From Thiomicrorhabdus arctica DSM 13458 (lineage in GTDB: Bacteria > Pseudomonadota > Gammaproteobacteria > Thiomicrospirales > Thiomicrospiraceae): a stretch of DNA of 64,000 bases. Of the stretch, positions 1-64,000 are shown one piece after another. A program made the translations under genes and the position numbers. Location: the NCBI RefSeq assembly GCF_000381085.1, contig NZ_KB905902.1, positions 82,419 to 146,418 of the forward strand, given 5' to 3'. Under the pieces are notes generated by a model. That model saw only the letters and a program-made list of their open reading frames with translations. It was not told where the DNA came from and ran no database searches. How positions within the stretch are numbered: the first letter of the stretch is position 1; each line of letters begins with the position of its first letter.

Positions 1-2
1 AT

Positions 3-638
3 GGAACGTTTAATTTTGAGAAACTTTATAACTTACATTTATTGCCTTTAGAAATGCAATCGTTGCTTAAAACGCTACTGACTCTGCCATTTGCCATTTT
101 AATTATCGCCTACTTGAAAACTATTTTTCGTATTGAAGCTTATGGCAACCTCACTCCTGCCCTATTAGGTTTTGCACTGGCTTTTAACGAACTTTTAGTC
201 AGTTTAACCATTATGTTTCTATTATTTATTCCTACTATTTTTGTCAGAAAAATAGTCAGTAATAAAAATAAAATTGTAGAGCATACCGTCACATTAACAT
301 TCTTAATTTTAACCCTAATTCTAATCATAACCATTGCGGATATGATGGACTGGTTAGAAAACCCTGTGGATGCTCTGCTACCGGTTGTAATACTTGCATT
401 ATTGATTGATAAATATTTCATAAACCTCAAAAAGCAAGGGGTTCATCAATCCAATATAAAAATGTTAAATACTCTCTTTCTCTCTTTTATTGTGATTGTC
501 GTTTTACAGTTTTCTATCGTTGGTGATTGGTTATTAGCACATCCAGAGCTCCATTTTGTCACCATTGCGTTAGCCATACTGTTATGTAAACCTTATGATA
601 AAAAAGAAGACACCCTTCCTGAACATAAAATTGAGTGA
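3..638 (+). CDS. 7TM membrane protein, C-terminal part (gene cut by window start)
   Basis: The reading frame is open from base 3 with no start that must be used, so the gene very probably begins outside the window. About 211 residues are visible. They are almost all hydrophobic, with roughly six to seven membrane segments and a short charged tail. The stretch around residues 40-60 (IEAYGNLTPALLGFALAF) resembles the '7 transmembrane helices fused to an inactive transglutaminase' family (7TM_transglut), in which the membrane part follows a periplasmic N-terminal domain. The family match is by recognition only. A TTG at 42 and an ATG at 54 are internal and unlikely starts, because the upstream residues continue a plausible protein. 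The next gene is convergent. Confidence 0.6.
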   Translation, partial: GTFNFEKLYNLHLLPLEMQSLLKTLLTLPFAILIIAYLKTIFRIEAYGNLTPALLGFALAFNELLVSLTIMFLLFIPTIFVRKIVSNKNKIVEHTVTLTFLILTLILIITIADMMDWLENPVDALLPVVILALLIDKYFINLKKQGVHQSNIKMLNTLFLSFIVIVVLQFSIVGDWLLAHPELHFVTIALAILLCKPYDKKEDTLPEHKIE

Positions 639-720
639 GCTTAATCTTGAGTTCAATTAAAAAGACATCTGAGAGATCTTTAAAGTTTATTGTTTGAGTT
701 TATAGGCTGTTTACTGGATA

Positions 721-990
721 TTATTTTGAAGTAGTCTCTATCTTTTTAGCAAATCCCGCGCCTTTTTTGGTTTTAGCCTCAAGCTCTAATCCATCAATAA
801 TCTCTCTGTAATTTAATCCATATTTTGTCATTTGAACGAAGCAGACCACGATGACGGCAATCGTGTTAGGCACTTCACCTTTCTTTTTATAAGACTGTAT
901 GTTTTTTTCACTGACCTTAATTAATTTACTAAATTTAGGCAGCGAAATATCTGCATCTAATAAGTGTTTTTTAAATTCTATAAATGTCAT
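721..990 (-). CDS. Small HTH (XRE-like) protein
   Basis: This 89-residue basic protein looks like a small helix-turn-helix repressor. Residues 1-45 (IEFKKHLLDADISLPKFSKLI, then KVSEKNIQSYKKKGEVPN) have the spacing of an XRE-type DNA-binding unit in which an 'SEKNIQSYKKKGEVP' segment would be the recognition helix. GGAG lies nine bases before the ATG. It is divergent from the Lys/Ala-rich gene at 1152, and the 160-bp gap between them holds three inverted repeats that could be its operators. The target genes are unknown. The assignment as a DNA-binding protein is inferred from residue pattern alone. Confidence 0.6.
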   Translation of the reverse strand: MTFIEFKKHLLDADISLPKFSKLIKVSEKNIQSYKKKGEVPNTIAVIVVCFVQMTKYGLNYREIIDGLELEAKTKKGAGFAKKIETTSK

Positions 991-1028
991 AAAGGCGTTA
1001 CTCCACGCTTAAAATGTTTGCTGATTAT

Positions 1029-1103
1029 ATAGAATAGATAAATTCTATTGTCATTTATCTCATAAAAAAGTTACTATTAGTAATAATTTATTACCATTGG
1101 TAA
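1029..1103. promoter_or_regulatory. Divergent control region with three dyad operators
   Basis: Two perfect 13-bp palindromes of the form TTACYATTRGTAA lie at 1071-1083 and 1091-1103, with centres 20 bp apart (about two helical turns). A third, unrelated dyad, ATAGAAT-N6-ATTCTAT, spans 1029-1048 nearer the HTH gene. A possible -10 (TATACT, 1110-1115) follows the second palindrome on the + strand. The layout suits a repressor that controls the 1152 gene, and the neighbouring HTH protein is the obvious candidate. The binding protein is inferred. Confidence 0.6.
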
Positions 1104-1151
1104 TTTATATATACTAATATTCATCTTTATACTTAAACCAAGGGGAACATC

Positions 1152-1355
1152 ATGGCAAAAGCCGTTAAAAAGAACGTTGTAAAAAAAGCCGCTACTAAAG
1201 CAACAATGAAAGCCGTTTCTAAAAATGACGTTAAAAAGAAAAATGCTAAAAGTGTGATTAAATCCGCAACTAAAAGCGTTATGAAAAAAGAACTTTCAAG
1301 CAAAAGCAAAGCCAAATCAGCCGCTAAAAAAGCGGTAAAAAAAGCCGTTAAATAA
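1152..1355 (+). CDS. Lys/Ala-rich histone H1-like basic protein
   Basis: A 67-residue, extremely basic protein made almost only of Lys, Ala, Val, Ser and Thr, with repeated K-A-V/A-K-K units (for example AAKKAVKKAVK at the C-terminus). This composition is like bacterial histone H1-like and AlgP-type C-terminal tails, which bind DNA or other polyanions without a folded domain. AAGGGG lies before the ATG. The gene stands alone, with a strong intrinsic terminator about 30 bp downstream and a palindromic operator pair upstream. The role is inferred: nucleoid binding or compaction under a dedicated repressor. The antisense frame is also open, but only because of the composition. Confidence 0.7.
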   Translation: MAKAVKKNVVKKAATKATMKAVSKNDVKKKNAKSVIKSATKSVMKKELSSKSKAKSAAKKAVKKAVK

Positions 1356-1383
1356 TCTGTCTTTGACATTTTCAACGGCAATA

Positions 1384-1419
1384 AAAAAGCGGCTGAGGAT
1401 TTTATCCAAGCCGCTTTTT
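1384..1419 (+). terminator. Intrinsic terminator after the basic protein
   Basis: The arms AAAAAGCGGCT and AGCCGCTTTTT pair perfectly, with an inner GGAT/ATCC extension and a run of five T. It ends the 1152-1355 transcript and separates it from the mrp operon. Confidence 0.85.
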
Positions 1420-1626
1420 AACTTTTGAAAGAGTCCTTTTTAGGGAGAAAACCTTAAACCAACATAATTTTGTACAAAGGTATCTGTGTGCGTCTACATA
1501 GTTTAATTATAGGGGCTAAAAGTTAATTAAAGGGCTCGTTAAACTTTACTACTTACTTATATAAACTGTTATTAATATGGTAACCTTACGGTTTTAACTA
1601 TAGTTAATTCTAAAATTGCGCTAATT

Positions 1627-4446
1627 ATGTCTTCACTCCTTGATATTAACCTCCCTATTATTGCCTTACTGCCTTTTTTTGGGGCTATTTTTGTTGCTTG
1701 GGTCGCCAAATTTAATCGTTACGCTTCGGCTTGGTCTGCAGCAGGTATTACGGTATTAGCATTGCTCTTTTTATACCCAAATCTCTCAGTTATTTTTGGT
1801 GGTGAAACAATTGTTCAGTCATGGTCTTGGATTCCCGCAATTGGATTAGAGTTTGCCTTTCGTCTTGATGGTTTAGCGCTGCTGTTTGCATTGCTAATTT
1901 TGATCATTGGCTTATTAGTCATCATATATGCACGTTATTACTTATCATCAAAAGATTCTATGGGCCGGTTTTTTGCCTATTTATTGATGTTTATGGGCTC
2001 AATGCTTGGGATTGTACTTTCTGAAAACCTCTTACAAATGGTGGTTTTTTGGGAGTTAACTTCATTAACGTCTTTCTTACTGATCAGTTACTGGCAAGAT
2101 CGAGATTACGCACGACAAGGTGCGCGTATGGCATTGGCGATTACCGGTGCCGGTGGTTTAGCTCTATTAGCAGGCGTTTTATTAATTGGTAATGTAGTCG
2201 GCAGTTATAACCTTACGGATGTATTAGCGTCCGGTGATTTGATACGTCAGCATGACCTTTATATCCCAATACTCTTGCTAGTCCTGTTGGGTGTTTTCAC
2301 CAAATCAGCCCAGTTCCCATTCCACTTTTGGTTACCACACGCCATGGGTGCGCCCACCCCTGTATCGGCTTATTTACACTCGGCAACCATGGTTAAAGCG
2401 GGTATCTTTTTACTGGCTCGTTTCTTCCCTGTTCTATCAGGCACGCCTGAGTGGACGTGGATTGTCGGCACAGCTGGGATGTTAACCTTCATTATTGGCG
2501 CTTATACCGCATTGTTTAAAGATGATTTAAAAGGACTGTTGGCCTATTCAACCTTAAGTCATTTAGGTCTGATCACCCTCTTGTTCGGATTTGGTACTAA
2601 ATTAGCCGCCGTTGCCGCCATTTTCCACATTATTAACCATGCGACCTTTAAAGCGGCACTGTTTATGGTGGCGGGCATTATCGACCATGAAACCGGTACG
2701 CGTGATATGCGTAAATTGAATGGTCTCTTAAAATATATGCCACATACCGCAATTTTAGCCATGATTGCGGCTTCGGCAATGGCCGGGGTGCCTTTATTAA
2801 ACGGCTTCTTAAGTAAAGAGATGTTTTTTGAGCAAGCATTAACAGCTTCCAATACGCTGTTTATTTCATGGATGGTGCCCATTTTAGTAACCGTTGCCGC
2901 GGCCTTCTCTGTCGCATATTCATTACGATTTATTCACGATGTGTTTTTTAATGGTGAGCCTGTCGACTTACCCAAAACGCCGCATGAACCGGGTCGTATT
3001 ATGAGAATACCGGTCGATATTCTAGTAATTGTCTGTTTGGCCGTCGGCATACTCCCTATGTTTACAGTGGCGCCTATTTTAGCGGTGGCCGTCGCCGACA
3101 CGCTACAAACTACCCCGCCTGAGTACAGTTTAGCGGTTTGGCATGGTTTGAATATACCTTTACTCATGAGCTTTTTAGCACTTGGTTTGGGCGTCTTAAT
3201 CTACTTCAAACGGCATATCTTTAGAACCTTTCATGATCGTTATTTAGATCACTTAGACGGTAAAAAAATCTTTGATTATCTATTAATCCAGTTACAAAAA
3301 TTTGCGGTTTATTTTACGCGTTCCTTTGATAAAGGCTCGCTGCAAAACTCAGTATTTTGGGTTGTTTTAACCTCACTAATAGCAGGTTTGATCGGTTTTA
3401 TGTCCCTCTCTGCGCCGTTATTAGGTACTCGTGAGTTATTACCAATCGATCCCATCACGTTTGTAATTATTGGTCTGTTGATTTTAGCTACCTTTTTTAC
3501 GGTTTATTATCATAAACAACATTTAATATCTCTTCTTATGATGGGGATTATCGGCTTAATTGTCTCTCTAGGTTTTGTTAAGTTCTCTGCCCCCGACCTG
3601 GCTCTAACCCAGTTATCGGTTGAGGTTGTGACCGTGGTATTACTGTTACTGGCGCTTTACTTTTTGCCACAAACAAGTCCAAAAGAGATTGGTAAAACCC
3701 GTATCTCCAGAGATTTGGTACTTTCGATTTTATCCGGTGTAGGAGTCACCCTCTTTACGATGGCGGTATTAACACGTGAATATGATCCAATCTCGCACTT
3801 TTTCTTAAGCAACAGTGTTCCAGGTGGCGGTGGTACTAACGTGGTGAATGTTATTTTGGTCGATTTCCGTGGTTTTGATACCTTGGGTGAGATTGTGGTA
3901 TTGGCTTTATCTGGTTTGGGTATTTATGCCATGTTGGAATATTTAAAATTGCCGGAACCTTGTAAACAAAGTTTTATTCACGGTTTGAGTAATGATCCGC
4001 ATCCGTTGATTATGCAAACCCTAACGCGCGTGCTATTTCCGCTGATGATTATGGTGGCTGTATTTATCTTTTTAAGAGGACACAATATGCCCGGTGGTGG
4101 ATTCATTGCTGGACTGATTGCGGCCGTGGCCTTGATTGTGCAATACCTAGCCAATGGAACCGATTGGATTACCGAACGCTTAAAACTCAATATGCACTTT
4201 GTAATTGGTTCTGGACTGTTAATAGCAACCTTTACTGGGTTGATTGCAATCGCATTAGGCTACCCCTTCTTAACCTCCACATTTACTTATTTAAACTGGC
4301 CAATTGTCGGTAAATTTGAAGTTGCCAGTGCCATTGCGTTCGATTTAGGAGTGTTTTTGGTGGTGGTGGGCACCACAGTCATGATTATTGCCCAACTGGG
4401 TAAAATGAGTGCCAACTCACATATCACCGAACAAAAAGGAGACTAA
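1627..4446 (+). CDS. mrpA: Na+/H+ antiporter subunit A fused to subunit B (MrpA/MnhA)
   Basis: The large subunit of the Mrp (Mnh/Sha) multi-subunit cation/proton antiporter in the inner membrane. The first ~500 residues are a NuoL-like channel unit. Visible features include the membrane Glu in FWELTSL (E143), the Lys in TKSAQFPFHFWLPHAM (K226) and HSATMVKAG (K257), which are conserved proton-path positions in this family. The C-terminal ~135 residues (from LTRVLFPLMIMVA, with MPGGGFIAGL) are a MrpB/MnhB domain, so A and B are one protein. With C-G following, this is the A'CDEFG (group 2) layout known from other gammaproteobacteria. It is the first gene of the operon. Expected roles are pH and Na+ homeostasis. 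No strong ribosome site precedes the ATG. Confidence 0.93.
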   Translation: MSSLLDINLPIIALLPFFGAIFVAWVAKFNRYASAWSAAGITVLALLFLYPNLSVIFGGETIVQSWSWIPAIGLEFAFRLDGLALLFALLILIIGLLVIIYARYYLSSKDSMGRFFAYLLMFMGSMLGIVLSENLLQMVVFWELTSLTSFLLISYWQDRDYARQGARMALAITGAGGLALLAGVLLIGNVVGSYNLTDVLASGDLIRQHDLYIPILLLVLLGVFTKSAQFPFHFWLPHAMGAPTPVSAYLHSATMVKAGIFLLARFFPVLSGTPEWTWIVGTAGMLTFIIGAYTALFKDDLKGLLAYSTLSHLGLITLLFGFGTKLAAVAAIFHIINHATFKAALFMVAGIIDHETGTRDMRKLNGLLKYMPHTAILAMIAASAMAGVPLLNGFLSKEMFFEQALTASNTLFISWMVPILVTVAAAFSVAYSLRFIHDVFFNGEPVDLPKTPHEPGRIMRIPVDILVIVCLAVGILPMFTVAPILAVAVADTLQTTPPEYSLAVWHGLNIPLLMSFLALGLGVLIYFKRHIFRTFHDRYLDHLDGKKIFDYLLIQLQKFAVYFTRSFDKGSLQNSVFWVVLTSLIAGLIGFMSLSAPLLGTRELLPIDPITFVIIGLLILATFFTVYYHKQHLISLLMMGIIGLIVSLGFVKFSAPDLALTQLSVEVVTVVLLLLALYFLPQTSPKEIGKTRISRDLVLSILSGVGVTLFTMAVLTREYDPISHFFLSNSVPGGGGTNVVNVILVDFRGFDTLGEIVVLALSGLGIYAMLEYLKLPEPCKQSFIHGLSNDPHPLIMQTLTRVLFPLMIMVAVFIFLRGHNMPGGGFIAGLIAAVALIVQYLANGTDWITERLKLNMHFVIGSGLLIATFTGLIAIALGYPFLTSTFTYLNWPIVGKFEVASAIAFDLGVFLVVVGTTVMIIAQLGKMSANSHITEQKGD

Positions 4447-4449
4447 AAG

Positions 4450-4818
4450 ATGGAATGGCTCATTGCAATTACGATTGGTACCTTAACCACAGCGGGGGTT
4501 TATTTAACGTTACGTGCCCGTACTTTTCCTGTCGTGGTTGGACTAACTTTACTGGCGTATGCCGTTAATGTGTTTCTATTCGCTATGGGGCGTCTCACCA
4601 TCGGGCAACCCGGTGTGATTGATGCCGAAGCACTCGGTTATGCCGACCCTTTACCTCAGGCGTTAGTGTTAACGGCGATTGTAATTGCCTTTGCAATAAC
4701 GGCATTTCTGATTGTTTTAGCCCTAAAATCCAGTGGTGAATTAGGCAACGACCATGTGGATGGACTTACTGTAGATTCAGATGAGGAAGTGACTCGCTTG
4801 AAAGGGACTAATTCATGA
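4450..4818 (+). CDS. mrpC: Na+/H+ antiporter subunit C (MrpC/MnhC)
   Basis: A 122-residue NuoK-like subunit with three membrane segments and the family stretch DPLPQALVLTAIVIAFAITA. It starts three bases after the stop of mrpA with AGGAG in front, and its stop overlaps the start of mrpD as ATGA, which indicates translational coupling. Residues 95-122 form a charged cytoplasmic tail. Confidence 0.92.
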   Translation: MEWLIAITIGTLTTAGVYLTLRARTFPVVVGLTLLAYAVNVFLFAMGRLTIGQPGVIDAEALGYADPLPQALVLTAIVIAFAITAFLIVLALKSSGELGNDHVDGLTVDSDEEVTRLKGTNS

Positions 4819-6341
4819 TGTCATTGACCGCAGTACCGCTCTTAATACCTTTAGTCATGAGCTTTATTTTATTACTGGCTCGTATGCAAGGTATTCAACT
4901 GCAACGCGTTCTTAACTTAATAGTGGTTACTTTATTAATCATTGTCAGTTCAGTATTGGTTAATAACAGCTTAACAGGTGAGTACCAGATCTATTTATTA
5001 GGTAATTGGCAAGCGCCTTTTGGTATTGTCTTGGTGTTAGACCAGTTGTCAGCCATGATGCTGCTAATAACCTCTATTTTAGCTTTAGGGGCATTATGGT
5101 ATGCCATTAAGACTAAAATTGATGAAAATGGCAGTCATTTTCACGTGCTGTTTCAACTGCAGTTATTTGGCTTAAATGGCGCATTTATGACAGGAGACCT
5201 GTTTAACCTCTTCGTGTTTTTTGAGGTTCTACTGCTGGCTTCTTACGGATTAATTTTGCATGGTAGTGGCGCACAACGTACCAAGGCCAGTTTGCATTAT
5301 GTGATCATTAACCTCATTGGTTCAACTCTTTTCTTGTTTGCAGTGGGTGCACTGTACGGCATATTAGGCACATTAAATATAGCGGATTTAGCCAACAAAA
5401 TTGCGATACTACCCGTAGAAAATCAAGCCGTCGTGGCCGCAGCAGGTTTATTGTTACTCGTTGTCTTTGGTATTAAAGCCGCTATGTTCCCACTCTATCT
5501 ATGGTTACCAGCCGCTTATGCCAATACATCAGCTCCGGTGGCGGCTTTGTTTGCCATTATGACCAAAGTTGGAATCTATTCGATTATTCGTGTACACGGC
5601 ACCCTCTTTAACGAAGATGCGGGTGAATTAGCCTTCTATTATTTACCTTGGATATTAGCCTTAGGCTTAATTACACTGGTACTGGCTTCTTTAGGGGTAA
5701 TGGCAGCACGTGGCTTGCGTGAGCAAGTGGCGTATCTTGTATTAGCCTCTGTTGCGACACTTTTAATTGGTATCGGTCTAAACAGTCCAGCTGCTTTATC
5801 AGCCACCTTCTATTATTTAATTCATTCCACATTGATTGCCGGTGCAATGTTCTTATTAGCCGATATAATCGCAAGAGGCCGCGGTTCTTTAGAAGACAAA
5901 TTTATCTCGGCACCCAGTATGCCAAGCGCGATTTTAGTCGGTTCTATTTTTATATTCGCAGCAATAGCAATGACTGGGATGCCGCCCTTCTCAGGATTTT
6001 TAGGTAAGTTACTTATTTTATCAGCCGCTTTAGATCATGCTTGGTTTGGCGTTGTTTTTGCCGTCATTTTAATTTCAAGTTTGCTGTTAATTATCGCAAT
6101 GGCACGTTCAGGTTCTTTACTGTTCTATAATACTCAAACTGTCACGACAGAGACGACTCAAACGGGTAAACCTTTAAATAAATCGGCATTAATGTCTGTG
6201 GTCGGTTTATTATCGGCGGCCGTTATATTAGTGGTTTTTGCCAACCCTATTACCGACTACACCCAACAGATCGCGCAACAGCAATTTAATTCATCTAATT
6301 ATATTCAAGCGGTATTGAGTGCAACGGCCATAACAGAGTAA
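4815..6341 (+). CDS. mrpD: Na+/H+ antiporter subunit D (MrpD/MnhD)
   Basis: A 508-residue NuoM/N-like proton-translocating subunit with about 14 membrane segments. The family signatures FNLFVFFEVLLLASYGLIL (with the key Glu), IKAAMFPLYLWLPAAYANTSAPVA and FSGFLGKLLIL are present. It overlaps mrpC by four bases and is followed closely by mrpE. Together with MrpA it forms the two antiporter-like channels of the complex. Confidence 0.93.
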   Translation: MMSLTAVPLLIPLVMSFILLLARMQGIQLQRVLNLIVVTLLIIVSSVLVNNSLTGEYQIYLLGNWQAPFGIVLVLDQLSAMMLLITSILALGALWYAIKTKIDENGSHFHVLFQLQLFGLNGAFMTGDLFNLFVFFEVLLLASYGLILHGSGAQRTKASLHYVIINLIGSTLFLFAVGALYGILGTLNIADLANKIAILPVENQAVVAAAGLLLLVVFGIKAAMFPLYLWLPAAYANTSAPVAALFAIMTKVGIYSIIRVHGTLFNEDAGELAFYYLPWILALGLITLVLASLGVMAARGLREQVAYLVLASVATLLIGIGLNSPAALSATFYYLIHSTLIAGAMFLLADIIARGRGSLEDKFISAPSMPSAILVGSIFIFAAIAMTGMPPFSGFLGKLLILSAALDHAWFGVVFAVILISSLLLIIAMARSGSLLFYNTQTVTTETTQTGKPLNKSALMSVVGLLSAAVILVVFANPITDYTQQIAQQQFNSSNYIQAVLSATAITE

Positions 6342-6348
6342 ATACATA

Positions 6349-6843
6349 ATGCTAAAGAGAATTTTTCCCCATCCAATTTTAACTGTTGTTTTATTAATCG
6401 TTTGGTTGTTTTTAAACAATACGATCGCTACTGGTCATATCGTTTTAGGATTAGTATTGGCTATTTTAATTCCTTGGCTAACTTCCGCTTATTGGCCGGA
6501 ACGCAACTGTATAAAAAAGCCTTTTACATTGTTGAAATTTTTATTGCTCGTCCTTTGGGATATTCTGGTTGCCAACCTTAAAGTCGCTGTTCTTATTTTA
6601 GGTAAACGTGCCAACTTAAAACCTGGTTTTATCACCATTGAATTAGACGTTAAAACCCCACTTGGAATCAGTGTGTTAGCCAATGTGATCTCTTTAACAC
6701 CCGGTACCGTTTCTTGTGACCTTTCTATGGACCGACAATCGCTATTAGTGCATGCGTTGCATATTGAAGATGCACAGCAGATTATCGATGAAATCAAACA
6801 AAGATATGAAAAACCTATAATTGAGGTATTTACAGCATGCTAG
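6349..6843 (+). CDS. mrpE: Na+/H+ antiporter subunit E (MrpE/MnhE)
   Basis: A 164-residue protein with two to three N-terminal membrane helices followed by a soluble domain. It carries the family hallmark ISLTPGTVSCDLS at residues ~118-130. It begins seven bases after mrpD and overlaps mrpF by seven bases. MrpE lacks a catalytic role of its own and is thought to be needed for assembly of the complex. Confidence 0.9.
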   Translation: MLKRIFPHPILTVVLLIVWLFLNNTIATGHIVLGLVLAILIPWLTSAYWPERNCIKKPFTLLKFLLLVLWDILVANLKVAVLILGKRANLKPGFITIELDVKTPLGISVLANVISLTPGTVSCDLSMDRQSLLVHALHIEDAQQIIDEIKQRYEKPIIEVFTAC

Positions 6844-7106
6844 AGATCGCAATTCCAATCGCATTTGTATTTATATCCATTGCATTTGTATTAAGCACCA
6901 TAAGGTTAATAAAAGGTCCTTCAGTGCCTGATAGAATCTTAGCCTTAGATACCCTTTATATAAACTCAATCGCATTACTTGTTTTATTGGGCATACATTT
7001 AGAAAGTGCACTGTATTTTGAATCTGCACTGTTAATTGCATTAATGGGTTTTGTAGGTACTATCGCTTTGAGTAAATATCTACTTCGTGGTGATATTGTA
7101 GAGTAA
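6837..7106 (+). CDS. mrpF: Na+/H+ antiporter subunit F (MrpF/MnhF)
   Basis: An 89-residue subunit with three membrane segments and the family stretch GPSVPDRILALDTLYINSIA. The start lies inside the end of mrpE, with GAGG ten bases before the ATG. Subunit length and order fit the canonical operon. Confidence 0.9.
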   Translation: MLEIAIPIAFVFISIAFVLSTIRLIKGPSVPDRILALDTLYINSIALLVLLGIHLESALYFESALLIALMGFVGTIALSKYLLRGDIVE

Positions 7107-7164
7107 GTTTCGCTGGAATAGGGTTGATAGAAACCCTTAGTTAAATCGTTTTTAAGGACATATT

Positions 7165-7470
7165 ATGTTTGAATCAATTGTCGCAATTTTGATTGTCGTA
7201 GGGGCTATTTTTACCTTAATTGGTTCTATTGGTCTATATAAATTACCCGATTTTTATATGCGTTTACACGGCCCCACTAAAGCGTCTACGTTAGGGGTAG
7301 GATCTATCCTTATTGCTTCTGCCATCTATTTTTCATCTAAGACAGACTCAGTAAGTACACATGAAATACTCATAACAGTATTTTTATTTATCACAGCCCC
7401 TGTAAGTGCCCACTTAATGGCTAAAGCCGCTCTACATATCAAGATAAAAGAGAAAGATTCTACAAACTAA
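7165..7470 (+). CDS. mrpG: Na+/H+ antiporter subunit G (MrpG/MnhG)
   Basis: A 101-residue, three-helix membrane protein with the MnhG/PhaG signature GSIGLYKLPDFYMRLHGPTK. AAGGA precedes the ATG at good spacing. It is separated from mrpF by 58 bp containing a small AGGGTT/AACCCT hairpin (7120-7137). It is the last gene of the operon. The convergent mlaA gene and the first CCAGGCCTGG palindrome follow. Confidence 0.92.
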   Translation: MFESIVAILIVVGAIFTLIGSIGLYKLPDFYMRLHGPTKASTLGVGSILIASAIYFSSKTDSVSTHEILITVFLFITAPVSAHLMAKAALHIKIKEKDSTN

Positions 7471-7529
7471 TTAATCCTATAAAAACTTGCTAATAGATAA
7501 CTCTGTTCATTAGCCTCTTTTAAACCTTG

Positions 7530-7549
7530 TTTCACCAGGCCTGGTGAAA
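7530..7549. repeat. CCAGGCCTGG palindrome, copy 1
   Basis: A perfect 20-bp palindrome, TTTCACCAGG followed by its complement. It sits between the convergent ends of mrpG and mlaA, nine bases before the mlaA stop codon. Confidence 0.85.
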
Positions 7550-7557
7550 ATAACGAT

Positions 7558-8319
7558 CTAATCAAAATTAAAGTCGTCTAAATTGGCTTTGGGTGCTTTG
7601 CCATCATAGATCAAGTTAGTGCGATATTGCATATAACTCTCTCTGGAAAAGACATAAGGATCGGGTTGATTTTTCAGATCCGCTATCAGGCCAGCAATTT
7701 TGGAGTAGTCTACAAATTTACCCCCTATAAAAATCATCGTGCGACCGTTTAGATCCGTATCAATCACATAGGGATAAACAGGATCATAAGTAGAATCAAC
7801 AGCACTACCGACTAATTCACGCAAAGTATAAGAACCCACAAACGGTAATACCAGATAATGGGTTTCATTCCAGAGTCCCCAGTGATAAAACGTTTGCCCT
7901 AAATCTTCTTTTTTAGCCTCTAAGCCTGCCGGCGTCGCAATATCGAGTAGACCGAATAAGCCAAACGTACTGTTAATGGTAAAACGCATAATCCCCGATA
8001 AACCATCTTCAACCTTACCTTGTAAAAAACTATTAATGGCCGATAAAGGGACAGCAAGGTTACTAAAAACATTATCGATACCCATACGCACGGGCTGAGG
8101 TAAAATCCCGTTATAGGCGTTCGCTAATGGCTCTCCTACCGTGTCATTAAACTTCATATTGAAATTAAATACAGGACGATTAAAAGCTTCATAAGGATCT
8201 TCTAAACTCATGGGGGGTAACTGAGTTTTAGGATCATTCGTGATTTCATCGGCTTGGATCGATGGACTGATCCATAAAATATTCAATAATAAAATCGGTA
8301 AGGTTTTTTTTAATATCAT
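7558..8319 (-). CDS. mlaA: MlaA/VacJ family outer-membrane lipid asymmetry protein
   Basis: A VacJ-family protein, the outer-membrane component of the Mla pathway that removes misplaced phospholipids from the outer leaflet. The family blocks DPYEAFNRPVFNFNMKFND, INSTFGLFGLLDIATPAGL, DLGQTFYHWG and LVLPFVGSYTLRE are present. I place the start at the ATG at 8319, which overlaps the oxyR stop as ATGA and gives a 253-residue precursor starting MILKKTLPILLLNILWI. A longer in-frame start at 8358 would bury the signal peptide. Most relatives are lipoproteins, but here no cysteine follows the signal sequence; the likely cut is after SIQA by signal peptidase I. No other mla genes are in the window. 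Confidence 0.85.
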   Translation of the reverse strand: MILKKTLPILLLNILWISPSIQADEITNDPKTQLPPMSLEDPYEAFNRPVFNFNMKFNDTVGEPLANAYNGILPQPVRMGIDNVFSNLAVPLSAINSFLQGKVEDGLSGIMRFTINSTFGLFGLLDIATPAGLEAKKEDLGQTFYHWGLWNETHYLVLPFVGSYTLRELVGSAVDSTYDPVYPYVIDTDLNGRTMIFIGGKFVDYSKIAGLIADLKNQPDPYVFSRESYMQYRTNLIYDGKAPKANLDDFNFD

Positions 8320-9260
8320 AAATTTTCTAATTTCTGAATCTTTAACGGTATTGTACAAGGTATGTTCACTTCATCAATCGCTTGTTTAAATAATTCTAAA
8401 ACATTCATCCTAGGAAATGATTTACGCCATGCTAGAGCAACGATTCTACTAGGAGGTGTATCAGTTATCGTTTTAACTGTAAAAAGACTCTCATCGCGTT
8501 CTGAGAGCGAACTACAGGGAAAAATAGAGATTCCTGCCCCTGAAGATACCATGTAACGAATAGTTTCGAGTGAACTGGCCTCAAATGTCTTCTGTAGTCG
8601 ATTACTTTGATAATTCAAATGTAATAGATTTGGAAAAGCCTCTACGACCTGATCTCTAAAACAATGGCCTGCCCCCAATAAGAGAATGGTTTCATTTTTA
8701 ATCGATTGCAACGAAATAGAAATATCTGTTTCTGCAAAAGGATGTTCTTTTGGAACAATCGCTTTAAAAGGTTCTTGATAGAGTGCAAGCGTTTCAATGT
8801 TGGGTTCATCAAACGGCAGTGACAAAATGGCAATATCAATTTCACCCGTTTGTAGCTTCTCTGCTAATACGTGCGTGTAATTTTCTTCGATGATTAAGGG
8901 GATTTTAGGGGCTAATTGATGAAATCTAGGAATCAGTTTAGGCAGCAAATAGGGCGCTATCGTATAAATAGCACCTATCCTTAATTCTGTAGAAAGGTCA
9001 CTTCGAGATTCTTTTGCAATGGTTTTGATATGTTTACTGCTTTCAAGTATATCTTCCGCCAATTTAATAATTTGGTTACCAACGGGTGTAATCAAAACAT
9101 CCTGTTTTCGTCTTTCAAATAAAATGACCCCTAACTCTTCTTCTAATTTTTTAATTGCAATACTTAAAGTAGGTTGACTGACAAAGCAACTTTCTGCAGC
9201 TTTTCTAAAATGCTTTTCTTTTGCGACAGCAACAATATATTTCAGTTCGTTAAGGGTCAT
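8316..9260 (-). CDS. oxyR: OxyR-type LysR regulator lacking the resolving cysteine
   Basis: A LysR-family regulator, 314 residues. The N-terminal winged HTH (residues 1-60, with HFRKAAESCFVSQPTLSIAI) is followed by an effector domain that matches OxyR, including GHCFRDQV, ASSLETIRYMVSSGAGISI and a C-terminal AWRKSFPR. The peroxidatic cysteine is present (C200 in GAGHCFRD). The position nine residues later, where OxyR normally has its disulfide partner (C208 in E. coli), is Phe (F209 in VEAFPN). A further Cys lies at 249. It is translationally coupled to mlaA (ATGA overlap), an uncommon partner. It may act by single-cysteine chemistry or use Cys249; that is inference. Confidence 0.87.
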   Translation of the reverse strand: MTLNELKYIVAVAKEKHFRKAAESCFVSQPTLSIAIKKLEEELGVILFERRKQDVLITPVGNQIIKLAEDILESSKHIKTIAKESRSDLSTELRIGAIYTIAPYLLPKLIPRFHQLAPKIPLIIEENYTHVLAEKLQTGEIDIAILSLPFDEPNIETLALYQEPFKAIVPKEHPFAETDISISLQSIKNETILLLGAGHCFRDQVVEAFPNLLHLNYQSNRLQKTFEASSLETIRYMVSSGAGISIFPCSSLSERDESLFTVKTITDTPPSRIVALAWRKSFPRMNVLELFKQAIDEVNIPCTIPLKIQKLENL

Positions 9261-9487
9261 AAATTAGATGTCTTTTGATTAAAGGTTTTTATCTTAAATT
9301 AGAAAAAGAGGCGATAACTTTTCATTACTTAAATGTATTCTTTTAGTATATATAACCTCTTCTTATTACTCTTGGTGAAGCTAACATCTGTCGATAAACT
9401 CATTTTTAACATGGATTTCAATACGTTATCTTGTGAGAAAGATGTGGGTATAGTATCTGACAAAGCGTGTGTGTAAGTGTGGGTGTT

Positions 9488-9554
9488 TTGTGGATAAAAA
9501 TAACAAAATGCTTATTATTGGATTTTATCCACAATTTAACACAAGTTATCCCAA
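9488..9554. promoter_or_regulatory. DnaA-box inverted repeat
   Basis: In the 380-bp space between oxyR and the nitroreductase gene, two perfect consensus DnaA boxes (TTATCCACA) face each other: 9489-9497 on the minus strand and 9525-9533 on the plus strand. They form a 12-bp perfect inverted repeat with a 23-bp spacer. Weaker matches (7 of 9) lie at 9546-9554 and 9443-9451. The rest of the gap is AT-rich without a gene. A DnaA-binding or titration site is the simplest reading. Confidence 0.5.
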
Positions 9555-9643
9555 GCCCTTATATGGAATTATTTAGGGGTTATTTAAATGATTATACGGC
9601 ATAATAAATGGTATTCAAAAAAACAAAAATTACAGAAGTCATT

Positions 9644-10249
9644 ATGCAAACATCACAATTATTAGCCCTCATTCAAGCAAGACGAACGTGCTATCAATTT
9701 CGATCACAAGAAACTCATGTTCTGACGGATTTAGAAATAAAAAAATGTTTAGAAGCTGCAATATGGGCGCCTAATCATAAATTAACCCAACCTTGGCGTT
9801 TTTGGGTGCTTGGCAAAAATAAGCAACAAACATTAGCGGTTGTCTATGCTGATAATAGAGCTTCTAAAAAGGCTGATTGTGGCTCTTCAGCGTACCAGAG
9901 CTTATATACAAAAGCCGTTGAAAAATTTATGGCCATCCCACAAATTATTCTAGTGGGGCAAATCTTAACCCAAGATGAGTTCACGGCGAAAGAAGATTAC
10001 GCCGCTTGTGCTTGTGCCATTCAAAATTTTCAACTGATGGCTTGGCAACAGTCCATAGGAGTGCAGTGGAGCACAGGACCGATCCTAACCGATGTTCGCA
10101 GTTATGAGGTGTTGGATATTGAATCAGAAAAGATCACATTGATAGCCGCTCTGTATATGGGTAAAGTAGACACAGAAAACCGGATGAATCAGTTGAGTCA
10201 AAACCCTAAAAGAAAGTCGATTGATGAAGTCACGGTCTATTTAGATTAA
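9644..10249 (+). CDS. Nitroreductase family protein
   Basis: A flavin (FMN)-dependent nitroreductase-fold protein of about 201 residues, of the small YdjA-like kind. LLALIQARRTCYQF at the N-terminus holds the phosphate-binding Arg pair, and AAIWAPNHKLTQPWRFWVLG matches the YdjA-type flavin-binding block. The C-terminal ITLIAALYMGK is the family end motif. I use the ATG at 9644 (AGAAG just upstream) and not the one at 9608, which has no ribosome site and adds residues that do not belong to the family. The substrate is unknown. It is transcribed alone and is followed by a stem-loop. Confidence 0.85.
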   Translation: MQTSQLLALIQARRTCYQFRSQETHVLTDLEIKKCLEAAIWAPNHKLTQPWRFWVLGKNKQQTLAVVYADNRASKKADCGSSAYQSLYTKAVEKFMAIPQIILVGQILTQDEFTAKEDYAACACAIQNFQLMAWQQSIGVQWSTGPILTDVRSYEVLDIESEKITLIAALYMGKVDTENRMNQLSQNPKRKSIDEVTVYLD

Positions 10250-10270
10250 GGCTTGTATAAAGCCTAATCT
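10243..10270 (+). terminator. Stem-loop at the end of the nitroreductase gene
   Basis: The arms AGATT-AGGCTT and AAGCCT-AATCT pair with one bulged base and a GTATA loop, overlapping the stop codon. Only a short T run follows, so termination may be partial. A CCAGGCCTGG palindrome starts a few bases later. Confidence 0.5.
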
Positions 10271-10273
10271 AAT

Positions 10274-10293
10274 TTTGACCAGGCCTGGTTAAA
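10274..10293. repeat. CCAGGCCTGG palindrome, copy 2
   Basis: The core ACCAGGCCTGGT (10278-10289) has flanking TTT/AAA arms and one G-T mismatch. It lies in the convergent gap between the nitroreductase and the 10304 gene. Confidence 0.85.
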
Positions 10294-10303
10294 TGGATTA
10301 GCA

Positions 10304-10642
10304 CTATAGATTTAACAGTTCATTATCATCAATAATGGATATTTCATTACCCATATTACGAATTTTTCGCTTAAATAAGAGCTTGTTTTGTACCGGTTGG
10401 GGAAGGTCGGTAAAGCGTATTAGATCTCGCTCTATCATAATGTCGATAAGATCTTCAATGACACGTACCATATCCAAATCTAGACGGTCCAAAACAGATT
10501 GCATAATAGCTTCACTGTCAGCTGATTTTTTAATGAACTCGGTTAATTGTGGATCATGTAAACTGATTTCTTCACGATTTTTCGCTGGCGTAAATTCTAT
10601 ATTATCTATTTCACCCAAAGCATTTCGTTCAATATAAATCAT
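10304..10642 (-). CDS. Conserved hypothetical protein (often labelled tryptophan synthase beta-like)
   Basis: A 112-residue soluble acidic protein. The C-terminal half (LDLDMVRVIEDLIDIMIERDLIRFTDLP, with VQNKLLFKRKIR after it) matches a small proteobacterial family that databases commonly call 'tryptophan synthase subunit beta-like', although it has no relation in size or motifs to TrpB. The true function is unknown. GGAAA precedes the ATG. It lies 95 bp past the acetolactate synthase gene on the same strand, and a CCAGGCCTGG palindrome follows. Confidence 0.75.
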   Translation of the reverse strand: MIYIERNALGEIDNIEFTPAKNREEISLHDPQLTEFIKKSADSEAIMQSVLDRLDLDMVRVIEDLIDIMIERDLIRFTDLPQPVQNKLLFKRKIRNMGNEISIIDDNELLNL

Positions 10643-10737
10643 GATATTTCCTTTATGGCTGAGTCATACTCATTTTACCTGTCAAAGTAGGGGAGTTGAA
10701 TTTTTAGAGACAAACCGTTTACTAAAACGAAGGATTA

Positions 10738-12381
10738 CTAATCCCCTATTTCAGATACCACATTTCCCAATAACGCCGTCAAACGATCATTTTGAGAGTA
10801 ATCGACCGGACAATCAATAATGGTGACGGTTGGATTTTCTAAGGCCGCTTGTAAAGCGGGGAGTAATTGGTCTGCAGATTCGATACGCACACCAGTAGCA
10901 CCGAAAGAGTGTGCGTACTGTACAAAGTCAGGGTTTTTAAAATCTATATAGGCTGAACGTCCAAAACGGCGTTGCTGTTTCCACTCAATCAGTCCGTATT
11001 GGCAATCGTTCCAAACTAAAATAACAATAGGGGCATTGCAACGCAGCGCCGTTTCAATTTCTTGCGAGTTCATCATAAAACCAGCATCGCCAGTAACGGC
11101 AACGATACCCTTTTCTGGATAAGCTAATTTTGCAGCGATTGCGCCCGGTACTGCGATACCCATGCCGGCAAATCCATTGGAAATAATACACGTATTAGGG
11201 AGATCGCAGCGAAACATGCGCGCCATCCACATTTTATGGGAGCCGACATCACTCACCGCAATATCGGTAGACTTCATCGCCGTACGTAAATCCCAAATAA
11301 TTTTTTGCGGTAGCATTGGCCAGGCATCACTTTTATGACAACGGTTCATTTCATCGACCATCGCTTTACGCAAGCGGAAATCAATTTGAGTGGATTTGAT
11401 AGGTTTTTCAATCATCTCACCGAGACCGGCTAAATTTTTGCCGATATTACCAATAAGCTCTATTTCAGGAATATAGCTGTTATCGACTTCAGATTTTTTA
11501 GTATCGATATGAATAATGGTATGTTTACGGGTTGGATTCCATAAATGTGGGTGATATTCGACCATATCAAACCCAACGCAGATGACCAAATCGGCTTTAG
11601 CAAAACCGCCATTTTCATAATCGCCTTTTTGCAAACCCGCTGTTCCCATGGCCATTTCATGTGAAAAAGGGATGATGCCTTTGGCCATAAAGGTGTTTAC
11701 CACTGGAATTTTATGAGTTTTTAGAAAGGCCAAAATATGGTCACTGGCACGAGATCGAACGGCGCCGTTACCGACGAGAATGAGTGGGTTTTTAGCCTTT
11801 TCAATTAAAACAGCCGCATCTTTTAAGAGTCCATTATCAGCAAAAGTCAGTCGATTAACACTCACGGGTAAAGGCGCTTCATTGGTTTCCATTTCAACAA
11901 TGTTTTCAGGCAAATCAATAAAGGTGGCGCCTGGTTTTTCCGCCTCGGCCAATTTAAATGCTTTACGCACCACTTCTGGAATCGTTTCAGGTGCTAAGAC
12001 TTGAGTAGCATATTTGGTAATAGGCTTAAACATACTGACGAGATCAACCACTTGATGTGACTCTTTGTGCAGCCGTGTGGTTGCTGCCTGACCTGAAATA
12101 GCCACTAAAGGAGCATTGTCCATATTGGCATCCGCCACGCCCGTGACTAGATTTGTGGCACCAGGACCTAAAGTGGATAAACAAACGCCAGATTTACCGG
12201 TTAGACGTCCATAGACATCTGCCATATACGCTGCACCTTGTTCGTGACGAGTCGTGATGAATTTAATGTCAGAATCGAGTAACGCATCCATAATATCCAG
12301 GTTTTCTTCACCTGGAATTCCAAAAATGAACTCTACATTTTCATTTTCTAAACATTTCACAAACAGTTTGGCGGCTTTCAT
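10738..12381 (-). CDS. Acetolactate synthase, large-subunit type
   Basis: A thiamine-diphosphate enzyme of 547 residues that condenses two pyruvates to acetolactate (or a closely related carboligase reaction). The N-terminal TPP domain has GIPGEEN and TTRHEQGAAYMADVYGR (catalytic Glu), then LGPGATNLVTGVADANMD. The C-terminal TPP domain has VTGDAGFMMNSQEIETALR, with the metal-binding GDAGF...N at the usual spacing. No small regulatory subunit gene is adjacent, which favours a stand-alone AlsS-like enzyme over anabolic IlvB; this is inference from context. A CCAGGCCTGG palindrome lies about 55 bp upstream of the ATG. Confidence 0.85.
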   Translation of the reverse strand: MKAAKLFVKCLENENVEFIFGIPGEENLDIMDALLDSDIKFITTRHEQGAAYMADVYGRLTGKSGVCLSTLGPGATNLVTGVADANMDNAPLVAISGQAATTRLHKESHQVVDLVSMFKPITKYATQVLAPETIPEVVRKAFKLAEAEKPGATFIDLPENIVEMETNEAPLPVSVNRLTFADNGLLKDAAVLIEKAKNPLILVGNGAVRSRASDHILAFLKTHKIPVVNTFMAKGIIPFSHEMAMGTAGLQKGDYENGGFAKADLVICVGFDMVEYHPHLWNPTRKHTIIHIDTKKSEVDNSYIPEIELIGNIGKNLAGLGEMIEKPIKSTQIDFRLRKAMVDEMNRCHKSDAWPMLPQKIIWDLRTAMKSTDIAVSDVGSHKMWMARMFRCDLPNTCIISNGFAGMGIAVPGAIAAKLAYPEKGIVAVTGDAGFMMNSQEIETALRCNAPIVILVWNDCQYGLIEWKQQRRFGRSAYIDFKNPDFVQYAHSFGATGVRIESADQLLPALQAALENPTVTIIDCPVDYSQNDRLTALLGNVVSEIGD

Positions 12382-12433
12382 TTTTAGGGCTCTTTTCGGT
12401 ACATGAATTAGGATTATGAAGTGTTAAAAAACA

Positions 12434-12453
12434 AATGACCAGGCCTGGTCATT
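12434..12453. repeat. CCAGGCCTGG palindrome, copy 3
   Basis: A perfect 20-bp palindrome, AATGACCAGG plus its complement. It is downstream of dsbA (past its terminator) and upstream of the acetolactate synthase start. Confidence 0.85.
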
Positions 12454-12483
12454 AATTAATTGGTTTTCAAAGGGATTAAAACT

Positions 12484-12503
12484 AAAAAAAGGGCTAAAAG
12501 CCC
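12484..12503 (-). terminator. Intrinsic terminator of the resB-ccsA-dsbA operon
   Basis: Read on the minus strand, GGGCT-TTT-AGCCC is followed by seven T, 46 bp past the dsbA stop. Confidence 0.8.
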
Positions 12504-12549
12504 CTGTTATTTGTACATTTGTCTTTATTAAGGACTGATTTACTGAATA

Positions 12550-13182
12550 TTATTGATCGGTCAAAGTATCGACTGTTTTCCAAAGTTTATCTCGACTACC
12601 GGTCATTGGCACATCTGTTAAATATTTACCATTAACGACAATCGAAGGAACACCTTCAATGCCATAACTACGAGTTAATTGCTGTGCTTTTCGTACCAAT
12701 TGATCAACCTTAAAGCCTTTGAAAGTACCAATAAAATCAGCCTCTTTTACACCAAATTGAGTGAAAAATTCAGCAATTTTTTCAACGGTGTAAAGCTCTT
12801 TTTTATCGCGGTGTAAGGCATTAAAAAAAGCCTCATGTGATTGCTCAAGAACTCCGAGCTCTTGAGCGGTATAGAAGACCTTAGCCATAAATATCCAATT
12901 AGGATTATTAAATACCACAGGCATACGTTCAAAATGCACATCAGCAGGCTTATCTTTTAACCAATGGTTAAGACTTGGCTCTAAGTGATAACAGTGTGGA
13001 CAGCTGTAACCAAATACTTCTACCACGGTTTTAGTATAGGGGGCAATGACATGCGGCGTCGGGATCTTCTTATATTCAACGCCTGGCATTAATGTCCTAC
13101 TCTCTGCACTTGTTGCAGAGAAGGATAGACCACTGGTCACTAAAAGGGCGACCACGGTTGTTAATAATTTTCTACGTAACAT
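12550..13182 (-). CDS. dsbA: Thiol:disulfide interchange protein DsbA
   Basis: A periplasmic thioredoxin-fold oxidase, 210 residues, with an N-terminal signal peptide (cut near SATSAES). The active site is CPHC (C61, C64) in VVEVFGYSCPHCYHLEP, and the cis-Pro loop is EGVPSIVVNGKY. GAGG precedes the ATG. It follows ccsA by 17 bp and is the last gene of the cytochrome c biogenesis operon, so it probably oxidises apocytochrome cysteines or other exported proteins as part of that route. No dsbB is in the window. Confidence 0.92.
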   Translation of the reverse strand: MLRRKLLTTVVALLVTSGLSFSATSAESRTLMPGVEYKKIPTPHVIAPYTKTVVEVFGYSCPHCYHLEPSLNHWLKDKPADVHFERMPVVFNNPNWIFMAKVFYTAQELGVLEQSHEAFFNALHRDKKELYTVEKIAEFFTQFGVKEADFIGTFKGFKVDQLVRKAQQLTRSYGIEGVPSIVVNGKYLTDVPMTGSRDKLWKTVDTLTDQ

Positions 13183-13199
13183 AAGTTAACCTCAGTATT

Positions 13200-14378
13200 T
13201 TACAGTTCACCGTAAGAGTGCAAACCGGATAGGAACATATTCACACCAAGGAAAGCAAAAGTAGTGATTAATAGACCGATAAAGGCCCACCATGCCATCG
13301 GTGCTCCGCGCCAACCTTTAGACATACGCATATGCAACCAAGCGGCATAGTTCAACCAAACAATCAGCGCCCACGTCTCTTTTGGATCCCAAGACCAATA
13401 ACCACCCCAAGCTTCTGCGGCCCAGGCGGCGCCTAATACAGTTGCAATGGTAAAGAATGCAAAGCCAAGTGAGATGACTTTATACATCAAATCATCCATA
13501 GCTTCTAAAGCAGGCATTCTACTGGCAAAACTGCTTTCAGGGTTTTTCTTTAAAGCGCGTTCAGTTAATAGATAAGCCACCCCAACCATGGCCGCAATAG
13601 AGAAGGAACCATAACCGACAAAGTTTGCGGGGACATGGATTTTCATCCAATAACTTTTTAAAGCAGGGACTAAAGGTTGAATGACATGGGCGTCTTTTCC
13701 AAAGGTATACCAAAGCAGAAAACCAACCGCTGCACTGATCACCAACATAACAAATCCGCCTAAAGCTCGGGTTTTATAACGTTGCTCATAGAACAGATAC
13801 ATTAAAGAGGTGAGTACTACAAATAGGATAAATACTTCATACAAACTACTGACTGGAATGTGGCCGTAATTGAAGTTGATGATATAAGATTCGCGCCAGC
13901 GGACCATCATGCCCACTAAACCAAAGGTGGCTGCAGCCCACACCATGAAATTAGCCGTTTTATAGGTGAAGTCCGATTTATTATATAATGCTAAGAAGTA
14001 AGTTGCAGTGGCCATAACAAACAGCGCACTCATCCACATAATAGCCGATTGACTAGACAGTAAAAACTTCAAAAAGAAGGCTTCTTCATTGGCAGTAATC
14101 ACGTTGCCGTGGCTATTGTAGGTCCATAAGGCGAGCATCACCATTAAACTCACCGAAACGGTTAGCGTCTGTAAACTCGGCCATAAACGTCCTAATAATA
14201 TGAGACCAACGGTTGTTCCGCCTAAAATTCCAATCTCATACTGATCCATCAGTCCGCCATATTGCGTCCATGCGTAAAAACTGCCAAGTATGACGAAAGC
14301 AATCCAAGCCACATCCCTAAGGGTGAACGGCTTCTTTCCTTCGTTTTTAAATTCTTCTAGATAGGTTTCAGTTTGCAT
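13200..14378 (-). CDS. ccsA: Cytochrome c biogenesis protein CcsA (ResC-like haem handling)
   Basis: An integral membrane protein of 392 residues with about eight to ten helices. The tryptophan-rich WWD motif, GGYWSWDPKETWALIVWLNY, near residue 330 is diagnostic of haem-handling proteins, and conserved flanking histidines are visible (IHVPANFVGYG, WLHMR). With ResB next door it forms the system II synthase that attaches haem to CXXCH motifs on the outer face of the membrane. GGGGCG lies before the ATG. The gap to resB is 16 bp and to dsbA 17 bp, so this is one operon. Some databases call it CcsB. Confidence 0.92.
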   Translation of the reverse strand: MQTETYLEEFKNEGKKPFTLRDVAWIAFVILGSFYAWTQYGGLMDQYEIGILGGTTVGLILLGRLWPSLQTLTVSVSLMVMLALWTYNSHGNVITANEEAFFLKFLLSSQSAIMWMSALFVMATATYFLALYNKSDFTYKTANFMVWAAATFGLVGMMVRWRESYIINFNYGHIPVSSLYEVFILFVVLTSLMYLFYEQRYKTRALGGFVMLVISAAVGFLLWYTFGKDAHVIQPLVPALKSYWMKIHVPANFVGYGSFSIAAMVGVAYLLTERALKKNPESSFASRMPALEAMDDLMYKVISLGFAFFTIATVLGAAWAAEAWGGYWSWDPKETWALIVWLNYAAWLHMRMSKGWRGAPMAWWAFIGLLITTFAFLGVNMFLSGLHSYGEL

Positions 14379-14394
14379 GTTTATCGCCCCATAA

Positions 14395-16467
14395 TTATGC
14401 GTGATTGTTGTTATTATTGAATTTTTTTACCCGGTTAACAAGACCGTTAAATTCGGTGGTTGTTTCAGGTAAGTCTCTATTATCTTTGGCCGCGATAGTG
14501 ATTTCGGAGCTAGATGTTGTTGAATCTGACTCTAAATCTGTATGCGCGTTGGGTTTGATGTGAATCCACACTCGACGTTGGCGTACATAAAAGAGGAAGA
14601 ATACGCCAGTTATAAGCATCGCACTGCCAAAAAACACGACATTTTTACCGGGAGATTTGGTAATTTGTAACCCAGTGGCTTGGATTTGTTTAAAACTGGC
14701 CACCTCAAAATACATGGGTGGACCATAAGCACTTAGGCCCGCAACAGTATTTAAGGCATCTTCAAACCAAGTTTTATCAAATTCTGATATTTCATCACTG
14801 TGGGTTTTAATAACCCCTTCTTCTTTCAGCACTTCCAGGTATAAGGTTTGTAAAGCAAAACTGGTTTGACCAAAGTAGTAATCAGACACTTGCTTGCGAT
14901 CCGCCTCTGGTACATTGCTCTTCACAAATTCAGTAATGCCATTAAAGCCTTTGGAACGAAACAGAGCTAATAATTGCTGAATGAGTTTCGTTTGTAACTG
15001 ATAGGTTTTCTCAGAAACATCCGGCGTTCTAGGAAATTGAGTGGTAAAGAGATCCATAAATTTTATAGGATTATTGAGCAAGGTTAAGAACTTGAAGAAA
15101 CGGTCCTTTTTACGGTTCGCATCTGCAGGTATAAAGAGGTAACGGAACGGTTCGGCCTGACTCTCACGCACACCCGTCATAAAGAAGAGACGATCTTCTT
15201 GCAGACTCGGCATGATGTAGTTTTCATACTCCCAAGCTTTACCTTGATCATTACGAACCTTAAAGATAATAGTTGGGCCATTGTTATGCATTTTATGACC
15301 CGTTAAAGCTTTCTCTTCATCTGTTGCAGGAATGATATTGTGCATTTTAAAGTCATTAAATTCGACTTTAAATTTACCCATAGGCGTTTTTAAAGGCTCG
15401 ACTTTATTGATCGCAGAATCCAACTCTAACGGGTTAGAGATAGGAGAAAGTAAAGGATGTACTTTAAGTTTTAAGGTTGTTCCACCATCCGCAAATGAGG
15501 ATTGAAAAATAGCGTAATTTTTATAATGAAGTGGGTGATTAACAGCAATCGTCGCAACAATTGGCTCATCGAGGTCCGGTGCTGTGAGAATCAAATCACT
15601 TTCAAAAGACTTAGGCATTCCGGTATCGTAATATTTGATTCTAAATTGTTTATTGACGATAGTAAAAGGCAATTTTTGTGCTAAATAACCATCTTCATAA
15701 GGCAAAAACAGGACATCGGTTTTACCTCCATCAGCGACATTTACGGAACCTCTAAACGACAAGTTTTCAGGACCTAACCAAGAGTTTTTGTTGATTTCAT
15801 CTAAACCGACGGTACGGGTTTCAGCCTCCAAAGAGCCTGTGAGTTCACGATATTTTAAAAGTAAATTGCTGTCTAATAACGCTCCTATACAAATAACGAT
15901 AATGGAGATATGCGTCAGGAAATAGCCTAATCGATTCCATTTACCCTTTAAGCCCGCGACAGTCACACTGCCATCATCACGAATATGCGTTTTGGTTTTA
16001 TACCCTTTATGCTTGAGCAAAGCGACAGCATGTTCTTGTTGTCTTTCAAGACTAACAGTACCCTCAAAGGTCGTGTTATTAGGCTGGTGCTGTAGTGCGG
16101 CGCGTGACAACTTTTCGCTATACTGCTTCATGTCTTTTAAAAAGCTTGGAGTATTGCGGGTTACACAAATACTGGTTGAAAGCAGTAAAAAGAGTAGAAC
16201 GAGAATAAACCAGGCCGCGCCATAGACATGAAACAAGCCTAAACTATTGAAAACTTCGGCCCAAAAAGGCCCAAATTGAATCATGTAATTTTGCGTGCTT
16301 TCGTCTTGTTTTAAGACTGTGCCGATAACCGATGCAATTGAGAGCATCATTAGTAAAGTCACCGCTAAATTCATTGAACCAAAAAAGTTCAAGATTTGAT
16401 TAGGTTGCTTTTTTTTCATCGATTTTGGAACCGCGTTTGCGCTTGTGGGTGTTTTTGATTCAGTCAT
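14395..16467 (-). CDS. resB: Cytochrome c biogenesis protein ResB (Ccs1)
   Basis: A 690-residue system II partner of CcsA. Three membrane helices lie in the N-terminal third (FGSMNLAVTLLMMLSIASVIGT; AAWFILVLLFLLLSTSICV; GYFLTHISIIVICIGALL), followed by a ~370-residue periplasmic domain and a final helix near residue 620. The first-helix block and the 'HPLHYKNYAIFQSSFADGG' segment are typical of ResB. Thiomicrospira-type sulfur oxidisers make many c-type cytochromes, which fits. It is the first gene of the operon and is divergent from engB across a 167-bp promoter region. Confidence 0.9.
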   Translation of the reverse strand: MTESKTPTSANAVPKSMKKKQPNQILNFFGSMNLAVTLLMMLSIASVIGTVLKQDESTQNYMIQFGPFWAEVFNSLGLFHVYGAAWFILVLLFLLLSTSICVTRNTPSFLKDMKQYSEKLSRAALQHQPNNTTFEGTVSLERQQEHAVALLKHKGYKTKTHIRDDGSVTVAGLKGKWNRLGYFLTHISIIVICIGALLDSNLLLKYRELTGSLEAETRTVGLDEINKNSWLGPENLSFRGSVNVADGGKTDVLFLPYEDGYLAQKLPFTIVNKQFRIKYYDTGMPKSFESDLILTAPDLDEPIVATIAVNHPLHYKNYAIFQSSFADGGTTLKLKVHPLLSPISNPLELDSAINKVEPLKTPMGKFKVEFNDFKMHNIIPATDEEKALTGHKMHNNGPTIIFKVRNDQGKAWEYENYIMPSLQEDRLFFMTGVRESQAEPFRYLFIPADANRKKDRFFKFLTLLNNPIKFMDLFTTQFPRTPDVSEKTYQLQTKLIQQLLALFRSKGFNGITEFVKSNVPEADRKQVSDYYFGQTSFALQTLYLEVLKEEGVIKTHSDEISEFDKTWFEDALNTVAGLSAYGPPMYFEVASFKQIQATGLQITKSPGKNVVFFGSAMLITGVFFLFYVRQRRVWIHIKPNAHTDLESDSTTSSSEITIAAKDNRDLPETTTEFNGLVNRVKKFNNNNNHA

Positions 16468-16634
16468 TAGGCATCTATTATTTGGTTTTCAATGGTCCGC
16501 TTAAGTTCGTATTGAACTGCAATTCCCTTTGATTTTAGAGGGTTTTGCACGGTTTGAGTCGTTAAAAAATAGGATAAAGTATATACTGTTGCACACCATT
16601 GATAAAGTATTAACGTTTTGGAAAACTCTTAATT

Positions 16635-17327
16635 ATGCAACATCCTTTATACCAACAAGCAACCTATCTTAAAAGCGTACCAACATTAGCGCTTTGTCCT
16701 GATGATTTAACGCATGAGGTAGCCTTTGCCGGTCGCTCCAACTCAGGTAAATCCAGTGCTTTAAATGTCATTACATCGCAAAAAGGTTTAGCTCGAATCA
16801 GTAAAACTCCCGGACGTACCCAGTTAATTAACTTTTTCCTGGTGGATGAGACGCGTGCTCTGGTTGATTTGCCAGGATACGGTTTTGCCAAAGTTAATGT
16901 AAAAATTAAACGTGCATGGGAAGCTGGCCTTACTGAATACATTGAAAAAAGTAAGGGCTTGAAAGGCTTAATTTTATTGATGGATTGCAGAATGCCACCT
17001 ACGGAAATTGATTTACAGATGTTGGATTGGTGTGAATCTCTTGGTTTACCCATCCATGTTTTATTGACTAAGTCAGATAAGCTTAAAAAAGGCCCTGCGC
17101 AAGCCAGCCTTCTAAAATTACAGGCGATGCTTAGAGAAGAGTACCCAAGCGCTACAGCACAGCTATTCTCTTCCTTAAAACGTGATGGTTTGAATACCGT
17201 TTGGGACAAGCTTGATGAGTGGATGGAGTATGAACGCCCCATTAAAGAAAAGCCGGTCCTTGAAGAGACGGTTAATAAGGTTCCTAAGAAAGCAAAGCCA
17301 AAGAAAAAAGGCTATAGAACATTTTAA
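16635..17327 (+). CDS. engB: Ribosome biogenesis GTP-binding protein EngB/YihA
   Basis: A TRAFAC-class GTPase of 230 residues involved in assembly of the large ribosomal subunit. G1 is GRSNSGKSS (33-41), G3 is DLPGYGFAKV, and G4 is TKSD. The family's SKTPGRTQLINFF switch I block is present. It has a longer basic C-terminal tail (KKAKPKKKGYRTF) than most relatives. It is transcribed alone, and a clear terminator follows. Confidence 0.93.
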   Translation: MQHPLYQQATYLKSVPTLALCPDDLTHEVAFAGRSNSGKSSALNVITSQKGLARISKTPGRTQLINFFLVDETRALVDLPGYGFAKVNVKIKRAWEAGLTEYIEKSKGLKGLILLMDCRMPPTEIDLQMLDWCESLGLPIHVLLTKSDKLKKGPAQASLLKLQAMLREEYPSATAQLFSSLKRDGLNTVWDKLDEWMEYERPIKEKPVLEETVNKVPKKAKPKKKGYRTF

Positions 17328-17417
17328 AAGGGGTTTACTCAGTTTGAGATGAAATTAAGGTAAAAGACCCTTAGTTTGACCTTTGAGTGAGTCTGTTAAA
17401 ATCTCTTCTGTAAATGT

Positions 17418-17446
17418 TGCCCTCCATCCATTAGAGGGCATTTTTT
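17418..17446 (+). terminator. Intrinsic terminator of engB
   Basis: The arms TGCCCTC and GAGGGCA with a 9-nt loop are followed by six T. It abuts the stop codon of the convergent PAS-GGDEF-EAL gene. Confidence 0.8.
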
Positions 17447-19405
17447 CTAAGGCATTGCATTTTTCCAGGATGAAGGGGCCTTCCAAGTTTCTAACCACCC
17501 GGGTAGCTCATCTGCCGGCATTGGATAGGAAATTGCATTCCCTTGTGCTTGCTCGCAACCCATTTCAATTAATATTTCGCCATGTTCTATGGTGTCTATA
17601 CCTTCCGCTATTATGTCCAACCTAAAAGCGCTTGCCAAGCTTATAATGCCTTTTAAAGTGAGTATGTTATCTGGATTATTCTGTAAATTTTTAATAAAAC
17701 TTCTGTCCATTTTAAGGCAACTTACAGGCAGTTTTTGGAGGTAAGTTAATGAGGAATAACCTGTACCAAAGTCATCTAGAGCGAATGAAAAACCTAGTAT
17801 TTGGCACTGCTTTATAACTTTTGAAACTATTTCTAAGTCATGGATTTGACCGGTTTCTATGATTTCTAAGACTAGATTTTCTGGATTTATGCTTGGGTGA
17901 GTTTCCAGCATCTTTTGTAAATTGACAACAAAGTTGTTTTCTTTAAGTTGCAGAACATCGATATTGACGCTGACATTGAGAACAACATCATGAGCCAACC
18001 AATGTTCCATTTGAGCTAGAGCGGTTTTAATGACCCAATTTCCAAGCTTTACAGTTAATTTATTACCAACAATAATTGGTAAAAACTCTTTAGGTGTTAA
18101 TAAACCTTTTGTTGGGTGGTGCCAGCGAATTAGCGCTTCTACACCAATCACTTTACCGGTTTTCATATTTACCATGGGTTGGTAATAGAGGTGAAATTCA
18201 GATGCCTCTAAGGCATCATCCATGCCTGCGATAAACTTATATTTATAGCGTAAAGTGTCATCGTTATGGGTATTAAAAATATGGTATTTGTCTTTCCCAG
18301 AAAGTTTGGCATGATACATTGCTTGATTGGCTTGTCGCAACAGTATGTCGGAGTCAACATGCTCCTGTTGGGGGTATAGAGAAACTCCAATACTGGCTGT
18401 TACTTGGATAGTCATGTCATTGATGTTAATGGGCTGATTAATGACTTCGGTGAGGTGGTTAATTTTGGGGATGGCATATTCTATACTGGATAAATTGAGT
18501 AAGATGGCGACAAATTCATCTCCTCCAAATCGAGAAAGGGTGTCTTCATGACCCATAATATTTTTCATTCTTTCAGCAAGCAGAATCAACACCCGATCTC
18601 CTACCTCATGACCATATCGATCATTAATGTCCTTGAAACCATCTAGACCAATACATAAGATGGCCAATGGCTGATTATGCCGAAGTGACATAGCGATGGC
18701 TTGATAAAGGCGATCAGATAGTAGAGTACGATTGGGTAGATTGGTTAAGGCATCGTATTTCGCAATTCGGTGTAATTCATTTTCATATATTTTTCGATCA
18801 GAGATATCCGTCAATACCAATCGAAGCTCATAGGAGTCTTTTGCAATTTTTTCGATAGAAGCGACCACATATACCCATAATTCAGCGCTATTTTTGATTT
18901 GTAAGCGTAACTCAAAATGCTGTTGTTTTTGAGTATCCAGTAATTTTTTACGACAAAGATAATAGATATCTTGGTCTTCTGGGTGAATAAAGTGTGAGAG
19001 GGGCTGTTCTACCAATTCGTTTTGGTTTATTCCAAGTAAGGTAGCCGCCATAGGGTTGGCTTTTGTGATTAAATTTTCAGCCGAGAGCGTGCAATAACCT
19101 ACAGGTGCAGAATTATAGAGATCAAAATAACGCTGCTTTTCTACCGTTAATGTTTGTTGGGTTCTTTGAAGTTCTTCATTCTGCATCTCCAGTTCAATTT
19201 GATGTACTTGAAGTTCATGGATAACTTTAAGGATTTCTTCATTGCTCAGAATGTCAATACGCTTAGATCGATTGGTATTTTTTTGATCTAGAATAAACTC
19301 GGCTTTATTACGTAATGATTGAGCATTCAATAACACCGAATCTTTCTCATTAGAGTCTTTATTTTTTCCCTGTATGGGTTCTTTTTTGTCTATGTTTTTC
19401 TCCAT
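17447..19405 (-). CDS. PAS-GGDEF-EAL c-di-GMP signalling protein
   Basis: A cytoplasmic 652-residue protein with no membrane segment. Residues ~60-90 form a Glu-rich coiled coil (QIELEMQNEELQRTQQTL), followed by a PAS domain (~90-205). The GGDEF domain (~220-380) has an intact SRFGGDEF, and the EAL domain (~390-640) has EALIRW, LEIIETG, DDFGTGYSS and AEGIDT. Both catalytic sites look intact, and no RxxD inhibitory site stands five residues before GGDEF. It may make or degrade c-di-GMP. It lies 24 bp after the CheB-CheR-PAS gene on the same strand, so the two are probably co-transcribed and may share a signal. Confidence 0.9.
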   Translation of the reverse strand: MEKNIDKKEPIQGKNKDSNEKDSVLLNAQSLRNKAEFILDQKNTNRSKRIDILSNEEILKVIHELQVHQIELEMQNEELQRTQQTLTVEKQRYFDLYNSAPVGYCTLSAENLITKANPMAATLLGINQNELVEQPLSHFIHPEDQDIYYLCRKKLLDTQKQQHFELRLQIKNSAELWVYVVASIEKIAKDSYELRLVLTDISDRKIYENELHRIAKYDALTNLPNRTLLSDRLYQAIAMSLRHNQPLAILCIGLDGFKDINDRYGHEVGDRVLILLAERMKNIMGHEDTLSRFGGDEFVAILLNLSSIEYAIPKINHLTEVINQPININDMTIQVTASIGVSLYPQQEHVDSDILLRQANQAMYHAKLSGKDKYHIFNTHNDDTLRYKYKFIAGMDDALEASEFHLYYQPMVNMKTGKVIGVEALIRWHHPTKGLLTPKEFLPIIVGNKLTVKLGNWVIKTALAQMEHWLAHDVVLNVSVNIDVLQLKENNFVVNLQKMLETHPSINPENLVLEIIETGQIHDLEIVSKVIKQCQILGFSFALDDFGTGYSSLTYLQKLPVSCLKMDRSFIKNLQNNPDNILTLKGIISLASAFRLDIIAEGIDTIEHGEILIEMGCEQAQGNAISYPMPADELPGWLETWKAPSSWKNAMP

Positions 19406-19429
19406 TATTTTTCTCTTTAAGCTTTCTGT

Positions 19430-22393
19430 CTAGGGTATCAGGCGTTCGGTGGTCGCAATCGAATAAACTTTATTCTCGGCGTTGATTAAGGCCGTAGCCG
19501 TTATCCAAACTTTTACAGTCAAACCTGATTGAGTGAGACGATATGATTTATAGGGTGGTAATGTCTCTAAATTGATAAGTTTATCTATGTTGGACATCTC
19601 ATGAGAGTAATGATCTTGTGGAATTCGATCTTGGAGGTGTAACTGAAGTGCTTCTGTTTCACTCCAACCATACATTCTATCGGCCGCCGGGTTCCAAGCT
19701 TTAATTGAACCTGTTAAGTCTTGAACGGTGATGGCATCGTTGGCATCTCTAACAATGATCGCCAGACGCTCAAGTTCGCGTGTTTTCTCTAGCAAATGGT
19801 TACGCATTTCGATTATTTCAGTTATATCTATAAAAGAGATAACGGCCCCTTCAATGACATTTTCTAAAGTGCGATAGGGTTGAATACTCATAGCATACCA
19901 GCACCTATCCAGAGTCTGAATCTCTATTTCTTTCGGAATTAAGGTATTTAAAACATGTTGGATATCGGGGACTAAATTCGTATAGTTGATTAGATTGGAG
20001 ACGATATCGCGTAAGGGTCGACCTACATCACTGTGAATAAAATTTATGATTGTAGTAATGGAAGGTGTGAAGCGCATTACATGCAATTTATGATCAACAA
20101 AGACGGTTCCAATATTGGTTCCTGCCAACAGATTATTCATATCATTATTAGCACGTGATAAATCTATAACTTTGGTTTGAAGCTCTGTATTGACGGTAGA
20201 GAGCTCTTCATTGACGGATTGTAACTCTTCTTTAGATGTCTCCAACTCTTCGTTGGTAGATTGCATCTCTTCGTTTAATGATTGCATTTCTTCATTAAAG
20301 GATTTGAGTTCCTCGTTAGAATTTTCAAGTTTATGGTTCGAAATCTGTAGAAAGACTTTTTGTTCATATAACTCTTTTTCAAGGGCTGCAATACGCATAC
20401 TGTCATCCGATTTATCACCTGTCCTTTTGAGAGAGGTGTTTACAAGAGGCGTAATCGTTTTTAAAGCACTCTCTGGCAGGGTTTCAAAGATGATGAGATA
20501 CAAAGGGTTATTTTCGTCACTAAAGGCTTCTGAGGGAATGGGTTGCACCGTCAGGTTAATGGTGAATAACTGGGCGTTTTTTGAGATTGTTAGTAAAGGA
20601 CAATAAACCGATTTCTTAGTTTTAAGAGCTTTATGAAATGCCATCGTTAAATTTTTATGTATGCCTTCATGTGCCATATTGAGTATATTAATTGGGCCTG
20701 CTTCGCCTGGCGGCAATTCGAGATACATTCCGGTCCGGCCATGCAAATAAAGGATGTCCCCTTGTTTATCAACAAGTGCAGCAGAAAGCCCTATTTTTTG
20801 CAGTAATAGCTGCTCCATGAGGGCTCGAAAGGTCAGTTTCTCGGTTGGTTGGTTTTTTTCATAGATCGCATGGTGTGGATTCGTTTTTGTCATTGAAGGG
20901 GCTCTATTAATTAGATTTTCATGGAGCACAATGTTTAGGTTGCGTTTGCTTTGATAAATTTTGGATTTTTGATCCAGTACGTCAAATAAGTCGCCAAACT
21001 CTCCTATACTTTCTGAAGAACCTAACAGTAGAACCCCACCAGGGTTAAGTGAATAGTGAAAGAGCGGAATAATCTGTTTTTGTACGTCTAGGTTTAAATA
21101 AATAAGTAGGTTTCGGCAGCTGATTAGGTCAAGTTTGGAAAATGAAGGATCTTTGATAATATTTTGCTCAGAAAAGATCAACATATCGCGGATACTTTTG
21201 TGAATGCGGTATTGGCCATTTCTTTCTATCGTAAAAAATTGCCTTAATCGTTTTACTGAAATATTTTCTGAAATCGTTGTTGGGTAAATACCTCTCCGGG
21301 CTGATGCGATGGCTTGGGCATCAATGTCGGTGGCAAATATTTGGACTGTGTAGTGGAGTGACGTTTCTGTCATATACTCTTTGAGTAGAATGGCAAGAGA
21401 ATACGCTTCTTCACCAGAAGAACAACCGACACTCCAGATACGGATAGTGTTTTGTAAACCTTTACGGTTAAAAAGTTTTGGCAGAACTTGTGTTTTTAAA
21501 GTGGTAAATACCTCAGGGTCTCTAAAAAAGTTAGTGACACCAATGAGTAGATCATGAAAAAGGGCTTCTATTTCCGAGGGGAATCTCTGTAAGTATGTGA
21601 GATACCCATCAATCTGCTCAATTTGGTGAATAGCCATTCGTCTTTGAATACGTCGTTGAATAGTATTTGGTTTATATTGCGAAAAATCGTGTCCGCTTTG
21701 AACGCGTAGTAATACAAAAATTTTGTTTAATGTATTGCGTGGCTTAGACGTTGTTCTGAATTCCTGGCGTGTTAAGTTACCGAAAGTATGAGCCGTGTAG
21801 CCAATAAGCTGTTTTGGCATTTCTGCTGGAGAGAGAATGTAATCATTGAGCCCTGTTGCGATAGCAATGCTTGGCATGCCATCATATTCTGCTGTTTCTG
21901 GGGATTGAACAATGACCATTCCACCGGCTTCTTTGATGGCTTTTATGCCTTGACTGCCATCGCTGCCAGTACCAGACAGAATTATACCAATAGCATGATT
22001 TTGTTGGTCTTGCGCGAGAGAGTTAAAGAAAAAATCGATAGGTAAGCGTTGACCATGGGGGGATCCAGGTTCAAACAACTGAAGGATACCATTCATTAAA
22101 GCCATATCATGGGCGGGTGGAATGATATAGACACAGTTTGGTTGCACCTCCACCCCGTCCTCAACCTGTAATACGTGCATTTTAGTATGACGTTGAATCA
22201 GTTCGACAAGCATACTGCTATGGTTTGGTGCGAGATGTTGCACCAAGACAAATGCCATGCCGGACTCACTGGTAGGGGGCATGGCATTAAAAAACGCTAG
22301 AAATGCAGAGAGGCCACCCGCTGAAGCTCCTATGCCAACAATCGGAAATGTATTTTTTTTGTTTTTCTCGGATGATTTAACGTTTTTAGACAT
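19430..22393 (-). CDS. CheB-CheR-PAS fusion protein
   Basis: A 987-residue fusion of a chemotaxis-type methylesterase and methyltransferase. The CheB domain (~15-200) has GIGASAGG (Ser24), VQHLAPNH (His53) and ILSGTGSDGSQG, so the catalytic set is present without a receiver domain. The CheR domain (~225-480) has IWSVGCSSGEEAYSLAI for AdoMet. A long Glu/Asn coiled coil (~650-735, repeated NEELQS/NEEMQS units) leads to two PAS domains. The ATG at 22393 has GAGAAAG in front; an in-frame TTG at 22414 is less likely. No other chemotaxis genes are near. The GGDEF-EAL gene follows. Confidence 0.9.
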   Translation of the reverse strand: MSKNVKSSEKNKKNTFPIVGIGASAGGLSAFLAFFNAMPPTSESGMAFVLVQHLAPNHSSMLVELIQRHTKMHVLQVEDGVEVQPNCVYIIPPAHDMALMNGILQLFEPGSPHGQRLPIDFFFNSLAQDQQNHAIGIILSGTGSDGSQGIKAIKEAGGMVIVQSPETAEYDGMPSIAIATGLNDYILSPAEMPKQLIGYTAHTFGNLTRQEFRTTSKPRNTLNKIFVLLRVQSGHDFSQYKPNTIQRRIQRRMAIHQIEQIDGYLTYLQRFPSEIEALFHDLLIGVTNFFRDPEVFTTLKTQVLPKLFNRKGLQNTIRIWSVGCSSGEEAYSLAILLKEYMTETSLHYTVQIFATDIDAQAIASARRGIYPTTISENISVKRLRQFFTIERNGQYRIHKSIRDMLIFSEQNIIKDPSFSKLDLISCRNLLIYLNLDVQKQIIPLFHYSLNPGGVLLLGSSESIGEFGDLFDVLDQKSKIYQSKRNLNIVLHENLINRAPSMTKTNPHHAIYEKNQPTEKLTFRALMEQLLLQKIGLSAALVDKQGDILYLHGRTGMYLELPPGEAGPINILNMAHEGIHKNLTMAFHKALKTKKSVYCPLLTISKNAQLFTINLTVQPIPSEAFSDENNPLYLIIFETLPESALKTITPLVNTSLKRTGDKSDDSMRIAALEKELYEQKVFLQISNHKLENSNEELKSFNEEMQSLNEEMQSTNEELETSKEELQSVNEELSTVNTELQTKVIDLSRANNDMNNLLAGTNIGTVFVDHKLHVMRFTPSITTIINFIHSDVGRPLRDIVSNLINYTNLVPDIQHVLNTLIPKEIEIQTLDRCWYAMSIQPYRTLENVIEGAVISFIDITEIIEMRNHLLEKTRELERLAIIVRDANDAITVQDLTGSIKAWNPAADRMYGWSETEALQLHLQDRIPQDHYSHEMSNIDKLINLETLPPYKSYRLTQSGLTVKVWITATALINAENKVYSIATTERLIP

Positions 22394-22414
22394 TGCTTTC
22401 TCTCGTTTTAACAA

Positions 22415-23075
22415 AGCATACTCTTATGAATAAATGGATGCAGGCATTTGCGAATTTAGGTCGAGATTCCTTTAAGATCAGTAAAGGGCAAAAGTAACGA
22501 CTCATTAATGCGAGTATAAGACTACGTTAATGCCTGTTTTTGGACTTTGTATTAAATAGCAGAGTTTCTAGTTATCGATTTTATCATTACGTAAAGGGCT
22601 TTAAATTTAGAACCAAAGTACACGAGTTTAGTTTTTATGAGCAACTAGTTGATCAGTAAATTATCTAATATAACGTCTTATTAAACCTAGTATAGCTTAG
22701 GCAGACGCAATACTAAATGATTGCATCAAAGCTAGGATAATCTTTAAACCGAGTGCGTGTTTTGTATGCTGGTTAGACAAGCGATTTTCATCACAATTAG
22801 TGGAGTGGCTTTAAATTCAGGAATTCTTAAAAGTGTTATGTGAAGAAAGGTTTTTTGTTATGGTCATTTGGAATTTACGAGGGTATATCGTGTGATTGAA
22901 TCGACATAGTTGAAAATGCCGATAATAAATGAGAGTTCCGCACTGAATCTGTTCTAAATTTTGCCTAGGGTGTGATTACATCAAATTATATTACAGGCCC
23001 TTAATTTTAAAAATAAGCTGCTAAAAAACCTGTCAATTATATATGCTGAAATTCACACCCTCTTAACCTAAAGCA
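22415..23075. other. Long intergenic region without a recognised gene
   Basis: About 660 bp between the CheB-CheR gene start and the DUF5666 gene end. I find no ORF with a convincing start, no tRNA and no repeat. A loose 8-bp inverted repeat (CAGGCATT near 22440, AATGCCTG near 22525) precedes a T run. The region probably carries the promoter for the CheB-CheR operon. It could hold a small RNA or an eroded gene that I cannot recognise. Confidence 0.3.
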
Positions 23076-24137
23076 TTAATATGTGGGTCTTCCCATCTGA
23101 TTATTGATGCCCTGAAGCTGATCAAATTGATCTTTAAGTTCTTGTAACTGCTGAACTTGTTGCACTTGATCTTGAAGAGTATCTTTTTGATCGCGTTGCA
23201 ACTGCATCATTTCATTTTGTTCTTGTTGTAACTGAATCATCTCATACTGTTCTTGCTGCAATTTAATCATCTCATTCTGATCTTGTTTTAAATTGTTCAC
23301 TTCTTCTGGAGTCTCTTTAGGCTTCATTAATGCGTTTTTTTCCGCTTGATTAATAATAAAGTCTGAATAAGGCGTTATTTTTACAAAAGTAACTCTCCCT
23401 TTTTCATACTTACCCTGCAACACAATATGTTGATCGGTTTTTGTCGTTAAATGGCCTGCAGTTTCATTATTTTTCAATAAGCTTTTCCATTTAGACAGCT
23501 GTCTAGAGCTGGTTTCAATGACAACCTTCTTAATTGCTTTTGAAAACGCTACGGTTGGATACGGATGGCTGAAGTTTTTATTCTCTGGGTTTTGACCTAT
23601 ACGGGTTGCGGTCCAGTTATTAAGATCTGTTTGATATCCATTTACCGAGACATAGGATCCTTTTTTTAAACTTAAAGCATCATCAAATAGCGTTTTATTG
23701 GTCATTTGGATATGGTTTAAATGATTAATAACCAGATCATTTTCAGTTATTTGTGTAATTTTTCCTGCAAGAGGGTAATAAATATGAATTTTTTGGGTGA
23801 GTGTTTTATGTTCTCCAGAAAGCGTCTCTAAAATAACTTGTTGGCCAACCTTTAGGTGGTCATTAGGGATTAAATCGGAAGTGATTTCTGTTGAATCTCC
23901 ATAGCTTATTTCAATGCCATTTACCCAAATACTCCCAAATTTAGTAATGGTTCCAATGATCCCTGTATCACCAAATCCTTGAGAAGAATGTCCCGTACCA
24001 CCAAATCCAGAATCAGAAGCGGTTTGTAAAACGGTATTTGACTGACAAGCGGTCATCATTAAAGCGACCGCAAAAACTGTTATGAAGGCATCACGATGTT
24101 GTTTGGTTTTTTGGAACAAATTCAATAGAAAGTTCAC
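23076..24137 (-). CDS. DUF5666-type lipoprotein with Gln-rich coiled-coil tail
   Basis: A 353-residue exported protein. The N-terminal signal sequence ends in the lipobox-like MMTAC (Cys31). A GFGGTGHSSQGFGDTG glycine segment then leads into repeated small beta domains (IIGTITKFGSIWVNGIEISYGD; HLKVGQQVILE) typical of DUF5666 proteins. The last ~85 residues are a Gln/Glu/Met coiled coil built of repeated LQQEQ-EM units. The start is a GTG that overlaps the stop of the upstream DUF6502 gene (GTGA). Genes of these two families are often paired. The function is unknown; a surface or periplasmic structural role is a guess. Confidence 0.75.
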   Translation of the reverse strand: MNFLLNLFQKTKQHRDAFITVFAVALMMTACQSNTVLQTASDSGFGGTGHSSQGFGDTGIIGTITKFGSIWVNGIEISYGDSTEITSDLIPNDHLKVGQQVILETLSGEHKTLTQKIHIYYPLAGKITQITENDLVINHLNHIQMTNKTLFDDALSLKKGSYVSVNGYQTDLNNWTATRIGQNPENKNFSHPYPTVAFSKAIKKVVIETSSRQLSKWKSLLKNNETAGHLTTKTDQHIVLQGKYEKGRVTFVKITPYSDFIINQAEKNALMKPKETPEEVNNLKQDQNEMIKLQQEQYEMIQLQQEQNEMMQLQRDQKDTLQDQVQQVQQLQELKDQFDQLQGINNQMGRPTY

Positions 24138-24970
24138 TTAATACAGCCCTTTAATTTATGGTAGAAATAAGCACCTACGTGCATACTGTGTACAGCATTA
24201 TTCGATTGTTTATCTTTGGTTTGGAGTTCATTGGCTAACTGGTTTATTTCACTTAAAGTTATCATCAGTTTAACTTTCGAAGTTTCTTCAATGGTTTTGA
24301 TAGATGCTTCAGTTAGCTGGTTGTAATAGACCGCGCGATCAAACATAGGCGGAGTTTTATTTTCTAAATTGTGGGTGACGATAGATAGGTGGTCACCAAT
24401 ATTTTTACCTGCAAAAAAGAATTTTTCTTCAAAATCTTCTTTTGGTATATATCCTTTTTCCAATAAAATAACGAACTCTTTATTCTGCTTTTCTTCAATT
24501 TTTATCAACCCTTGATCTAACCACTCATCTAAAATAGAACGAGGATGTTTATCTTTAGAAATAGAGAAGACGAGCTCTTCAAAAGAGGGGCTTCCATCTA
24601 GAGCATTTCGGTACAGAGGAATGGGTTCGCCACTGGCGTTTAGGTAGGCTTGATGGCCAGCCCAAACAGACATCATTTGAGCACTTAAGCTGGCTTTTAT
24701 CTCTTTCTCGGTGGGTTGCGTTAAATGCTCATTACGAATACGTTTTACATCTCCACGACTTACCCCCGTTAATAGACTTACTCGACTATCCGTCAGGCGT
24801 TTCCCACTGATTTGAAACGACTCTTCAGCCACCTCAATATAGATTGATTTCACGAGGTTTAACAATCCAGTGTAGGTAATATTTTGACGGATGAGTAAAC
24901 GCACTAAAGGCTTTAAGATTTTACTTAAAGCCTTAGCGAAAACGATCTCTTTGGAAGGTGAATTATTCAT
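24134..24970 (-). CDS. DUF6502 family protein
   Basis: A 278-residue soluble protein. The N-terminal 100 residues (ILKPLVRLLIRQNITYTGLLNL, then GKRLTDSRVSLLTGVSRGDVKRIRNE) match the DUF6502 family, whose 'TDSRISLLTGVHRKDVRRL' segment looks like a helix-turn-helix. A DNA-binding or regulatory role is therefore possible but unproven. It is coupled to the DUF5666 lipoprotein gene by a GTGA overlap and lies 32 bp after the barrel-protein gene. Its ribosome site is weak. Confidence 0.75.
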   Translation of the reverse strand: MNNSPSKEIVFAKALSKILKPLVRLLIRQNITYTGLLNLVKSIYIEVAEESFQISGKRLTDSRVSLLTGVSRGDVKRIRNEHLTQPTEKEIKASLSAQMMSVWAGHQAYLNASGEPIPLYRNALDGSPSFEELVFSISKDKHPRSILDEWLDQGLIKIEEKQNKEFVILLEKGYIPKEDFEEKFFFAGKNIGDHLSIVTHNLENKTPPMFDRAVYYNQLTEASIKTIEETSKVKLMITLSEINQLANELQTKDKQSNNAVHSMHVGAYFYHKLKGCIK

Positions 24971-25002
24971 CTGTTTTGAGGCACAAGTTTAAGTGAGTAA
25001 GT

Positions 25003-25737
25003 TCAAAATTTAGACGTAATTGTCGCACCAGCATTGCTGGTCTGGGTGCTGTCGTACCCTACAAAAGCGGATGCACTGAACGTTTCAGTAAGTGGTGTAC
25101 TCAGAAATACAGAAGCCCCTTTTTGTGCTTCTACACTTTTAAAGATAGATTGACGATAATCAAGTGAAAGACCAAGACTCGTTTTATTTGCAAAATTATA
25201 ACCTGTGCCTATAGAACCATAATTGGTATCTTGCATATTTGCGCCTTTGACTTTACCAACAAATTTATGGCCAATATTAGCAAATACAGAAGTATTGCTA
25301 AGTATAGGGTAAAAATAATCCAATTGCACTGAAGTGTCCTCTTTACCGGTGCTCAAAGCTTTAGCGGCATCTCCAGTTGCAAATTTATGCTTTACTTTAA
25401 GTGCTACCCAAGGATTACTCGTTAAGTCATAGGCCATTGAGACCGTAGTATCTCCCATGCCTTGAGCTTTAAAAGATGCGCTATCAATCGATAAATAAGA
25501 GCTGGCAACTCCAAAAGTAAAAGCTCCGCCTTTGATTGAAAGCATTAAAGGAATTGAGGTTGTTGTTGTATCCGAAGCGTTAATGGTTTGACTTTGTCCA
25601 TAGGAATAAAAGACACCAGTGGAAAGTTTAGTGGTTATTGTGCTAGACGTTGTCTCATCAGACGCTTGTGCGACTTGTATAAGATTTCCTAGTAGTAAAG
25701 TAGCTAACAATGAGAATTTTAGTAAATGTTTTTGCAT
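25003..25737 (-). CDS. Outer-membrane beta-barrel (porin-like) protein
   Basis: A 244-residue exported protein. A clear signal peptide is cut after QVAQA, followed by alternating hydrophobic/polar strands (GVFYSYGQS, FTFGVASSYLS, TSLGLSLDYRQS, FSASAFVGYDS) and a C-terminal Phe, all typical of an outer-membrane barrel. AGGA precedes the ATG. The substrate is unknown. It stands between the Met-repeat protein and the DUF6502/DUF5666 pair on the same strand. Confidence 0.7.
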   Translation of the reverse strand: MQKHLLKFSLLATLLLGNLIQVAQASDETTSSTITTKLSTGVFYSYGQSQTINASDTTTTSIPLMLSIKGGAFTFGVASSYLSIDSASFKAQGMGDTTVSMAYDLTSNPWVALKVKHKFATGDAAKALSTGKEDTSVQLDYFYPILSNTSVFANIGHKFVGKVKGANMQDTNYGSIGTGYNFANKTSLGLSLDYRQSIFKSVEAQKGASVFLSTPLTETFSASAFVGYDSTQTSNAGATITSKF

Positions 25738-25846
25738 GGTTATTCCTATAAAATTAATCTATGGTCACTACTTCACAAGTTTGATCTAAGATTCTATCAA
25801 AAATCCTATAAAGCAGTGCTTTATCTATGGTTAATCAATTTTTTGA

Positions 25847-26434
25847 CTAATTCAATAAGTCATTAGGATCTGTCACTTCTTTTGAAGTTACAGGCTGTTC
25901 AGCTTCAAATTCATTTCCACGAGTTTCATTTCCATTTAGACGAACTTCATTTTCATTTCCACGAACTTCCATTCCGTTTCCACGAATATTATCTTGCATA
26001 GAAGCAGATCTTTCTGAGTTTCCAGACATCTGTTCCATATTTTCTTGCATGGAGTGAGATTTTTCCATATTACCAGACATCTGTTCTGAGTTTTCTTGCA
26101 TGGATTGAGCACGTTCCATGTTGCTTGACATCTGTTCTGAGTTTTCTTGCATGGATTGTGCACGTTCCATGTTGCTTGACATCTGTTCTGAGTTTTCTTG
26201 CATGGCTTGTGCACGTTCCATGTTGCTTGTCATCTGTTCCGTGTTTTCTTGCATGGCTTGCGAGCGCTCTATGTTGTTTGACATTTGCGCCATATTTTCT
26301 TGTACTTGTTGCGCTTGTTCTTGCTGTGTTTGAACCGTACTTGGATCGAATGCAGCATGTGCGGCCATTGGTATCATCATGACAGAAGAAACAAAACAAG
26401 CTTTTAATGTAGATTTAATGATTAATGTTTTCAT
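25847..26434 (-). CDS. Exported Met/Glu-rich protein with 17-residue tandem repeats
   Basis: A 195-residue protein with a signal peptide (cut near MAAHA). Residues ~45-150 are about six copies of a 17-residue unit close to AQSMQENSEQMSSNMER, encoded by a 51-bp tandem DNA repeat. A second short repeat, based on RGNxNEVR/GNE, follows. The region is rich in Met, Gln, Asn and Glu and should form an extended helix or coiled coil. I do not recognise the family. Possible roles are metal binding through regularly spaced Met, or a structural periplasmic spacer; both are guesses. AAGGA precedes the ATG, and the promoter is bracketed by twin operators. Confidence 0.7.
   Translation of the reverse strand: MKTLIIKSTLKACFVSSVMMIPMAAHAAFDPSTVQTQQEQAQQVQENMAQMSNNIERSQAMQENTEQMTSNMERAQAMQENSEQMSSNMERAQSMQENSEQMSSNMERAQSMQENSEQMSGNMEKSHSMQENMEQMSGNSERSASMQDNIRGNGMEVRGNENEVRLNGNETRGNEFEAEQPVTSKEVTDPNDLLN
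25900..26330 (-). repeat. 51-bp coding tandem repeat
   Basis: In-gene tandem repeats, clearest between about 26030 and 26300, each carrying CATGGATTG/CATGGCTTG and a TTGCTTGACATCTGTTC-like segment. They are near-identical at DNA level in the middle, so copy number could change by slippage. Confidence 0.8.
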
Positions 26435-26463
26435 TTTAATTATCCTTTTAGGAAATTTAGATT

Positions 26464-26538
26464 AAATGTAAATAACTTACATTTCCTATATTAGGGGTTT
26501 TTTCCATAAAGTCAAATAAAATGTAAAATATTTACATT
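26464..26538 (-). promoter_or_regulatory. Promoter bracketed by two matching operators
   Basis: On the minus strand, TTGACT (26515-26510) and TAATAT (26493-26488) are spaced 16 bp, a good sigma-70 promoter for the Met-repeat gene. Two dyads of the same type bracket it. AATGTAA-N5-TTACATT at 26520-26538 lies just upstream of the -35. AAATGTAA-N5-TTACATTT at 26464-26484 covers the likely transcription start. This is the geometry of a tightly repressed promoter. The repressor is not recognised. Confidence 0.7.
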
Positions 26539-26568
26539 AATTATGTGTGTGATTGTTTTTAATCGATA

Positions 26569-28401
26569 TTACCGTTCCAAATTATGTCGAAGACAGTTTA
26601 AAAATTCAAAACCAAAACGCGCCAGTTTGGTTTCACCAACGCCACTGATTCTAAGAAATTCGGAGTCATCTTGCGGACGTTGTTGCGCCATCTCCACTAG
26701 GGCGGCATCACCGAATACTTGGTACGCGGGAATGTCTTCGCTGTCAGCGATCTCTTTACGTAATATGCGTAGCTCTTCAAATAAAGCGCGATCTTTGTCC
26801 AATAAACTGTCTTTAGAAGATTTTTTGCCCGATGAGACACGGCTGCTTTTAGCGGCTTTAACTTCTTTTTTAGGGAAAGCCAGCTCTAAGTCTATTTTGC
26901 CTTTGAGCAGTTCACCTGAACTTTCAGTAAATTTAAGCACCGAATAGTTCTGAATGTCTTGAAAGAGGTAGCCTAAATGAATTAACTGTCGCAAAATACT
27001 GTTCCACTCATGTGTTGAATACTCTTTACCAATCCCATAGGTGCTGAGTGCTGCATGATTAAGTGAACGGATACGTTCATTATCCATGCCGCGTAATACA
27101 TCAATGATATGTTTCGCCCCAAATGATTGGTCTAAACGATAGACGCAGGACAAGGCTTTTTGGGCCGCAATTTTACCGTCAAATAGGGTCGGTGGATTAA
27201 GGCAAACATCGCAGTTACCACACGCTTTATGGCTGGGTTCACCAAAATAATTGAGGAGCACAATTCGGCGACAGTTTTGCGCTTCGGCAAAGTTGACCAT
27301 GCTTGAAAGTTTGAAGTTCTCAATGCGGCGTTGCTCTTCATCCGGAACTTGTTCGACAAAAAACTTGGCGGTGGCGACGTCCTGCATACTAAACAGCAAT
27401 AGAGCTTCTGAATCTAAACCATCACGTCCAGCTCGCCCGGTTTCTTGATAATAACCTTCAATATTTTTTGGCAGGTCGTAATGCACTACAAAACGCACAT
27501 TGGGTTTATCAATTCCCATGCCAAACGCCACAGTAGCGACCACGATATCGATTTCATCGCGTAAAAATTCCTGATGTACTGTTTGACGAATTAAAGCCGA
27601 TAAACCCGCATGGTAAGCCTTGGCTTTAAAACCCATGGCTTTAAGATTTTCGGCAACTTCTTCGACTTTTTTACGGCTTAAAGCATAGACAATTCCACAT
27701 TCATCCTTATGATCTTCCATAAAGGTCATTAACTGTTTAGCAGGTTGACGTTTTTCTAAGACGTGATAACGAATATTGGGCCGATCAAAACTGCTGACAT
27801 AGACTTTAGGCTGATGCAGGTGCAATTTGTCGAGAATATCCTGGCGGGTGGCATGGTCGGCGGTGGCCGTTAAAGCAATAAAGGGTACTTGCGGAAACAA
27901 GGCTCTTAATGACCCCATTTGTGCATATTCTGGACGAAAATTATGTCCCCACTGTGAGATACAGTGCGCTTCATCAATCGCGAAGAGAGAAATGGGTAGG
28001 CTTTGCAGTTGATTGATAAAGTTGGGTTGCATCAGTCGTTCAGGAGAGACATAAAGCAGATCTAATTCCCCCATATGCAGTTGGCGCATCACTTGGTGCT
28101 CAGTGTCTGGATCTAAACTTGAATTATAGTACTCTGCGCGAATGCCATAAGCCTTAAGGGCTGAAACCTGATCCTGCATCAATGCAATTAAAGGTGAGAC
28201 GACAATCGTAGTGCCGTTACGAATCAGCGCTGGAATTTGATAACAAGCCGATTTACCTCCACCGGTCGGCATCAGTACAAAACTATCATGACCTTGAATG
28301 GCATCCTCAATAATTTCAGCCTGCTGATTACGGAATGACTCATAGCCAAAAATATCTTTTAAAACTTCTAAGGCTAGGGTTTGTGTTGGAGTTGGAGTCA
28401 T
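26569..28401 (-). CDS. recQ: ATP-dependent DNA helicase RecQ
   Basis: A 610-residue 3'-5' helicase. Walker A is MPTGGGKSACYQIPAL (~43-58), the DEAH box is FAIDEAHCISQWGHNFRPEY, and motif VI is QETGRAGRDG. The RecQ zinc domain has CRR and CGNCDVC (near residues 378-402), then the winged helix and a C-terminal HRDC domain (EELRILRKEIA, ending near residue 605). All domains are present. It is likely in the same transcription direction as polA, with a long palindrome between the two. Confidence 0.95.
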   Translation of the reverse strand: MTPTPTQTLALEVLKDIFGYESFRNQQAEIIEDAIQGHDSFVLMPTGGGKSACYQIPALIRNGTTIVVSPLIALMQDQVSALKAYGIRAEYYNSSLDPDTEHQVMRQLHMGELDLLYVSPERLMQPNFINQLQSLPISLFAIDEAHCISQWGHNFRPEYAQMGSLRALFPQVPFIALTATADHATRQDILDKLHLHQPKVYVSSFDRPNIRYHVLEKRQPAKQLMTFMEDHKDECGIVYALSRKKVEEVAENLKAMGFKAKAYHAGLSALIRQTVHQEFLRDEIDIVVATVAFGMGIDKPNVRFVVHYDLPKNIEGYYQETGRAGRDGLDSEALLLFSMQDVATAKFFVEQVPDEEQRRIENFKLSSMVNFAEAQNCRRIVLLNYFGEPSHKACGNCDVCLNPPTLFDGKIAAQKALSCVYRLDQSFGAKHIIDVLRGMDNERIRSLNHAALSTYGIGKEYSTHEWNSILRQLIHLGYLFQDIQNYSVLKFTESSGELLKGKIDLELAFPKKEVKAAKSSRVSSGKKSSKDSLLDKDRALFEELRILRKEIADSEDIPAYQVFGDAALVEMAQQRPQDDSEFLRISGVGETKLARFGFEFLNCLRHNLER

Positions 28402-28476
28402 AGTGGTCTTTTAAGTTGTTTTAATGTGTTTTTAAGAGATGTGTCGATTTTTTCTGGGACTTTACAGACACATTAC

Positions 28477-28502
28477 CAAAGCTACCAGGCCTGGTAGCTT
28501 TG
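28477..28502. repeat. CCAGGCCTGG palindrome, copy 4 (26 bp, perfect)
   Basis: A perfect 26-bp palindrome centred on AGG/CCT, with outer arms CAAAGCT and AGCTTTG. It is downstream of polA and upstream of recQ. It could form a strong RNA hairpin, but no T run follows on the polA strand. Confidence 0.9.
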
Positions 28503-28576
28503 AATTCATGCCTGTAAGAGGGTATGACCATAGATGAAAAAATAATGTTTAAGGAGGGTTAAGGCCTTTAGCGTCT

Positions 28577-31411
28577 CTAGTGCGCTTCGTCCCAGTTTTT
28601 ACCCTGTCCAACTTCGACAATCAGTGGGACTTTTAAAGTTAAAGCCGATTCCATAATGGCTCTGATTTCCGCTTTAGCACCCTCTAAGTCTTTATCTGCG
28701 ACCTCAAATACTAATTCATCGTGTACCTGCATCAGCATGATGAGGTCGTAAGGCGCGGTTTTCAACCAAGCTTCCATTTTGATCATGGCAATCTTAATAA
28801 TGTCGGCCGCAGTGCCTTGCATCGGTGCATTGATCGCAGTACGTTCTGCATACTGGCGCAGTTGACCGTTAGATGCATTAATGTCTGGAAGATAAAGGCG
28901 GCGGCCCTTTAAGGTTTCAACATAGCCGGTCGCTTTGGCTTGCTGTTTAGTGTTTTCCATATAGGTCAATACACCTGGATAGCGAGCAAAATACAAATTA
29001 ATGTACTCTTGCGCTAGGCCACGTGAAACATTGAGTTGCTTGGCAAGCCCAAATGCAGACATCCCATAAATCAAACCGAAGTTCACCGCTTTAGCGCTAC
29101 GACGTTGTTCGGTGGTGACGTCTTGTAAATCAATACCAAATATTTCGGCGGCGGTGGCCTGGTGAATATCTCGACCTTGAGCAAAAGCATTGAGTAGACT
29201 ATCATCATCCGACAAATGGGCCATGATGCGTAACTCGATTTGTGAGTAATCGGCCGCCACCATGGTGTAACCAGGACGAGTAATAAAGGCTTGACGAATA
29301 CGACGACCTTCTGCAGAACGAATTGGAATGTTTTGCAGGTTTGGTTCTGTGGAAGACAAGCGACCCGTTGACGCAACCGCTTGCATATAAGAAGTATGAA
29401 TACGTCCAGTGCCTGGGTCAATTTGCTTCGGTAACGAGTCAGTATAGGTCGATTTCAGTTTGGCTAAGCTGCGATACTCTAAAATCAAAATAGGCATTTC
29501 ATGGCCCTGTTCAGCCAATTCGGCTAATACCGGTTCAGCCGTAGAGGCTTGGCCTTTTGGCGTTTTTTTGAGAACCGGCAGTTCCAAATTTTCAAACAGA
29601 ATGACTTGTAACTGTTTTGATGAGTTCAGGTTAAAAGCTTCTCCTGCAATTAAATGCGCTTTTTGTTCGAGTTCAGCCAGTTTCGCAGTAATTTCGACAC
29701 TCTGTTTTGCTAACATCTCAGTGTCTAATAAGACCCCATTACGTTCCATATGCGCTAACACGGGAACTAATGGCATTTCTATGTCGGTAAATACCTTCTT
29801 TAAGCTGGGTTCTGCTTCTAATTGTTTCCAAAGTGTTTGATGGAGCTGTAAGGTGATATCGGCATCTTCGGCAGCATAAGGGCTGGCGGTTTTAATCTCG
29901 ATTTGATTAAACGTCAGCTGTTTTTTTCCTTTACCAGCAATATCTTCAAAATGAATGGTGCGATGATTTAGATACTTCAGCGCCAAATCATCCATATTAT
30001 GACGGGTTGCAATACTGTTTAAACAGTAGGACTCAATCATGGTGTCAAACTGGATACCTCTTAAGGTGATGCCGTGATTTTGCAGCACATGCCAGTCATA
30101 TTTAAGGTTTTGACCACATTTAGCAACCGCTTCATCTTCTAGAATTGGTTTTAACCGTGCTAAAACCATCTCCAAATCCAATTGATCAGGTGCGCCTTCG
30201 TAATCGTGTCCTAATGGAATATAGCAAGCGAGGTTATTATCATCGTTTAGATTTTTAACCGCTAAACAGATGCCGACCACCTTGGCTTGCTGGGTATTTA
30301 AAGAGGTGGTTTCGGTATCAATCGCAAACAAGTCGGCATTTTCAATACGCTCTATCCAACGTTCAAACTGAGCGGGCATATAAATGGTTTCGTAAACCCC
30401 AGCACTGCTACTCGCAGGGCTTTCTGTTGAAGTGGCCGTAACACCATCAGTTGGGGCTGATTTGGTTACAAGGGGTGCAGGTGCTCGAGTGCCATTGGTT
30501 TTGGTGAAAGGCACTTGGCCATTCTGGATCTGTTTTAACCAGGTATTCAATTCATATTCGGCAAACAGTTCTTGCAGACGTTCCATATCGGCCGGATGGC
30601 GTTGGATATCTTCTAAATGCACCGGCAGATCGCAATCTAATTTAATCTCAGTTAATTTACGCGATAAAGCGAGTTGCTCCAGGTTGTCACGTAAATATTC
30701 GCCAATTTTGCCGCCAATCATCGGCGCATTGGCCACCAGATTATCAATATTTCCAAAAGCGGTTAACCACTTCACCGCGGTTTTCGGTCCACACTTGGGA
30801 ATACCGGGAATATTATCGGAACTGTCGCCAACCAAGGCCAAATAATCAATAATTTGGTTGGGACGCACGCCAAACTTTTCCTGTACATAGTCAGGGGTAG
30901 AGTATGTATTCGTCATGGTATTGATTAAGGTGACATGCTCATTAACCAACTGCGCTAAATCTTTATCACCGGTAGAGATCAAGGTGTCGTGTTGGGCTTC
31001 CGTAGCCTGAAAAGCAAAGGTACCCATGACATCATCGGCTTCGACGCCATCAATCACTAGTAACGGCAAACCTAACGCCTTAACGATTTCATGAATCGGT
31101 TCAATCTGACTGCGCAGTTCATCTGGCATCGGTGGACGATGGGCTTTATATTCTGAATACATTTCATTACGAAAGGTCGGCCCTTTGGCATCAAAAATGA
31201 CCGCCATTTTTTCAGGCTGATACTTTTCGAGCAACTTACCGAGCATATTGATCACGCCATAAATCGCCCCAGTGGCCTGGCCTTTACTGGAAGTCAAAGA
31301 AGGCATGGCATGGAATGCTCTAAACAGATAAGAGGAGCCATCCACCAAAATAAAGGGGCTTTCTGGATTGGTGATAATTTGTGGAGTTGATTCAGAATTC
31401 GATTCAGTCAT
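28577..31411 (-). CDS. polA: DNA polymerase I
   Basis: A 944-residue full-length Pol I. The 5'-3' exonuclease domain (1-~300) has VDGSSYLFRAFHA and VEADDVMGTFA. The 3'-5' exonuclease domain (~345-530) has FAIDTETTSL and AAEDADIT. The polymerase domain (~540-944) has ADYSQIELRIMAHLS (motif A), RRSAKAVNFGLIYGMS (motif B) and MQVHDELVFEV (motif C). All three catalytic sites look intact. It is divergent from thrB; the short gap holds a GGTAAAA/TTTTACC inverted repeat at 31427-31452. Confidence 0.96.
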   Translation of the reverse strand: MTESNSESTPQIITNPESPFILVDGSSYLFRAFHAMPSLTSSKGQATGAIYGVINMLGKLLEKYQPEKMAVIFDAKGPTFRNEMYSEYKAHRPPMPDELRSQIEPIHEIVKALGLPLLVIDGVEADDVMGTFAFQATEAQHDTLISTGDKDLAQLVNEHVTLINTMTNTYSTPDYVQEKFGVRPNQIIDYLALVGDSSDNIPGIPKCGPKTAVKWLTAFGNIDNLVANAPMIGGKIGEYLRDNLEQLALSRKLTEIKLDCDLPVHLEDIQRHPADMERLQELFAEYELNTWLKQIQNGQVPFTKTNGTRAPAPLVTKSAPTDGVTATSTESPASSSAGVYETIYMPAQFERWIERIENADLFAIDTETTSLNTQQAKVVGICLAVKNLNDDNNLACYIPLGHDYEGAPDQLDLEMVLARLKPILEDEAVAKCGQNLKYDWHVLQNHGITLRGIQFDTMIESYCLNSIATRHNMDDLALKYLNHRTIHFEDIAGKGKKQLTFNQIEIKTASPYAAEDADITLQLHQTLWKQLEAEPSLKKVFTDIEMPLVPVLAHMERNGVLLDTEMLAKQSVEITAKLAELEQKAHLIAGEAFNLNSSKQLQVILFENLELPVLKKTPKGQASTAEPVLAELAEQGHEMPILILEYRSLAKLKSTYTDSLPKQIDPGTGRIHTSYMQAVASTGRLSSTEPNLQNIPIRSAEGRRIRQAFITRPGYTMVAADYSQIELRIMAHLSDDDSLLNAFAQGRDIHQATAAEIFGIDLQDVTTEQRRSAKAVNFGLIYGMSAFGLAKQLNVSRGLAQEYINLYFARYPGVLTYMENTKQQAKATGYVETLKGRRLYLPDINASNGQLRQYAERTAINAPMQGTAADIIKIAMIKMEAWLKTAPYDLIMLMQVHDELVFEVADKDLEGAKAEIRAIMESALTLKVPLIVEVGQGKNWDEAH

Positions 31412-31504
31412 TTTGTCGCCTGATATGGTAAAATTTGTCGCATTATTTTACCTTAGTTAGCATGGATTTAATTATCCCTAACCAAAATTAAGAGACTTTA
31501 CTTT

Positions 31505-32458
31505 ATGTCTGTCTATACAGTCGTTGAAGAAAACCAGTTAATCACCTTTTTAGAAGAGTATGACGTAGGATTTTTAGAGAGCTTTGAAGGGATCAGTGCC
31601 GGAATTGAAAATACCAATTATTTCGTCAACACTCGGCATAATGGTCAACTGAAACAGTTTGTTTTAACGATTTTTGAACATCATGATTTTGAAGAGTTAC
31701 CGTACTTCTTGAATATTATGGCGTTTATGGCGGAGCATAAAATCCCCACCGCACATCCGATGCCGACTCATTCAGAGGGGTATTTAAAAGAGCTGTGTGG
31801 TAAACCTGCCTCTTTGGTAACCCGCTTAACAGGCGGTGGAGTCGATCATCCTTCTGTTATACAGTGTGGCGTGATGGGTAAGCAGTTGGCGTCTTTTCAC
31901 CAGGCCGGTTTAGAGTATGAGCAATGCCGTGCGAATGATCGAGGTATTGATTGGATGCAATCGACCTTTGATGAGATAAATACCCATTTAACGATTGAAG
32001 AGCGCGATTTGATTACCGCTGAACTGGCGTACCAAAACCAAATTGATTGGGCGCATCTGCCACAGGGTGTGATTCATGCTGATTTGTTTTGTGATAATGC
32101 CTTGTTTGATGGGGATGAATTGACGGGGATTATTGACCTCTACTATGCTTGTAATGCAGCCTTTTTGTACGATCTTGCTGTAATGGTAAATGACTGGTGT
32201 CGAATGAATACTGAAAACCCAGCAGACATTCATTTTGATGAGTCCAAGATCGCCACTATGGTGTTTGCCTACCAACAACAACGTCCATTGACCGAAGCAG
32301 AGCAACAGGCTTGGCCAGCCGCATTACGGTTGGCCGCGTTACGTTTCTTTTTATCGCGTTTACAAGACAAGTGTATGCCACGTGAAGGTGAAATGACGCA
32401 GATTAAAAACCCTGATGTCTTTAAAAAAGTATTACAAATTCACCAGAATACGCTTTAA
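31505..32458 (+). CDS. thrB: Homoserine kinase
   Basis: A 317-residue kinase with the aminoglycoside phosphotransferase fold, the ThrB type common in proteobacteria and distinct from GHMP-type ThrB. It phosphorylates homoserine in threonine synthesis. GISAGIENTNYFV is the nucleotide-binding loop, GVIHADLFCDNALF the catalytic loop (Asp, Asn), and GIIDLYYACNAAFLYDLAV the metal-binding segment. It is a single gene, divergent from polA. Confidence 0.92.
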   Translation: MSVYTVVEENQLITFLEEYDVGFLESFEGISAGIENTNYFVNTRHNGQLKQFVLTIFEHHDFEELPYFLNIMAFMAEHKIPTAHPMPTHSEGYLKELCGKPASLVTRLTGGGVDHPSVIQCGVMGKQLASFHQAGLEYEQCRANDRGIDWMQSTFDEINTHLTIEERDLITAELAYQNQIDWAHLPQGVIHADLFCDNALFDGDELTGIIDLYYACNAAFLYDLAVMVNDWCRMNTENPADIHFDESKIATMVFAYQQQRPLTEAEQQAWPAALRLAALRFFLSRLQDKCMPREGEMTQIKNPDVFKKVLQIHQNTL

Positions 32459-32531
32459 ATATATACTTACCAGACTGGCCAATTGTTAGAATTTCAGCGA
32501 TGGATAGGCAACTCTGCATCTTGCTGAGTGG

Positions 32532-34766
32532 TTAAATTTTGTGATAATAACGATAAGTATTTCGTCCCTCGTTTTTAGACAGGTAAAGTGCTTCATCAGC
32601 CATTTTTTGAAGCGACTTAATATCCACCGTATCTTTAGGATAACAGCTAATACCGATGCTGGCACCGATTTGAATAGGGTGATTTTCGATGAGAAATTGG
32701 GTTTTTAACTTATTTAGGATTCTTTCAGCCAATATTGCCACCTCTTTTGGGTCATGAATACCGTTAAGGATAATGGAAAATTCATCACCCCCCAGTCTTG
32801 CGATAATATCAATTTCACGGCAGCAATAAATCAGAACGTCAGCTACTCTTTGCAGCAAGACATCCCCCACATAATGACCATAAGTGTCGTTCACTGGTTT
32901 GAACTTATCAAGGTCGATACTCATTAGACAAAATTGTGTCTTGAAACGCTTAGCCTGTTGTTGCATCTCAAGCAGGCGTTGATTAAATTGATATCTATTT
33001 GCCAAGCCTGTTAGAGAGTCTGTCATGGCAAGTTTTTCTATCTGTGCATCCTTCTCTTTACGTTCGGTAATATCGCGCACCAAACCGGTGAACCTAAGTT
33101 CATTCGCAACTCTTATGGTATTGAGAGTGATTTCAACCGGAAAAATTTCTCCATTTTTTCTCTGAGCTGTTTGGTCTAAAGAGTTGCTTTGATCACGAGT
33201 CGACTTCCCTTCTGAAAATGCTTTTAGATAACCATCATGGGCACTTTTAATCGGTTCATGCATCAATAAAGAGATGTTTTTACCGATGATTTCATCGGCT
33301 TTGTAGCCAAATATTTTTTCCGAGCCAGGGTTAAAGGTTTCGATTATCCCTTTGGCGTTAATCGTGATAATGCCATCTCTGACAGTGTTTAATATTGAAC
33401 TGACGAGCAATTGATCTTTTTCGGCAGCCTTACGTGCCGAGATCATCTGTTCTGTCATAAGCATCGCTTTATGGGCTTCTTCTTCAGAACGTTGATGCAA
33501 CTGCTTGTTTTCTTCAAGTTTCTGTTTTAGCGCTTTATTGACTTGTACTAGGGTTTCTTCTGATTCGAATCGTTTTATGACATTGGTTTTAAACACTTTC
33601 ACCGCCCGCACCATTTGGCCAATTTCATTTTTGGCTTGGTGCCCAGTAATTTCAATATCAAGTTGATTGTCTGCCAGTCGCACCATGTTTTTTGTCAGCT
33701 TAAGAATAGGCTGAATGATATAGAATCGAATAAGGAGAATAACAATGAAAATTAGAAAAACAATGGTAAAAACACTGGCCCATCTACCCAGAGGTATTGC
33801 TTTATTAACGGCTTCAAGCGCTTTAGAGACATTGATAGAGTGAGTAGAAATTTGACGATTAACTTCTTGTTCGAGAATTTGAAAACTGCGTAAAGCTGGA
33901 ACATCATTGACATAAACATCACGATCAATCTCTTTAATAGATTCACCCAGCGCGATTAATTCAGGTATTTTGTCTAAATTTTTAGAATATTGCATTAGCA
34001 TTGACTCAATCTCCTTGAGTGCCAATTTTTCAGAGTCTTTCAGAGGCAGTTGTCGATACTGGCGAATTGAAGCTTCAACGAGCTGGATATTGATTTTGAT
34101 TTCATTTATTAGGTGGGTGTCTTGCAAGGTGTCTTCATGGGTCATTTTATGACGAAGAATATAGTTTTTGAACTTATGGATTACGCCACCATAACCGAGC
34201 GCGGCACGCAAATCTGCGATGATACGGGTCTTATTGATGGGGTTATTATTGGTTTGTTTTGAGAAGGTCGCTTGACGAAGGGCTTTTAGCCCTCGTAATG
34301 CGGGATGATCGTCCACTGCTATAGCTTGGTCAATTTCTGATAGGCTGTACTCTTCTGCTTTCATCGTTTGCGCTTTTCGCAATGCATTTTTATACGCTGT
34401 GACCACGGCGAGTATATCTTTAATGGCAAGAGTTTCCGTGGTGGTCAGCTCCAAAGCAGAATACTGTTTCAAAAAAGCTTTAATCGCACCGATGTTTGAT
34501 TCAACCTGGCTTTTGTACTCTTCACTATCGCGCAGAAGATAGTTCTTGAAATTATGAATCATACCTCCATAACCAATGGCTGCTCTCAAGGCACCTTCTA
34601 GCCGTGCCTTTTCACTCAGATCTGTTTGATACAGTTGCCAAGCATTATCAATGACCACAATATTTTTTTCGACAAAGTAAGAGCTGACGATAATCACCAC
34701 CGTTATGAAGCCCGTGAGGAAGGCTAGAATCCAAGTAAAGGTCGCTAATTTTAAATTGGAAAGCAT
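32532..34766 (-). CDS. Membrane diguanylate cyclase with duplicated sensor module (HAMP-PAS-GGDEF)
   Basis: About 744 residues from the ATG at 34766, which has AAGG upstream; an in-frame TTG at 34790 has none. An N-terminal membrane helix is followed by an extracytoplasmic region with two copies of one module. Each copy holds GYGGxIHxFKNYxLR (near residues 65 and 191) followed by a DHPALRGLKAL-like or DVPALRSFQIL-like end. A second helix near residue 330 leads to HAMP, a coiled coil, PAS (~455-575) and GGDEF (~585-744) with an intact ARLGGDEF. An RxxD inhibitory site (REID) sits five residues before GGDEF. It should make c-di-GMP in response to an unknown periplasmic signal. Confidence 0.9.
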   Translation of the reverse strand: MLSNLKLATFTWILAFLTGFITVVIIVSSYFVEKNIVVIDNAWQLYQTDLSEKARLEGALRAAIGYGGMIHNFKNYLLRDSEEYKSQVESNIGAIKAFLKQYSALELTTTETLAIKDILAVVTAYKNALRKAQTMKAEEYSLSEIDQAIAVDDHPALRGLKALRQATFSKQTNNNPINKTRIIADLRAALGYGGVIHKFKNYILRHKMTHEDTLQDTHLINEIKINIQLVEASIRQYRQLPLKDSEKLALKEIESMLMQYSKNLDKIPELIALGESIKEIDRDVYVNDVPALRSFQILEQEVNRQISTHSINVSKALEAVNKAIPLGRWASVFTIVFLIFIVILLIRFYIIQPILKLTKNMVRLADNQLDIEITGHQAKNEIGQMVRAVKVFKTNVIKRFESEETLVQVNKALKQKLEENKQLHQRSEEEAHKAMLMTEQMISARKAAEKDQLLVSSILNTVRDGIITINAKGIIETFNPGSEKIFGYKADEIIGKNISLLMHEPIKSAHDGYLKAFSEGKSTRDQSNSLDQTAQRKNGEIFPVEITLNTIRVANELRFTGLVRDITERKEKDAQIEKLAMTDSLTGLANRYQFNQRLLEMQQQAKRFKTQFCLMSIDLDKFKPVNDTYGHYVGDVLLQRVADVLIYCCREIDIIARLGGDEFSIILNGIHDPKEVAILAERILNKLKTQFLIENHPIQIGASIGISCYPKDTVDIKSLQKMADEALYLSKNEGRNTYRYYHKI

Positions 34767-35065
34767 GTGCGGTGCCTTTTGAAGATACAAAACTAAAAAT
34801 AAGGTTAGGGAGTTGTTTGCCTAATTTAACGAGTAACCAGTGTAATGAAACCGAGGGTGAATTCAGGGTTGTAAGTATAGGCGGATTGGGTCAAATTTTT
34901 TATTGATTATTTGTTGAGATCCATAAGCTGAATGTATCCGGTACTTTTTGCCTGTAAGTCGTCTTTTTTAGGTTCACCGAACGCAAAATTACAATGAGTT
35001 TCTCAAAAAATTGGGTTTACAAAAGTTAAAACTAAAACCCTTATTATACACTGACTGATGATTGA

Positions 35066-36271
35066 TTAAATTCCAGCATTGTGTACGGAAGAATTAGCGA
35101 GCCATCCTTTCATACCTGTCACGACTACGAGTAATCCAATTAATCCAATCGCAGATAAGCTTAATACCGCGTAAACACTGACTTGTTCCCAGGGTAGCCC
35201 GATCAGAAGATTTCCTAATGCCATCGCAATGGCGGTGCCCAAATAAAAAAGACCATACGCTTTGCCTTTATTCTGTGTTGTTTGTCCGATACGACTGCGT
35301 AAAGCATTAAATCCTCCAACCACAAAGATACCTTGAAAAATGAAGGCTAGAATAATGGCCGTTGGACTGTGAAAGAACAGTAATAAAGTGGATAAAACAC
35401 CGGCCCATAAGCTCAAGCGCAGTAACCATTGTGCTCCTTGGGCATCTAAGCGTTTCCCTATCCGGTAGCTAATGAGGGTTTGAGTCAGTGCTGAAACGAC
35501 CATTAATAATGGAAGCCAGTGAGTGCCAATACCGATTTCACTGCCCCTCATCACCATAAATGCATCATTCAACATAAAAAAGACCGCTAAAAAATATACA
35601 GTAAACCATGACCATAATGAGGGATCAAAATGAGACCAGCTTTCATTGGACGGTGAATGATGGGGTGCCTTGGTTGATTTTTTTTGTGAATGTTTAACGG
35701 TGTCTTTGACAAAGAAAATTAAGATCAGCACGCCGATGATGCCAGGAATGATCGTTAATTCAAACATGGTACGTATCAAATCTGCAGATTGACCTAACCA
35801 GCTCAACAATAAAAAGGCGATGATTCCACCTATGGTTTCGCCTGCAATATCTAATGTTTTATGGAGACCAAATGCCTTTCCCTGGTTTTGTTGCTGTGCA
35901 GATGCAGAGATCAGCATATCTTTGGGAGCGCTGCGAATGGCTTTACCTAAACGTTCTGTGGCACTGATGGCGGCAACGCTCACCCAGGTACTTGTATAGG
36001 CTAACAGAGGTTTCGTAATGGCGGATAAACTATAACCGATCAGTAAAAGTGGTTTGGTGATTTGAAATTTATCACTCAGATAACCACCGACCCAACGAAG
36101 TAAATAAGAGACGAGGGTGGTAATGGCTAATACGTACCCTAGTTTATCCATGCCTTGATTGAGAACAATGACCACATAGATAGGAATAAGTGGCTTGACC
36201 ATTGCAGAGGCCATATCGGTGAAAAAACTGACCCATCCAAGTGCAAAAATATTTGGAGATATTTTAAGCAT
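35066..36271 (-). CDS. Major facilitator superfamily transporter
   Basis: An inner-membrane transporter of about 401 residues with 12 predicted helices. The loop 2-3 signature is YLLRWVGGYLSDKFQITKPLLLIG, with the MFS-like GGYLSDKF, and SAPKDMLISASAQQQNQGKAFG resembles a common MFS subgroup. The ATG at 36271 is chosen for its AAAGAGG, in preference to the GTG at 36277. The substrate is unknown; a drug or organic anion exporter is possible. A CCAGGCCTGG copy lies 28 bp upstream. Confidence 0.85.
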   Translation of the reverse strand: MLKISPNIFALGWVSFFTDMASAMVKPLIPIYVVIVLNQGMDKLGYVLAITTLVSYLLRWVGGYLSDKFQITKPLLLIGYSLSAITKPLLAYTSTWVSVAAISATERLGKAIRSAPKDMLISASAQQQNQGKAFGLHKTLDIAGETIGGIIAFLLLSWLGQSADLIRTMFELTIIPGIIGVLILIFFVKDTVKHSQKKSTKAPHHSPSNESWSHFDPSLWSWFTVYFLAVFFMLNDAFMVMRGSEIGIGTHWLPLLMVVSALTQTLISYRIGKRLDAQGAQWLLRLSLWAGVLSTLLLFFHSPTAIILAFIFQGIFVVGGFNALRSRIGQTTQNKGKAYGLFYLGTAIAMALGNLLIGLPWEQVSVYAVLSLSAIGLIGLLVVVTGMKGWLANSSVHNAGI

Positions 36272-36298
36272 AACCACCTCTTTATTTCAAAGTAGCTT

Positions 36299-36310
36299 AC
36301 CAGGCCTGGT
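36299..36310. repeat. CCAGGCCTGG palindrome, copy 5
   Basis: An exact ACCAGGCCTGGT with little arm extension. It lies in the 65-bp gap downstream of rluF and upstream of the MFS gene. Confidence 0.85.
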
Positions 36311-36336
36311 CATTTTGTAAAACAGATTTTAAGCCA

Positions 36337-37323
36337 TTACTTTTTATTATATTTGCCTGTTAAGCTAGAGCCACGCTTGGTCTTTGAGGTAGGCTCTTTG
36401 TGATGAGATTTTGTGTTGTTTGAAACCGTATGGTTGTTTTTACGTGGGTTTTTAGAGTGTCGGTCGGTTTTCTGGCGATATGACTCGGCATCTTGAGGGA
36501 CTTTATGTGCTGTGCTTTCATCATTTGCATGCTGTGTGAATTTCAGATGTATTGCATTCGGCTTCCCCTTGATACTTGAGGTTTTGCTCGATCCAAGAAC
36601 AGCGTCGTTGATTTCATCCATCTCTTGCGAGGTTAGGTTACGCCACTGGCCGACTTGTAGGTTACCCAGGTGGACGTTCATAATTCGGCTACGTTTTAGT
36701 TTGGTGACGGTGTAACCCAGGTATTCTGCCATGCGACGAATCTGTCGGTTAAGTCCTTGGGTTAAGATAATGGTAAATACAAACCGACTGTTGATGGAGG
36801 CCGCGCACGGTTTGGTGACGGTATCTAAAATAGGCACACCACTCGACATCTTGCGTATAAAATCATCTGTTAGAGGCTTATCGACGGTGACCACATACTC
36901 TTTATCATGAGCATTTTCAGCGCGTAAAATCTTATTAACGATATCGCCATCACTGGTGAGAAAAATCAGGCCTTCAGAGGGTTTATCGAGTCGACCAATC
37001 GGAAAAATACGTTGTGGATGACCAATCGCATCGATGATATTGCCTTTGACTTGGGACTCTGTCGTGCAGGTAATACCGATCGGTTTGTTGTAAGCGATAT
37101 AGACACGATCAGTTTTATCTTCTGGCATCGCCATAATGGATTGGCCGTTTACCCTGACATCATCCCCAGGCACTACCTTCGTGCCGAGTTCTGGTAATTT
37201 ACCGTTAATGGTGACCCGTTTTTGCTCCACGAGCCGATCGGCCTCACGGCGCGAACAAAAACCTGATTCACTGATAAATTTATTGAGACGCTTTTCGATG
37301 GGGGTGCTGGTGCTCACAGGCAT
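36337..37323 (-). CDS. rluF: 23S rRNA pseudouridine synthase RluF
   Basis: A 328-residue protein with an N-terminal S4 RNA-binding domain (RLNKFISESGFCSRREADRL) and an RsuA/RluB/E/F-type catalytic domain with the Asp in FPIGRLDKPSEGLIFLT. The closest pattern is E. coli RluF (KILRAENAHDKEYVVTVDKP; RRMAEYLGYTVTKLKRSRIMNV), which modifies U2604 of 23S rRNA. A basic low-complexity tail of ~70 residues follows, as in RluF. It is probably co-directional with the MFS gene. Confidence 0.9.
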   Translation of the reverse strand: MPVSTSTPIEKRLNKFISESGFCSRREADRLVEQKRVTINGKLPELGTKVVPGDDVRVNGQSIMAMPEDKTDRVYIAYNKPIGITCTTESQVKGNIIDAIGHPQRIFPIGRLDKPSEGLIFLTSDGDIVNKILRAENAHDKEYVVTVDKPLTDDFIRKMSSGVPILDTVTKPCAASINSRFVFTIILTQGLNRQIRRMAEYLGYTVTKLKRSRIMNVHLGNLQVGQWRNLTSQEMDEINDAVLGSSKTSSIKGKPNAIHLKFTQHANDESTAHKVPQDAESYRQKTDRHSKNPRKNNHTVSNNTKSHHKEPTSKTKRGSSLTGKYNKK

Positions 37324-37459
37324 TCCAATTGTTTGAGTTTGCGAAAGTGTAGCAAATCAAAGGCATAAGACAAAGTTAATTAAGGCTGAAGATCACTTTG
37401 TGAGCAATGAGGGTGTTGACTGGAGTGCTGATTATTTGGGGAAGTCTGAGAGTGATCGT

Positions 37460-37755
37460 GATACCTTAAAGAGACCCATTTCCCGTATTATCGTTACTTG
37501 GTGTAGCGTTTGAACAGCGAAAAAATGATTGTAAATTTAGATTATGATCGCAAGCCACTTTAAAGCCATGGATTTCGTCATTGAATAATAGATATTTAAG
37601 GGTATTTAAAAGTATTGCTATCGCAGATAAATCGATTCAGGATGATTGTCTACAAGGCAAGTATGGGGAGATTAAGTAGGCGGTATGTACCTTCTGGTTG
37701 GTTGCTTTAACGGATGAGGAACATCCTTTTGAAAGGGCCTGCCACAGGCCTTAGC
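37460..37755 (+). pseudogene. Degraded GGDEF (diguanylate cyclase) gene remnant
   Basis: Between rluF and the 37777 gene, the plus strand spells pieces of a GGDEF domain in order but in different frames. DTLKRPISR (37460) resembles DxLTxLPNR, LLGVAFEQRKND (~37494) the first helix, NLDYD (37534) the LDxD strand and HFKAMD (37556) the DHFKxxND motif. VFKSIAIADKSIQDDCLQGKYG (37602-37667) resembles the ...RYGGDEF approach, and ALTDEE follows (37707). The spacing from FKAM to KYG (~35 codons) matches real GGDEF domains. At least four frame changes plus stops show that it is dead. The reading is by eye, without alignment. Confidence 0.5.
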
Positions 37756-37762
37756 AACCAAC
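37697..37762. repeat. Three-stem inverted-repeat structure
   Basis: An outer stem of 10 perfect pairs (GTTGGTTGCT, 37697-37706, with AGCAACCAAC, 37753-37762) encloses two hairpins: GGATG-aggaa-CATCC (37712-37726) and AGGGCCT-gccac-AGGCCTT (37734-37752, one G-U on the + strand). As RNA this folds as a three-way junction. It lies 15 bp past the stop of the small membrane protein gene and may end or protect that transcript. Confidence 0.55.
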
Positions 37763-37776
37763 TCTAAATTGAGAAC

Positions 37777-37995
37777 TTAAGCAGAAAGCCCAATTTGTGG
37801 TGCTTCAGAAGGCTTGATGCTTGCTAAATAAACAAACATCAATGCCGTTATATAACTCGCAAAAGGCAGGGTCACGATTGCCAACAGTAGCAAGCTTGGA
37901 GAAGAGTTTTCCCATAAAGAGAATAACCCACTCAATAGACTCCACAATAATAAAAAGACAGCTACACTCGCAAATTTGGTGTTCATCGTTAACAT
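37777..37995 (-). CDS. Small two-helix membrane protein
   Basis: About 72 residues from the ATG at 37995, which has GGAG nine bases upstream; the frame is open to 38088 but those extra residues look non-coding. Two hydrophobic helices (FASVAVFLLLWSLLSGLFSL and SLLLLAIVTLPFASYITALM) are joined by a short polar loop. I do not recognise the family. It is isolated, with a structured element downstream and a possible small RNA on the other strand upstream. Confidence 0.5.
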   Translation of the reverse strand: MLTMNTKFASVAVFLLLWSLLSGLFSLWENSSPSLLLLAIVTLPFASYITALMFVYLASIKPSEAPQIGLSA

Positions 37996-38192
37996 AATCA
38001 ATACTCCAATATTTATAATCATAAACTCTGTTTTTTGTAGACTTTGAGACCTACAATCATGTCCTATCCGTACTGATATAGGGTTCAAGAAACGGTCGAG
38101 TTTCTGTTTACAATTATCTGTTTATTAGTGAACTTTAATGTGATGGTGGTGTGACGCTTTTATTGCAGGGTTGTCATATAACATGGGTTTGT

Positions 38193-38270
38193 TTAAGGCT
38201 ACACAGTTGTCCTTAAGAGTAAGCCATCATAGGCGGTTACAGCCGTTGAGTACCGCCGCTTTTGTTTTTT
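38193..38270 (+). ncRNA. Possible small RNA ending in an orphan terminator
   Basis: A plus-strand terminator (GGCGGT 38232-38237 with ACCGCC 38252-38257, then GCTTTTGTTTTTT) is preceded by a second hairpin, TTAAGG/CCTTAA (38193-38216). Both flanking genes are on the minus strand, so no protein gene explains this terminator. The 5' end and promoter are not clear to me; the transcript could start anywhere in 38000-38180. Confidence 0.4.
38232..38270 (+). terminator. Orphan plus-strand terminator
   Basis: A six-pair GC-rich stem is followed by a 10-of-12 T run. No plus-strand ORF ends upstream of it. Confidence 0.6.
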
Positions 38271-38378
38271 AAAAATGAAGGGGGTTAACCAAAACGACCT
38301 TAATCGAGCATCGTTCAGATTTTTTGTAAAGGAATAGGCAGGAGTTATTCATTAAATTTGCAGGGTATTTTTGATTGT

Positions 38379-39374
38379 TTAGCGATGATTGTGTTCTTGG
38401 CGAATTTCCTGAATCTCTTGGCGTTTCCAATCATCACCATCTTTTACCATCGGGTATTTTGCCCATTGGGCGAATTCACTGCGTGTAATGCAATCACTAC
38501 GAGTTGCTTGTTGTCCTGCAATTTGTTTAAAGATGACAAAGTCTTTTTGTGGATCGGTACTAGGGGATTCATCAATGATTTGACGCATTGACCACTCTTT
38601 GCTCACATGGCCGTTACTGTAAACACTTCCTAAATGAATGTCTTGCGCAGTAAGATGCGAGTGCGCGGCATTGTAATTTGCCAACTCAAAAATACGTTTA
38701 ACTTCGTCTTCATTGACACCTACGAATGAGTCGATCTGTTTTAAAGCCTCAATAAAGTCTTCGTGTGAAATGCTTGCGGGTGTTTGAGTGGTCTCTTGTG
38801 CCGATAATTGAGAGTGCGGACTGAACAGATCGTAGTGGTTGAGATACGCTGGATAACGACGCCAGTGGAAGATGAAGTTGAACATCATTGCCACAGCAAA
38901 AATAGCTAAAACGTTAAGTAACACGGGGGTGATTAAAAACTGATAACCCAATTCATGAATAGATTCTCCACCGATCACTGCTGTTAAGGCGGTTGCGCCT
39001 CCTGGAGGGTGAATGCATTTTAGATAGTACATGGCTAAAATGCTTAGGCCGACTGCGCAACTGGCCGCCAGAATCGGTTCATCAATAAAAAGAGCACAAC
39101 TCACGCCAATAAAGGCCGCCGAAAGATTGCCGCCCAACAGAGGCCAAGGCTGTGATAAAGCACCGTGAGGAACGGCAAATAGTAATACGGCTGAAGCCCC
39201 CATGGAGGCAACTAAAGCCCAGCTCGAGGGCAGATCTAAAAAGATTTGGTTGATGACAATCAGTAAGAAAATAGCAATAAACCCCCCCAATGCTGAGAGG
39301 ATTTTTTCGCTGTGACTGACCGGTGCTTGGGTAATGCCGAGGAATTGTTTTAAGGTAGAAAATGGTTCTTTCAT
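38379..39374 (-). CDS. HPP family membrane protein
   Basis: About 331 residues. The N-terminal half has four to five membrane helices and carries the HPP motif that names the family (CIHPPGGATALTAVIGG) plus VASMGASAVLLFAVPHGALSQPWPLLGGN. The C-terminal ~140 residues are soluble. HPP proteins have been linked to nitrite transport in plastids and cyanobacteria, but the substrate here is unknown. I use the ATG at 39374; a GTG at 39383 is also in frame. It is followed upstream, in the same direction, by the VIT1-like gene. Confidence 0.87.
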   Translation of the reverse strand: MKEPFSTLKQFLGITQAPVSHSEKILSALGGFIAIFLLIVINQIFLDLPSSWALVASMGASAVLLFAVPHGALSQPWPLLGGNLSAAFIGVSCALFIDEPILAASCAVGLSILAMYYLKCIHPPGGATALTAVIGGESIHELGYQFLITPVLLNVLAIFAVAMMFNFIFHWRRYPAYLNHYDLFSPHSQLSAQETTQTPASISHEDFIEALKQIDSFVGVNEDEVKRIFELANYNAAHSHLTAQDIHLGSVYSNGHVSKEWSMRQIIDESPSTDPQKDFVIFKQIAGQQATRSDCITRSEFAQWAKYPMVKDGDDWKRQEIQEIRQEHNHR

Positions 39375-39423
39375 GGAAGACACTTTTTTGTAATGTGCGA
39401 GTTTGTATAGAGTTTATGCTGAA

Positions 39424-40140
39424 TTAAGCTGCGCCAAACACCAAACCAACATAAGTCGTTAAAGCCATGGCCAAACTGCCCCAAATAAACATTCGCAACG
39501 CACCTTTCAGCATATTAGCACCACCGGTTTTTGCTGCCAAAGCACCTAAAGAAGCCAATAAAAGCAATGAAGTGCCGGCGATAATATAACCGATATTTTC
39601 CATCGGTAAAAAGGCAATCAATAACACAGGAATGGCTGCGCCGGAAATAAATGAAGCAGCAGATGCTAAGGCTGCTTGTAATGGTTTGGCACTGTGGGTT
39701 TCAGTATGACCTAACTCATCACGTGCATGGGCACCTAAAGCATCATGGTCCATTAATTCGGTGGCCACTTTATGGGCCGTCTCTTCACTGACACCGCGTT
39801 GGCGGTAAATCAGCGCCAGTTCGGCGTGTTCGGTCTCCCAGTCGTCTTCAAGGGCTTTTTTCTCAATCTCCAGATCGGCTTTTTCGGTATCGGATTGTGA
39901 GCTGACAGAGACATATTCACCTGCTGCCATAGACAGAGCACCTGCCACTAAAGCGGCGACGGCAACTAATAATATATGTTCTCTATCGGCACCTGATGCG
40001 ATGACCCCTACCAGTAAACTGACGACAGAAATAATGCCATCATTGGCACCTAATACGGCCGCTCTCAACCAACCCATCCGGTGACTGAAGTGATCATTGC
40101 TAAGATGAGTATCTAGCATATCTTGCGTAAAGTTCGCCAT
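39424..40140 (-). CDS. VIT1/CCC1 family Fe/Mn transporter
   Basis: A 238-residue membrane protein of the VIT1/CCC1 family, which exports or stores Fe2+ or Mn2+. WLRAAVLGANDGIISVVSLLVGV and GALSMAAGEYVSVSSQSDTEKADL are the family blocks; a central acidic helical stretch (EKKALEDDWETEHAELALIY) probably carries the metal-binding Glu residues. Five helices are predicted. AGGT precedes the ATG. The 268-bp upstream region contains an AGGTC/GACCT dyad near 40180. Confidence 0.88.
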   Translation of the reverse strand: MANFTQDMLDTHLSNDHFSHRMGWLRAAVLGANDGIISVVSLLVGVIASGADREHILLVAVAALVAGALSMAAGEYVSVSSQSDTEKADLEIEKKALEDDWETEHAELALIYRQRGVSEETAHKVATELMDHDALGAHARDELGHTETHSAKPLQAALASAASFISGAAIPVLLIAFLPMENIGYIIAGTSLLLLASLGALAAKTGGANMLKGALRMFIWGSLAMALTTYVGLVFGAA

Positions 40141-40408
40141 GGTTTTTACCTGTTTGGGATGCTTGAATCGGCGCTGAAAAAATCCCAGGTCACTAGACCT
40201 TTAAAAGAATTTTAAGAGCTTTAAATTTAATTTTAAATTCTAACACTATAATTAAAAATGGGTCAATTTACGATTAGGTTGATTTGAGCTGCGCCGGACA
40301 TAGAGGTTGTGGGTGTGCATTATTTATTCAAAACCATGCTTATCGATAAAGATGCCTACGTCTAGATTATTATAAATGGCCGCAGGACATATGCCCAGGC
40401 TACTTTAT

Positions 40409-41053
40409 TTAAAGTGCAGGATCTATATTTCCCGCAATGCTAGCGTTACATCGGAACCAGCCTGTGACACTGACTCTAGGGTGTTTCGTTGGCAAGACTT
40501 CGTGCGGAATTTGCTCACTCATAAAGACAACCAGTTTGCCCATCTCTGGTGTGATGATGGCCAATTTTTTTGTAGATTCTTCATTATAAATGACCAATTC
40601 TCCGCCCCAATCGTTCTGCCAATTTGGGTTTAGATACAGTACTGTGGTCACCACGCGGTTGGCATTACCGCGAAAACTGTCTCGGTGTTTTTTATAGAAA
40701 CCGCCAGCTCTATATAAGGCAAAGTGAGATTCATACTCTAATAAACCTAAGAAAAGCGCGTAATTAAGCTGATATTGCATCTCGGCCATCTGCTTTAAAT
40801 AGGTTTGTTGAGCAGAACTCTTGCCATTCAACCAGTAGATGGAATCCTGACGTACCCCTTGATGAATTTGGCGTGTCTTTCCACGACCAATGCCTGCACG
40901 TTGTAATTCCCCTTCGAGATCATATTTTTCAACTTCGGTGAGAAGGCTTTGAGACAACTCATCTGTGATAGCATTTGGCCATTCAAACCAGCCATTTTCA
41001 ACGAGTGAATCAAGGAGTTGATCTAATATTTTTGGAGTAAGGTCTAGCGGCAT
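40409..41053 (-). CDS. 2-oxoglutarate/Fe(II)-dependent oxygenase (prolyl hydroxylase-like)
   Basis: About 214 residues with the double-stranded beta-helix oxygenase motif. The Fe ligands are H and D in YKKHRDSFRGN and the distal His in QIPHEVLP; the 2OG-binding Arg is in HPRVSVTGWFRC. NPNWQNDWGGELVIY is typical of the prolyl 4-hydroxylase-like 2OG-Fe(II) family. The substrate is unknown. The ATG at 41053 is preferred over the TTG at 41062. It is divergent from the TonB receptor gene. Confidence 0.85.
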   Translation of the reverse strand: MPLDLTPKILDQLLDSLVENGWFEWPNAITDELSQSLLTEVEKYDLEGELQRAGIGRGKTRQIHQGVRQDSIYWLNGKSSAQQTYLKQMAEMQYQLNYALFLGLLEYESHFALYRAGGFYKKHRDSFRGNANRVVTTVLYLNPNWQNDWGGELVIYNEESTKKLAIITPEMGKLVVFMSEQIPHEVLPTKHPRVSVTGWFRCNASIAGNIDPAL

Positions 41054-41193
41054 ACGATGCAACTCATGAAGGGAGTTCGGAGTATGTTCTTAAGTGGTTA
41101 ACTTGGCAATAAAAATTGATTTTAAAGTGTATTTATTGCTTGGCTAGATTAATTTAAGTGCAAATCAAGACTTTGTTAATCCTTTGTTTAGGA

Positions 41194-41251
41194 TCTATTA
41201 AGCTTCTCTTAATAGAGTCTCAATGAAATCATCGTAGTATGACTCTATAAT
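41194..41251 (+). promoter_or_regulatory. Dyad and -10 element upstream of the TonB receptor gene
   Basis: TCTATTAA-N7-TTAATAGA (41194-41216) is a perfect 8-bp dyad 64 bp before the GTG start. A TATAAT (41246-41251) follows, without a strong -35. No good Fur box is visible. The dyad may be an operator for the receptor-reductase operon. Confidence 0.4.
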
Positions 41252-41279
41252 CCCTTGCAAATATAATGGAATTATAAAC

Positions 41280-43316
41280 GTGCAAAAATCAAAACTCTGT
41301 TTGGCGATTCTCACAGCCCTATGTTCTTCTCAAATCCAAGCCTCAACGGAATTAGACTCTGTAACCGTGACGGCGACTCGTTCAGCAGAAGAGGTTTCTA
41401 AACAGGCACTTTCAATCGCTAAAAAAGGTACTGAAGAGGTAAAGTTAGATCAAGCCATTTTTCAAAAGGATGTATTGAACTCTATAGCAGGTGTTTCGGT
41501 TAAACAAACCGGTTCGGTCATAGGCCACACCATTGCTGTGCGTATGCCAGATTCGACCTCGCCGTACTATCTTTATCTACAAGACAATGTGCCCGTGCAG
41601 TCCTCTGGATTTTTTAACCACAATGCCATGGCCTATACCAATTTTCAAACCGCCCAAAGCGTTGAGATATTAAAAGGGGCCGGAACGGCTTTATATGGTT
41701 CCGATTCAGTGGCCGCCACGATCAATATTCAAAGTGCGCCACCGAGTATTGAGTTAGAACGAAAACTCAATGTTTACGGTGGCAGTGATGGCTTTAAACA
41801 GGGCGGTTTTTCCGTCAGTAATACTTTAGAGGATGATCGTTCATATCGACTTTCTGGCTCTATAACAGATAATGATGGGTGGCGTGATCATACCAATATG
41901 CAACGCCATGAACTCAGTGGGCAGTATAATTTCAGTCACGGAAAAGATGATTTCAAAGTCTCTTTTATCTCGAACTATTCACGTGCGCAACAAGCCAGTT
42001 ATGTCACGAGTTTAGAGGGTTTAAAAAACAACCCTGAAGTGGCTGGAGACAAAAAGTTTCTGGATAAATTAGGTCTTGTGGATGCCATGCGCCAGTTTGA
42101 CCATAATCGGGTCAGTTTGCAGTGGGACAGCTATCGGATTAAAGGGCTCGATTTGAGCACCATCGCGTATATCCGCAATACCCGTAATCAATATACCGCC
42201 ACCTGGGAAAATAACCTGCCACAGAATGACAGCCAACAAAACACCTTAGGAGTGATGCATAAAGGGGTCATGAATCCAAGCTGGGGACGTTTTATTTATG
42301 GGATTGATGGCGAAGTCACTCACGGTACAACGCTGTATACACAACAGTTTGATTACGTGCCGACGGGTTGGGGTAGTTCAGTTGATACCGGAACGATTTA
42401 CGACTATAACGTGGATTACTTAGCTATTTCACCTTACCTTCATTCTGATATCAAATTAGCGGATTCCTTAAGTTTATCGGCAGGGTTACGTTATGACATC
42501 AACCAATACCAATACACCAACAATACAGCGGATGGTCAGTATGCGACTTCAAGTTATGCTCGCCCTGCAGACCGCAATGACGATTACAGTCATTTAAGTC
42601 CTAAATTGGCTTTAACCTATGCGCTCTCACCCAAAGCGATGGTTTATGGACGTTATGCAAATGCTTTCAGGGTACCTTCAGCTTCGCGACTATATAGTTT
42701 ATCAACCAGCAATATCGACTTTAGTTTAGACCCAGAAACCTCTAATACTTATGAAATTGGGTATAAAGTTGACGGCCAATCGACGGATGTGAAAGTGGCG
42801 CTGTACTATATGGATTTGGCAGATACCATTACCCGCTCAGATGATAGAACCTATTATTACAATGGGGGGACTACAATTCATAAAGGTCTAGAGTTGAGCT
42901 TAAAGCATGAGTTCAGCCCCCAATGGTCAACCAAAGTCGCTTATAGCTATAGCGTCCATAATTTTGAAAATGATGCTGTTTATAATGACAATGAAATGGC
43001 GAGCGCACCAAACCATCTATTGAATTTAAGAGCCTTCTACCGTCCAAGTGGCGTTGATGGTTTATTAATCATGGCAGAAGGAATCTATACTAGTGAGTAT
43101 TGGATGAACAATGCGCATGATGTCAGTTATGCAGGGTATAAAATCTTGAACTTAAAAGCGAATTATCAAGTGAATAAAGCCTGGCGTGTGTTTGCTAAAC
43201 TGGATAACGTTACCGATGAATCTTATGCGGAATCCGCCTCTTATGCTTATGGCTCTGAACGTTATACGCCGGGCGCACCTCGTCAGTTATTTGTCGGAAC
43301 AGAGTTAACTTGGTAA
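41280..43316 (+). CDS. TonB-dependent outer-membrane receptor
   Basis: 678 residues with a GTG start. The signal peptide is cut near IQAS, and the TonB box is DSVTVTATR. The plug domain is at ~50-160 (ILKGAGTALYGSDSVAATINI), and a 22-strand barrel ends in FVGTELTW with an aromatic last residue. It imports a ligand, probably an iron chelate, using TonB energy. The PepSY membrane protein gene begins four bases after its stop, so the two form one transport-reduction unit. No tonB/exbBD genes are in the window. No cobalamin riboswitch is seen upstream. Confidence 0.9.
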   Translation: MQKSKLCLAILTALCSSQIQASTELDSVTVTATRSAEEVSKQALSIAKKGTEEVKLDQAIFQKDVLNSIAGVSVKQTGSVIGHTIAVRMPDSTSPYYLYLQDNVPVQSSGFFNHNAMAYTNFQTAQSVEILKGAGTALYGSDSVAATINIQSAPPSIELERKLNVYGGSDGFKQGGFSVSNTLEDDRSYRLSGSITDNDGWRDHTNMQRHELSGQYNFSHGKDDFKVSFISNYSRAQQASYVTSLEGLKNNPEVAGDKKFLDKLGLVDAMRQFDHNRVSLQWDSYRIKGLDLSTIAYIRNTRNQYTATWENNLPQNDSQQNTLGVMHKGVMNPSWGRFIYGIDGEVTHGTTLYTQQFDYVPTGWGSSVDTGTIYDYNVDYLAISPYLHSDIKLADSLSLSAGLRYDINQYQYTNNTADGQYATSSYARPADRNDDYSHLSPKLALTYALSPKAMVYGRYANAFRVPSASRLYSLSTSNIDFSLDPETSNTYEIGYKVDGQSTDVKVALYYMDLADTITRSDDRTYYYNGGTTIHKGLELSLKHEFSPQWSTKVAYSYSVHNFENDAVYNDNEMASAPNHLLNLRAFYRPSGVDGLLIMAEGIYTSEYWMNNAHDVSYAGYKILNLKANYQVNKAWRVFAKLDNVTDESYAESASYAYGSERYTPGAPRQLFVGTELTW

Positions 43317-43320
43317 TCCT

Positions 43321-44736
43321 ATGAACACACGTAAACTTCATAAAAAGGCGGGCATTTTTGCTGGCCTTTTTTTGCTTATCTTAAGCCTGACTGGTTTTTT
43401 CTTAAATCATGACCAGTGGAATTTTCAATACCAGTGGACGCTACCGAATTCTGTACTGCCGGATTCGGTGGCTAAGGCTGAAAAATCGCTGTTTCAATCC
43501 AAGGTTATTCATCCTGAAGACGTTCAGTGGCAGATTGTCGGTGGCATGCGTGGAGTGTTTGTCTCGTTGGATGGTGGAGTTAATTATCAGCAAACTTCAA
43601 AGCATCAATTTTATGCCTTACGTTGGTTGAATAATGTTCTTTATGGCGCGACAGAAGACGGTATTTTGCGTTCAAAGGATTATGGCTTAACTTGGCAGGC
43701 CTTTGCATTGTCCGGCCGATGGGTTAATGCTTTAGCAGCCGATGGTGACAAACTGCTGGCTTCGGTCGATAAAAGTCATTTAGTGTTGTTAACGCCGCAA
43801 GCAGAAATATTATCAGAAACCACGGTGACCTTGCCAGAAGATCAATTGGCGAAAAACATTACGTTATCTCGCTTTGTGCGAGACTTCCATTATGGCCGAG
43901 GTCTTTTCGATAATGGTTGGTCGCTATTACTTAACGATATAACGGCTTGGATACTGGTGTTTTCAGCCTTAAGCGGCAGTTGGATATGGTGGTCATTACG
44001 CCGAGCTAAAAAACGACAACAGGAATCCAAAGGGCTCGTTAAATGGATTAAAAAAGTCATGGGAGTACACAGTCATGGTTTGGTGTTATTAGCCATCCCA
44101 TTTCTGCTGTTATTTGCACTGACGGGTATTGCCTTAGATCATAGTCAGTTTTTCAATAAACCGCTGAAGCAGGTAGTCTTGCCGATTGAAACCTTGCCAC
44201 CTGTCTATCGAAGTTTGCAAGAAGATATTTGGAGTGTTGATGTAAAGGTAGATGCAAAAGAAGATCAACAGCAAGCGGTCACTTACCGTGTGGGTAACCG
44301 TTTTGGTGTTTATGAGAGTGCCGATTTAAGCAACTGGCGTAAAGTTTCTGATGGTTTCGCGTACCGCATGACACGTTTGACCGATACGTTATATGTCAGT
44401 GGCATGGGATCGCCTGCCAGAATTTACACCGACTATACCGGTTGGTTGGATATTAAAGCACCCCACATGTTCCGCGATGTTTATCAAAAGAACTATCAAG
44501 CGGTCTATTTTAAAGGACATGGAAAATCAGATCAGCAAGTTCCTAATCTCACGGACAGCTCTTTCTACAGTATTATGCTGACGTTGCATGATGGCACTTT
44601 CTTTGCCAGTTGGTGGGTATGGATCAATGATTTTGCTTCGGTATTATTGATTATTTTATTGGTGACCGGCTTGATGCGTTGGCAGAAAAAGCCCTCTGGT
44701 TTTAAACGTCTTTTAAAACGCCAAATCAAAGAGTAG
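43321..44736 (+). CDS. PepSY-type membrane protein with Asp-box (BNR-like) periplasmic segments
   Basis: A 471-residue protein with four membrane helices: ~12-28, ~205-225, HGLVLLAIPFLLLFALTGIALDH near 250-275, and near 440-455. These are typical of PepSY-associated proteins that serve as ferric-siderophore reductases next to TonB receptors. The periplasmic loop at ~60-165 has SxDxGxxx-type Asp-box motifs (VSLDGGVNY, RSKDYGLTW), as in BNR/propeller repeats. Coupled to the receptor gene, it is inferred to reduce or process the imported metal ligand. A long palindrome follows the stop. Confidence 0.8.
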   Translation: MNTRKLHKKAGIFAGLFLLILSLTGFFLNHDQWNFQYQWTLPNSVLPDSVAKAEKSLFQSKVIHPEDVQWQIVGGMRGVFVSLDGGVNYQQTSKHQFYALRWLNNVLYGATEDGILRSKDYGLTWQAFALSGRWVNALAADGDKLLASVDKSHLVLLTPQAEILSETTVTLPEDQLAKNITLSRFVRDFHYGRGLFDNGWSLLLNDITAWILVFSALSGSWIWWSLRRAKKRQQESKGLVKWIKKVMGVHSHGLVLLAIPFLLLFALTGIALDHSQFFNKPLKQVVLPIETLPPVYRSLQEDIWSVDVKVDAKEDQQQAVTYRVGNRFGVYESADLSNWRKVSDGFAYRMTRLTDTLYVSGMGSPARIYTDYTGWLDIKAPHMFRDVYQKNYQAVYFKGHGKSDQQVPNLTDSSFYSIMLTLHDGTFFASWWVWINDFASVLLIILLVTGLMRWQKKPSGFKRLLKRQIKE

Positions 44737-44750
44737 GAAAAGTAAAGATA

Positions 44751-44780
44751 CTCTAAATGACCAGGCCTGTTCATTTAGAG
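44751..44780. repeat. CCAGGCCTGG palindrome, copy 9-like variant with 15-bp arms
   Basis: A 30-bp inverted repeat (outer arm CTCTAAATGA) is perfect except for one position, where the core reads CCAGGCCTGT. It lies in the convergent gap between the PepSY gene and fghA. The arms are gene-specific while the core is shared with the other copies. Confidence 0.85.
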
Positions 44781-44811
44781 CCGTACTAAAACATAAAATG
44801 GTTACGTTCAG

Positions 44812-45648
44812 TTAACGTAGCGCTTTAGCATGATAAGCCATGTGTTCACCGATGAAACTGGCGATAAAATGGTAGCTGTGGTCATAACCTGCTTGGCGGC
44901 GTAACTGCAAAGGAATCCGCGCGTTTTGGCAAGCGGTTTCTAAGGCTTCTGGTAACAGTTGACCTGCTGTTAAAAACTCATCATCGGTGCCTTGGTCAAT
45001 CAGGATGTCCGCGAGACTCGCCCCAGCTTCAATCAGAGCCACCGCATCATAAGCCTGCCAAGACTTTTGGTTCTCACCAAGATAAGCGGTAAAACAACCT
45101 TGACCCCAAGCACATTCGATAGGATGACAGATGGGTGAAAAGGCCGAAACGGATTGATAAGCGCCGGGATTCTTAAGTGCACAAATCAAAGCACCATGCC
45201 CACCCATAGAGTGTCCGCTAATCGATTTTTTGCCCGCGATTAGCGGTAGATTAGCCTCCAGTAGCTCTGGCAGTTCGCGGGTAACATAATCGTACATTTG
45301 ATAATGCTCATTCCAAGGTGCTTGGGTGGCATTGACGTAAAACCCTGCGCCTTTGCCTAAGTCATAACGTGCAGGCTCATCAGGCACATTCTCTCCACGT
45401 GGACTGGTATCCGGCATAATAAAGGCCAAGCCAAATTCCGCCGCATAACGTTGTGCACCTGCTTTGGTTCGAACATTATCATCCGTACAGGTTAAGCCCG
45501 ATAACCAGTAGAGGGCAGGTACCGATTGGATGGCTGCTTGTGGCGGCAGATAGACCGAAAAGGTCATTTCACACTGGCAAACCGCCGAATCGTGGGTATA
45601 ACGATTTAGAAAACCGCCAAACTCTTTAATACTTTCTATGAGTTTCAT
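44812..45648 (-). CDS. fghA: S-formylglutathione hydrolase
   Basis: A 278-residue alpha/beta hydrolase of the esterase D family. The nucleophile is S147 in SGHSMGGHGAL, the oxyanion region is YWLSGLTCTDDN, and the catalytic His is in DHSYHF. It converts S-formylglutathione to formate and glutathione, the second step of formaldehyde detoxification. GGGAG precedes the ATG. It starts 14 bp after adhC, forming an adhC-fghA operon. Confidence 0.94.
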   Translation of the reverse strand: MKLIESIKEFGGFLNRYTHDSAVCQCEMTFSVYLPPQAAIQSVPALYWLSGLTCTDDNVRTKAGAQRYAAEFGLAFIMPDTSPRGENVPDEPARYDLGKGAGFYVNATQAPWNEHYQMYDYVTRELPELLEANLPLIAGKKSISGHSMGGHGALICALKNPGAYQSVSAFSPICHPIECAWGQGCFTAYLGENQKSWQAYDAVALIEAGASLADILIDQGTDDEFLTAGQLLPEALETACQNARIPLQLRRQAGYDHSYHFIASFIGEHMAYHAKALR

Positions 45649-45662
45649 CTGATGCGACTCCC

Positions 45663-46778
45663 TTAAAAAATAATAACAGAACGAATACTTTCGCCACTGT
45701 GCATCAAGTCGAAGGCTTTATTGATGTCCTCTAAGCCCATGGTGTGGGTGACCATCTTATCGAGTTCGATCTCACCGCTCATATAACGTTCAACATAACC
45801 CGGTAGTTCGCTGCGGCCTTTAACGCCGCCAAAAGCGCTGCCTTTCCAAGTACGACCCACCACTAAATTAAAGGGACGAGTCGAAATTTCTTGGCCGCCA
45901 CCCGCAACACCAATCACCGTAGAAACGCCCCATCCCATATGAGTACACTCTAATGCATCGCGCATCACATGAACGTTGCCGATACACTCAAACGAGTAAT
46001 CCACGCCGCCCTTGGTCATCTCAATGATGTAGTCGCTGATACTGCCATTGCCACCGATGGCATTCGGGTTAACAAAATCAGTCGCCCCGAGCGCTTTAGC
46101 CATCTCCCATTTCCCGGGATTAATGTCAACGGCGATAATGCGTGAAGCCTTTGCCATCACGGCACCTTGAATACAAGATAGACCAATACCACCCAAACCA
46201 AATACCGCCACGGTAGAGCCGGGCTCAACTTTAGCCGTATTAAGAACGGCGCCAATCCCCGTGGTCACACCACAACCGAGTAAGCAAACCTTGTCTAAAG
46301 GGGCCGCTTTATTGATTTTGGCCAATGCGATTTCCGGCACGACCGTATATTCAGAGAACGTTGAACAGCCCATGTAATGATAGATCGGTTTACCATTCAT
46401 TGAAAAACGACGTGTGCCATCCGGCATAAAGCCGGTCCACACCGTGCTGGCAATGGACTGACAAAGGTTGGTTTTGGTGGAGTTACAATATTCACACTCA
46501 CCACATTCCGGAATATATAACGGAATAACATGATCGCCCGGTTTCAGGTCTTTGACACCGGGTCCACATTCAACCACTTCACACCCCCCTTCATGTCCTA
46601 GAATAGCTGGGAAAACCCCTTCTGGATCCTCGCCCGATAACGTGAAAGCATCGGTATGGCAGACCCCTGAAGCGATGACCTTGAGTAATACTTCACCCTC
46701 TTTAGGGCCATCAACTTCAACGTCTTCAATTTCTAAAGGTTGTTTTGGCGCCCAGGCGACAGCGGCTTTGCATTTCAT
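45663..46778 (-). CDS. frmA: S-(hydroxymethyl)glutathione dehydrogenase (class III alcohol dehydrogenase)
   Basis: A 371-residue zinc alcohol dehydrogenase. The catalytic zinc ligands are in [13 protein letters not shown] and [10 protein letters not shown], the structural zinc site is [15 protein letters not shown], and the NAD fold is [16 protein letters not shown]. It oxidises the formaldehyde-glutathione adduct to S-formylglutathione and may also act on S-nitrosoglutathione. GGAG precedes the ATG. No frmR-type regulator gene is adjacent. The upstream 314-bp gap to tsaC carries one CCAGGCCTGG copy. Confidence 0.95.
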
Positions 46779-46987
46779 AAGATTACTCCAGGTTGAGGGG
46801 GGGTGCTTCTACGTGTAGGGTTTGTTTTTACAAAATTATTCGCCCATTCTAACTCAAAAATTTATTGATAATAGAGAGTCTATTGAGTGTTTTTTGCTAG
46901 TTTAAGACGTTTTTTCGGGTTAAATCATCTAACAGAGCATCAACCTATTGTGTAGCTCTATTGAATAGATAATGTACTGTAATAACA

Positions 46988-46999
46988 ACCAGGCCTGGT
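46988..46999. repeat. CCAGGCCTGG palindrome, copy 6
   Basis: An exact ACCAGGCCTGGT in the divergent gap between frmA and tsaC, about 94 bp before the tsaC start. It is the only copy not next to a gene 3' end. Confidence 0.85.
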
Positions 47000-47092
47000 C
47001 AAACTGAAATGGCTTGATTTATAGACTAATAAAACCCTCTGTTTCTGGGTATCATATATCTTACTGATGGTTCGAATAAAGAAGCGATAAAA

Positions 47093-47647
47093 GTGACTGA
47101 AACAAGTATAAAACAGGCTGTTAATATTCTGCAAGCGGGCGGGGTGATTGCCTATCCAACCGAGGCGGTTTATGGATTAGGTTGTGACCCGTTTAATTTA
47201 CAAGCGGTTGAAAAGCTGTTTCACGTGAAACAACGCCCTGTCGAAAAAGGTGTGATATTAGTCGCCGCTTCTGTTGAACAGATCTCAACTTATGTCGAAC
47301 TGCAAGGCAGATCTTGGGAAGGTGAGGTATTGGCCTCTTGGCCAGGGCCGATGACTTGGGTATTACCTATCAAAACGACCGCTAATTTACCTGATTGGAT
47401 TACTGGGGGACGAAATACGGTTGCAATCCGAGTCTCTGCCCATCCGACAGTACAAGCCTTATGTCGCGCATTCGGTCAGCCGATTGTTTCAACCAGTGCT
47501 AATCTTAGCAATCAAACACCGGCCTCTTCATGTGCAGAAATCAAGCAGGTCTTTGAAGATTCAGTCTGGTGTTTAGAAGGAGAATTAGGTGATTTAATGC
47601 AACCGACGCAAATCAAAGAGGCATCAAGCGGTCAGATTCTGCGTTAG
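47093..47647 (+). CDS. tsaC: Threonylcarbamoyl-AMP synthase TsaC (YrdC/Sua5)
   Basis: A 184-residue YrdC-fold enzyme that makes threonylcarbamoyl-AMP from threonine, bicarbonate and ATP for t6A37 tRNA modification. YPTEAVYGLGCDPFN, FHVKQRPVEKGVILV, WPGPMTWVLP, AIRVSAHP and PIVSTSANLSNQ are the family blocks. It has a GTG start. It is short, as in E. coli TsaC, without the Sua5 extension. The KLFHVKQR codons contain a perfect parS site, so this conserved protein segment also serves as a partition site. Confidence 0.93.
   Translation: MTETSIKQAVNILQAGGVIAYPTEAVYGLGCDPFNLQAVEKLFHVKQRPVEKGVILVAASVEQISTYVELQGRSWEGEVLASWPGPMTWVLPIKTTANLPDWITGGRNTVAIRVSAHPTVQALCRAFGQPIVSTSANLSNQTPASSCAEIKQVFEDSVWCLEGELGDLMQPTQIKEASSGQILR
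47217..47232. other. parS chromosome-partition site
   Basis: The 16 bases TGTTTCACGTGAAACA match the canonical ParB/Spo0J-binding parS site exactly and form a perfect palindrome. It lies inside tsaC. A random perfect match in 64 kb is very unlikely. ParB-bound parS sites cluster near oriC, which agrees with recF and gyrB 10-16 kb away. Confidence 0.93.
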
Positions 47648-47741
47648 CCTTAAGTTTAAAATGTCAGATTTTTAAATGCTGAGTCACAAAAGATAAAACA
47701 TCATGGTGAAGGTTTCTAACCTGGCTTATTCAGCGAATTTA

Positions 47742-47753
47742 ACCAGGCCTGGA
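47742..47753. repeat. CCAGGCCTGG palindrome, copy 7
   Basis: An exact 10-bp core (47743-47752) with no arm extension. It lies in the convergent gap between tsaC and the DUF3581 gene, eight bases before the stop of the latter. Confidence 0.82.
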
Positions 47754-47760
47754 GAGTTGT

Positions 47761-48486
47761 TTAAGATACCTTATAATCGGCTTTAATCAATTCATAACCT
47801 TCGACTAAGGCTTGTACTTTGGCTTCATCGTATTGGCGTAAACTGCTTAATACCAGTGTTTTATAACCGTTACCGACTGGTTCACCCTTCTCAAATACCT
47901 GGAATTGTAAGTGTACAGTGCCCCGTTTACCTTGCACCTCTAAGCTGCTATCAATAAGTTCGAGTGTCGGTGACTGAATGTCTAAGTGATCGAGCTTGAA
48001 AGACATGCTTTCATAAATAACCATCGGGCGATCTGGGTTAATCATGACTTGATGCTGTTTCATCAACGGCACCAGAATATGCGGAAAACTATGACCTGAA
48101 AAAGCAACATAAGCACGGGTAAAGGCTTCAATCAATGGCATGTCGGTTGAGATATCACCATTACGGCTAACCTCCAGATAGTGTTTATCTTGATTATCGA
48201 CAATTGCAAAAGTGTTCCCGGGCTGTTTTGGGAACTTCAATAAAACACCATTGCCCATCATGCCTGTATAGTTAAACTTCATTTCTTGTGACAGACCTGT
48301 GCGCGATAATACCAGTGCAAACAGAAGATCACCGGGTACTAAAAATCGTTTGGTGTCTGGATTATGCAAGGGATTAAAATCGCGAGCGACTTCTTTTGCA
48401 AAAGTGCTTGCTTGCACAGATGTGATGCTAATAAAGTCATCAGTCTCTTGAAAAAAGGGTTCAAGGTAAGAGGTGTTTAACGGCAT
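47761..48486 (-). CDS. DUF3581 family protein
   Basis: A 241-residue soluble protein. The N-terminal half (FISITSVQASTFAKEVARDFNP followed by LHNPDTKRFLVPGDLLFAL) matches the gammaproteobacterial DUF3581 family, with a MaoC/hot-dog-like 'H-N-P...F-x-x-P-G' pattern. The function is not established. AGGA precedes the ATG. It is a single gene. Confidence 0.85.
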   Translation of the reverse strand: MPLNTSYLEPFFQETDDFISITSVQASTFAKEVARDFNPLHNPDTKRFLVPGDLLFALVLSRTGLSQEMKFNYTGMMGNGVLLKFPKQPGNTFAIVDNQDKHYLEVSRNGDISTDMPLIEAFTRAYVAFSGHSFPHILVPLMKQHQVMINPDRPMVIYESMSFKLDHLDIQSPTLELIDSSLEVQGKRGTVHLQFQVFEKGEPVGNGYKTLVLSSLRQYDEAKVQALVEGYELIKADYKVS

Positions 48487-48649
48487 AAGGTGTCCTGAAA
48501 GTTTAATGCGCTTTTGCAGTTTTGATGCTGATTCGAAATCTGCAAAGGGCTAAGATGCTGTATTTTATATAATCTGCTCAAGATGAGTATGAATTTCGTT
48601 AGTCGGCATTGATTCCTTTCAGTGTCTTGAATGCCTTAAGCAATCATGT

Positions 48650-49492
48650 TTAGCGTTGTCTTGATGTTTTTAAGGTCGCATTAAACAACGGTTCAACGCG
48701 TTTGGCGTATGTGTTTAAATCTTTGATGCGACTACTATGAGAGGGGTGAGTGCTTAACAGTTCAGGAGTTCTACCGCCTTTCGAAGCTTGATCCATTTTC
48801 TGCCAAACTTGAATCGCCGCATAGGGGTTATAGCCGGCTCTCGCGGCAAGTTCGACCCCCATTCTATCAGCTTCAACTTCATGGGTTCGGCTATTCGGTA
48901 GAGTTAAGGTGACTTGTAATGCCATGGCGGCCGCGTCCAGTGCTGGCCCTTGAACGCCGGTAAAGATACTTAAGGCTGTGAGCCCAACTTGAGTGAGGGT
49001 TTGCTCAGAAGCTCTCTCTCGACCATGCTCGCGTAAAGCATGTGCCATCTCATGTCCCATAATTGCAGCGATCTCTGCATCGGTAAGCTTGAGTTTCTCA
49101 ATAATACCGGTATAAAAAGCAATTTTTCCACCGGGCATACACCACGCATTAAGTTGGTCGGATTGAATGACATTGACTTCCCAGTCCCAATTTGGCGCAT
49201 CGTTTCTAAATACGGCTGTTTGCGGAATAAGACGATTAGCGATGCGGCGCACACGTTGAACCAAGACAGAGTTGGTGTTCAGTGTTTTGGTCTGTGCGGC
49301 TTCCTTTAACACAGAGGCATAAGCTAGCCTGCCACCATTGACCATTTCCGCTTCAGACACTAATAACAATTGCTGGCGCTCAATACCAACCGTCCCTTTT
49401 TTAGTACTGGTCGAAGTACACGCGGTTAACCCCATTAGGATGGTTATGAGGATGCCGGGGAGAATAACGTTAAAATAGATTTTATTTGTCAT
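48650..49492 (-). CDS. M48 family zinc metallopeptidase, lipoprotein
   Basis: A 280-residue exported protease. The signal peptide ends in lipobox LTAC (Cys25). The zinc site is HEMAH (147-151) in AAIMGHEMAHALREHGRER, with the third ligand Glu in THEVEADRMGVELAARAGYNP. It belongs to the LoiP/YcaL-like periplasmic M48 group that acts in outer-membrane protein quality control. The DUF4197 gene is 48 bp upstream on the same strand, possibly in the same transcript. Confidence 0.9.
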   Translation of the reverse strand: MTNKIYFNVILPGILITILMGLTACTSTSTKKGTVGIERQQLLLVSEAEMVNGGRLAYASVLKEAAQTKTLNTNSVLVQRVRRIANRLIPQTAVFRNDAPNWDWEVNVIQSDQLNAWCMPGGKIAFYTGIIEKLKLTDAEIAAIMGHEMAHALREHGRERASEQTLTQVGLTALSIFTGVQGPALDAAAMALQVTLTLPNSRTHEVEADRMGVELAARAGYNPYAAIQVWQKMDQASKGGRTPELLSTHPSHSSRIKDLNTYAKRVEPLFNATLKTSRQR

Positions 49493-49540
49493 AAAAATCT
49501 CAGTGTTGGATGGTCGGGATAAATGGTCAATAGAGAATAA

Positions 49541-50332
49541 TTAGTTTTTCCCAAAGACTTTTTTCAACAGTTCAGTCGACTGTTTCACTGGATCTTTACG
49601 AATACTGGCTTCTTCCTGAGCGAGATAATAAAATATCCCTTCCATCCCTTGATTGACGACATGGTCGAGTAGGTCGGCTTTAACATTAGGCACAAATGGT
49701 AGATCTTTGTATTTGGATATGGCTGTGTCATATGCCGTGATTGCACCGACCTCATTCAGAGACTTTTCAACAATTGGTGCCATTTTAGTTTTTAAACTCG
49801 GTGCGGTTTTAGACTTTAAATACTGGGTTGCTGAATCCTTAGGCCCTTTATAGATTTTCTTCACATCATCAAAACTCATCGCTTGGATGGCTTGTAAAAA
49901 CAGCGCTTCTGCTTGCGGTGTGGCCGCTTCGGCGGCGCGGTTTATTTTAAGTTCTAAATCATCCATATAACGGCCCATACCAAACTGATTTAAAGTTGAC
50001 TGCACGGTTTTTAATGAGCTCGGTAACGGAATATGAATTTTAGGATCAGTATTAAAACCGTCTTTAAGACTGAGTTTACTGACAACGGTTTCTGAACCTT
50101 TGGTGAGAGCTTGTTTAAAAGCTTTTTGTAGTTCGTCGACCGACAGATTATTGGGAAGTGTCGTTGTCGGAGTTTTAACGGCTTCAGAGACCCCCGGAAT
50201 ATTTTTCAATAGGTCAGCACCTTGATCCCACCAACTGGCTTGAGCGCTCACACTGACACTGCTAAGACCAATAATCCCTGAAAAGCTGATGAGAATCGGC
50301 ACGATAAAGGTGTTTTTAGAGAATTTGTTCAT
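49541..50332 (-). CDS. DUF4197 family exported protein
   Basis: About 263 residues with a signal peptide cut after VSAQA. The body is mostly helical and matches DUF4197: LQKAFKQALTKGSETVVSKL, IHIPLPSSLKTVQSTLNQFG, INRAAEAATPQAEALFLQAI, and the C-terminal GIFYYLAQEEASIRKDPVKQ. The function is unknown. I prefer the ATG at 50332, which has GAGG six bases upstream, over 50344. Confidence 0.87.
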   Translation of the reverse strand: MNKFSKNTFIVPILISFSGIIGLSSVSVSAQASWWDQGADLLKNIPGVSEAVKTPTTTLPNNLSVDELQKAFKQALTKGSETVVSKLSLKDGFNTDPKIHIPLPSSLKTVQSTLNQFGMGRYMDDLELKINRAAEAATPQAEALFLQAIQAMSFDDVKKIYKGPKDSATQYLKSKTAPSLKTKMAPIVEKSLNEVGAITAYDTAISKYKDLPFVPNVKADLLDHVVNQGMEGIFYYLAQEEASIRKDPVKQSTELLKKVFGKN

Positions 50333-50584
50333 GGGAAGCCTCATATTCGGTAGAGTGCTTAAAGCACGCTTGTTGAAAATTGGTTAGTATTATTTCTATT
50401 TGAATAGAATACTTTATTTAAAGCTTTATAAGCAACCAACATTGCATAAAGTCATCTGATTCATTGCACAGCCATTTTTGATTTACAGCAAATTAATGAA
50501 CGATCTTCTCTTTTTCTTTAAGAGGTCATATCACTGTCACACCACTGAGTTAGCATGGCGTCCTTAACTCAATACGGTGGTACT

Positions 50585-51064
50585 ATGCACGATAAATCAG
50601 AAACTAAGCCTCTCTCCAATCACTCTCCTAAAAATTCATTTTTACTTAGTAATGAGTGGCATGCAAAAGTGGTTGGTCTTCTTGCAGGCATACTTATGAT
50701 CGCTATCTATTTATGGATATCCGTTGGTCTGGTAGAGCTGGTGATATCGCTTTACCATGCGTATGTAGACGGTTGGGCACATGGCGCTGAACAGATGATT
50801 AAAGATGTGGTCATCATACTGGCTTCTCTGGAGTTGATCCGAGTACTGCAATCCTATCTAACAATAGGTAGAGTCAAGGTTACCTTTATCATTGATGTCG
50901 CATTGGTGGTGCTGATTGGGGAGTTGATTAGTTTTTGGTATCGTGATTTTGATTTAACAGCCATACTCTTGAGTGTCTTTGTGATTACCGTGTTAGTCGC
51001 CTTGAGAATCGTCACGAGTAAATATTCGCCAGATTGTCATGAGTCACATAATAAGCCTGAATAG
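50585..51064 (+). CDS. PsiE-like membrane protein
   Basis: About 159 residues from the ATG at 50585 (GGTGG just upstream; 50555 is a weaker alternative). Four membrane helices are visible (VVGLLAGILMIAIYLWISVGL; then a second pair, and LLSVFVITVLVALRIVTSKY). The central EQMIKDVVIILASLELIRVLQSYL matches the phosphate-starvation-inducible PsiE family. The role is unknown. It is a single gene and its 3' end faces an EamA gene. Confidence 0.75.
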   Translation: MHDKSETKPLSNHSPKNSFLLSNEWHAKVVGLLAGILMIAIYLWISVGLVELVISLYHAYVDGWAHGAEQMIKDVVIILASLELIRVLQSYLTIGRVKVTFIIDVALVVLIGELISFWYRDFDLTAILLSVFVITVLVALRIVTSKYSPDCHESHNKPE

Positions 51065-51111
51065 CGAGTTTTAACAGGACTGGAAACATAAAATCGAACC
51101 TGTGCATAACG

Positions 51112-51123
51112 GTCAGGCCTGGT
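51112..51123. repeat. CCAGGCCTGG palindrome, variant copy 10
   Basis: GTCAGGCCTGGT, with the core CAGGCCTG intact and one change on the left side. It lies in the convergent gap between the PsiE-like and EamA genes. Confidence 0.7.
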
Positions 51124-51141
51124 TGGATTCCAAAAACGATC

Positions 51142-52071
51142 TTAAGTTTTTAAGTCTGCCTTACGATGCTGATTACGCCCCAAAAGCACCAAGCCCAAGC
51201 CACCGATCATCAGTGCAGCGGCAATCATAAAGCGCAGTGTAATGGGTTCATCTATTAACCAAACGGCACCAAAAGCAGCTAATAAAGGCACTAATAGTTG
51301 AGCGGCTGACGCTAAACTGGAAGAGATTCTGGGCAGGGCTTTATACCAAAGAATATAACCCAAAGAGGAGGTGATGCCTCCAGAGAAGATGGCCATACCG
51401 ATTCCCGTCGCGGTTAAATGTATGTGCTCGATAAACATTAGGCTTAGCAGACTGGCTAAAGCGACCATCGGTAAGGTGCGGTAAAAATTATAGGCGGTAT
51501 CTCTCAACGGGCTCAGCGAACGTCGACCATTCAAGCTGTAAAGCGCCCAAGTATAGGCAGAGATGACTACCATCAGCAAACCCCACCAAGAAGGGGTCGT
51601 CAGCTTAGGGTAGACTAAATATAAGAGCCCAAGTAAGGCCAAAGCGGCCCCGAACCACTCAGCACCGTGCAATTTCTCGCCATTACGTAGTGCATAACCA
51701 ATCATGGTCAATTGCACCACCGACGCCAAGAGTAGAGCACCCGTGGCGGTGCTTATTTCGACATAACCGTAAGAGAAGGTGATGGCGTAAACAAACAAAA
51801 TAAACGCCGCCTTCCAGCTGCCTTTACTCTCACTATTGACCTCCATATTTGGGTTGCCTATTTTGCGCTGAAGAAGTCTCTTTTGCCAACCCATCCAGCT
51901 CATCACTAGAAATAGCATGGCTGCGCCAGAGGCAAGTCGCAAATTGGTGAAACTGACGGGATCAATCCAGCCACCATCTAATGCCCAGCGACATAGAATG
52001 GCATTGGTGGCAAAAGCGATCATCGCCATTAAGGTTAATAGGGTGGTTTGGGCCAACAGCGCGGGGGTCAT
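51142..52071 (-). CDS. EamA/DMT family transporter
   Basis: About 309 residues, with ten membrane helices formed by two EamA repeats. The first repeat has ATNAILCRWALDGGWIDPVSFTNLR and YVEISTATGALLLASVVQLT. The second has SSLGYILWYKALPRISSSLASAAQLLVPLLAAF. Probably a metabolite or amino acid exporter; the substrate is unknown. The ATG at 52071 is chosen because the longer form needs a TTG at 52107. Confidence 0.87.
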   Translation of the reverse strand: MTPALLAQTTLLTLMAMIAFATNAILCRWALDGGWIDPVSFTNLRLASGAAMLFLVMSWMGWQKRLLQRKIGNPNMEVNSESKGSWKAAFILFVYAITFSYGYVEISTATGALLLASVVQLTMIGYALRNGEKLHGAEWFGAALALLGLLYLVYPKLTTPSWWGLLMVVISAYTWALYSLNGRRSLSPLRDTAYNFYRTLPMVALASLLSLMFIEHIHLTATGIGMAIFSGGITSSLGYILWYKALPRISSSLASAAQLLVPLLAAFGAVWLIDEPITLRFMIAAALMIGGLGLVLLGRNQHRKADLKT

Positions 52072-52283
52072 AAAAGTCCAATAAGGTGACGGAGGAATTG
52101 ACTGCAAAATGCTTGTCTATTTGGGACGAGCGGTAGAATAAATAAAGTGTTTTGTAGTGACAATTCTAGCATTTTTGATGAGGATACAGAGGGTTGTTAA
52201 AGGAGAATTTATTGGGAGAGTTTTAGCTCGTTCTCCCTATATTTCTAGCCTATGAGCATCAATAATTAAATACATGCCTTGCT

Positions 52284-52529
52284 CTATCCCGCGATAATAA
52301 GTAATGCGAGATAAGGTGTGATATTGAAGATGATAAAAAGTAATTTAAACACACCGAGAAAACTGTACATAACCACGGTGAATTTCTCTCTTGGAATTGG
52401 GAACCAGAAGCTCTGAAGACGATAGACTAAATTTGGCGCAAACATAAATAAGCCCGTCCATAAGATGAGGATGCTACCATTGAGAATGCTGCTCCACATA
52501 AAGAATTGGGTAAGTGTTTGTAATTCCAT
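52284..52529 (-). CDS. DUF6868 family small membrane protein
   Basis: 81 residues with two membrane helices. MWSSILNGSILILWTGLFMFAPNLVYRLQSFWFPIPREKF and the closing FNITPYLALLIIAG match the DUF6868 pattern. The function is unknown. AAGGCG precedes the ATG. It stands alone; the 270 bp upstream to hemF show no further gene. Confidence 0.75.
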   Translation of the reverse strand: MELQTLTQFFMWSSILNGSILILWTGLFMFAPNLVYRLQSFWFPIPREKFTVVMYSFLGVFKLLFIIFNITPYLALLIIAG

Positions 52530-52787
52530 ATTATCGCCTTTGATTCAGTTCTATAGGAAAATTCCATAAATTATCATATGGCACGACATGTATTTTAACT
52601 CGTTGTAACTTAAAAAGTTATTATCCATAATCAATTGAAGGTTGATTGTTGATTTCGGGTGTTTACCGATATTCTATAACCTGTAAAACTCGAAAATTCG
52701 GGTTAAGCTCTGACGACCGATTGTAAGCCAATTGTTTGAACCATGCAAAATGCTTAAATAAGGTCTAAAATACCCCTAACCATTTGA

Positions 52788-53756
<969 letters not shown>

Positions 53757-53759
53757 TTG

Positions 53760-54134
53760 ATGGATAAATTACGGGTTGATAAGTGGTTGTGGGCCGCGCG
53801 TTTCTTTAGGACACGCGGTGTGGCTTTGGATGCTATTAAAGGTGGAAAAATTGAGTTGAATGGCTCTAAACCAAAACCGAGCAAGACCTTAATGGTGGGT
53901 GATAAGCTTAAAATCACTCAAGTGCATCGCAAAAGTGACGTCACGGTGTTAATCGTCAGTGATAAACGTGGCTCTGCCGAGCACGCGCAAACGCTCTATC
54001 GGTTAGACAGTGAAGTCTTAAATCAGACGAAACCGACAGCCGATATGACGCTCGTAGGCTATCGCGAAAAAGGTGCAGGCCGCCCCACTAAACGAGATCG
54101 ACGTAAAATCCACCAATTTTCTGATTTTGAATAA
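53760..54134 (+). CDS. hslR: Ribosome-associated heat shock protein Hsp15 (S4 domain)
   Basis: About 124 residues. The N-terminal S4 RNA-binding domain (LRVDKWLWAARFFRTRGVALDAIKGGKIELNG) is followed by a basic tail ending in GAGRPTKRDRRKIHQF, as in Hsp15. It binds free 50S subunits carrying nascent chains and helps recycle them. The ATG at 53760 is chosen; a TTG at 53757 is in frame. It is co-transcribed with hemF. Confidence 0.9.
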   Translation: MDKLRVDKWLWAARFFRTRGVALDAIKGGKIELNGSKPKPSKTLMVGDKLKITQVHRKSDVTVLIVSDKRGSAEHAQTLYRLDSEVLNQTKPTADMTLVGYREKGAGRPTKRDRRKIHQFSDFE

Positions 54135-54245
54135 TTTGCTTTTTGTCCAACTCGAGCACGAGCGCGTCGCATACGTTATGGTCGCGTTCAGTAATTAACA
54201 TCACAATACGTCAATATGTTCATCTAAGCTGCTTAAGGAGTTGGT

Positions 54246-56120
54246 ATGAGGCAATACAGCATTATTTATGATTCGCAGCAAGCGGATATTTTTGAATCGG
54301 AACTAAAGCCATTGCTGCAGGATTGTGAGTGTGACTTCATCGCTTATGACCCCCAATCTTTACCGAGTTTAGCTGAAAATAGTGACGTTTTGACATGGTT
54401 AGCAGATGAAGATCTCTACCATCTCCTGCCAAAAGCGGCTGAACATAAATGGCATATAGGTCTCATTCCCCATTCAGAAATGAAGCGTGCCACTAAGGCT
54501 TTTTTTGTGCCTAAAAAAATGCAAGATGCCATCGCAGATTGTATGGCGGTTGAAAATCCTGTTTCAGTCGATTTGATGTATTGCAATGAGGAACTGGTGC
54601 TCGGCTCCGTCATGTTCGGTAACCCTAATATAATGGCGCCAGCAGCCCGTATTGAAGAAAGTATCTGGAACAAACTAAAACATTTTGGTTCCTTAGCCAT
54701 AAATTTAAGTAAATCACATTTATCGCCTTATCGCATAGAAACAGCTAAGCAAACTGTGATCAATACCGCCGCTTTGGGTATTTCTGTTGTTTATCGTCCG
54801 AGCAGTAGTGAATTTACAAGACGGGTTGTGGCCGAATCCAAACAAGATGAAGCGAGTTTGCATACGATCATTTTCGCGCCGCGAAGCATCGTAGAGGTTG
54901 CGCGCTTTTTATTCGCTAGCATTTTCCCGCAAAAGCCATCAAGTAATTCATTACCTGATTATTTAGGTCATCTCAAAACAGAACAGGTGATCATTAGTGG
55001 TCCAACAGCCCTTGATTATAGTATTGATGGAAGGCATTTAAGTGCTGAACAGATTCAGATTTTAATTAAAGAAAATTCATTACTTGTGTTAAGCAGTGGC
55101 TTACCAGAAAAGCTCAGTAGTCAGGATCAGAAGGAATCGGTGAGAGTGACTGGCTTGCCTAAAGGTCAAGCGATTGATGAATTAATTAACCGACCCTTAC
55201 GATGGATTCATCATGCTGATCAAGATGAGGTGAAAGAGACATTTGTTATTTTAAAAGAGAATGCACGTGCTTCAGAAGCCTATTTAGTATTAATGGTATT
55301 GTCGACCTTGCTGGCTACGGTTGGTCTGTTTGCTAATTCTGCACCAGTGATTATTGGCGCAATGATTTTAGCCCCCTTAATGGCACCGATTATTTCACTC
55401 TCTATGGGGGTATTGCGACAAAACAGTGAACTTGTGACTCAAAGTAGTAAAACCTTGGTCATCGGCATTGCCTTGGCACTTTTCTTTGGGACGCTACTCA
55501 CTTTAATGATCCCTCTGCAAAGCATTAACCATGAGATTGGGGCTCGACTCAGCCCGACCATTTTAGACCTAGGGGTCGCGATTATTTCTGGGGTTGCGGG
55601 TGCTTATGCCAGTGCTCGTTCAGAAGTGGCTAAAAGCTTAGCGGGTGTCGCAATTGCGGTGGCATTGGTCCCGCCGTTGGCCGTGTCCGGCATGGGCATT
55701 GGCTGGTTGGATTGGGAAGTGTTTTCAGGCGCTTTCCTCCTGTTCATGACCAACTTGGTTGGTATCATCCTAGCCGCTTCTGCTACTTTTCTGGTCATGG
55801 GGTTCAGTCCTTTTCACTTAGCCAAAAAGGGGATGGTGTTGTCGACAGCCTTTGTACTTGTGGTCAGTATTCCTTTGGTCTTGGCCTTTACCAGTATGGT
55901 CGATGAACAGCGTATCGTGCATACACTGGAAGGGTGGAAAACCAATGGTATTGAGATTAAAGATGTCAAAATCCGTAGCGGCACTCCCACTTATGTCTCC
56001 GTTAAGCTGCTCTCAAATATTTCGTTACAGACGGAACAGATTGATCAAGTCAAACATCAGATGGAAACCTTGCTCGGTCAAAATATACGCCTTGAAGCCA
56101 CGACGGTGGTTGTTAGGTAA
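54246..56120 (+). CDS. TIGR00341/DUF389 membrane protein with kinase-like N-terminal domain
   Basis: 624 residues. The first ~310 are soluble and resemble the diacylglycerol kinase-like (LCB5-type) domain found on some DUF389 proteins, but I do not see the GGDGT signature, so lipid kinase activity is doubtful. The middle (~345-530) is the DUF389 membrane unit: ENARASEAYLVLMVLSTLLATVG, then PVIIGAMILAPLMAPIISLSMG and LDLGVAIISGVAGAYASARSEV. A ~90-residue soluble tail follows. The function is unknown. AAGGAG precedes the ATG. Confidence 0.82.
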   Translation: MRQYSIIYDSQQADIFESELKPLLQDCECDFIAYDPQSLPSLAENSDVLTWLADEDLYHLLPKAAEHKWHIGLIPHSEMKRATKAFFVPKKMQDAIADCMAVENPVSVDLMYCNEELVLGSVMFGNPNIMAPAARIEESIWNKLKHFGSLAINLSKSHLSPYRIETAKQTVINTAALGISVVYRPSSSEFTRRVVAESKQDEASLHTIIFAPRSIVEVARFLFASIFPQKPSSNSLPDYLGHLKTEQVIISGPTALDYSIDGRHLSAEQIQILIKENSLLVLSSGLPEKLSSQDQKESVRVTGLPKGQAIDELINRPLRWIHHADQDEVKETFVILKENARASEAYLVLMVLSTLLATVGLFANSAPVIIGAMILAPLMAPIISLSMGVLRQNSELVTQSSKTLVIGIALALFFGTLLTLMIPLQSINHEIGARLSPTILDLGVAIISGVAGAYASARSEVAKSLAGVAIAVALVPPLAVSGMGIGWLDWEVFSGAFLLFMTNLVGIILAASATFLVMGFSPFHLAKKGMVLSTAFVLVVSIPLVLAFTSMVDEQRIVHTLEGWKTNGIEIKDVKIRSGTPTYVSVKLLSNISLQTEQIDQVKHQMETLLGQNIRLEATTVVVR

Positions 56121-56168
56121 AATCGCACACATTAACAAATTTAACTATAACCAATGAGAGAACGCAAT

Positions 56169-56828
56169 ATGAAAAAACTAGTCTTATCAACCATTATTGG
56201 ATCAGTGGTGGCAGGGCCATCCATCGCTTTAGCAAGTTCTGCTGAAGGTGTTGGCATTGCAGTGAATTATGGTTTGATTTCTGGACCGGCTGTAGAGCTG
56301 ACTTACCCAATCAACGACTTGTTTCAAATACGTGGCGCTTTATCAGGAGGCATGGGGCTTTCTGAAACCAGTAGCAATACGGACATTATTTATGATGTTA
56401 AAGCCGATGGTGGAATTCACCGTTTGAGTATGGATTATCATCCATTTGCAGGGACTTTCTTTATGTCTGCAGGTTATGCTTTTAATGACTTTAAATTGAA
56501 AGCGAATGGCTCTAAAACAGGCGTAATTCAGGTGGGTAATGATACCTTTGCGGGCACAGTAAAGGTTAATGGGGCAATGGAGTGGGAGAGCGCACCGATG
56601 TTGTCTTTAGGTTGGGGCAACTCACCGGCTGAAGGTTGGGGTGCGATGTTTGAAGTGGGCGCTATTTTCACCGGTACGGCGAAAGTCTCATTAAGCGGTA
56701 CCTATAATGGCGGACAAAATGATCGTTTGGATGCCGCTTTGAAAGATGAAAAAGCCATACTGGAAAAGGATGTCGGTAATTACAATTTCCTGCCAGTCTT
56801 ACAAGCGGGTGTGACTTACCGTTTTTAA
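56169..56828 (+). CDS. Outer-membrane beta-barrel protein
   Basis: About 219 residues from the ATG at 56169, which has GAGAG upstream; 56154 is an in-frame alternative. The signal peptide is cut after IALAS. Alternating strands (AVELTYPINDLFQIRGALSG, HRLSMDYHPFAGTFFMSAGYAF, APMLSLGWGN) and the C-terminal LQAGVTYRF are typical of a small outer-membrane barrel of the OmpA-like or OmpW-like size. The role is unknown. It begins 49 bp after the DUF389 gene, and two hairpins follow. Confidence 0.8.
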   Translation: MKKLVLSTIIGSVVAGPSIALASSAEGVGIAVNYGLISGPAVELTYPINDLFQIRGALSGGMGLSETSSNTDIIYDVKADGGIHRLSMDYHPFAGTFFMSAGYAFNDFKLKANGSKTGVIQVGNDTFAGTVKVNGAMEWESAPMLSLGWGNSPAEGWGAMFEVGAIFTGTAKVSLSGTYNGGQNDRLDAALKDEKAILEKDVGNYNFLPVLQAGVTYRF

Positions 56829-56836
56829 GGAAGGAT

Positions 56837-56872
56837 TGTAAATCACGATGTTACTTAACATCGTGATTTACA
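56837..56872. terminator. Long perfect hairpin downstream of the barrel-protein gene
   Basis: 16-bp perfect arms (TGTAAATCACGATGTT and its complement) surround an ACTT loop. There is no T run, but a classical terminator follows five bases later. Confidence 0.6.
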
Positions 56873-56877
56873 GACAT

Positions 56878-56905
56878 AAAAAAGCCCGCAATTGCGGGCT
56901 TTTTT
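56878..56905. terminator. Bidirectional intrinsic terminator
   Basis: AAAAAAGCCCGCAA and TTGCGGGCTTTTTT form a perfect symmetrical stem with A6/T6 flanks. It can end both the barrel-protein gene and the convergent phosphoribulokinase gene. Confidence 0.88.
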
Positions 56906-56934
56906 ATGGGATATTCATCCCTTCAAAACAAGGC

Positions 56935-57867
56935 TTATTCCGCCATTGCTGTACGTTTTTTAGTAATGAGAGCTTGAATGATTGGTGTCATCATTAGATC
57001 CATTACTTCTACCATATGTTCTCCACCACAAACTAAAGTATCAGGTCTTTGTAAGAAAGCCCCTGGAATTTTTGCTTTGACGGCTTCCATGTCAACGTCC
57101 TGGTGACGAACATGACAGATGATTAATGAATCTTCTGGTGCAGGACCCATAGGCGCATCTTCAGACATCGTTGAAAACGGATCAGAGGTATCAATTAACG
57201 GTACACGGTGGAAGTTGATGTGTGTACGGTGGAACTGAGGCACGATGGTTTCAATATAGTCAGGCATACGCTCAAGAATCGTATCGCGAACTTGCTGCAC
57301 TGAATAAGGGCGTTCAGAAGTATCACGGTAGATTTTTTGCATCCACTCGATGTTGATGGATGGGGCGACACCGATACCTAAATCAACATATTGTGCAACG
57401 TTATGCATACCTTCGGCTGGACCGTGATCCATACGCTTAACCATGCCGTGTAGACCTTCGTAGAAAAGAACGTCTGTTCCTTCAGGAATAGGCTCCCAAG
57501 GCGTGAACTCACCAGAAGTGAAGTTAGTACCTAAACGAGCGTTATGCTCATCAGCTTCTTCATCACTATGGATGTAATAACGTTGTTTACCGGTAGCTTT
57601 TTCTTTATATTCTTTGAATAAAGCTTGTAGTTGATCAAATTCATTCGCGTATTCAGAGAAATGAGTCAGTGCAGCGCCACCGTTTTCTTTAGAAGCGGCT
57701 ACTTTTGCTTTCATTTCTGTACGACTGTACTTGTGATAGCTATCCCCTTCAACGATCGCAACATTTAAGTTTTCACGCTCGAAGATTTTTTCTACGGCAC
57801 GTTTTACAAAAGATGTTCCGGCACCAGAAGAGCCCGTTACGGTAACAATAGGGTGTTGTACTGACAT
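56935..57867 (-). CDS. cbbP: Phosphoribulokinase
   Basis: A 310-residue proteobacterial-type phosphoribulokinase making ribulose-1,5-bisphosphate for the Calvin cycle. The P-loop is VTVTGSSGAGTS (~9-20), followed by VAIVEGDSYHKYSR and the conserved VLFYEGLHGMVKRMDHGPAEG block. PHIGTG-type regulatory cysteines of plant enzymes are absent, as expected for this class. AGGAG precedes the ATG. It is the main evidence that the host is an autotroph; no RuBisCO genes are in the window. It lies downstream of gyrB with a CCAGGCCTGG copy between them. Confidence 0.95.
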   Translation of the reverse strand: MSVQHPIVTVTGSSGAGTSFVKRAVEKIFERENLNVAIVEGDSYHKYSRTEMKAKVAASKENGGAALTHFSEYANEFDQLQALFKEYKEKATGKQRYYIHSDEEADEHNARLGTNFTSGEFTPWEPIPEGTDVLFYEGLHGMVKRMDHGPAEGMHNVAQYVDLGIGVAPSINIEWMQKIYRDTSERPYSVQQVRDTILERMPDYIETIVPQFHRTHINFHRVPLIDTSDPFSTMSEDAPMGPAPEDSLIICHVRHQDVDMEAVKAKIPGAFLQRPDTLVCGGEHMVEVMDLMMTPIIQALITKKRTAMAE

Positions 57868-57893
57868 AAATGTCTCCTAATAATTTTAAAACA

Positions 57894-57905
57894 ACCAGGC
57901 CTGGT
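57894..57905. repeat. CCAGGCCTGG palindrome, copy 8
   Basis: An exact ACCAGGCCTGGT, downstream of gyrB and 27 bp before the phosphoribulokinase ATG. Confidence 0.85.
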
Positions 57906-57998
57906 CATTTTCATAATTTAAATTTAATAAACGTTTTAATGGACGGTATTAGAAACTAAAACCATCCAAAATTCAAAATTTGTTGTGAGAACCGTGAT

Positions 57999-60782
<2,784 letters not shown>

Positions 60783-60890
60783 ATGGGTATGTTAATGAAG
60801 ACGGTCGAGGTGCTTAAAGAGCTAAGAGAGATGGAAAAAAAATTCCAATATTTATATCCTGATATATGGTTTTTTTTGAGACGAATGTAG
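60783..60890 (+). pseudogene. N-terminal part of hsp20, separated by a frameshift
   Basis: With a strong AAGGAAG ribosome site, the ATG at 60783 starts a 35-codon frame (MGMLMKTVEVLKELREMEKK, then FQYLYPDIWFF) that resembles the start of small heat shock proteins and then stops at a TAG. It runs into an eight-T tract (60870-60877); adding one T would join it in frame to the Hsp20 body at 60866. The gene is therefore probably one frameshifted ORF, 60783-61225. Confidence 0.65.
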
Positions 60891-61225
60891 CAGGATTTTC
60901 ACCCTTGGTGAACACACGAGAAGGGGATTATGCCTATCATGTTGAGGTGGATTTACCGGGTGTGCAGAAAAAAGATATCAATGTGGAAGTTAAAGATAAT
61001 CGTCTTATGATTTCTGGAGAGCGTAAATCTAAAAAAGAGGTTAAAGAGGTGGGGTATTATCGCTCAGAAAGCAGCTATGGCAAGTTTGAACGGGGTTTTG
61101 CTTTACCTGAAGGGGTGGACAGTGAAAATGTTAAAGCCAGTTGTGAAGAGGGTGTTTTAGAAGTGACTCTACCCAAACTGATGATGGATAAAAATAAGAA
61201 ATCTAAGCAGATTAAAGTGACATAA
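60866..61225 (+). CDS. Hsp20/alpha-crystallin small heat shock protein (frameshifted)
   Basis: A 119-residue open frame holding the full alpha-crystallin domain: YHVEVDLPGVQKKDINVEVKD, LMISGERK, ESSYGKFERGFALPEG, GVLEVTLPK, and a C-terminal IKV tail. This is an ATP-independent holdase for unfolding proteins. Its own ATG lies inside a T-rich stretch with no ribosome site, and ~29 N-terminal codons are in another frame upstream. Unless slippage or sequence error restores it, expression is doubtful. Confidence 0.75.
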   Translation: MVFFETNVAGFSPLVNTREGDYAYHVEVDLPGVQKKDINVEVKDNRLMISGERKSKKEVKEVGYYRSESSYGKFERGFALPEGVDSENVKASCEEGVLEVTLPKLMMDKNKKSKQIKVT

Positions 61226-61239
61226 ATAATGTTCATTAT

Positions 61240-61280
61240 TCCCAATAAAAAAAGCTACATTGCGGTCTTTTTTATTGGGA
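61240..61280. terminator. Symmetrical stem-loop between hsp20 and the DUF4870 gene
   Basis: 13-bp arms (CCCAATAAAAAA with its complement TTTTTTATTGGG, plus one outer pair) surround a 15-nt loop. The T6 in the descending arm suits termination in both directions between these convergent genes. Confidence 0.6.
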
Positions 61281-61296
61281 GTAATCAATCAGTTGT

Positions 61297-61698
61297 TTAT
61301 CCAAACATCCAACTGGTCGGATTAGGCACTGGTTGTTTTTTATTCAGATACTTCAAGCCTTTGACACAGCGAATAATCAACCAAATGATATAGAATAAAA
61401 TCATCAACCAACCAATTAAAATTATGGTTAATAACCCACCAATGAACATATACAGCAAGCCAATCCAGAAGGTACGGATTTGGAACTGATAGTGTGATTG
61501 TAGAAAGTTATCTTCTTCATTTTTATTGATATAAGCCATAATCAGGCCGATTAAAGCACCAAATGGAATAATAAAGTTCAGTAGGTACAAGACATAAATA
61601 ATGGTGGCAGCTGTGGTCGAAACTTTGGGTGCGCTTGGCTTTACTGGCTCTGCTTGTGATGGTTGTAGTGGATGTGTACTTTCTATTGGGTCTGACAT
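61297..61698 (-). CDS. DUF4870 family membrane protein
   Basis: 133 residues. After a 30-residue Pro/Ser-rich cytoplasmic start come three hydrophobic helices (AATIIYVLYLLNFIIPFGAL, TFWIGLLYMFIGGLLTIILIG and a third, ending FYIIWLIIRCVKGLKYL). The loop NKNEEDNFLQSHYQFQIRTFW matches DUF4870/TIC20-like small membrane proteins. The function is unknown. GAGGA precedes the ATG. It sits between recF and the end of hsp20. Confidence 0.8.
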   Translation of the reverse strand: MSDPIESTHPLQPSQAEPVKPSAPKVSTTAATIIYVLYLLNFIIPFGALIGLIMAYINKNEEDNFLQSHYQFQIRTFWIGLLYMFIGGLLTIILIGWLMILFYIIWLIIRCVKGLKYLNKKQPVPNPTSWMFG

Positions 61699-61836
61699 AG
61701 CGATCCTCTATTATCGTATTTGTTGCGATAGATCTGTTTTTAATAAAATGAAACATGATTTTTAATCTAATGCTTATGAGTATAGCGAATCAGGTACATC
61801 CCGCGCATCAAAATTATTGATATTGAATCAAATTTC

Positions 61837-61902
61837 ATCAACTGACCCTGCGCTCACATAATTTTATAAAGCCACAGGGCATGCAAGGCCTGGTCAGTTG
61901 AT
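61837..61902. repeat. CCAGGCCTGG palindrome, split copy 11
   Basis: The left arm ATCAACTGACC (61837-61847) and the right part AGGCCTGGTCAGTTGAT (61886-61902) would join to one perfect 28-bp palindrome of the family. They are separated by 38 bases (61848-61885) that contain a nested CCCTG/CAGGG pair. It lies just downstream of recF. Confidence 0.65.
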
Positions 61903-61912
61903 AAAACTGATT

Positions 61913-63010
61913 TTAGGACTGTAAGCTAAGTTGGCCTGAATCAATCGTCCAGACTCTGGTGGTCTCAGGATTGAGTATCGGAATTAAGGACGCTGAGGTG
62001 CTGGTGATGACGTGTTGGATATTGAGAATCTGTAACAGTTCTAATAGTTTTCGACGATGGGTTTCATCCAACTCGGCAGGCAGGTCGTCAATCAACATAA
62101 TGACCGGTTCTTGTAATACCTTTTCATGCAAACTAGCTTGGGCGAGCAGTAAGGCACAGACAAATAATTTTTGCTGGCCGCGGGACAAGGTATTCAGAGC
62201 CTCTTGTGTTCCAAACTTAAAGCGAATATCAGCACGATGGGCGCCATATTGCGTGTGACCTAAATGCGACTCTTTTTGATAGCTGTCGGCATATAATGCC
62301 AGCAAATCTTCGGTGGCTTTTGGCCAGCCTGCACGATATTGGCACACCACCTCTTCTTTAATCTCGGGCATTAAGGCTTGGCAAAACGTGATTAAGTATG
62401 GGGTTAGCCTTTCCAGATAGCGTTGACGAATGAGATCAATCTTAAGGGCATTCTCAACCAGGGTTTGATCCCACAGTTGCACTTGCACTTTTGGCAAGTG
62501 CCTTTTAAGCGCATAATTCCGCTGTTTAAGGCCTCGTTGATAATGACGCCATAAGGGCATAAATTCTGGGGACTGATGGAAGCAGCCCCAGTCCATAAAT
62601 TGACGACGGGCTTTTGGGCCCTCTTCTAGCAATTTATGACTTTCAGGGGTGAGCAGTTGTACCGGGAGGAGTTGCGCCAGTGCCGCTTGTGATTTAAGCG
62701 TTTCACCATCTAAACGTAATAACGTTTGCGTCAGGCTTTTTTGTAATCCTAAACGGTGCATTTTATGACGAGAGTGACTGGAAGTCACTTCGGCAAAAAG
62801 GGTGGAAGATTCAAAATCTCGCTGAATCAAATGCTGACTTTTGGCTGTTCTAAAAGAACGACCTGTGGCGAGGACCCAAATAGCTTCAATCAATGAGGTT
62901 TTACCAGCCGCATTATCACCGATAATTAAATTCAGACCCGCACTGAGATCACAGTGAAGATGGCCACAGTTACGAAAATTCTGAATGGAAATTTGGTTAA
63001 TTTGAGTCAT
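61913..63010 (-). CDS. recF: DNA replication and repair protein RecF
   Basis: A 365-residue SMC-like ATPase that loads RecA at gaps. Walker A is IIGDNAAGKTSLIEAIWVLATGRSFRT (split: GDNAAGKTS at 31-39). The signature is TLSRGQQKLFVCALLLAQA, and Walker B is VIMLIDDLPAELDETHR. It starts nine bases after the CDF exporter gene. In many bacteria recF lies in dnaA-dnaN-recF-gyrB; here the upstream neighbour is a cation exporter and gyrB is 1.5 kb downstream. Confidence 0.95.
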   Translation of the reverse strand: MTQINQISIQNFRNCGHLHCDLSAGLNLIIGDNAAGKTSLIEAIWVLATGRSFRTAKSQHLIQRDFESSTLFAEVTSSHSRHKMHRLGLQKSLTQTLLRLDGETLKSQAALAQLLPVQLLTPESHKLLEEGPKARRQFMDWGCFHQSPEFMPLWRHYQRGLKQRNYALKRHLPKVQVQLWDQTLVENALKIDLIRQRYLERLTPYLITFCQALMPEIKEEVVCQYRAGWPKATEDLLALYADSYQKESHLGHTQYGAHRADIRFKFGTQEALNTLSRGQQKLFVCALLLAQASLHEKVLQEPVIMLIDDLPAELDETHRRKLLELLQILNIQHVITSTSASLIPILNPETTRVWTIDSGQLSLQS

Positions 63011-63019
63011 CGGAGGACC

Positions 63020-63913
63020 TTAGCTACGGCCCCAAGTATGGTGGGCTTCGACATGTTTTAAACTAATCGGTTCTTGATGGATCATCACATCAATATGCTC
63101 AAAACTGGCTTTAAGCGCCAAGGTGACTTGTTCAGTAATTTCATGGCTTTCTGCTAAAGTCAGTTCGTCATCGAGTTCTAAATCAAACTGGATAAAACGG
63201 TTCGGCCCTGATTGGTAAGTACGCAAATCGTTAAAGCCTCTAACATTGGGGGTTTCCAAAATAATCGCCTGAATTTGTAAACGCATTTCATCAGGTAGCT
63301 CACGGTCTAACAGTTGATTCGCGGCCTCTTTGGCAATGAGTACAGCACTGCGAAATATCCATAGGGCAATCGCAAGTGCCAGTAAAGGATCAAGCCATTG
63401 AATGTGACTTAACCATAACCCCAAAATAACCAGGATATTTGCCAACAGATCAGAAACATAATGGAGGGAGTCAGCTCGAATAGCGGTCGAATTAGTGTGC
63501 CTAATCACATAGTATTGAAATGCGATGAGTCCCAGTGTCATCAACAGTGAAAAACTCATAATGATTAAGCCCGTTTCAACCTCCAAAGTCGCTTGTGGGT
63601 GCAGCATTCTGTCGAGGGCATAAAGGACTAAATAACCTGCTGAACCTACGATAAATACACTCTGCGCTAAGGCCGCTAGAGGCTCGGCTTTACCGTGTCC
63701 AAAACGATGTTCAGTATCAGCAGGAGTCTGCGCGATTTGCACGGCAATCGCAATCATGACCGAAGCGATAATATCAACAAAAGAGTCGAGTAACGAGGCC
63801 AAAATACTTAGCGAGCCAGTCTGCCACCAGGCAATCACTTTTAAGATAAACAATGTCGTTGCGATAAACACCGAAGCATAGGTGGCTAAGCGAACAAGTT
63901 TGGCTTTATTCAT
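63020..63913 (-). CDS. CDF family cation efflux protein (FieF-like)
   Basis: 297 residues with six membrane helices (residues 1-~205) and a C-terminal cytoplasmic metallochaperone-like domain. Metal-site Asp residues are in ASLLDSFVDIIAS (helix 2), and HYVSDLLANILVI (helix 5) has the His-x3-Asp. DTEHRFGHGKAEPLAAL is the family loop. Likely substrates are Fe2+, Zn2+ or Mn2+. It is translated just before recF, so it is probably in one transcript with it. It has no clear ribosome site. Confidence 0.9.
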   Translation of the reverse strand: MNKAKLVRLATYASVFIATTLFILKVIAWWQTGSLSILASLLDSFVDIIASVMIAIAVQIAQTPADTEHRFGHGKAEPLAALAQSVFIVGSAGYLVLYALDRMLHPQATLEVETGLIIMSFSLLMTLGLIAFQYYVIRHTNSTAIRADSLHYVSDLLANILVILGLWLSHIQWLDPLLALAIALWIFRSAVLIAKEAANQLLDRELPDEMRLQIQAIILETPNVRGFNDLRTYQSGPNRFIQFDLELDDELTLAESHEITEQVTLALKASFEHIDVMIHQEPISLKHVEAHHTWGRS

Positions 63914-64000
63914 AAGAAAACAGGCTAAGTAGAGTCAAGAGAAAGGCCTAAAGTAGCAAGGCAAGAAAGTATAAAAAATATTGAACAGAAAGAAAAAACT

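Follow-up and report, generated by a model that had tools for sequence, protein, structure and literature searches.

Sequence and reading frame of the site

The window, by which we mean the whole 64-kb stretch of DNA analysed, carries a gene for threonylcarbamoyl-AMP synthase, tsaC, on its plus strand (47093..47647), with a GTG start and 184 encoded residues. The protein is assigned by Pfam (PF01300, E = 1.6e-48) and by structure, its best solved-structure matches being E. coli YrdC (1hru and 2mx1). It consists of a Sua5/YciO/YrdC domain with a K-x-R motif, has no second Pfam family and lacks the SUA5 domain, which places it in the TsaC/YrdC family. Inside this coding sequence, at 47217-47232, lies the palindrome TGTTTCACGTGAAACA, which as a palindrome is assigned to neither strand. 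Its 16 bp agree exactly with TGTTNCACGTGAAACA, the parS consensus quoted for C. glutamicum in an excerpt of PMC7022226, where position 5 is given as N. The sequence-only reading had placed an exact consensus parS in the coding part of tsaC, and the window scan bears this out with 0 mismatches and in frame. It is the sole parS match in the window, even when 3 mismatches are allowed, where shuffled sequences lead one to expect 0.41.

Read in the tsaC frame, the site supplies the codons xTG TTT CAC GTG AAA CAx, which encode residues 42-47 as L-F-H-V-K-Q and are followed by R-P. The K46-x-R48 motif aligns with K-Q-R of E. coli YrdC, and from this correspondence we take K46 and R48 to be the active-site K-x-R that an excerpt of PMC10321239 names for ATP binding in the TsaC/YrdC family. 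E. coli YrdC belongs to the same family over residues 5-184 and shares K-Q-R-P, but it has LLELKQRP where the host genus has LFHVKQRP, and an exact parS cannot encode the E. coli peptide. Only two reading frames pass through an exact parS, one giving FHVK(Q/H) and the other VSRET, as the third contains TGA.

Conservation across the genus, family and class

TsaC was found in 61 of the 62 family genomes, comprising 31 of 32 from the host genus (the exception, with no TsaC match, is G038) and all 30 from six other genera; this family alone represents the order in the collection. At the class level, 351 of 369 genomes have a TsaC match, and the 67 class genes compared, all from outside the order, are the 28 best-scoring loci together with 39 chosen among the top-scoring matches listed, so that this sample leans toward the more similar TsaC.

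All 31 genus genes carry a parS-like 16-mer at the homologous codons, with 0 mismatches in 13, 1 in 12, 2 in 4 and 3 in 2. The site is absent from all 30 sister-genus genes of the six genera (4-9 mismatches) and from all 67 sampled class genes (5-11 mismatches). Likewise, a parS pattern set in its tsaC context and allowing up to 2 mismatches is found in 28 of the 62 genomes of the order, every one of them in the host genus. Within the genus, pairwise TsaC identity falls to 51% (median 64%), and the site has thus lasted through much divergence. The parS in tsaC is therefore a conserved feature of the genus and not a chance motif.

The protein differs at the same place. Residue 44 is histidine in 30/31 genus proteins, in 0/30 sister-genus and in 3/67 class proteins; residue 45 is valine in 31/31, 0/30 and 1/67, respectively; and residue 43 is phenylalanine in 25/31 (leucine in the other 6), 0/30 and 1/67. 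H-V together at 44-45 occurs in 30/31 genus proteins, in 0/30 sister-genus and in 0/67 class proteins, and the full F-H-V in 24/31 genus proteins and in none of the others. Since H-V at 44-45 is confined to the genus, gain of the site went together with changed residues. Directly beside them, all 128 TsaC rows have K46 and R48, and Q47 is common.

Synonymous constraint at the core of the site

Codons were redrawn with the amino acids held fixed, using the genus's own tsaC codon usage in 20,000 draws that treat the genomes as independent. The observed mean mismatch to parS is 0.84 versus 2.64 in the redrawn genes (lowest draw 1.87), and 25 genomes have at most 1 mismatch versus a redrawn mean of 4.7 (highest 13). 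The redraw takes no account of kinship, whereas counts of synonymous changes take some; these were made on a gene tree from which residues 40-49 had been excluded and which did not recover the genus. By this count, the H44 codon CAC and the V45 codon GTG have undergone 1 synonymous change each, the fewest among the conserved codons examined. For the 86 other conserved codon columns the mean is 10.6 changes and the minimum 2; among them, the other conserved valine columns (n = 12) have 5-16 and the only further conserved histidine column 6.

Constraint differs along the palindrome. Of the 31 genus genes, 29 retain the CACGTG core, which is altered in G039 and G043, and codon 42 ends in TG in 31/31, an ending shared by 48% of the leucine codons in these genes. 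The F43 codon, with 2 changes versus 3 and 4 in other phenylalanine columns, says little. Position 3 is C in 6/31 genes, position 5 is C in 3/31, and the K46 codon alternates between AAA (18) and AAG (13) with 6 changes, so that position 14 is unconstrained. Judged by eye, coupling between the palindromic positions 3 and 14 is unconvincing, with AAG in 4 of 6 rows that have C at position 3 and in 9 of 25 that have T. Apart from position 14, the site is thus conserved beyond what coding needs, and the synonymous codons that the sequence-only reading had suggested examining in relatives are indeed held at the core.

Number of gains

The genus forms one group in the ParB tree with support of 99/97, based on 19 genus rows of 30. 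In the free TsaC gene tree, five genus rows (L043 and L046-L049) fall outside the rest, which taken at face value would mean two origins of the site, or one origin with losses; a second TsaC tree likewise needs three label changes. Constraining the genus to be together gave a better TsaC likelihood, and a single clade was not rejected (p-AU 0.79). Two origins were set aside on the strength of this likelihood and of the ParB grouping, the ParB tree including one (G028) of the five outlying genomes. The simplest account, and most likely the correct one, is that the site was gained once, at the base of the genus.

The partition system and its other sites

The host genome (2.55 Mb, 6 contigs) encodes a single chromosomal ParB (TIGR00180, E = 1.3e-59) on contig C2, in the gene order rsmG-parA-parB. 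The ParB contains ParB_N, HTH_ParB and ParB_C domains by Pfam, its neighbour is a ParA-type ATPase, and rsmG is recognized as GidB. A cognate ParB with N-terminal, HTH and C-terminal domains therefore lies beside parA, and a ParB above cut-off was found in 62/62 family genomes. From the tsaC site the sequence-only reading had predicted a chromosomal ParABS system elsewhere in the genome and had let its claim stand or fall with parB; the system is where it was expected, outside the window.

The search for further parS copies was also productive. Three exact copies of the 16-mer are present in the host genome, and 7 sites have at most 1 mismatch, the tsaC site included. Six of these cluster near the origin on contig C4, the 176-kb origin contig that holds the window, while the seventh lies on C2, 27 kb from parB. 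The backwards control pattern has no match in the host genome at 0 or 1 mismatch and a single match at 2. Across the 62 family genomes it has none at 0 mismatches and, at 1 mismatch, one match each in three genomes.

Origin geometry

Both genes from which an origin region had been deduced are in the window on the minus strand: gyrB at 57999..60425 and, between gyrB and dnaN, recF at 61913..63010, the latter with a Pfam RecF/RecN/SMC N-terminal domain. By Pfam, dnaN and dnaA follow just past the window's right end (64122-66691 on the window scale). The tsaC site is 19.5 kb from dnaA.

On the other side, 38 kb from the tsaC site, is a spacer between a LysR-type gene and a nitroreductase-family gene (9261..9607, no strand; genes assigned by Pfam in the host) that likely is the oriC, displaced from dnaA. 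It contains two copies of the DnaA box TTATCCACA in inverted orientation with starts 36 bp apart (9489..9497, minus strand; 9525..9533, plus strand). Cumulative GC skew was computed over host contig C4, 400 kb of G025 and the first 100 kb of the other genomes. Its minimum lies away from dnaA in each of them, by ~52 kb in the host, 38 kb in G025, 30-36 kb in G027, 44 kb in G029, 35 kb in G051 and 52 kb in the sister-genus genome G008. The LysR-type/nitroreductase-family spacer is present in all six genomes at 33-57 kb from dnaA; its distance to the skew minimum is at most 2 kb in G025, G029, G051 and G008, ~5 kb in the host and 10-16 kb in G027. The inverted pair with starts 36 bp apart recurs in five of the six spacers, one of the G008 boxes being TTATTCACA, and in the G051 spacer a single box of the pair matches. 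The aligned spacers have further box-like and AT-rich blocks in common. A competing candidate for oriC is a cluster of DnaA boxes directly upstream of dnaA, seen in the host and in G025.

In the five genus genomes of this comparison, the interval from dnaA to the spacer contains no parS-like site at up to 1 mismatch other than the one in tsaC (which in G051 has 2), and the next parS sites are found 13-16 kb past the spacer. The corresponding interval of G008 has none at this tolerance. Other genus genomes have more sites that appear to be on the dnaA side, such as the one in a YigZ-like gene of G022, G023 and G046, whose side we infer.

Search for canonical SMC

ParB-parS usually serves as a loader of SMC. 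The best TIGR02168 match in the host genome scores 25.5 bits versus a cut-off of 567, with all 38 candidates scored, and at E 1e-30, with 9 candidates scored in each, none of the 32 genomes of the genus yielded a canonical SMC. With the same model, none was found in the 49 genomes of the genera labelled g1-g4 and g7, some of which are incomplete, and one was found in all 13 genomes of g5 and g6, 11 of them over cut-off. DUF3375, presumably MksF, occurs in 9/62 family genomes and is absent from that of the host. With no canonical SMC detected in the genus, SMC-ScpAB loading is an unlikely function of the tsaC parS, and ParA-driven segregation of the origin is most likely the role of the site. 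In the midpoint-rooted ParB tree, the rows sampled from g1, g3 and g4 cluster together (100/98), so that loss of SMC seems older than the tsaC site.

parS-like sites in other genes of the family

Further parS neighbourhoods, 46 from 18 genomes chosen among the matches listed, hold 47 sites with at most 1 mismatch. Thirty-four of these lie within open frames 60 or more codons long, with 15 read in the FHVK frame and 19 in the VSRET frame, and 13 lie between such frames; the frames were called mechanically, and some of the shorter ones, though few, may be spurious. The peptides vary slightly from site to site, and FHVE, FHMK, ASRET and VSHET also occur.

When grouped by similarity, the site-bearing proteins comprise the N-terminus of an M3-peptidase (prlC-like; 5), a DUF58 protein (5, one in genus g3), a protein without a Pfam match (5, two in g3), a UPF0029/YigZ-like protein (3), another protein (3) and a pair (2), Pfam having been run on a single representative of the first four groups each. 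Orthologous genes with an intragenic parS-like site that reads FHVK/FHVE or VSRET include L001, L005, L007, L238, L245, L261 and L270, among others. For the DUF58 protein and the protein without a Pfam match, some of these orthologous sites are common to another genus.

Discussion

We consider that the 16-mer in tsaC probably is a working chromosomal parS, close to the origin and loading ParB, and would put the probability of this reading, argued from sequence, at roughly 0.9. By analogy with established ParABS biology, the ParB encoded beside parA on the other contig would bind the tsaC 16-mer, load there as a CTP-dependent clamp and spread over the adjacent origin-proximal DNA, after which ParA would segregate the origin region. 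The site would have arisen once inside tsaC, at the base of the genus, in a gain accompanied by the replacements x44H and L45V and, for the most part, L43F, next to the invariant K46-x-R48; purifying selection at the DNA level would have kept the core of the site since then.

The order in which the DNA site and the residues appeared is a separate question, and either order is compatible with a working parS. F-H-V could have been selected first for enzyme function, the resulting sequence being exapted later as a parS and only then held by selection on the DNA. The present rows do not reveal the order of events, which we can only infer, and each residue does occur without parS in the class proteins, H44 alone in three and V45 and F43 in one each. 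However, H44 and V45 are found jointly in the genus only, and parS-like sites in unrelated genes of the family read FHVK-like or VSRET-like whatever the protein, as expected if the DNA dictates the residues. An enzyme-first order is accordingly the less favoured one, though it keeps an appreciable minority chance.

The site might instead be mainly a local regulator of tsaC that acts through ParB spreading rather than through segregation. An excerpt of PMC5521831 reports that raised ParB potentiates repression at promoters beside parS3 and parS4 of P. aeruginosa, but parS-like sites occur in many unrelated genes across the family, and in the complete genomes listed they are mostly near the origin, which makes regulation a very improbable main role. 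The weakest alternative, that the enzyme needs LFHVKQRP and its codons happen to spell parS, draws on the invariant K46 and R48 and the common Q47, which leave few changes to make a site, but we reject it as scarcely credible on the conservation and codon tests, given that H-V is restricted to the genus, that synonymous positions are held far past codon usage and that the site is one of a cluster of parS sites in a genome with parAB.

If the working parS is accepted, the observations can be joined into a tentative history, to which we would give somewhat less than even odds. After SMC had been lost, the genus ancestor may have gained a parS in tsaC, between dnaA and a displaced oriC, and selection on the DNA, favouring the loading of ParB to this side of the origin, may have driven and then held two to three replacements beside K-x-R. 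The centromere would in this sense have written part of the enzyme, and intragenic parS would more generally leave an FHVK(H/Q)-like or VSRET-like signature at conserved places in unrelated proteins.

One stretch of DNA would then have two duties, as a segregation site and as codons beside an active-site motif, and tsaC would offer a clean natural case of this. As one genus has retained the site and none was found in its sister genera, what the site costs the enzyme and what it brings to segregation should be separately measurable. If the lack of SMC is confirmed, the genus would also be a natural test of ParB-parS without the condensin that it usually loads.

Intragenic parS as such is already known, and the tsaC site is a further example. 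P. aeruginosa, according to an excerpt of PMC4368675, likewise has ParB palindromes near oriC and inside genes, with 9 of 10 parS predicted to lie within coding sequences, but here the host gene is tsaC. Caulobacter crescentus also has parS in essential or costly genes near ori (PMC5815017, main text), although the words 'coding' and 'synonymous' have 0 occurrences in that main text, and a treatment of coding constraint was not found there. A literature search, its scope leaving out most subscription papers, returned no report of a conserved intragenic parS or of synonymous constraint on one. What appears to be new, in that we did not find it in print, is retention across a genus together with residue replacement beside an active-site motif.

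Wider scans leave room for parS in tsaC elsewhere. At up to 3 mismatches, the tsaC-context pattern matches 3 of the 369 class genomes, two of them members of the genus and the third G324. The G324 match was rejected as a parS in tsaC, as its gene has a RecF/RecN/SMC domain and is recF by reading. This recF-like gene (L320, G324:C327, 630-1700) encodes two FHVEH peptides, one of them from a parS-like site with 1 mismatch that is apparently an intragenic parS in recF. A parS scan of contigs from named genomes gave at least 120 stretches, with many Streptomyces among the first 80 listed, and none of the 120 listed has a TsaC match at E 1e-3. The best weak TsaC match among these 120 is in L187 (4648-6576), the mnmG of Anaerotruncus colihominis, which has a VSRET peptide at a site that fits the parS pattern.
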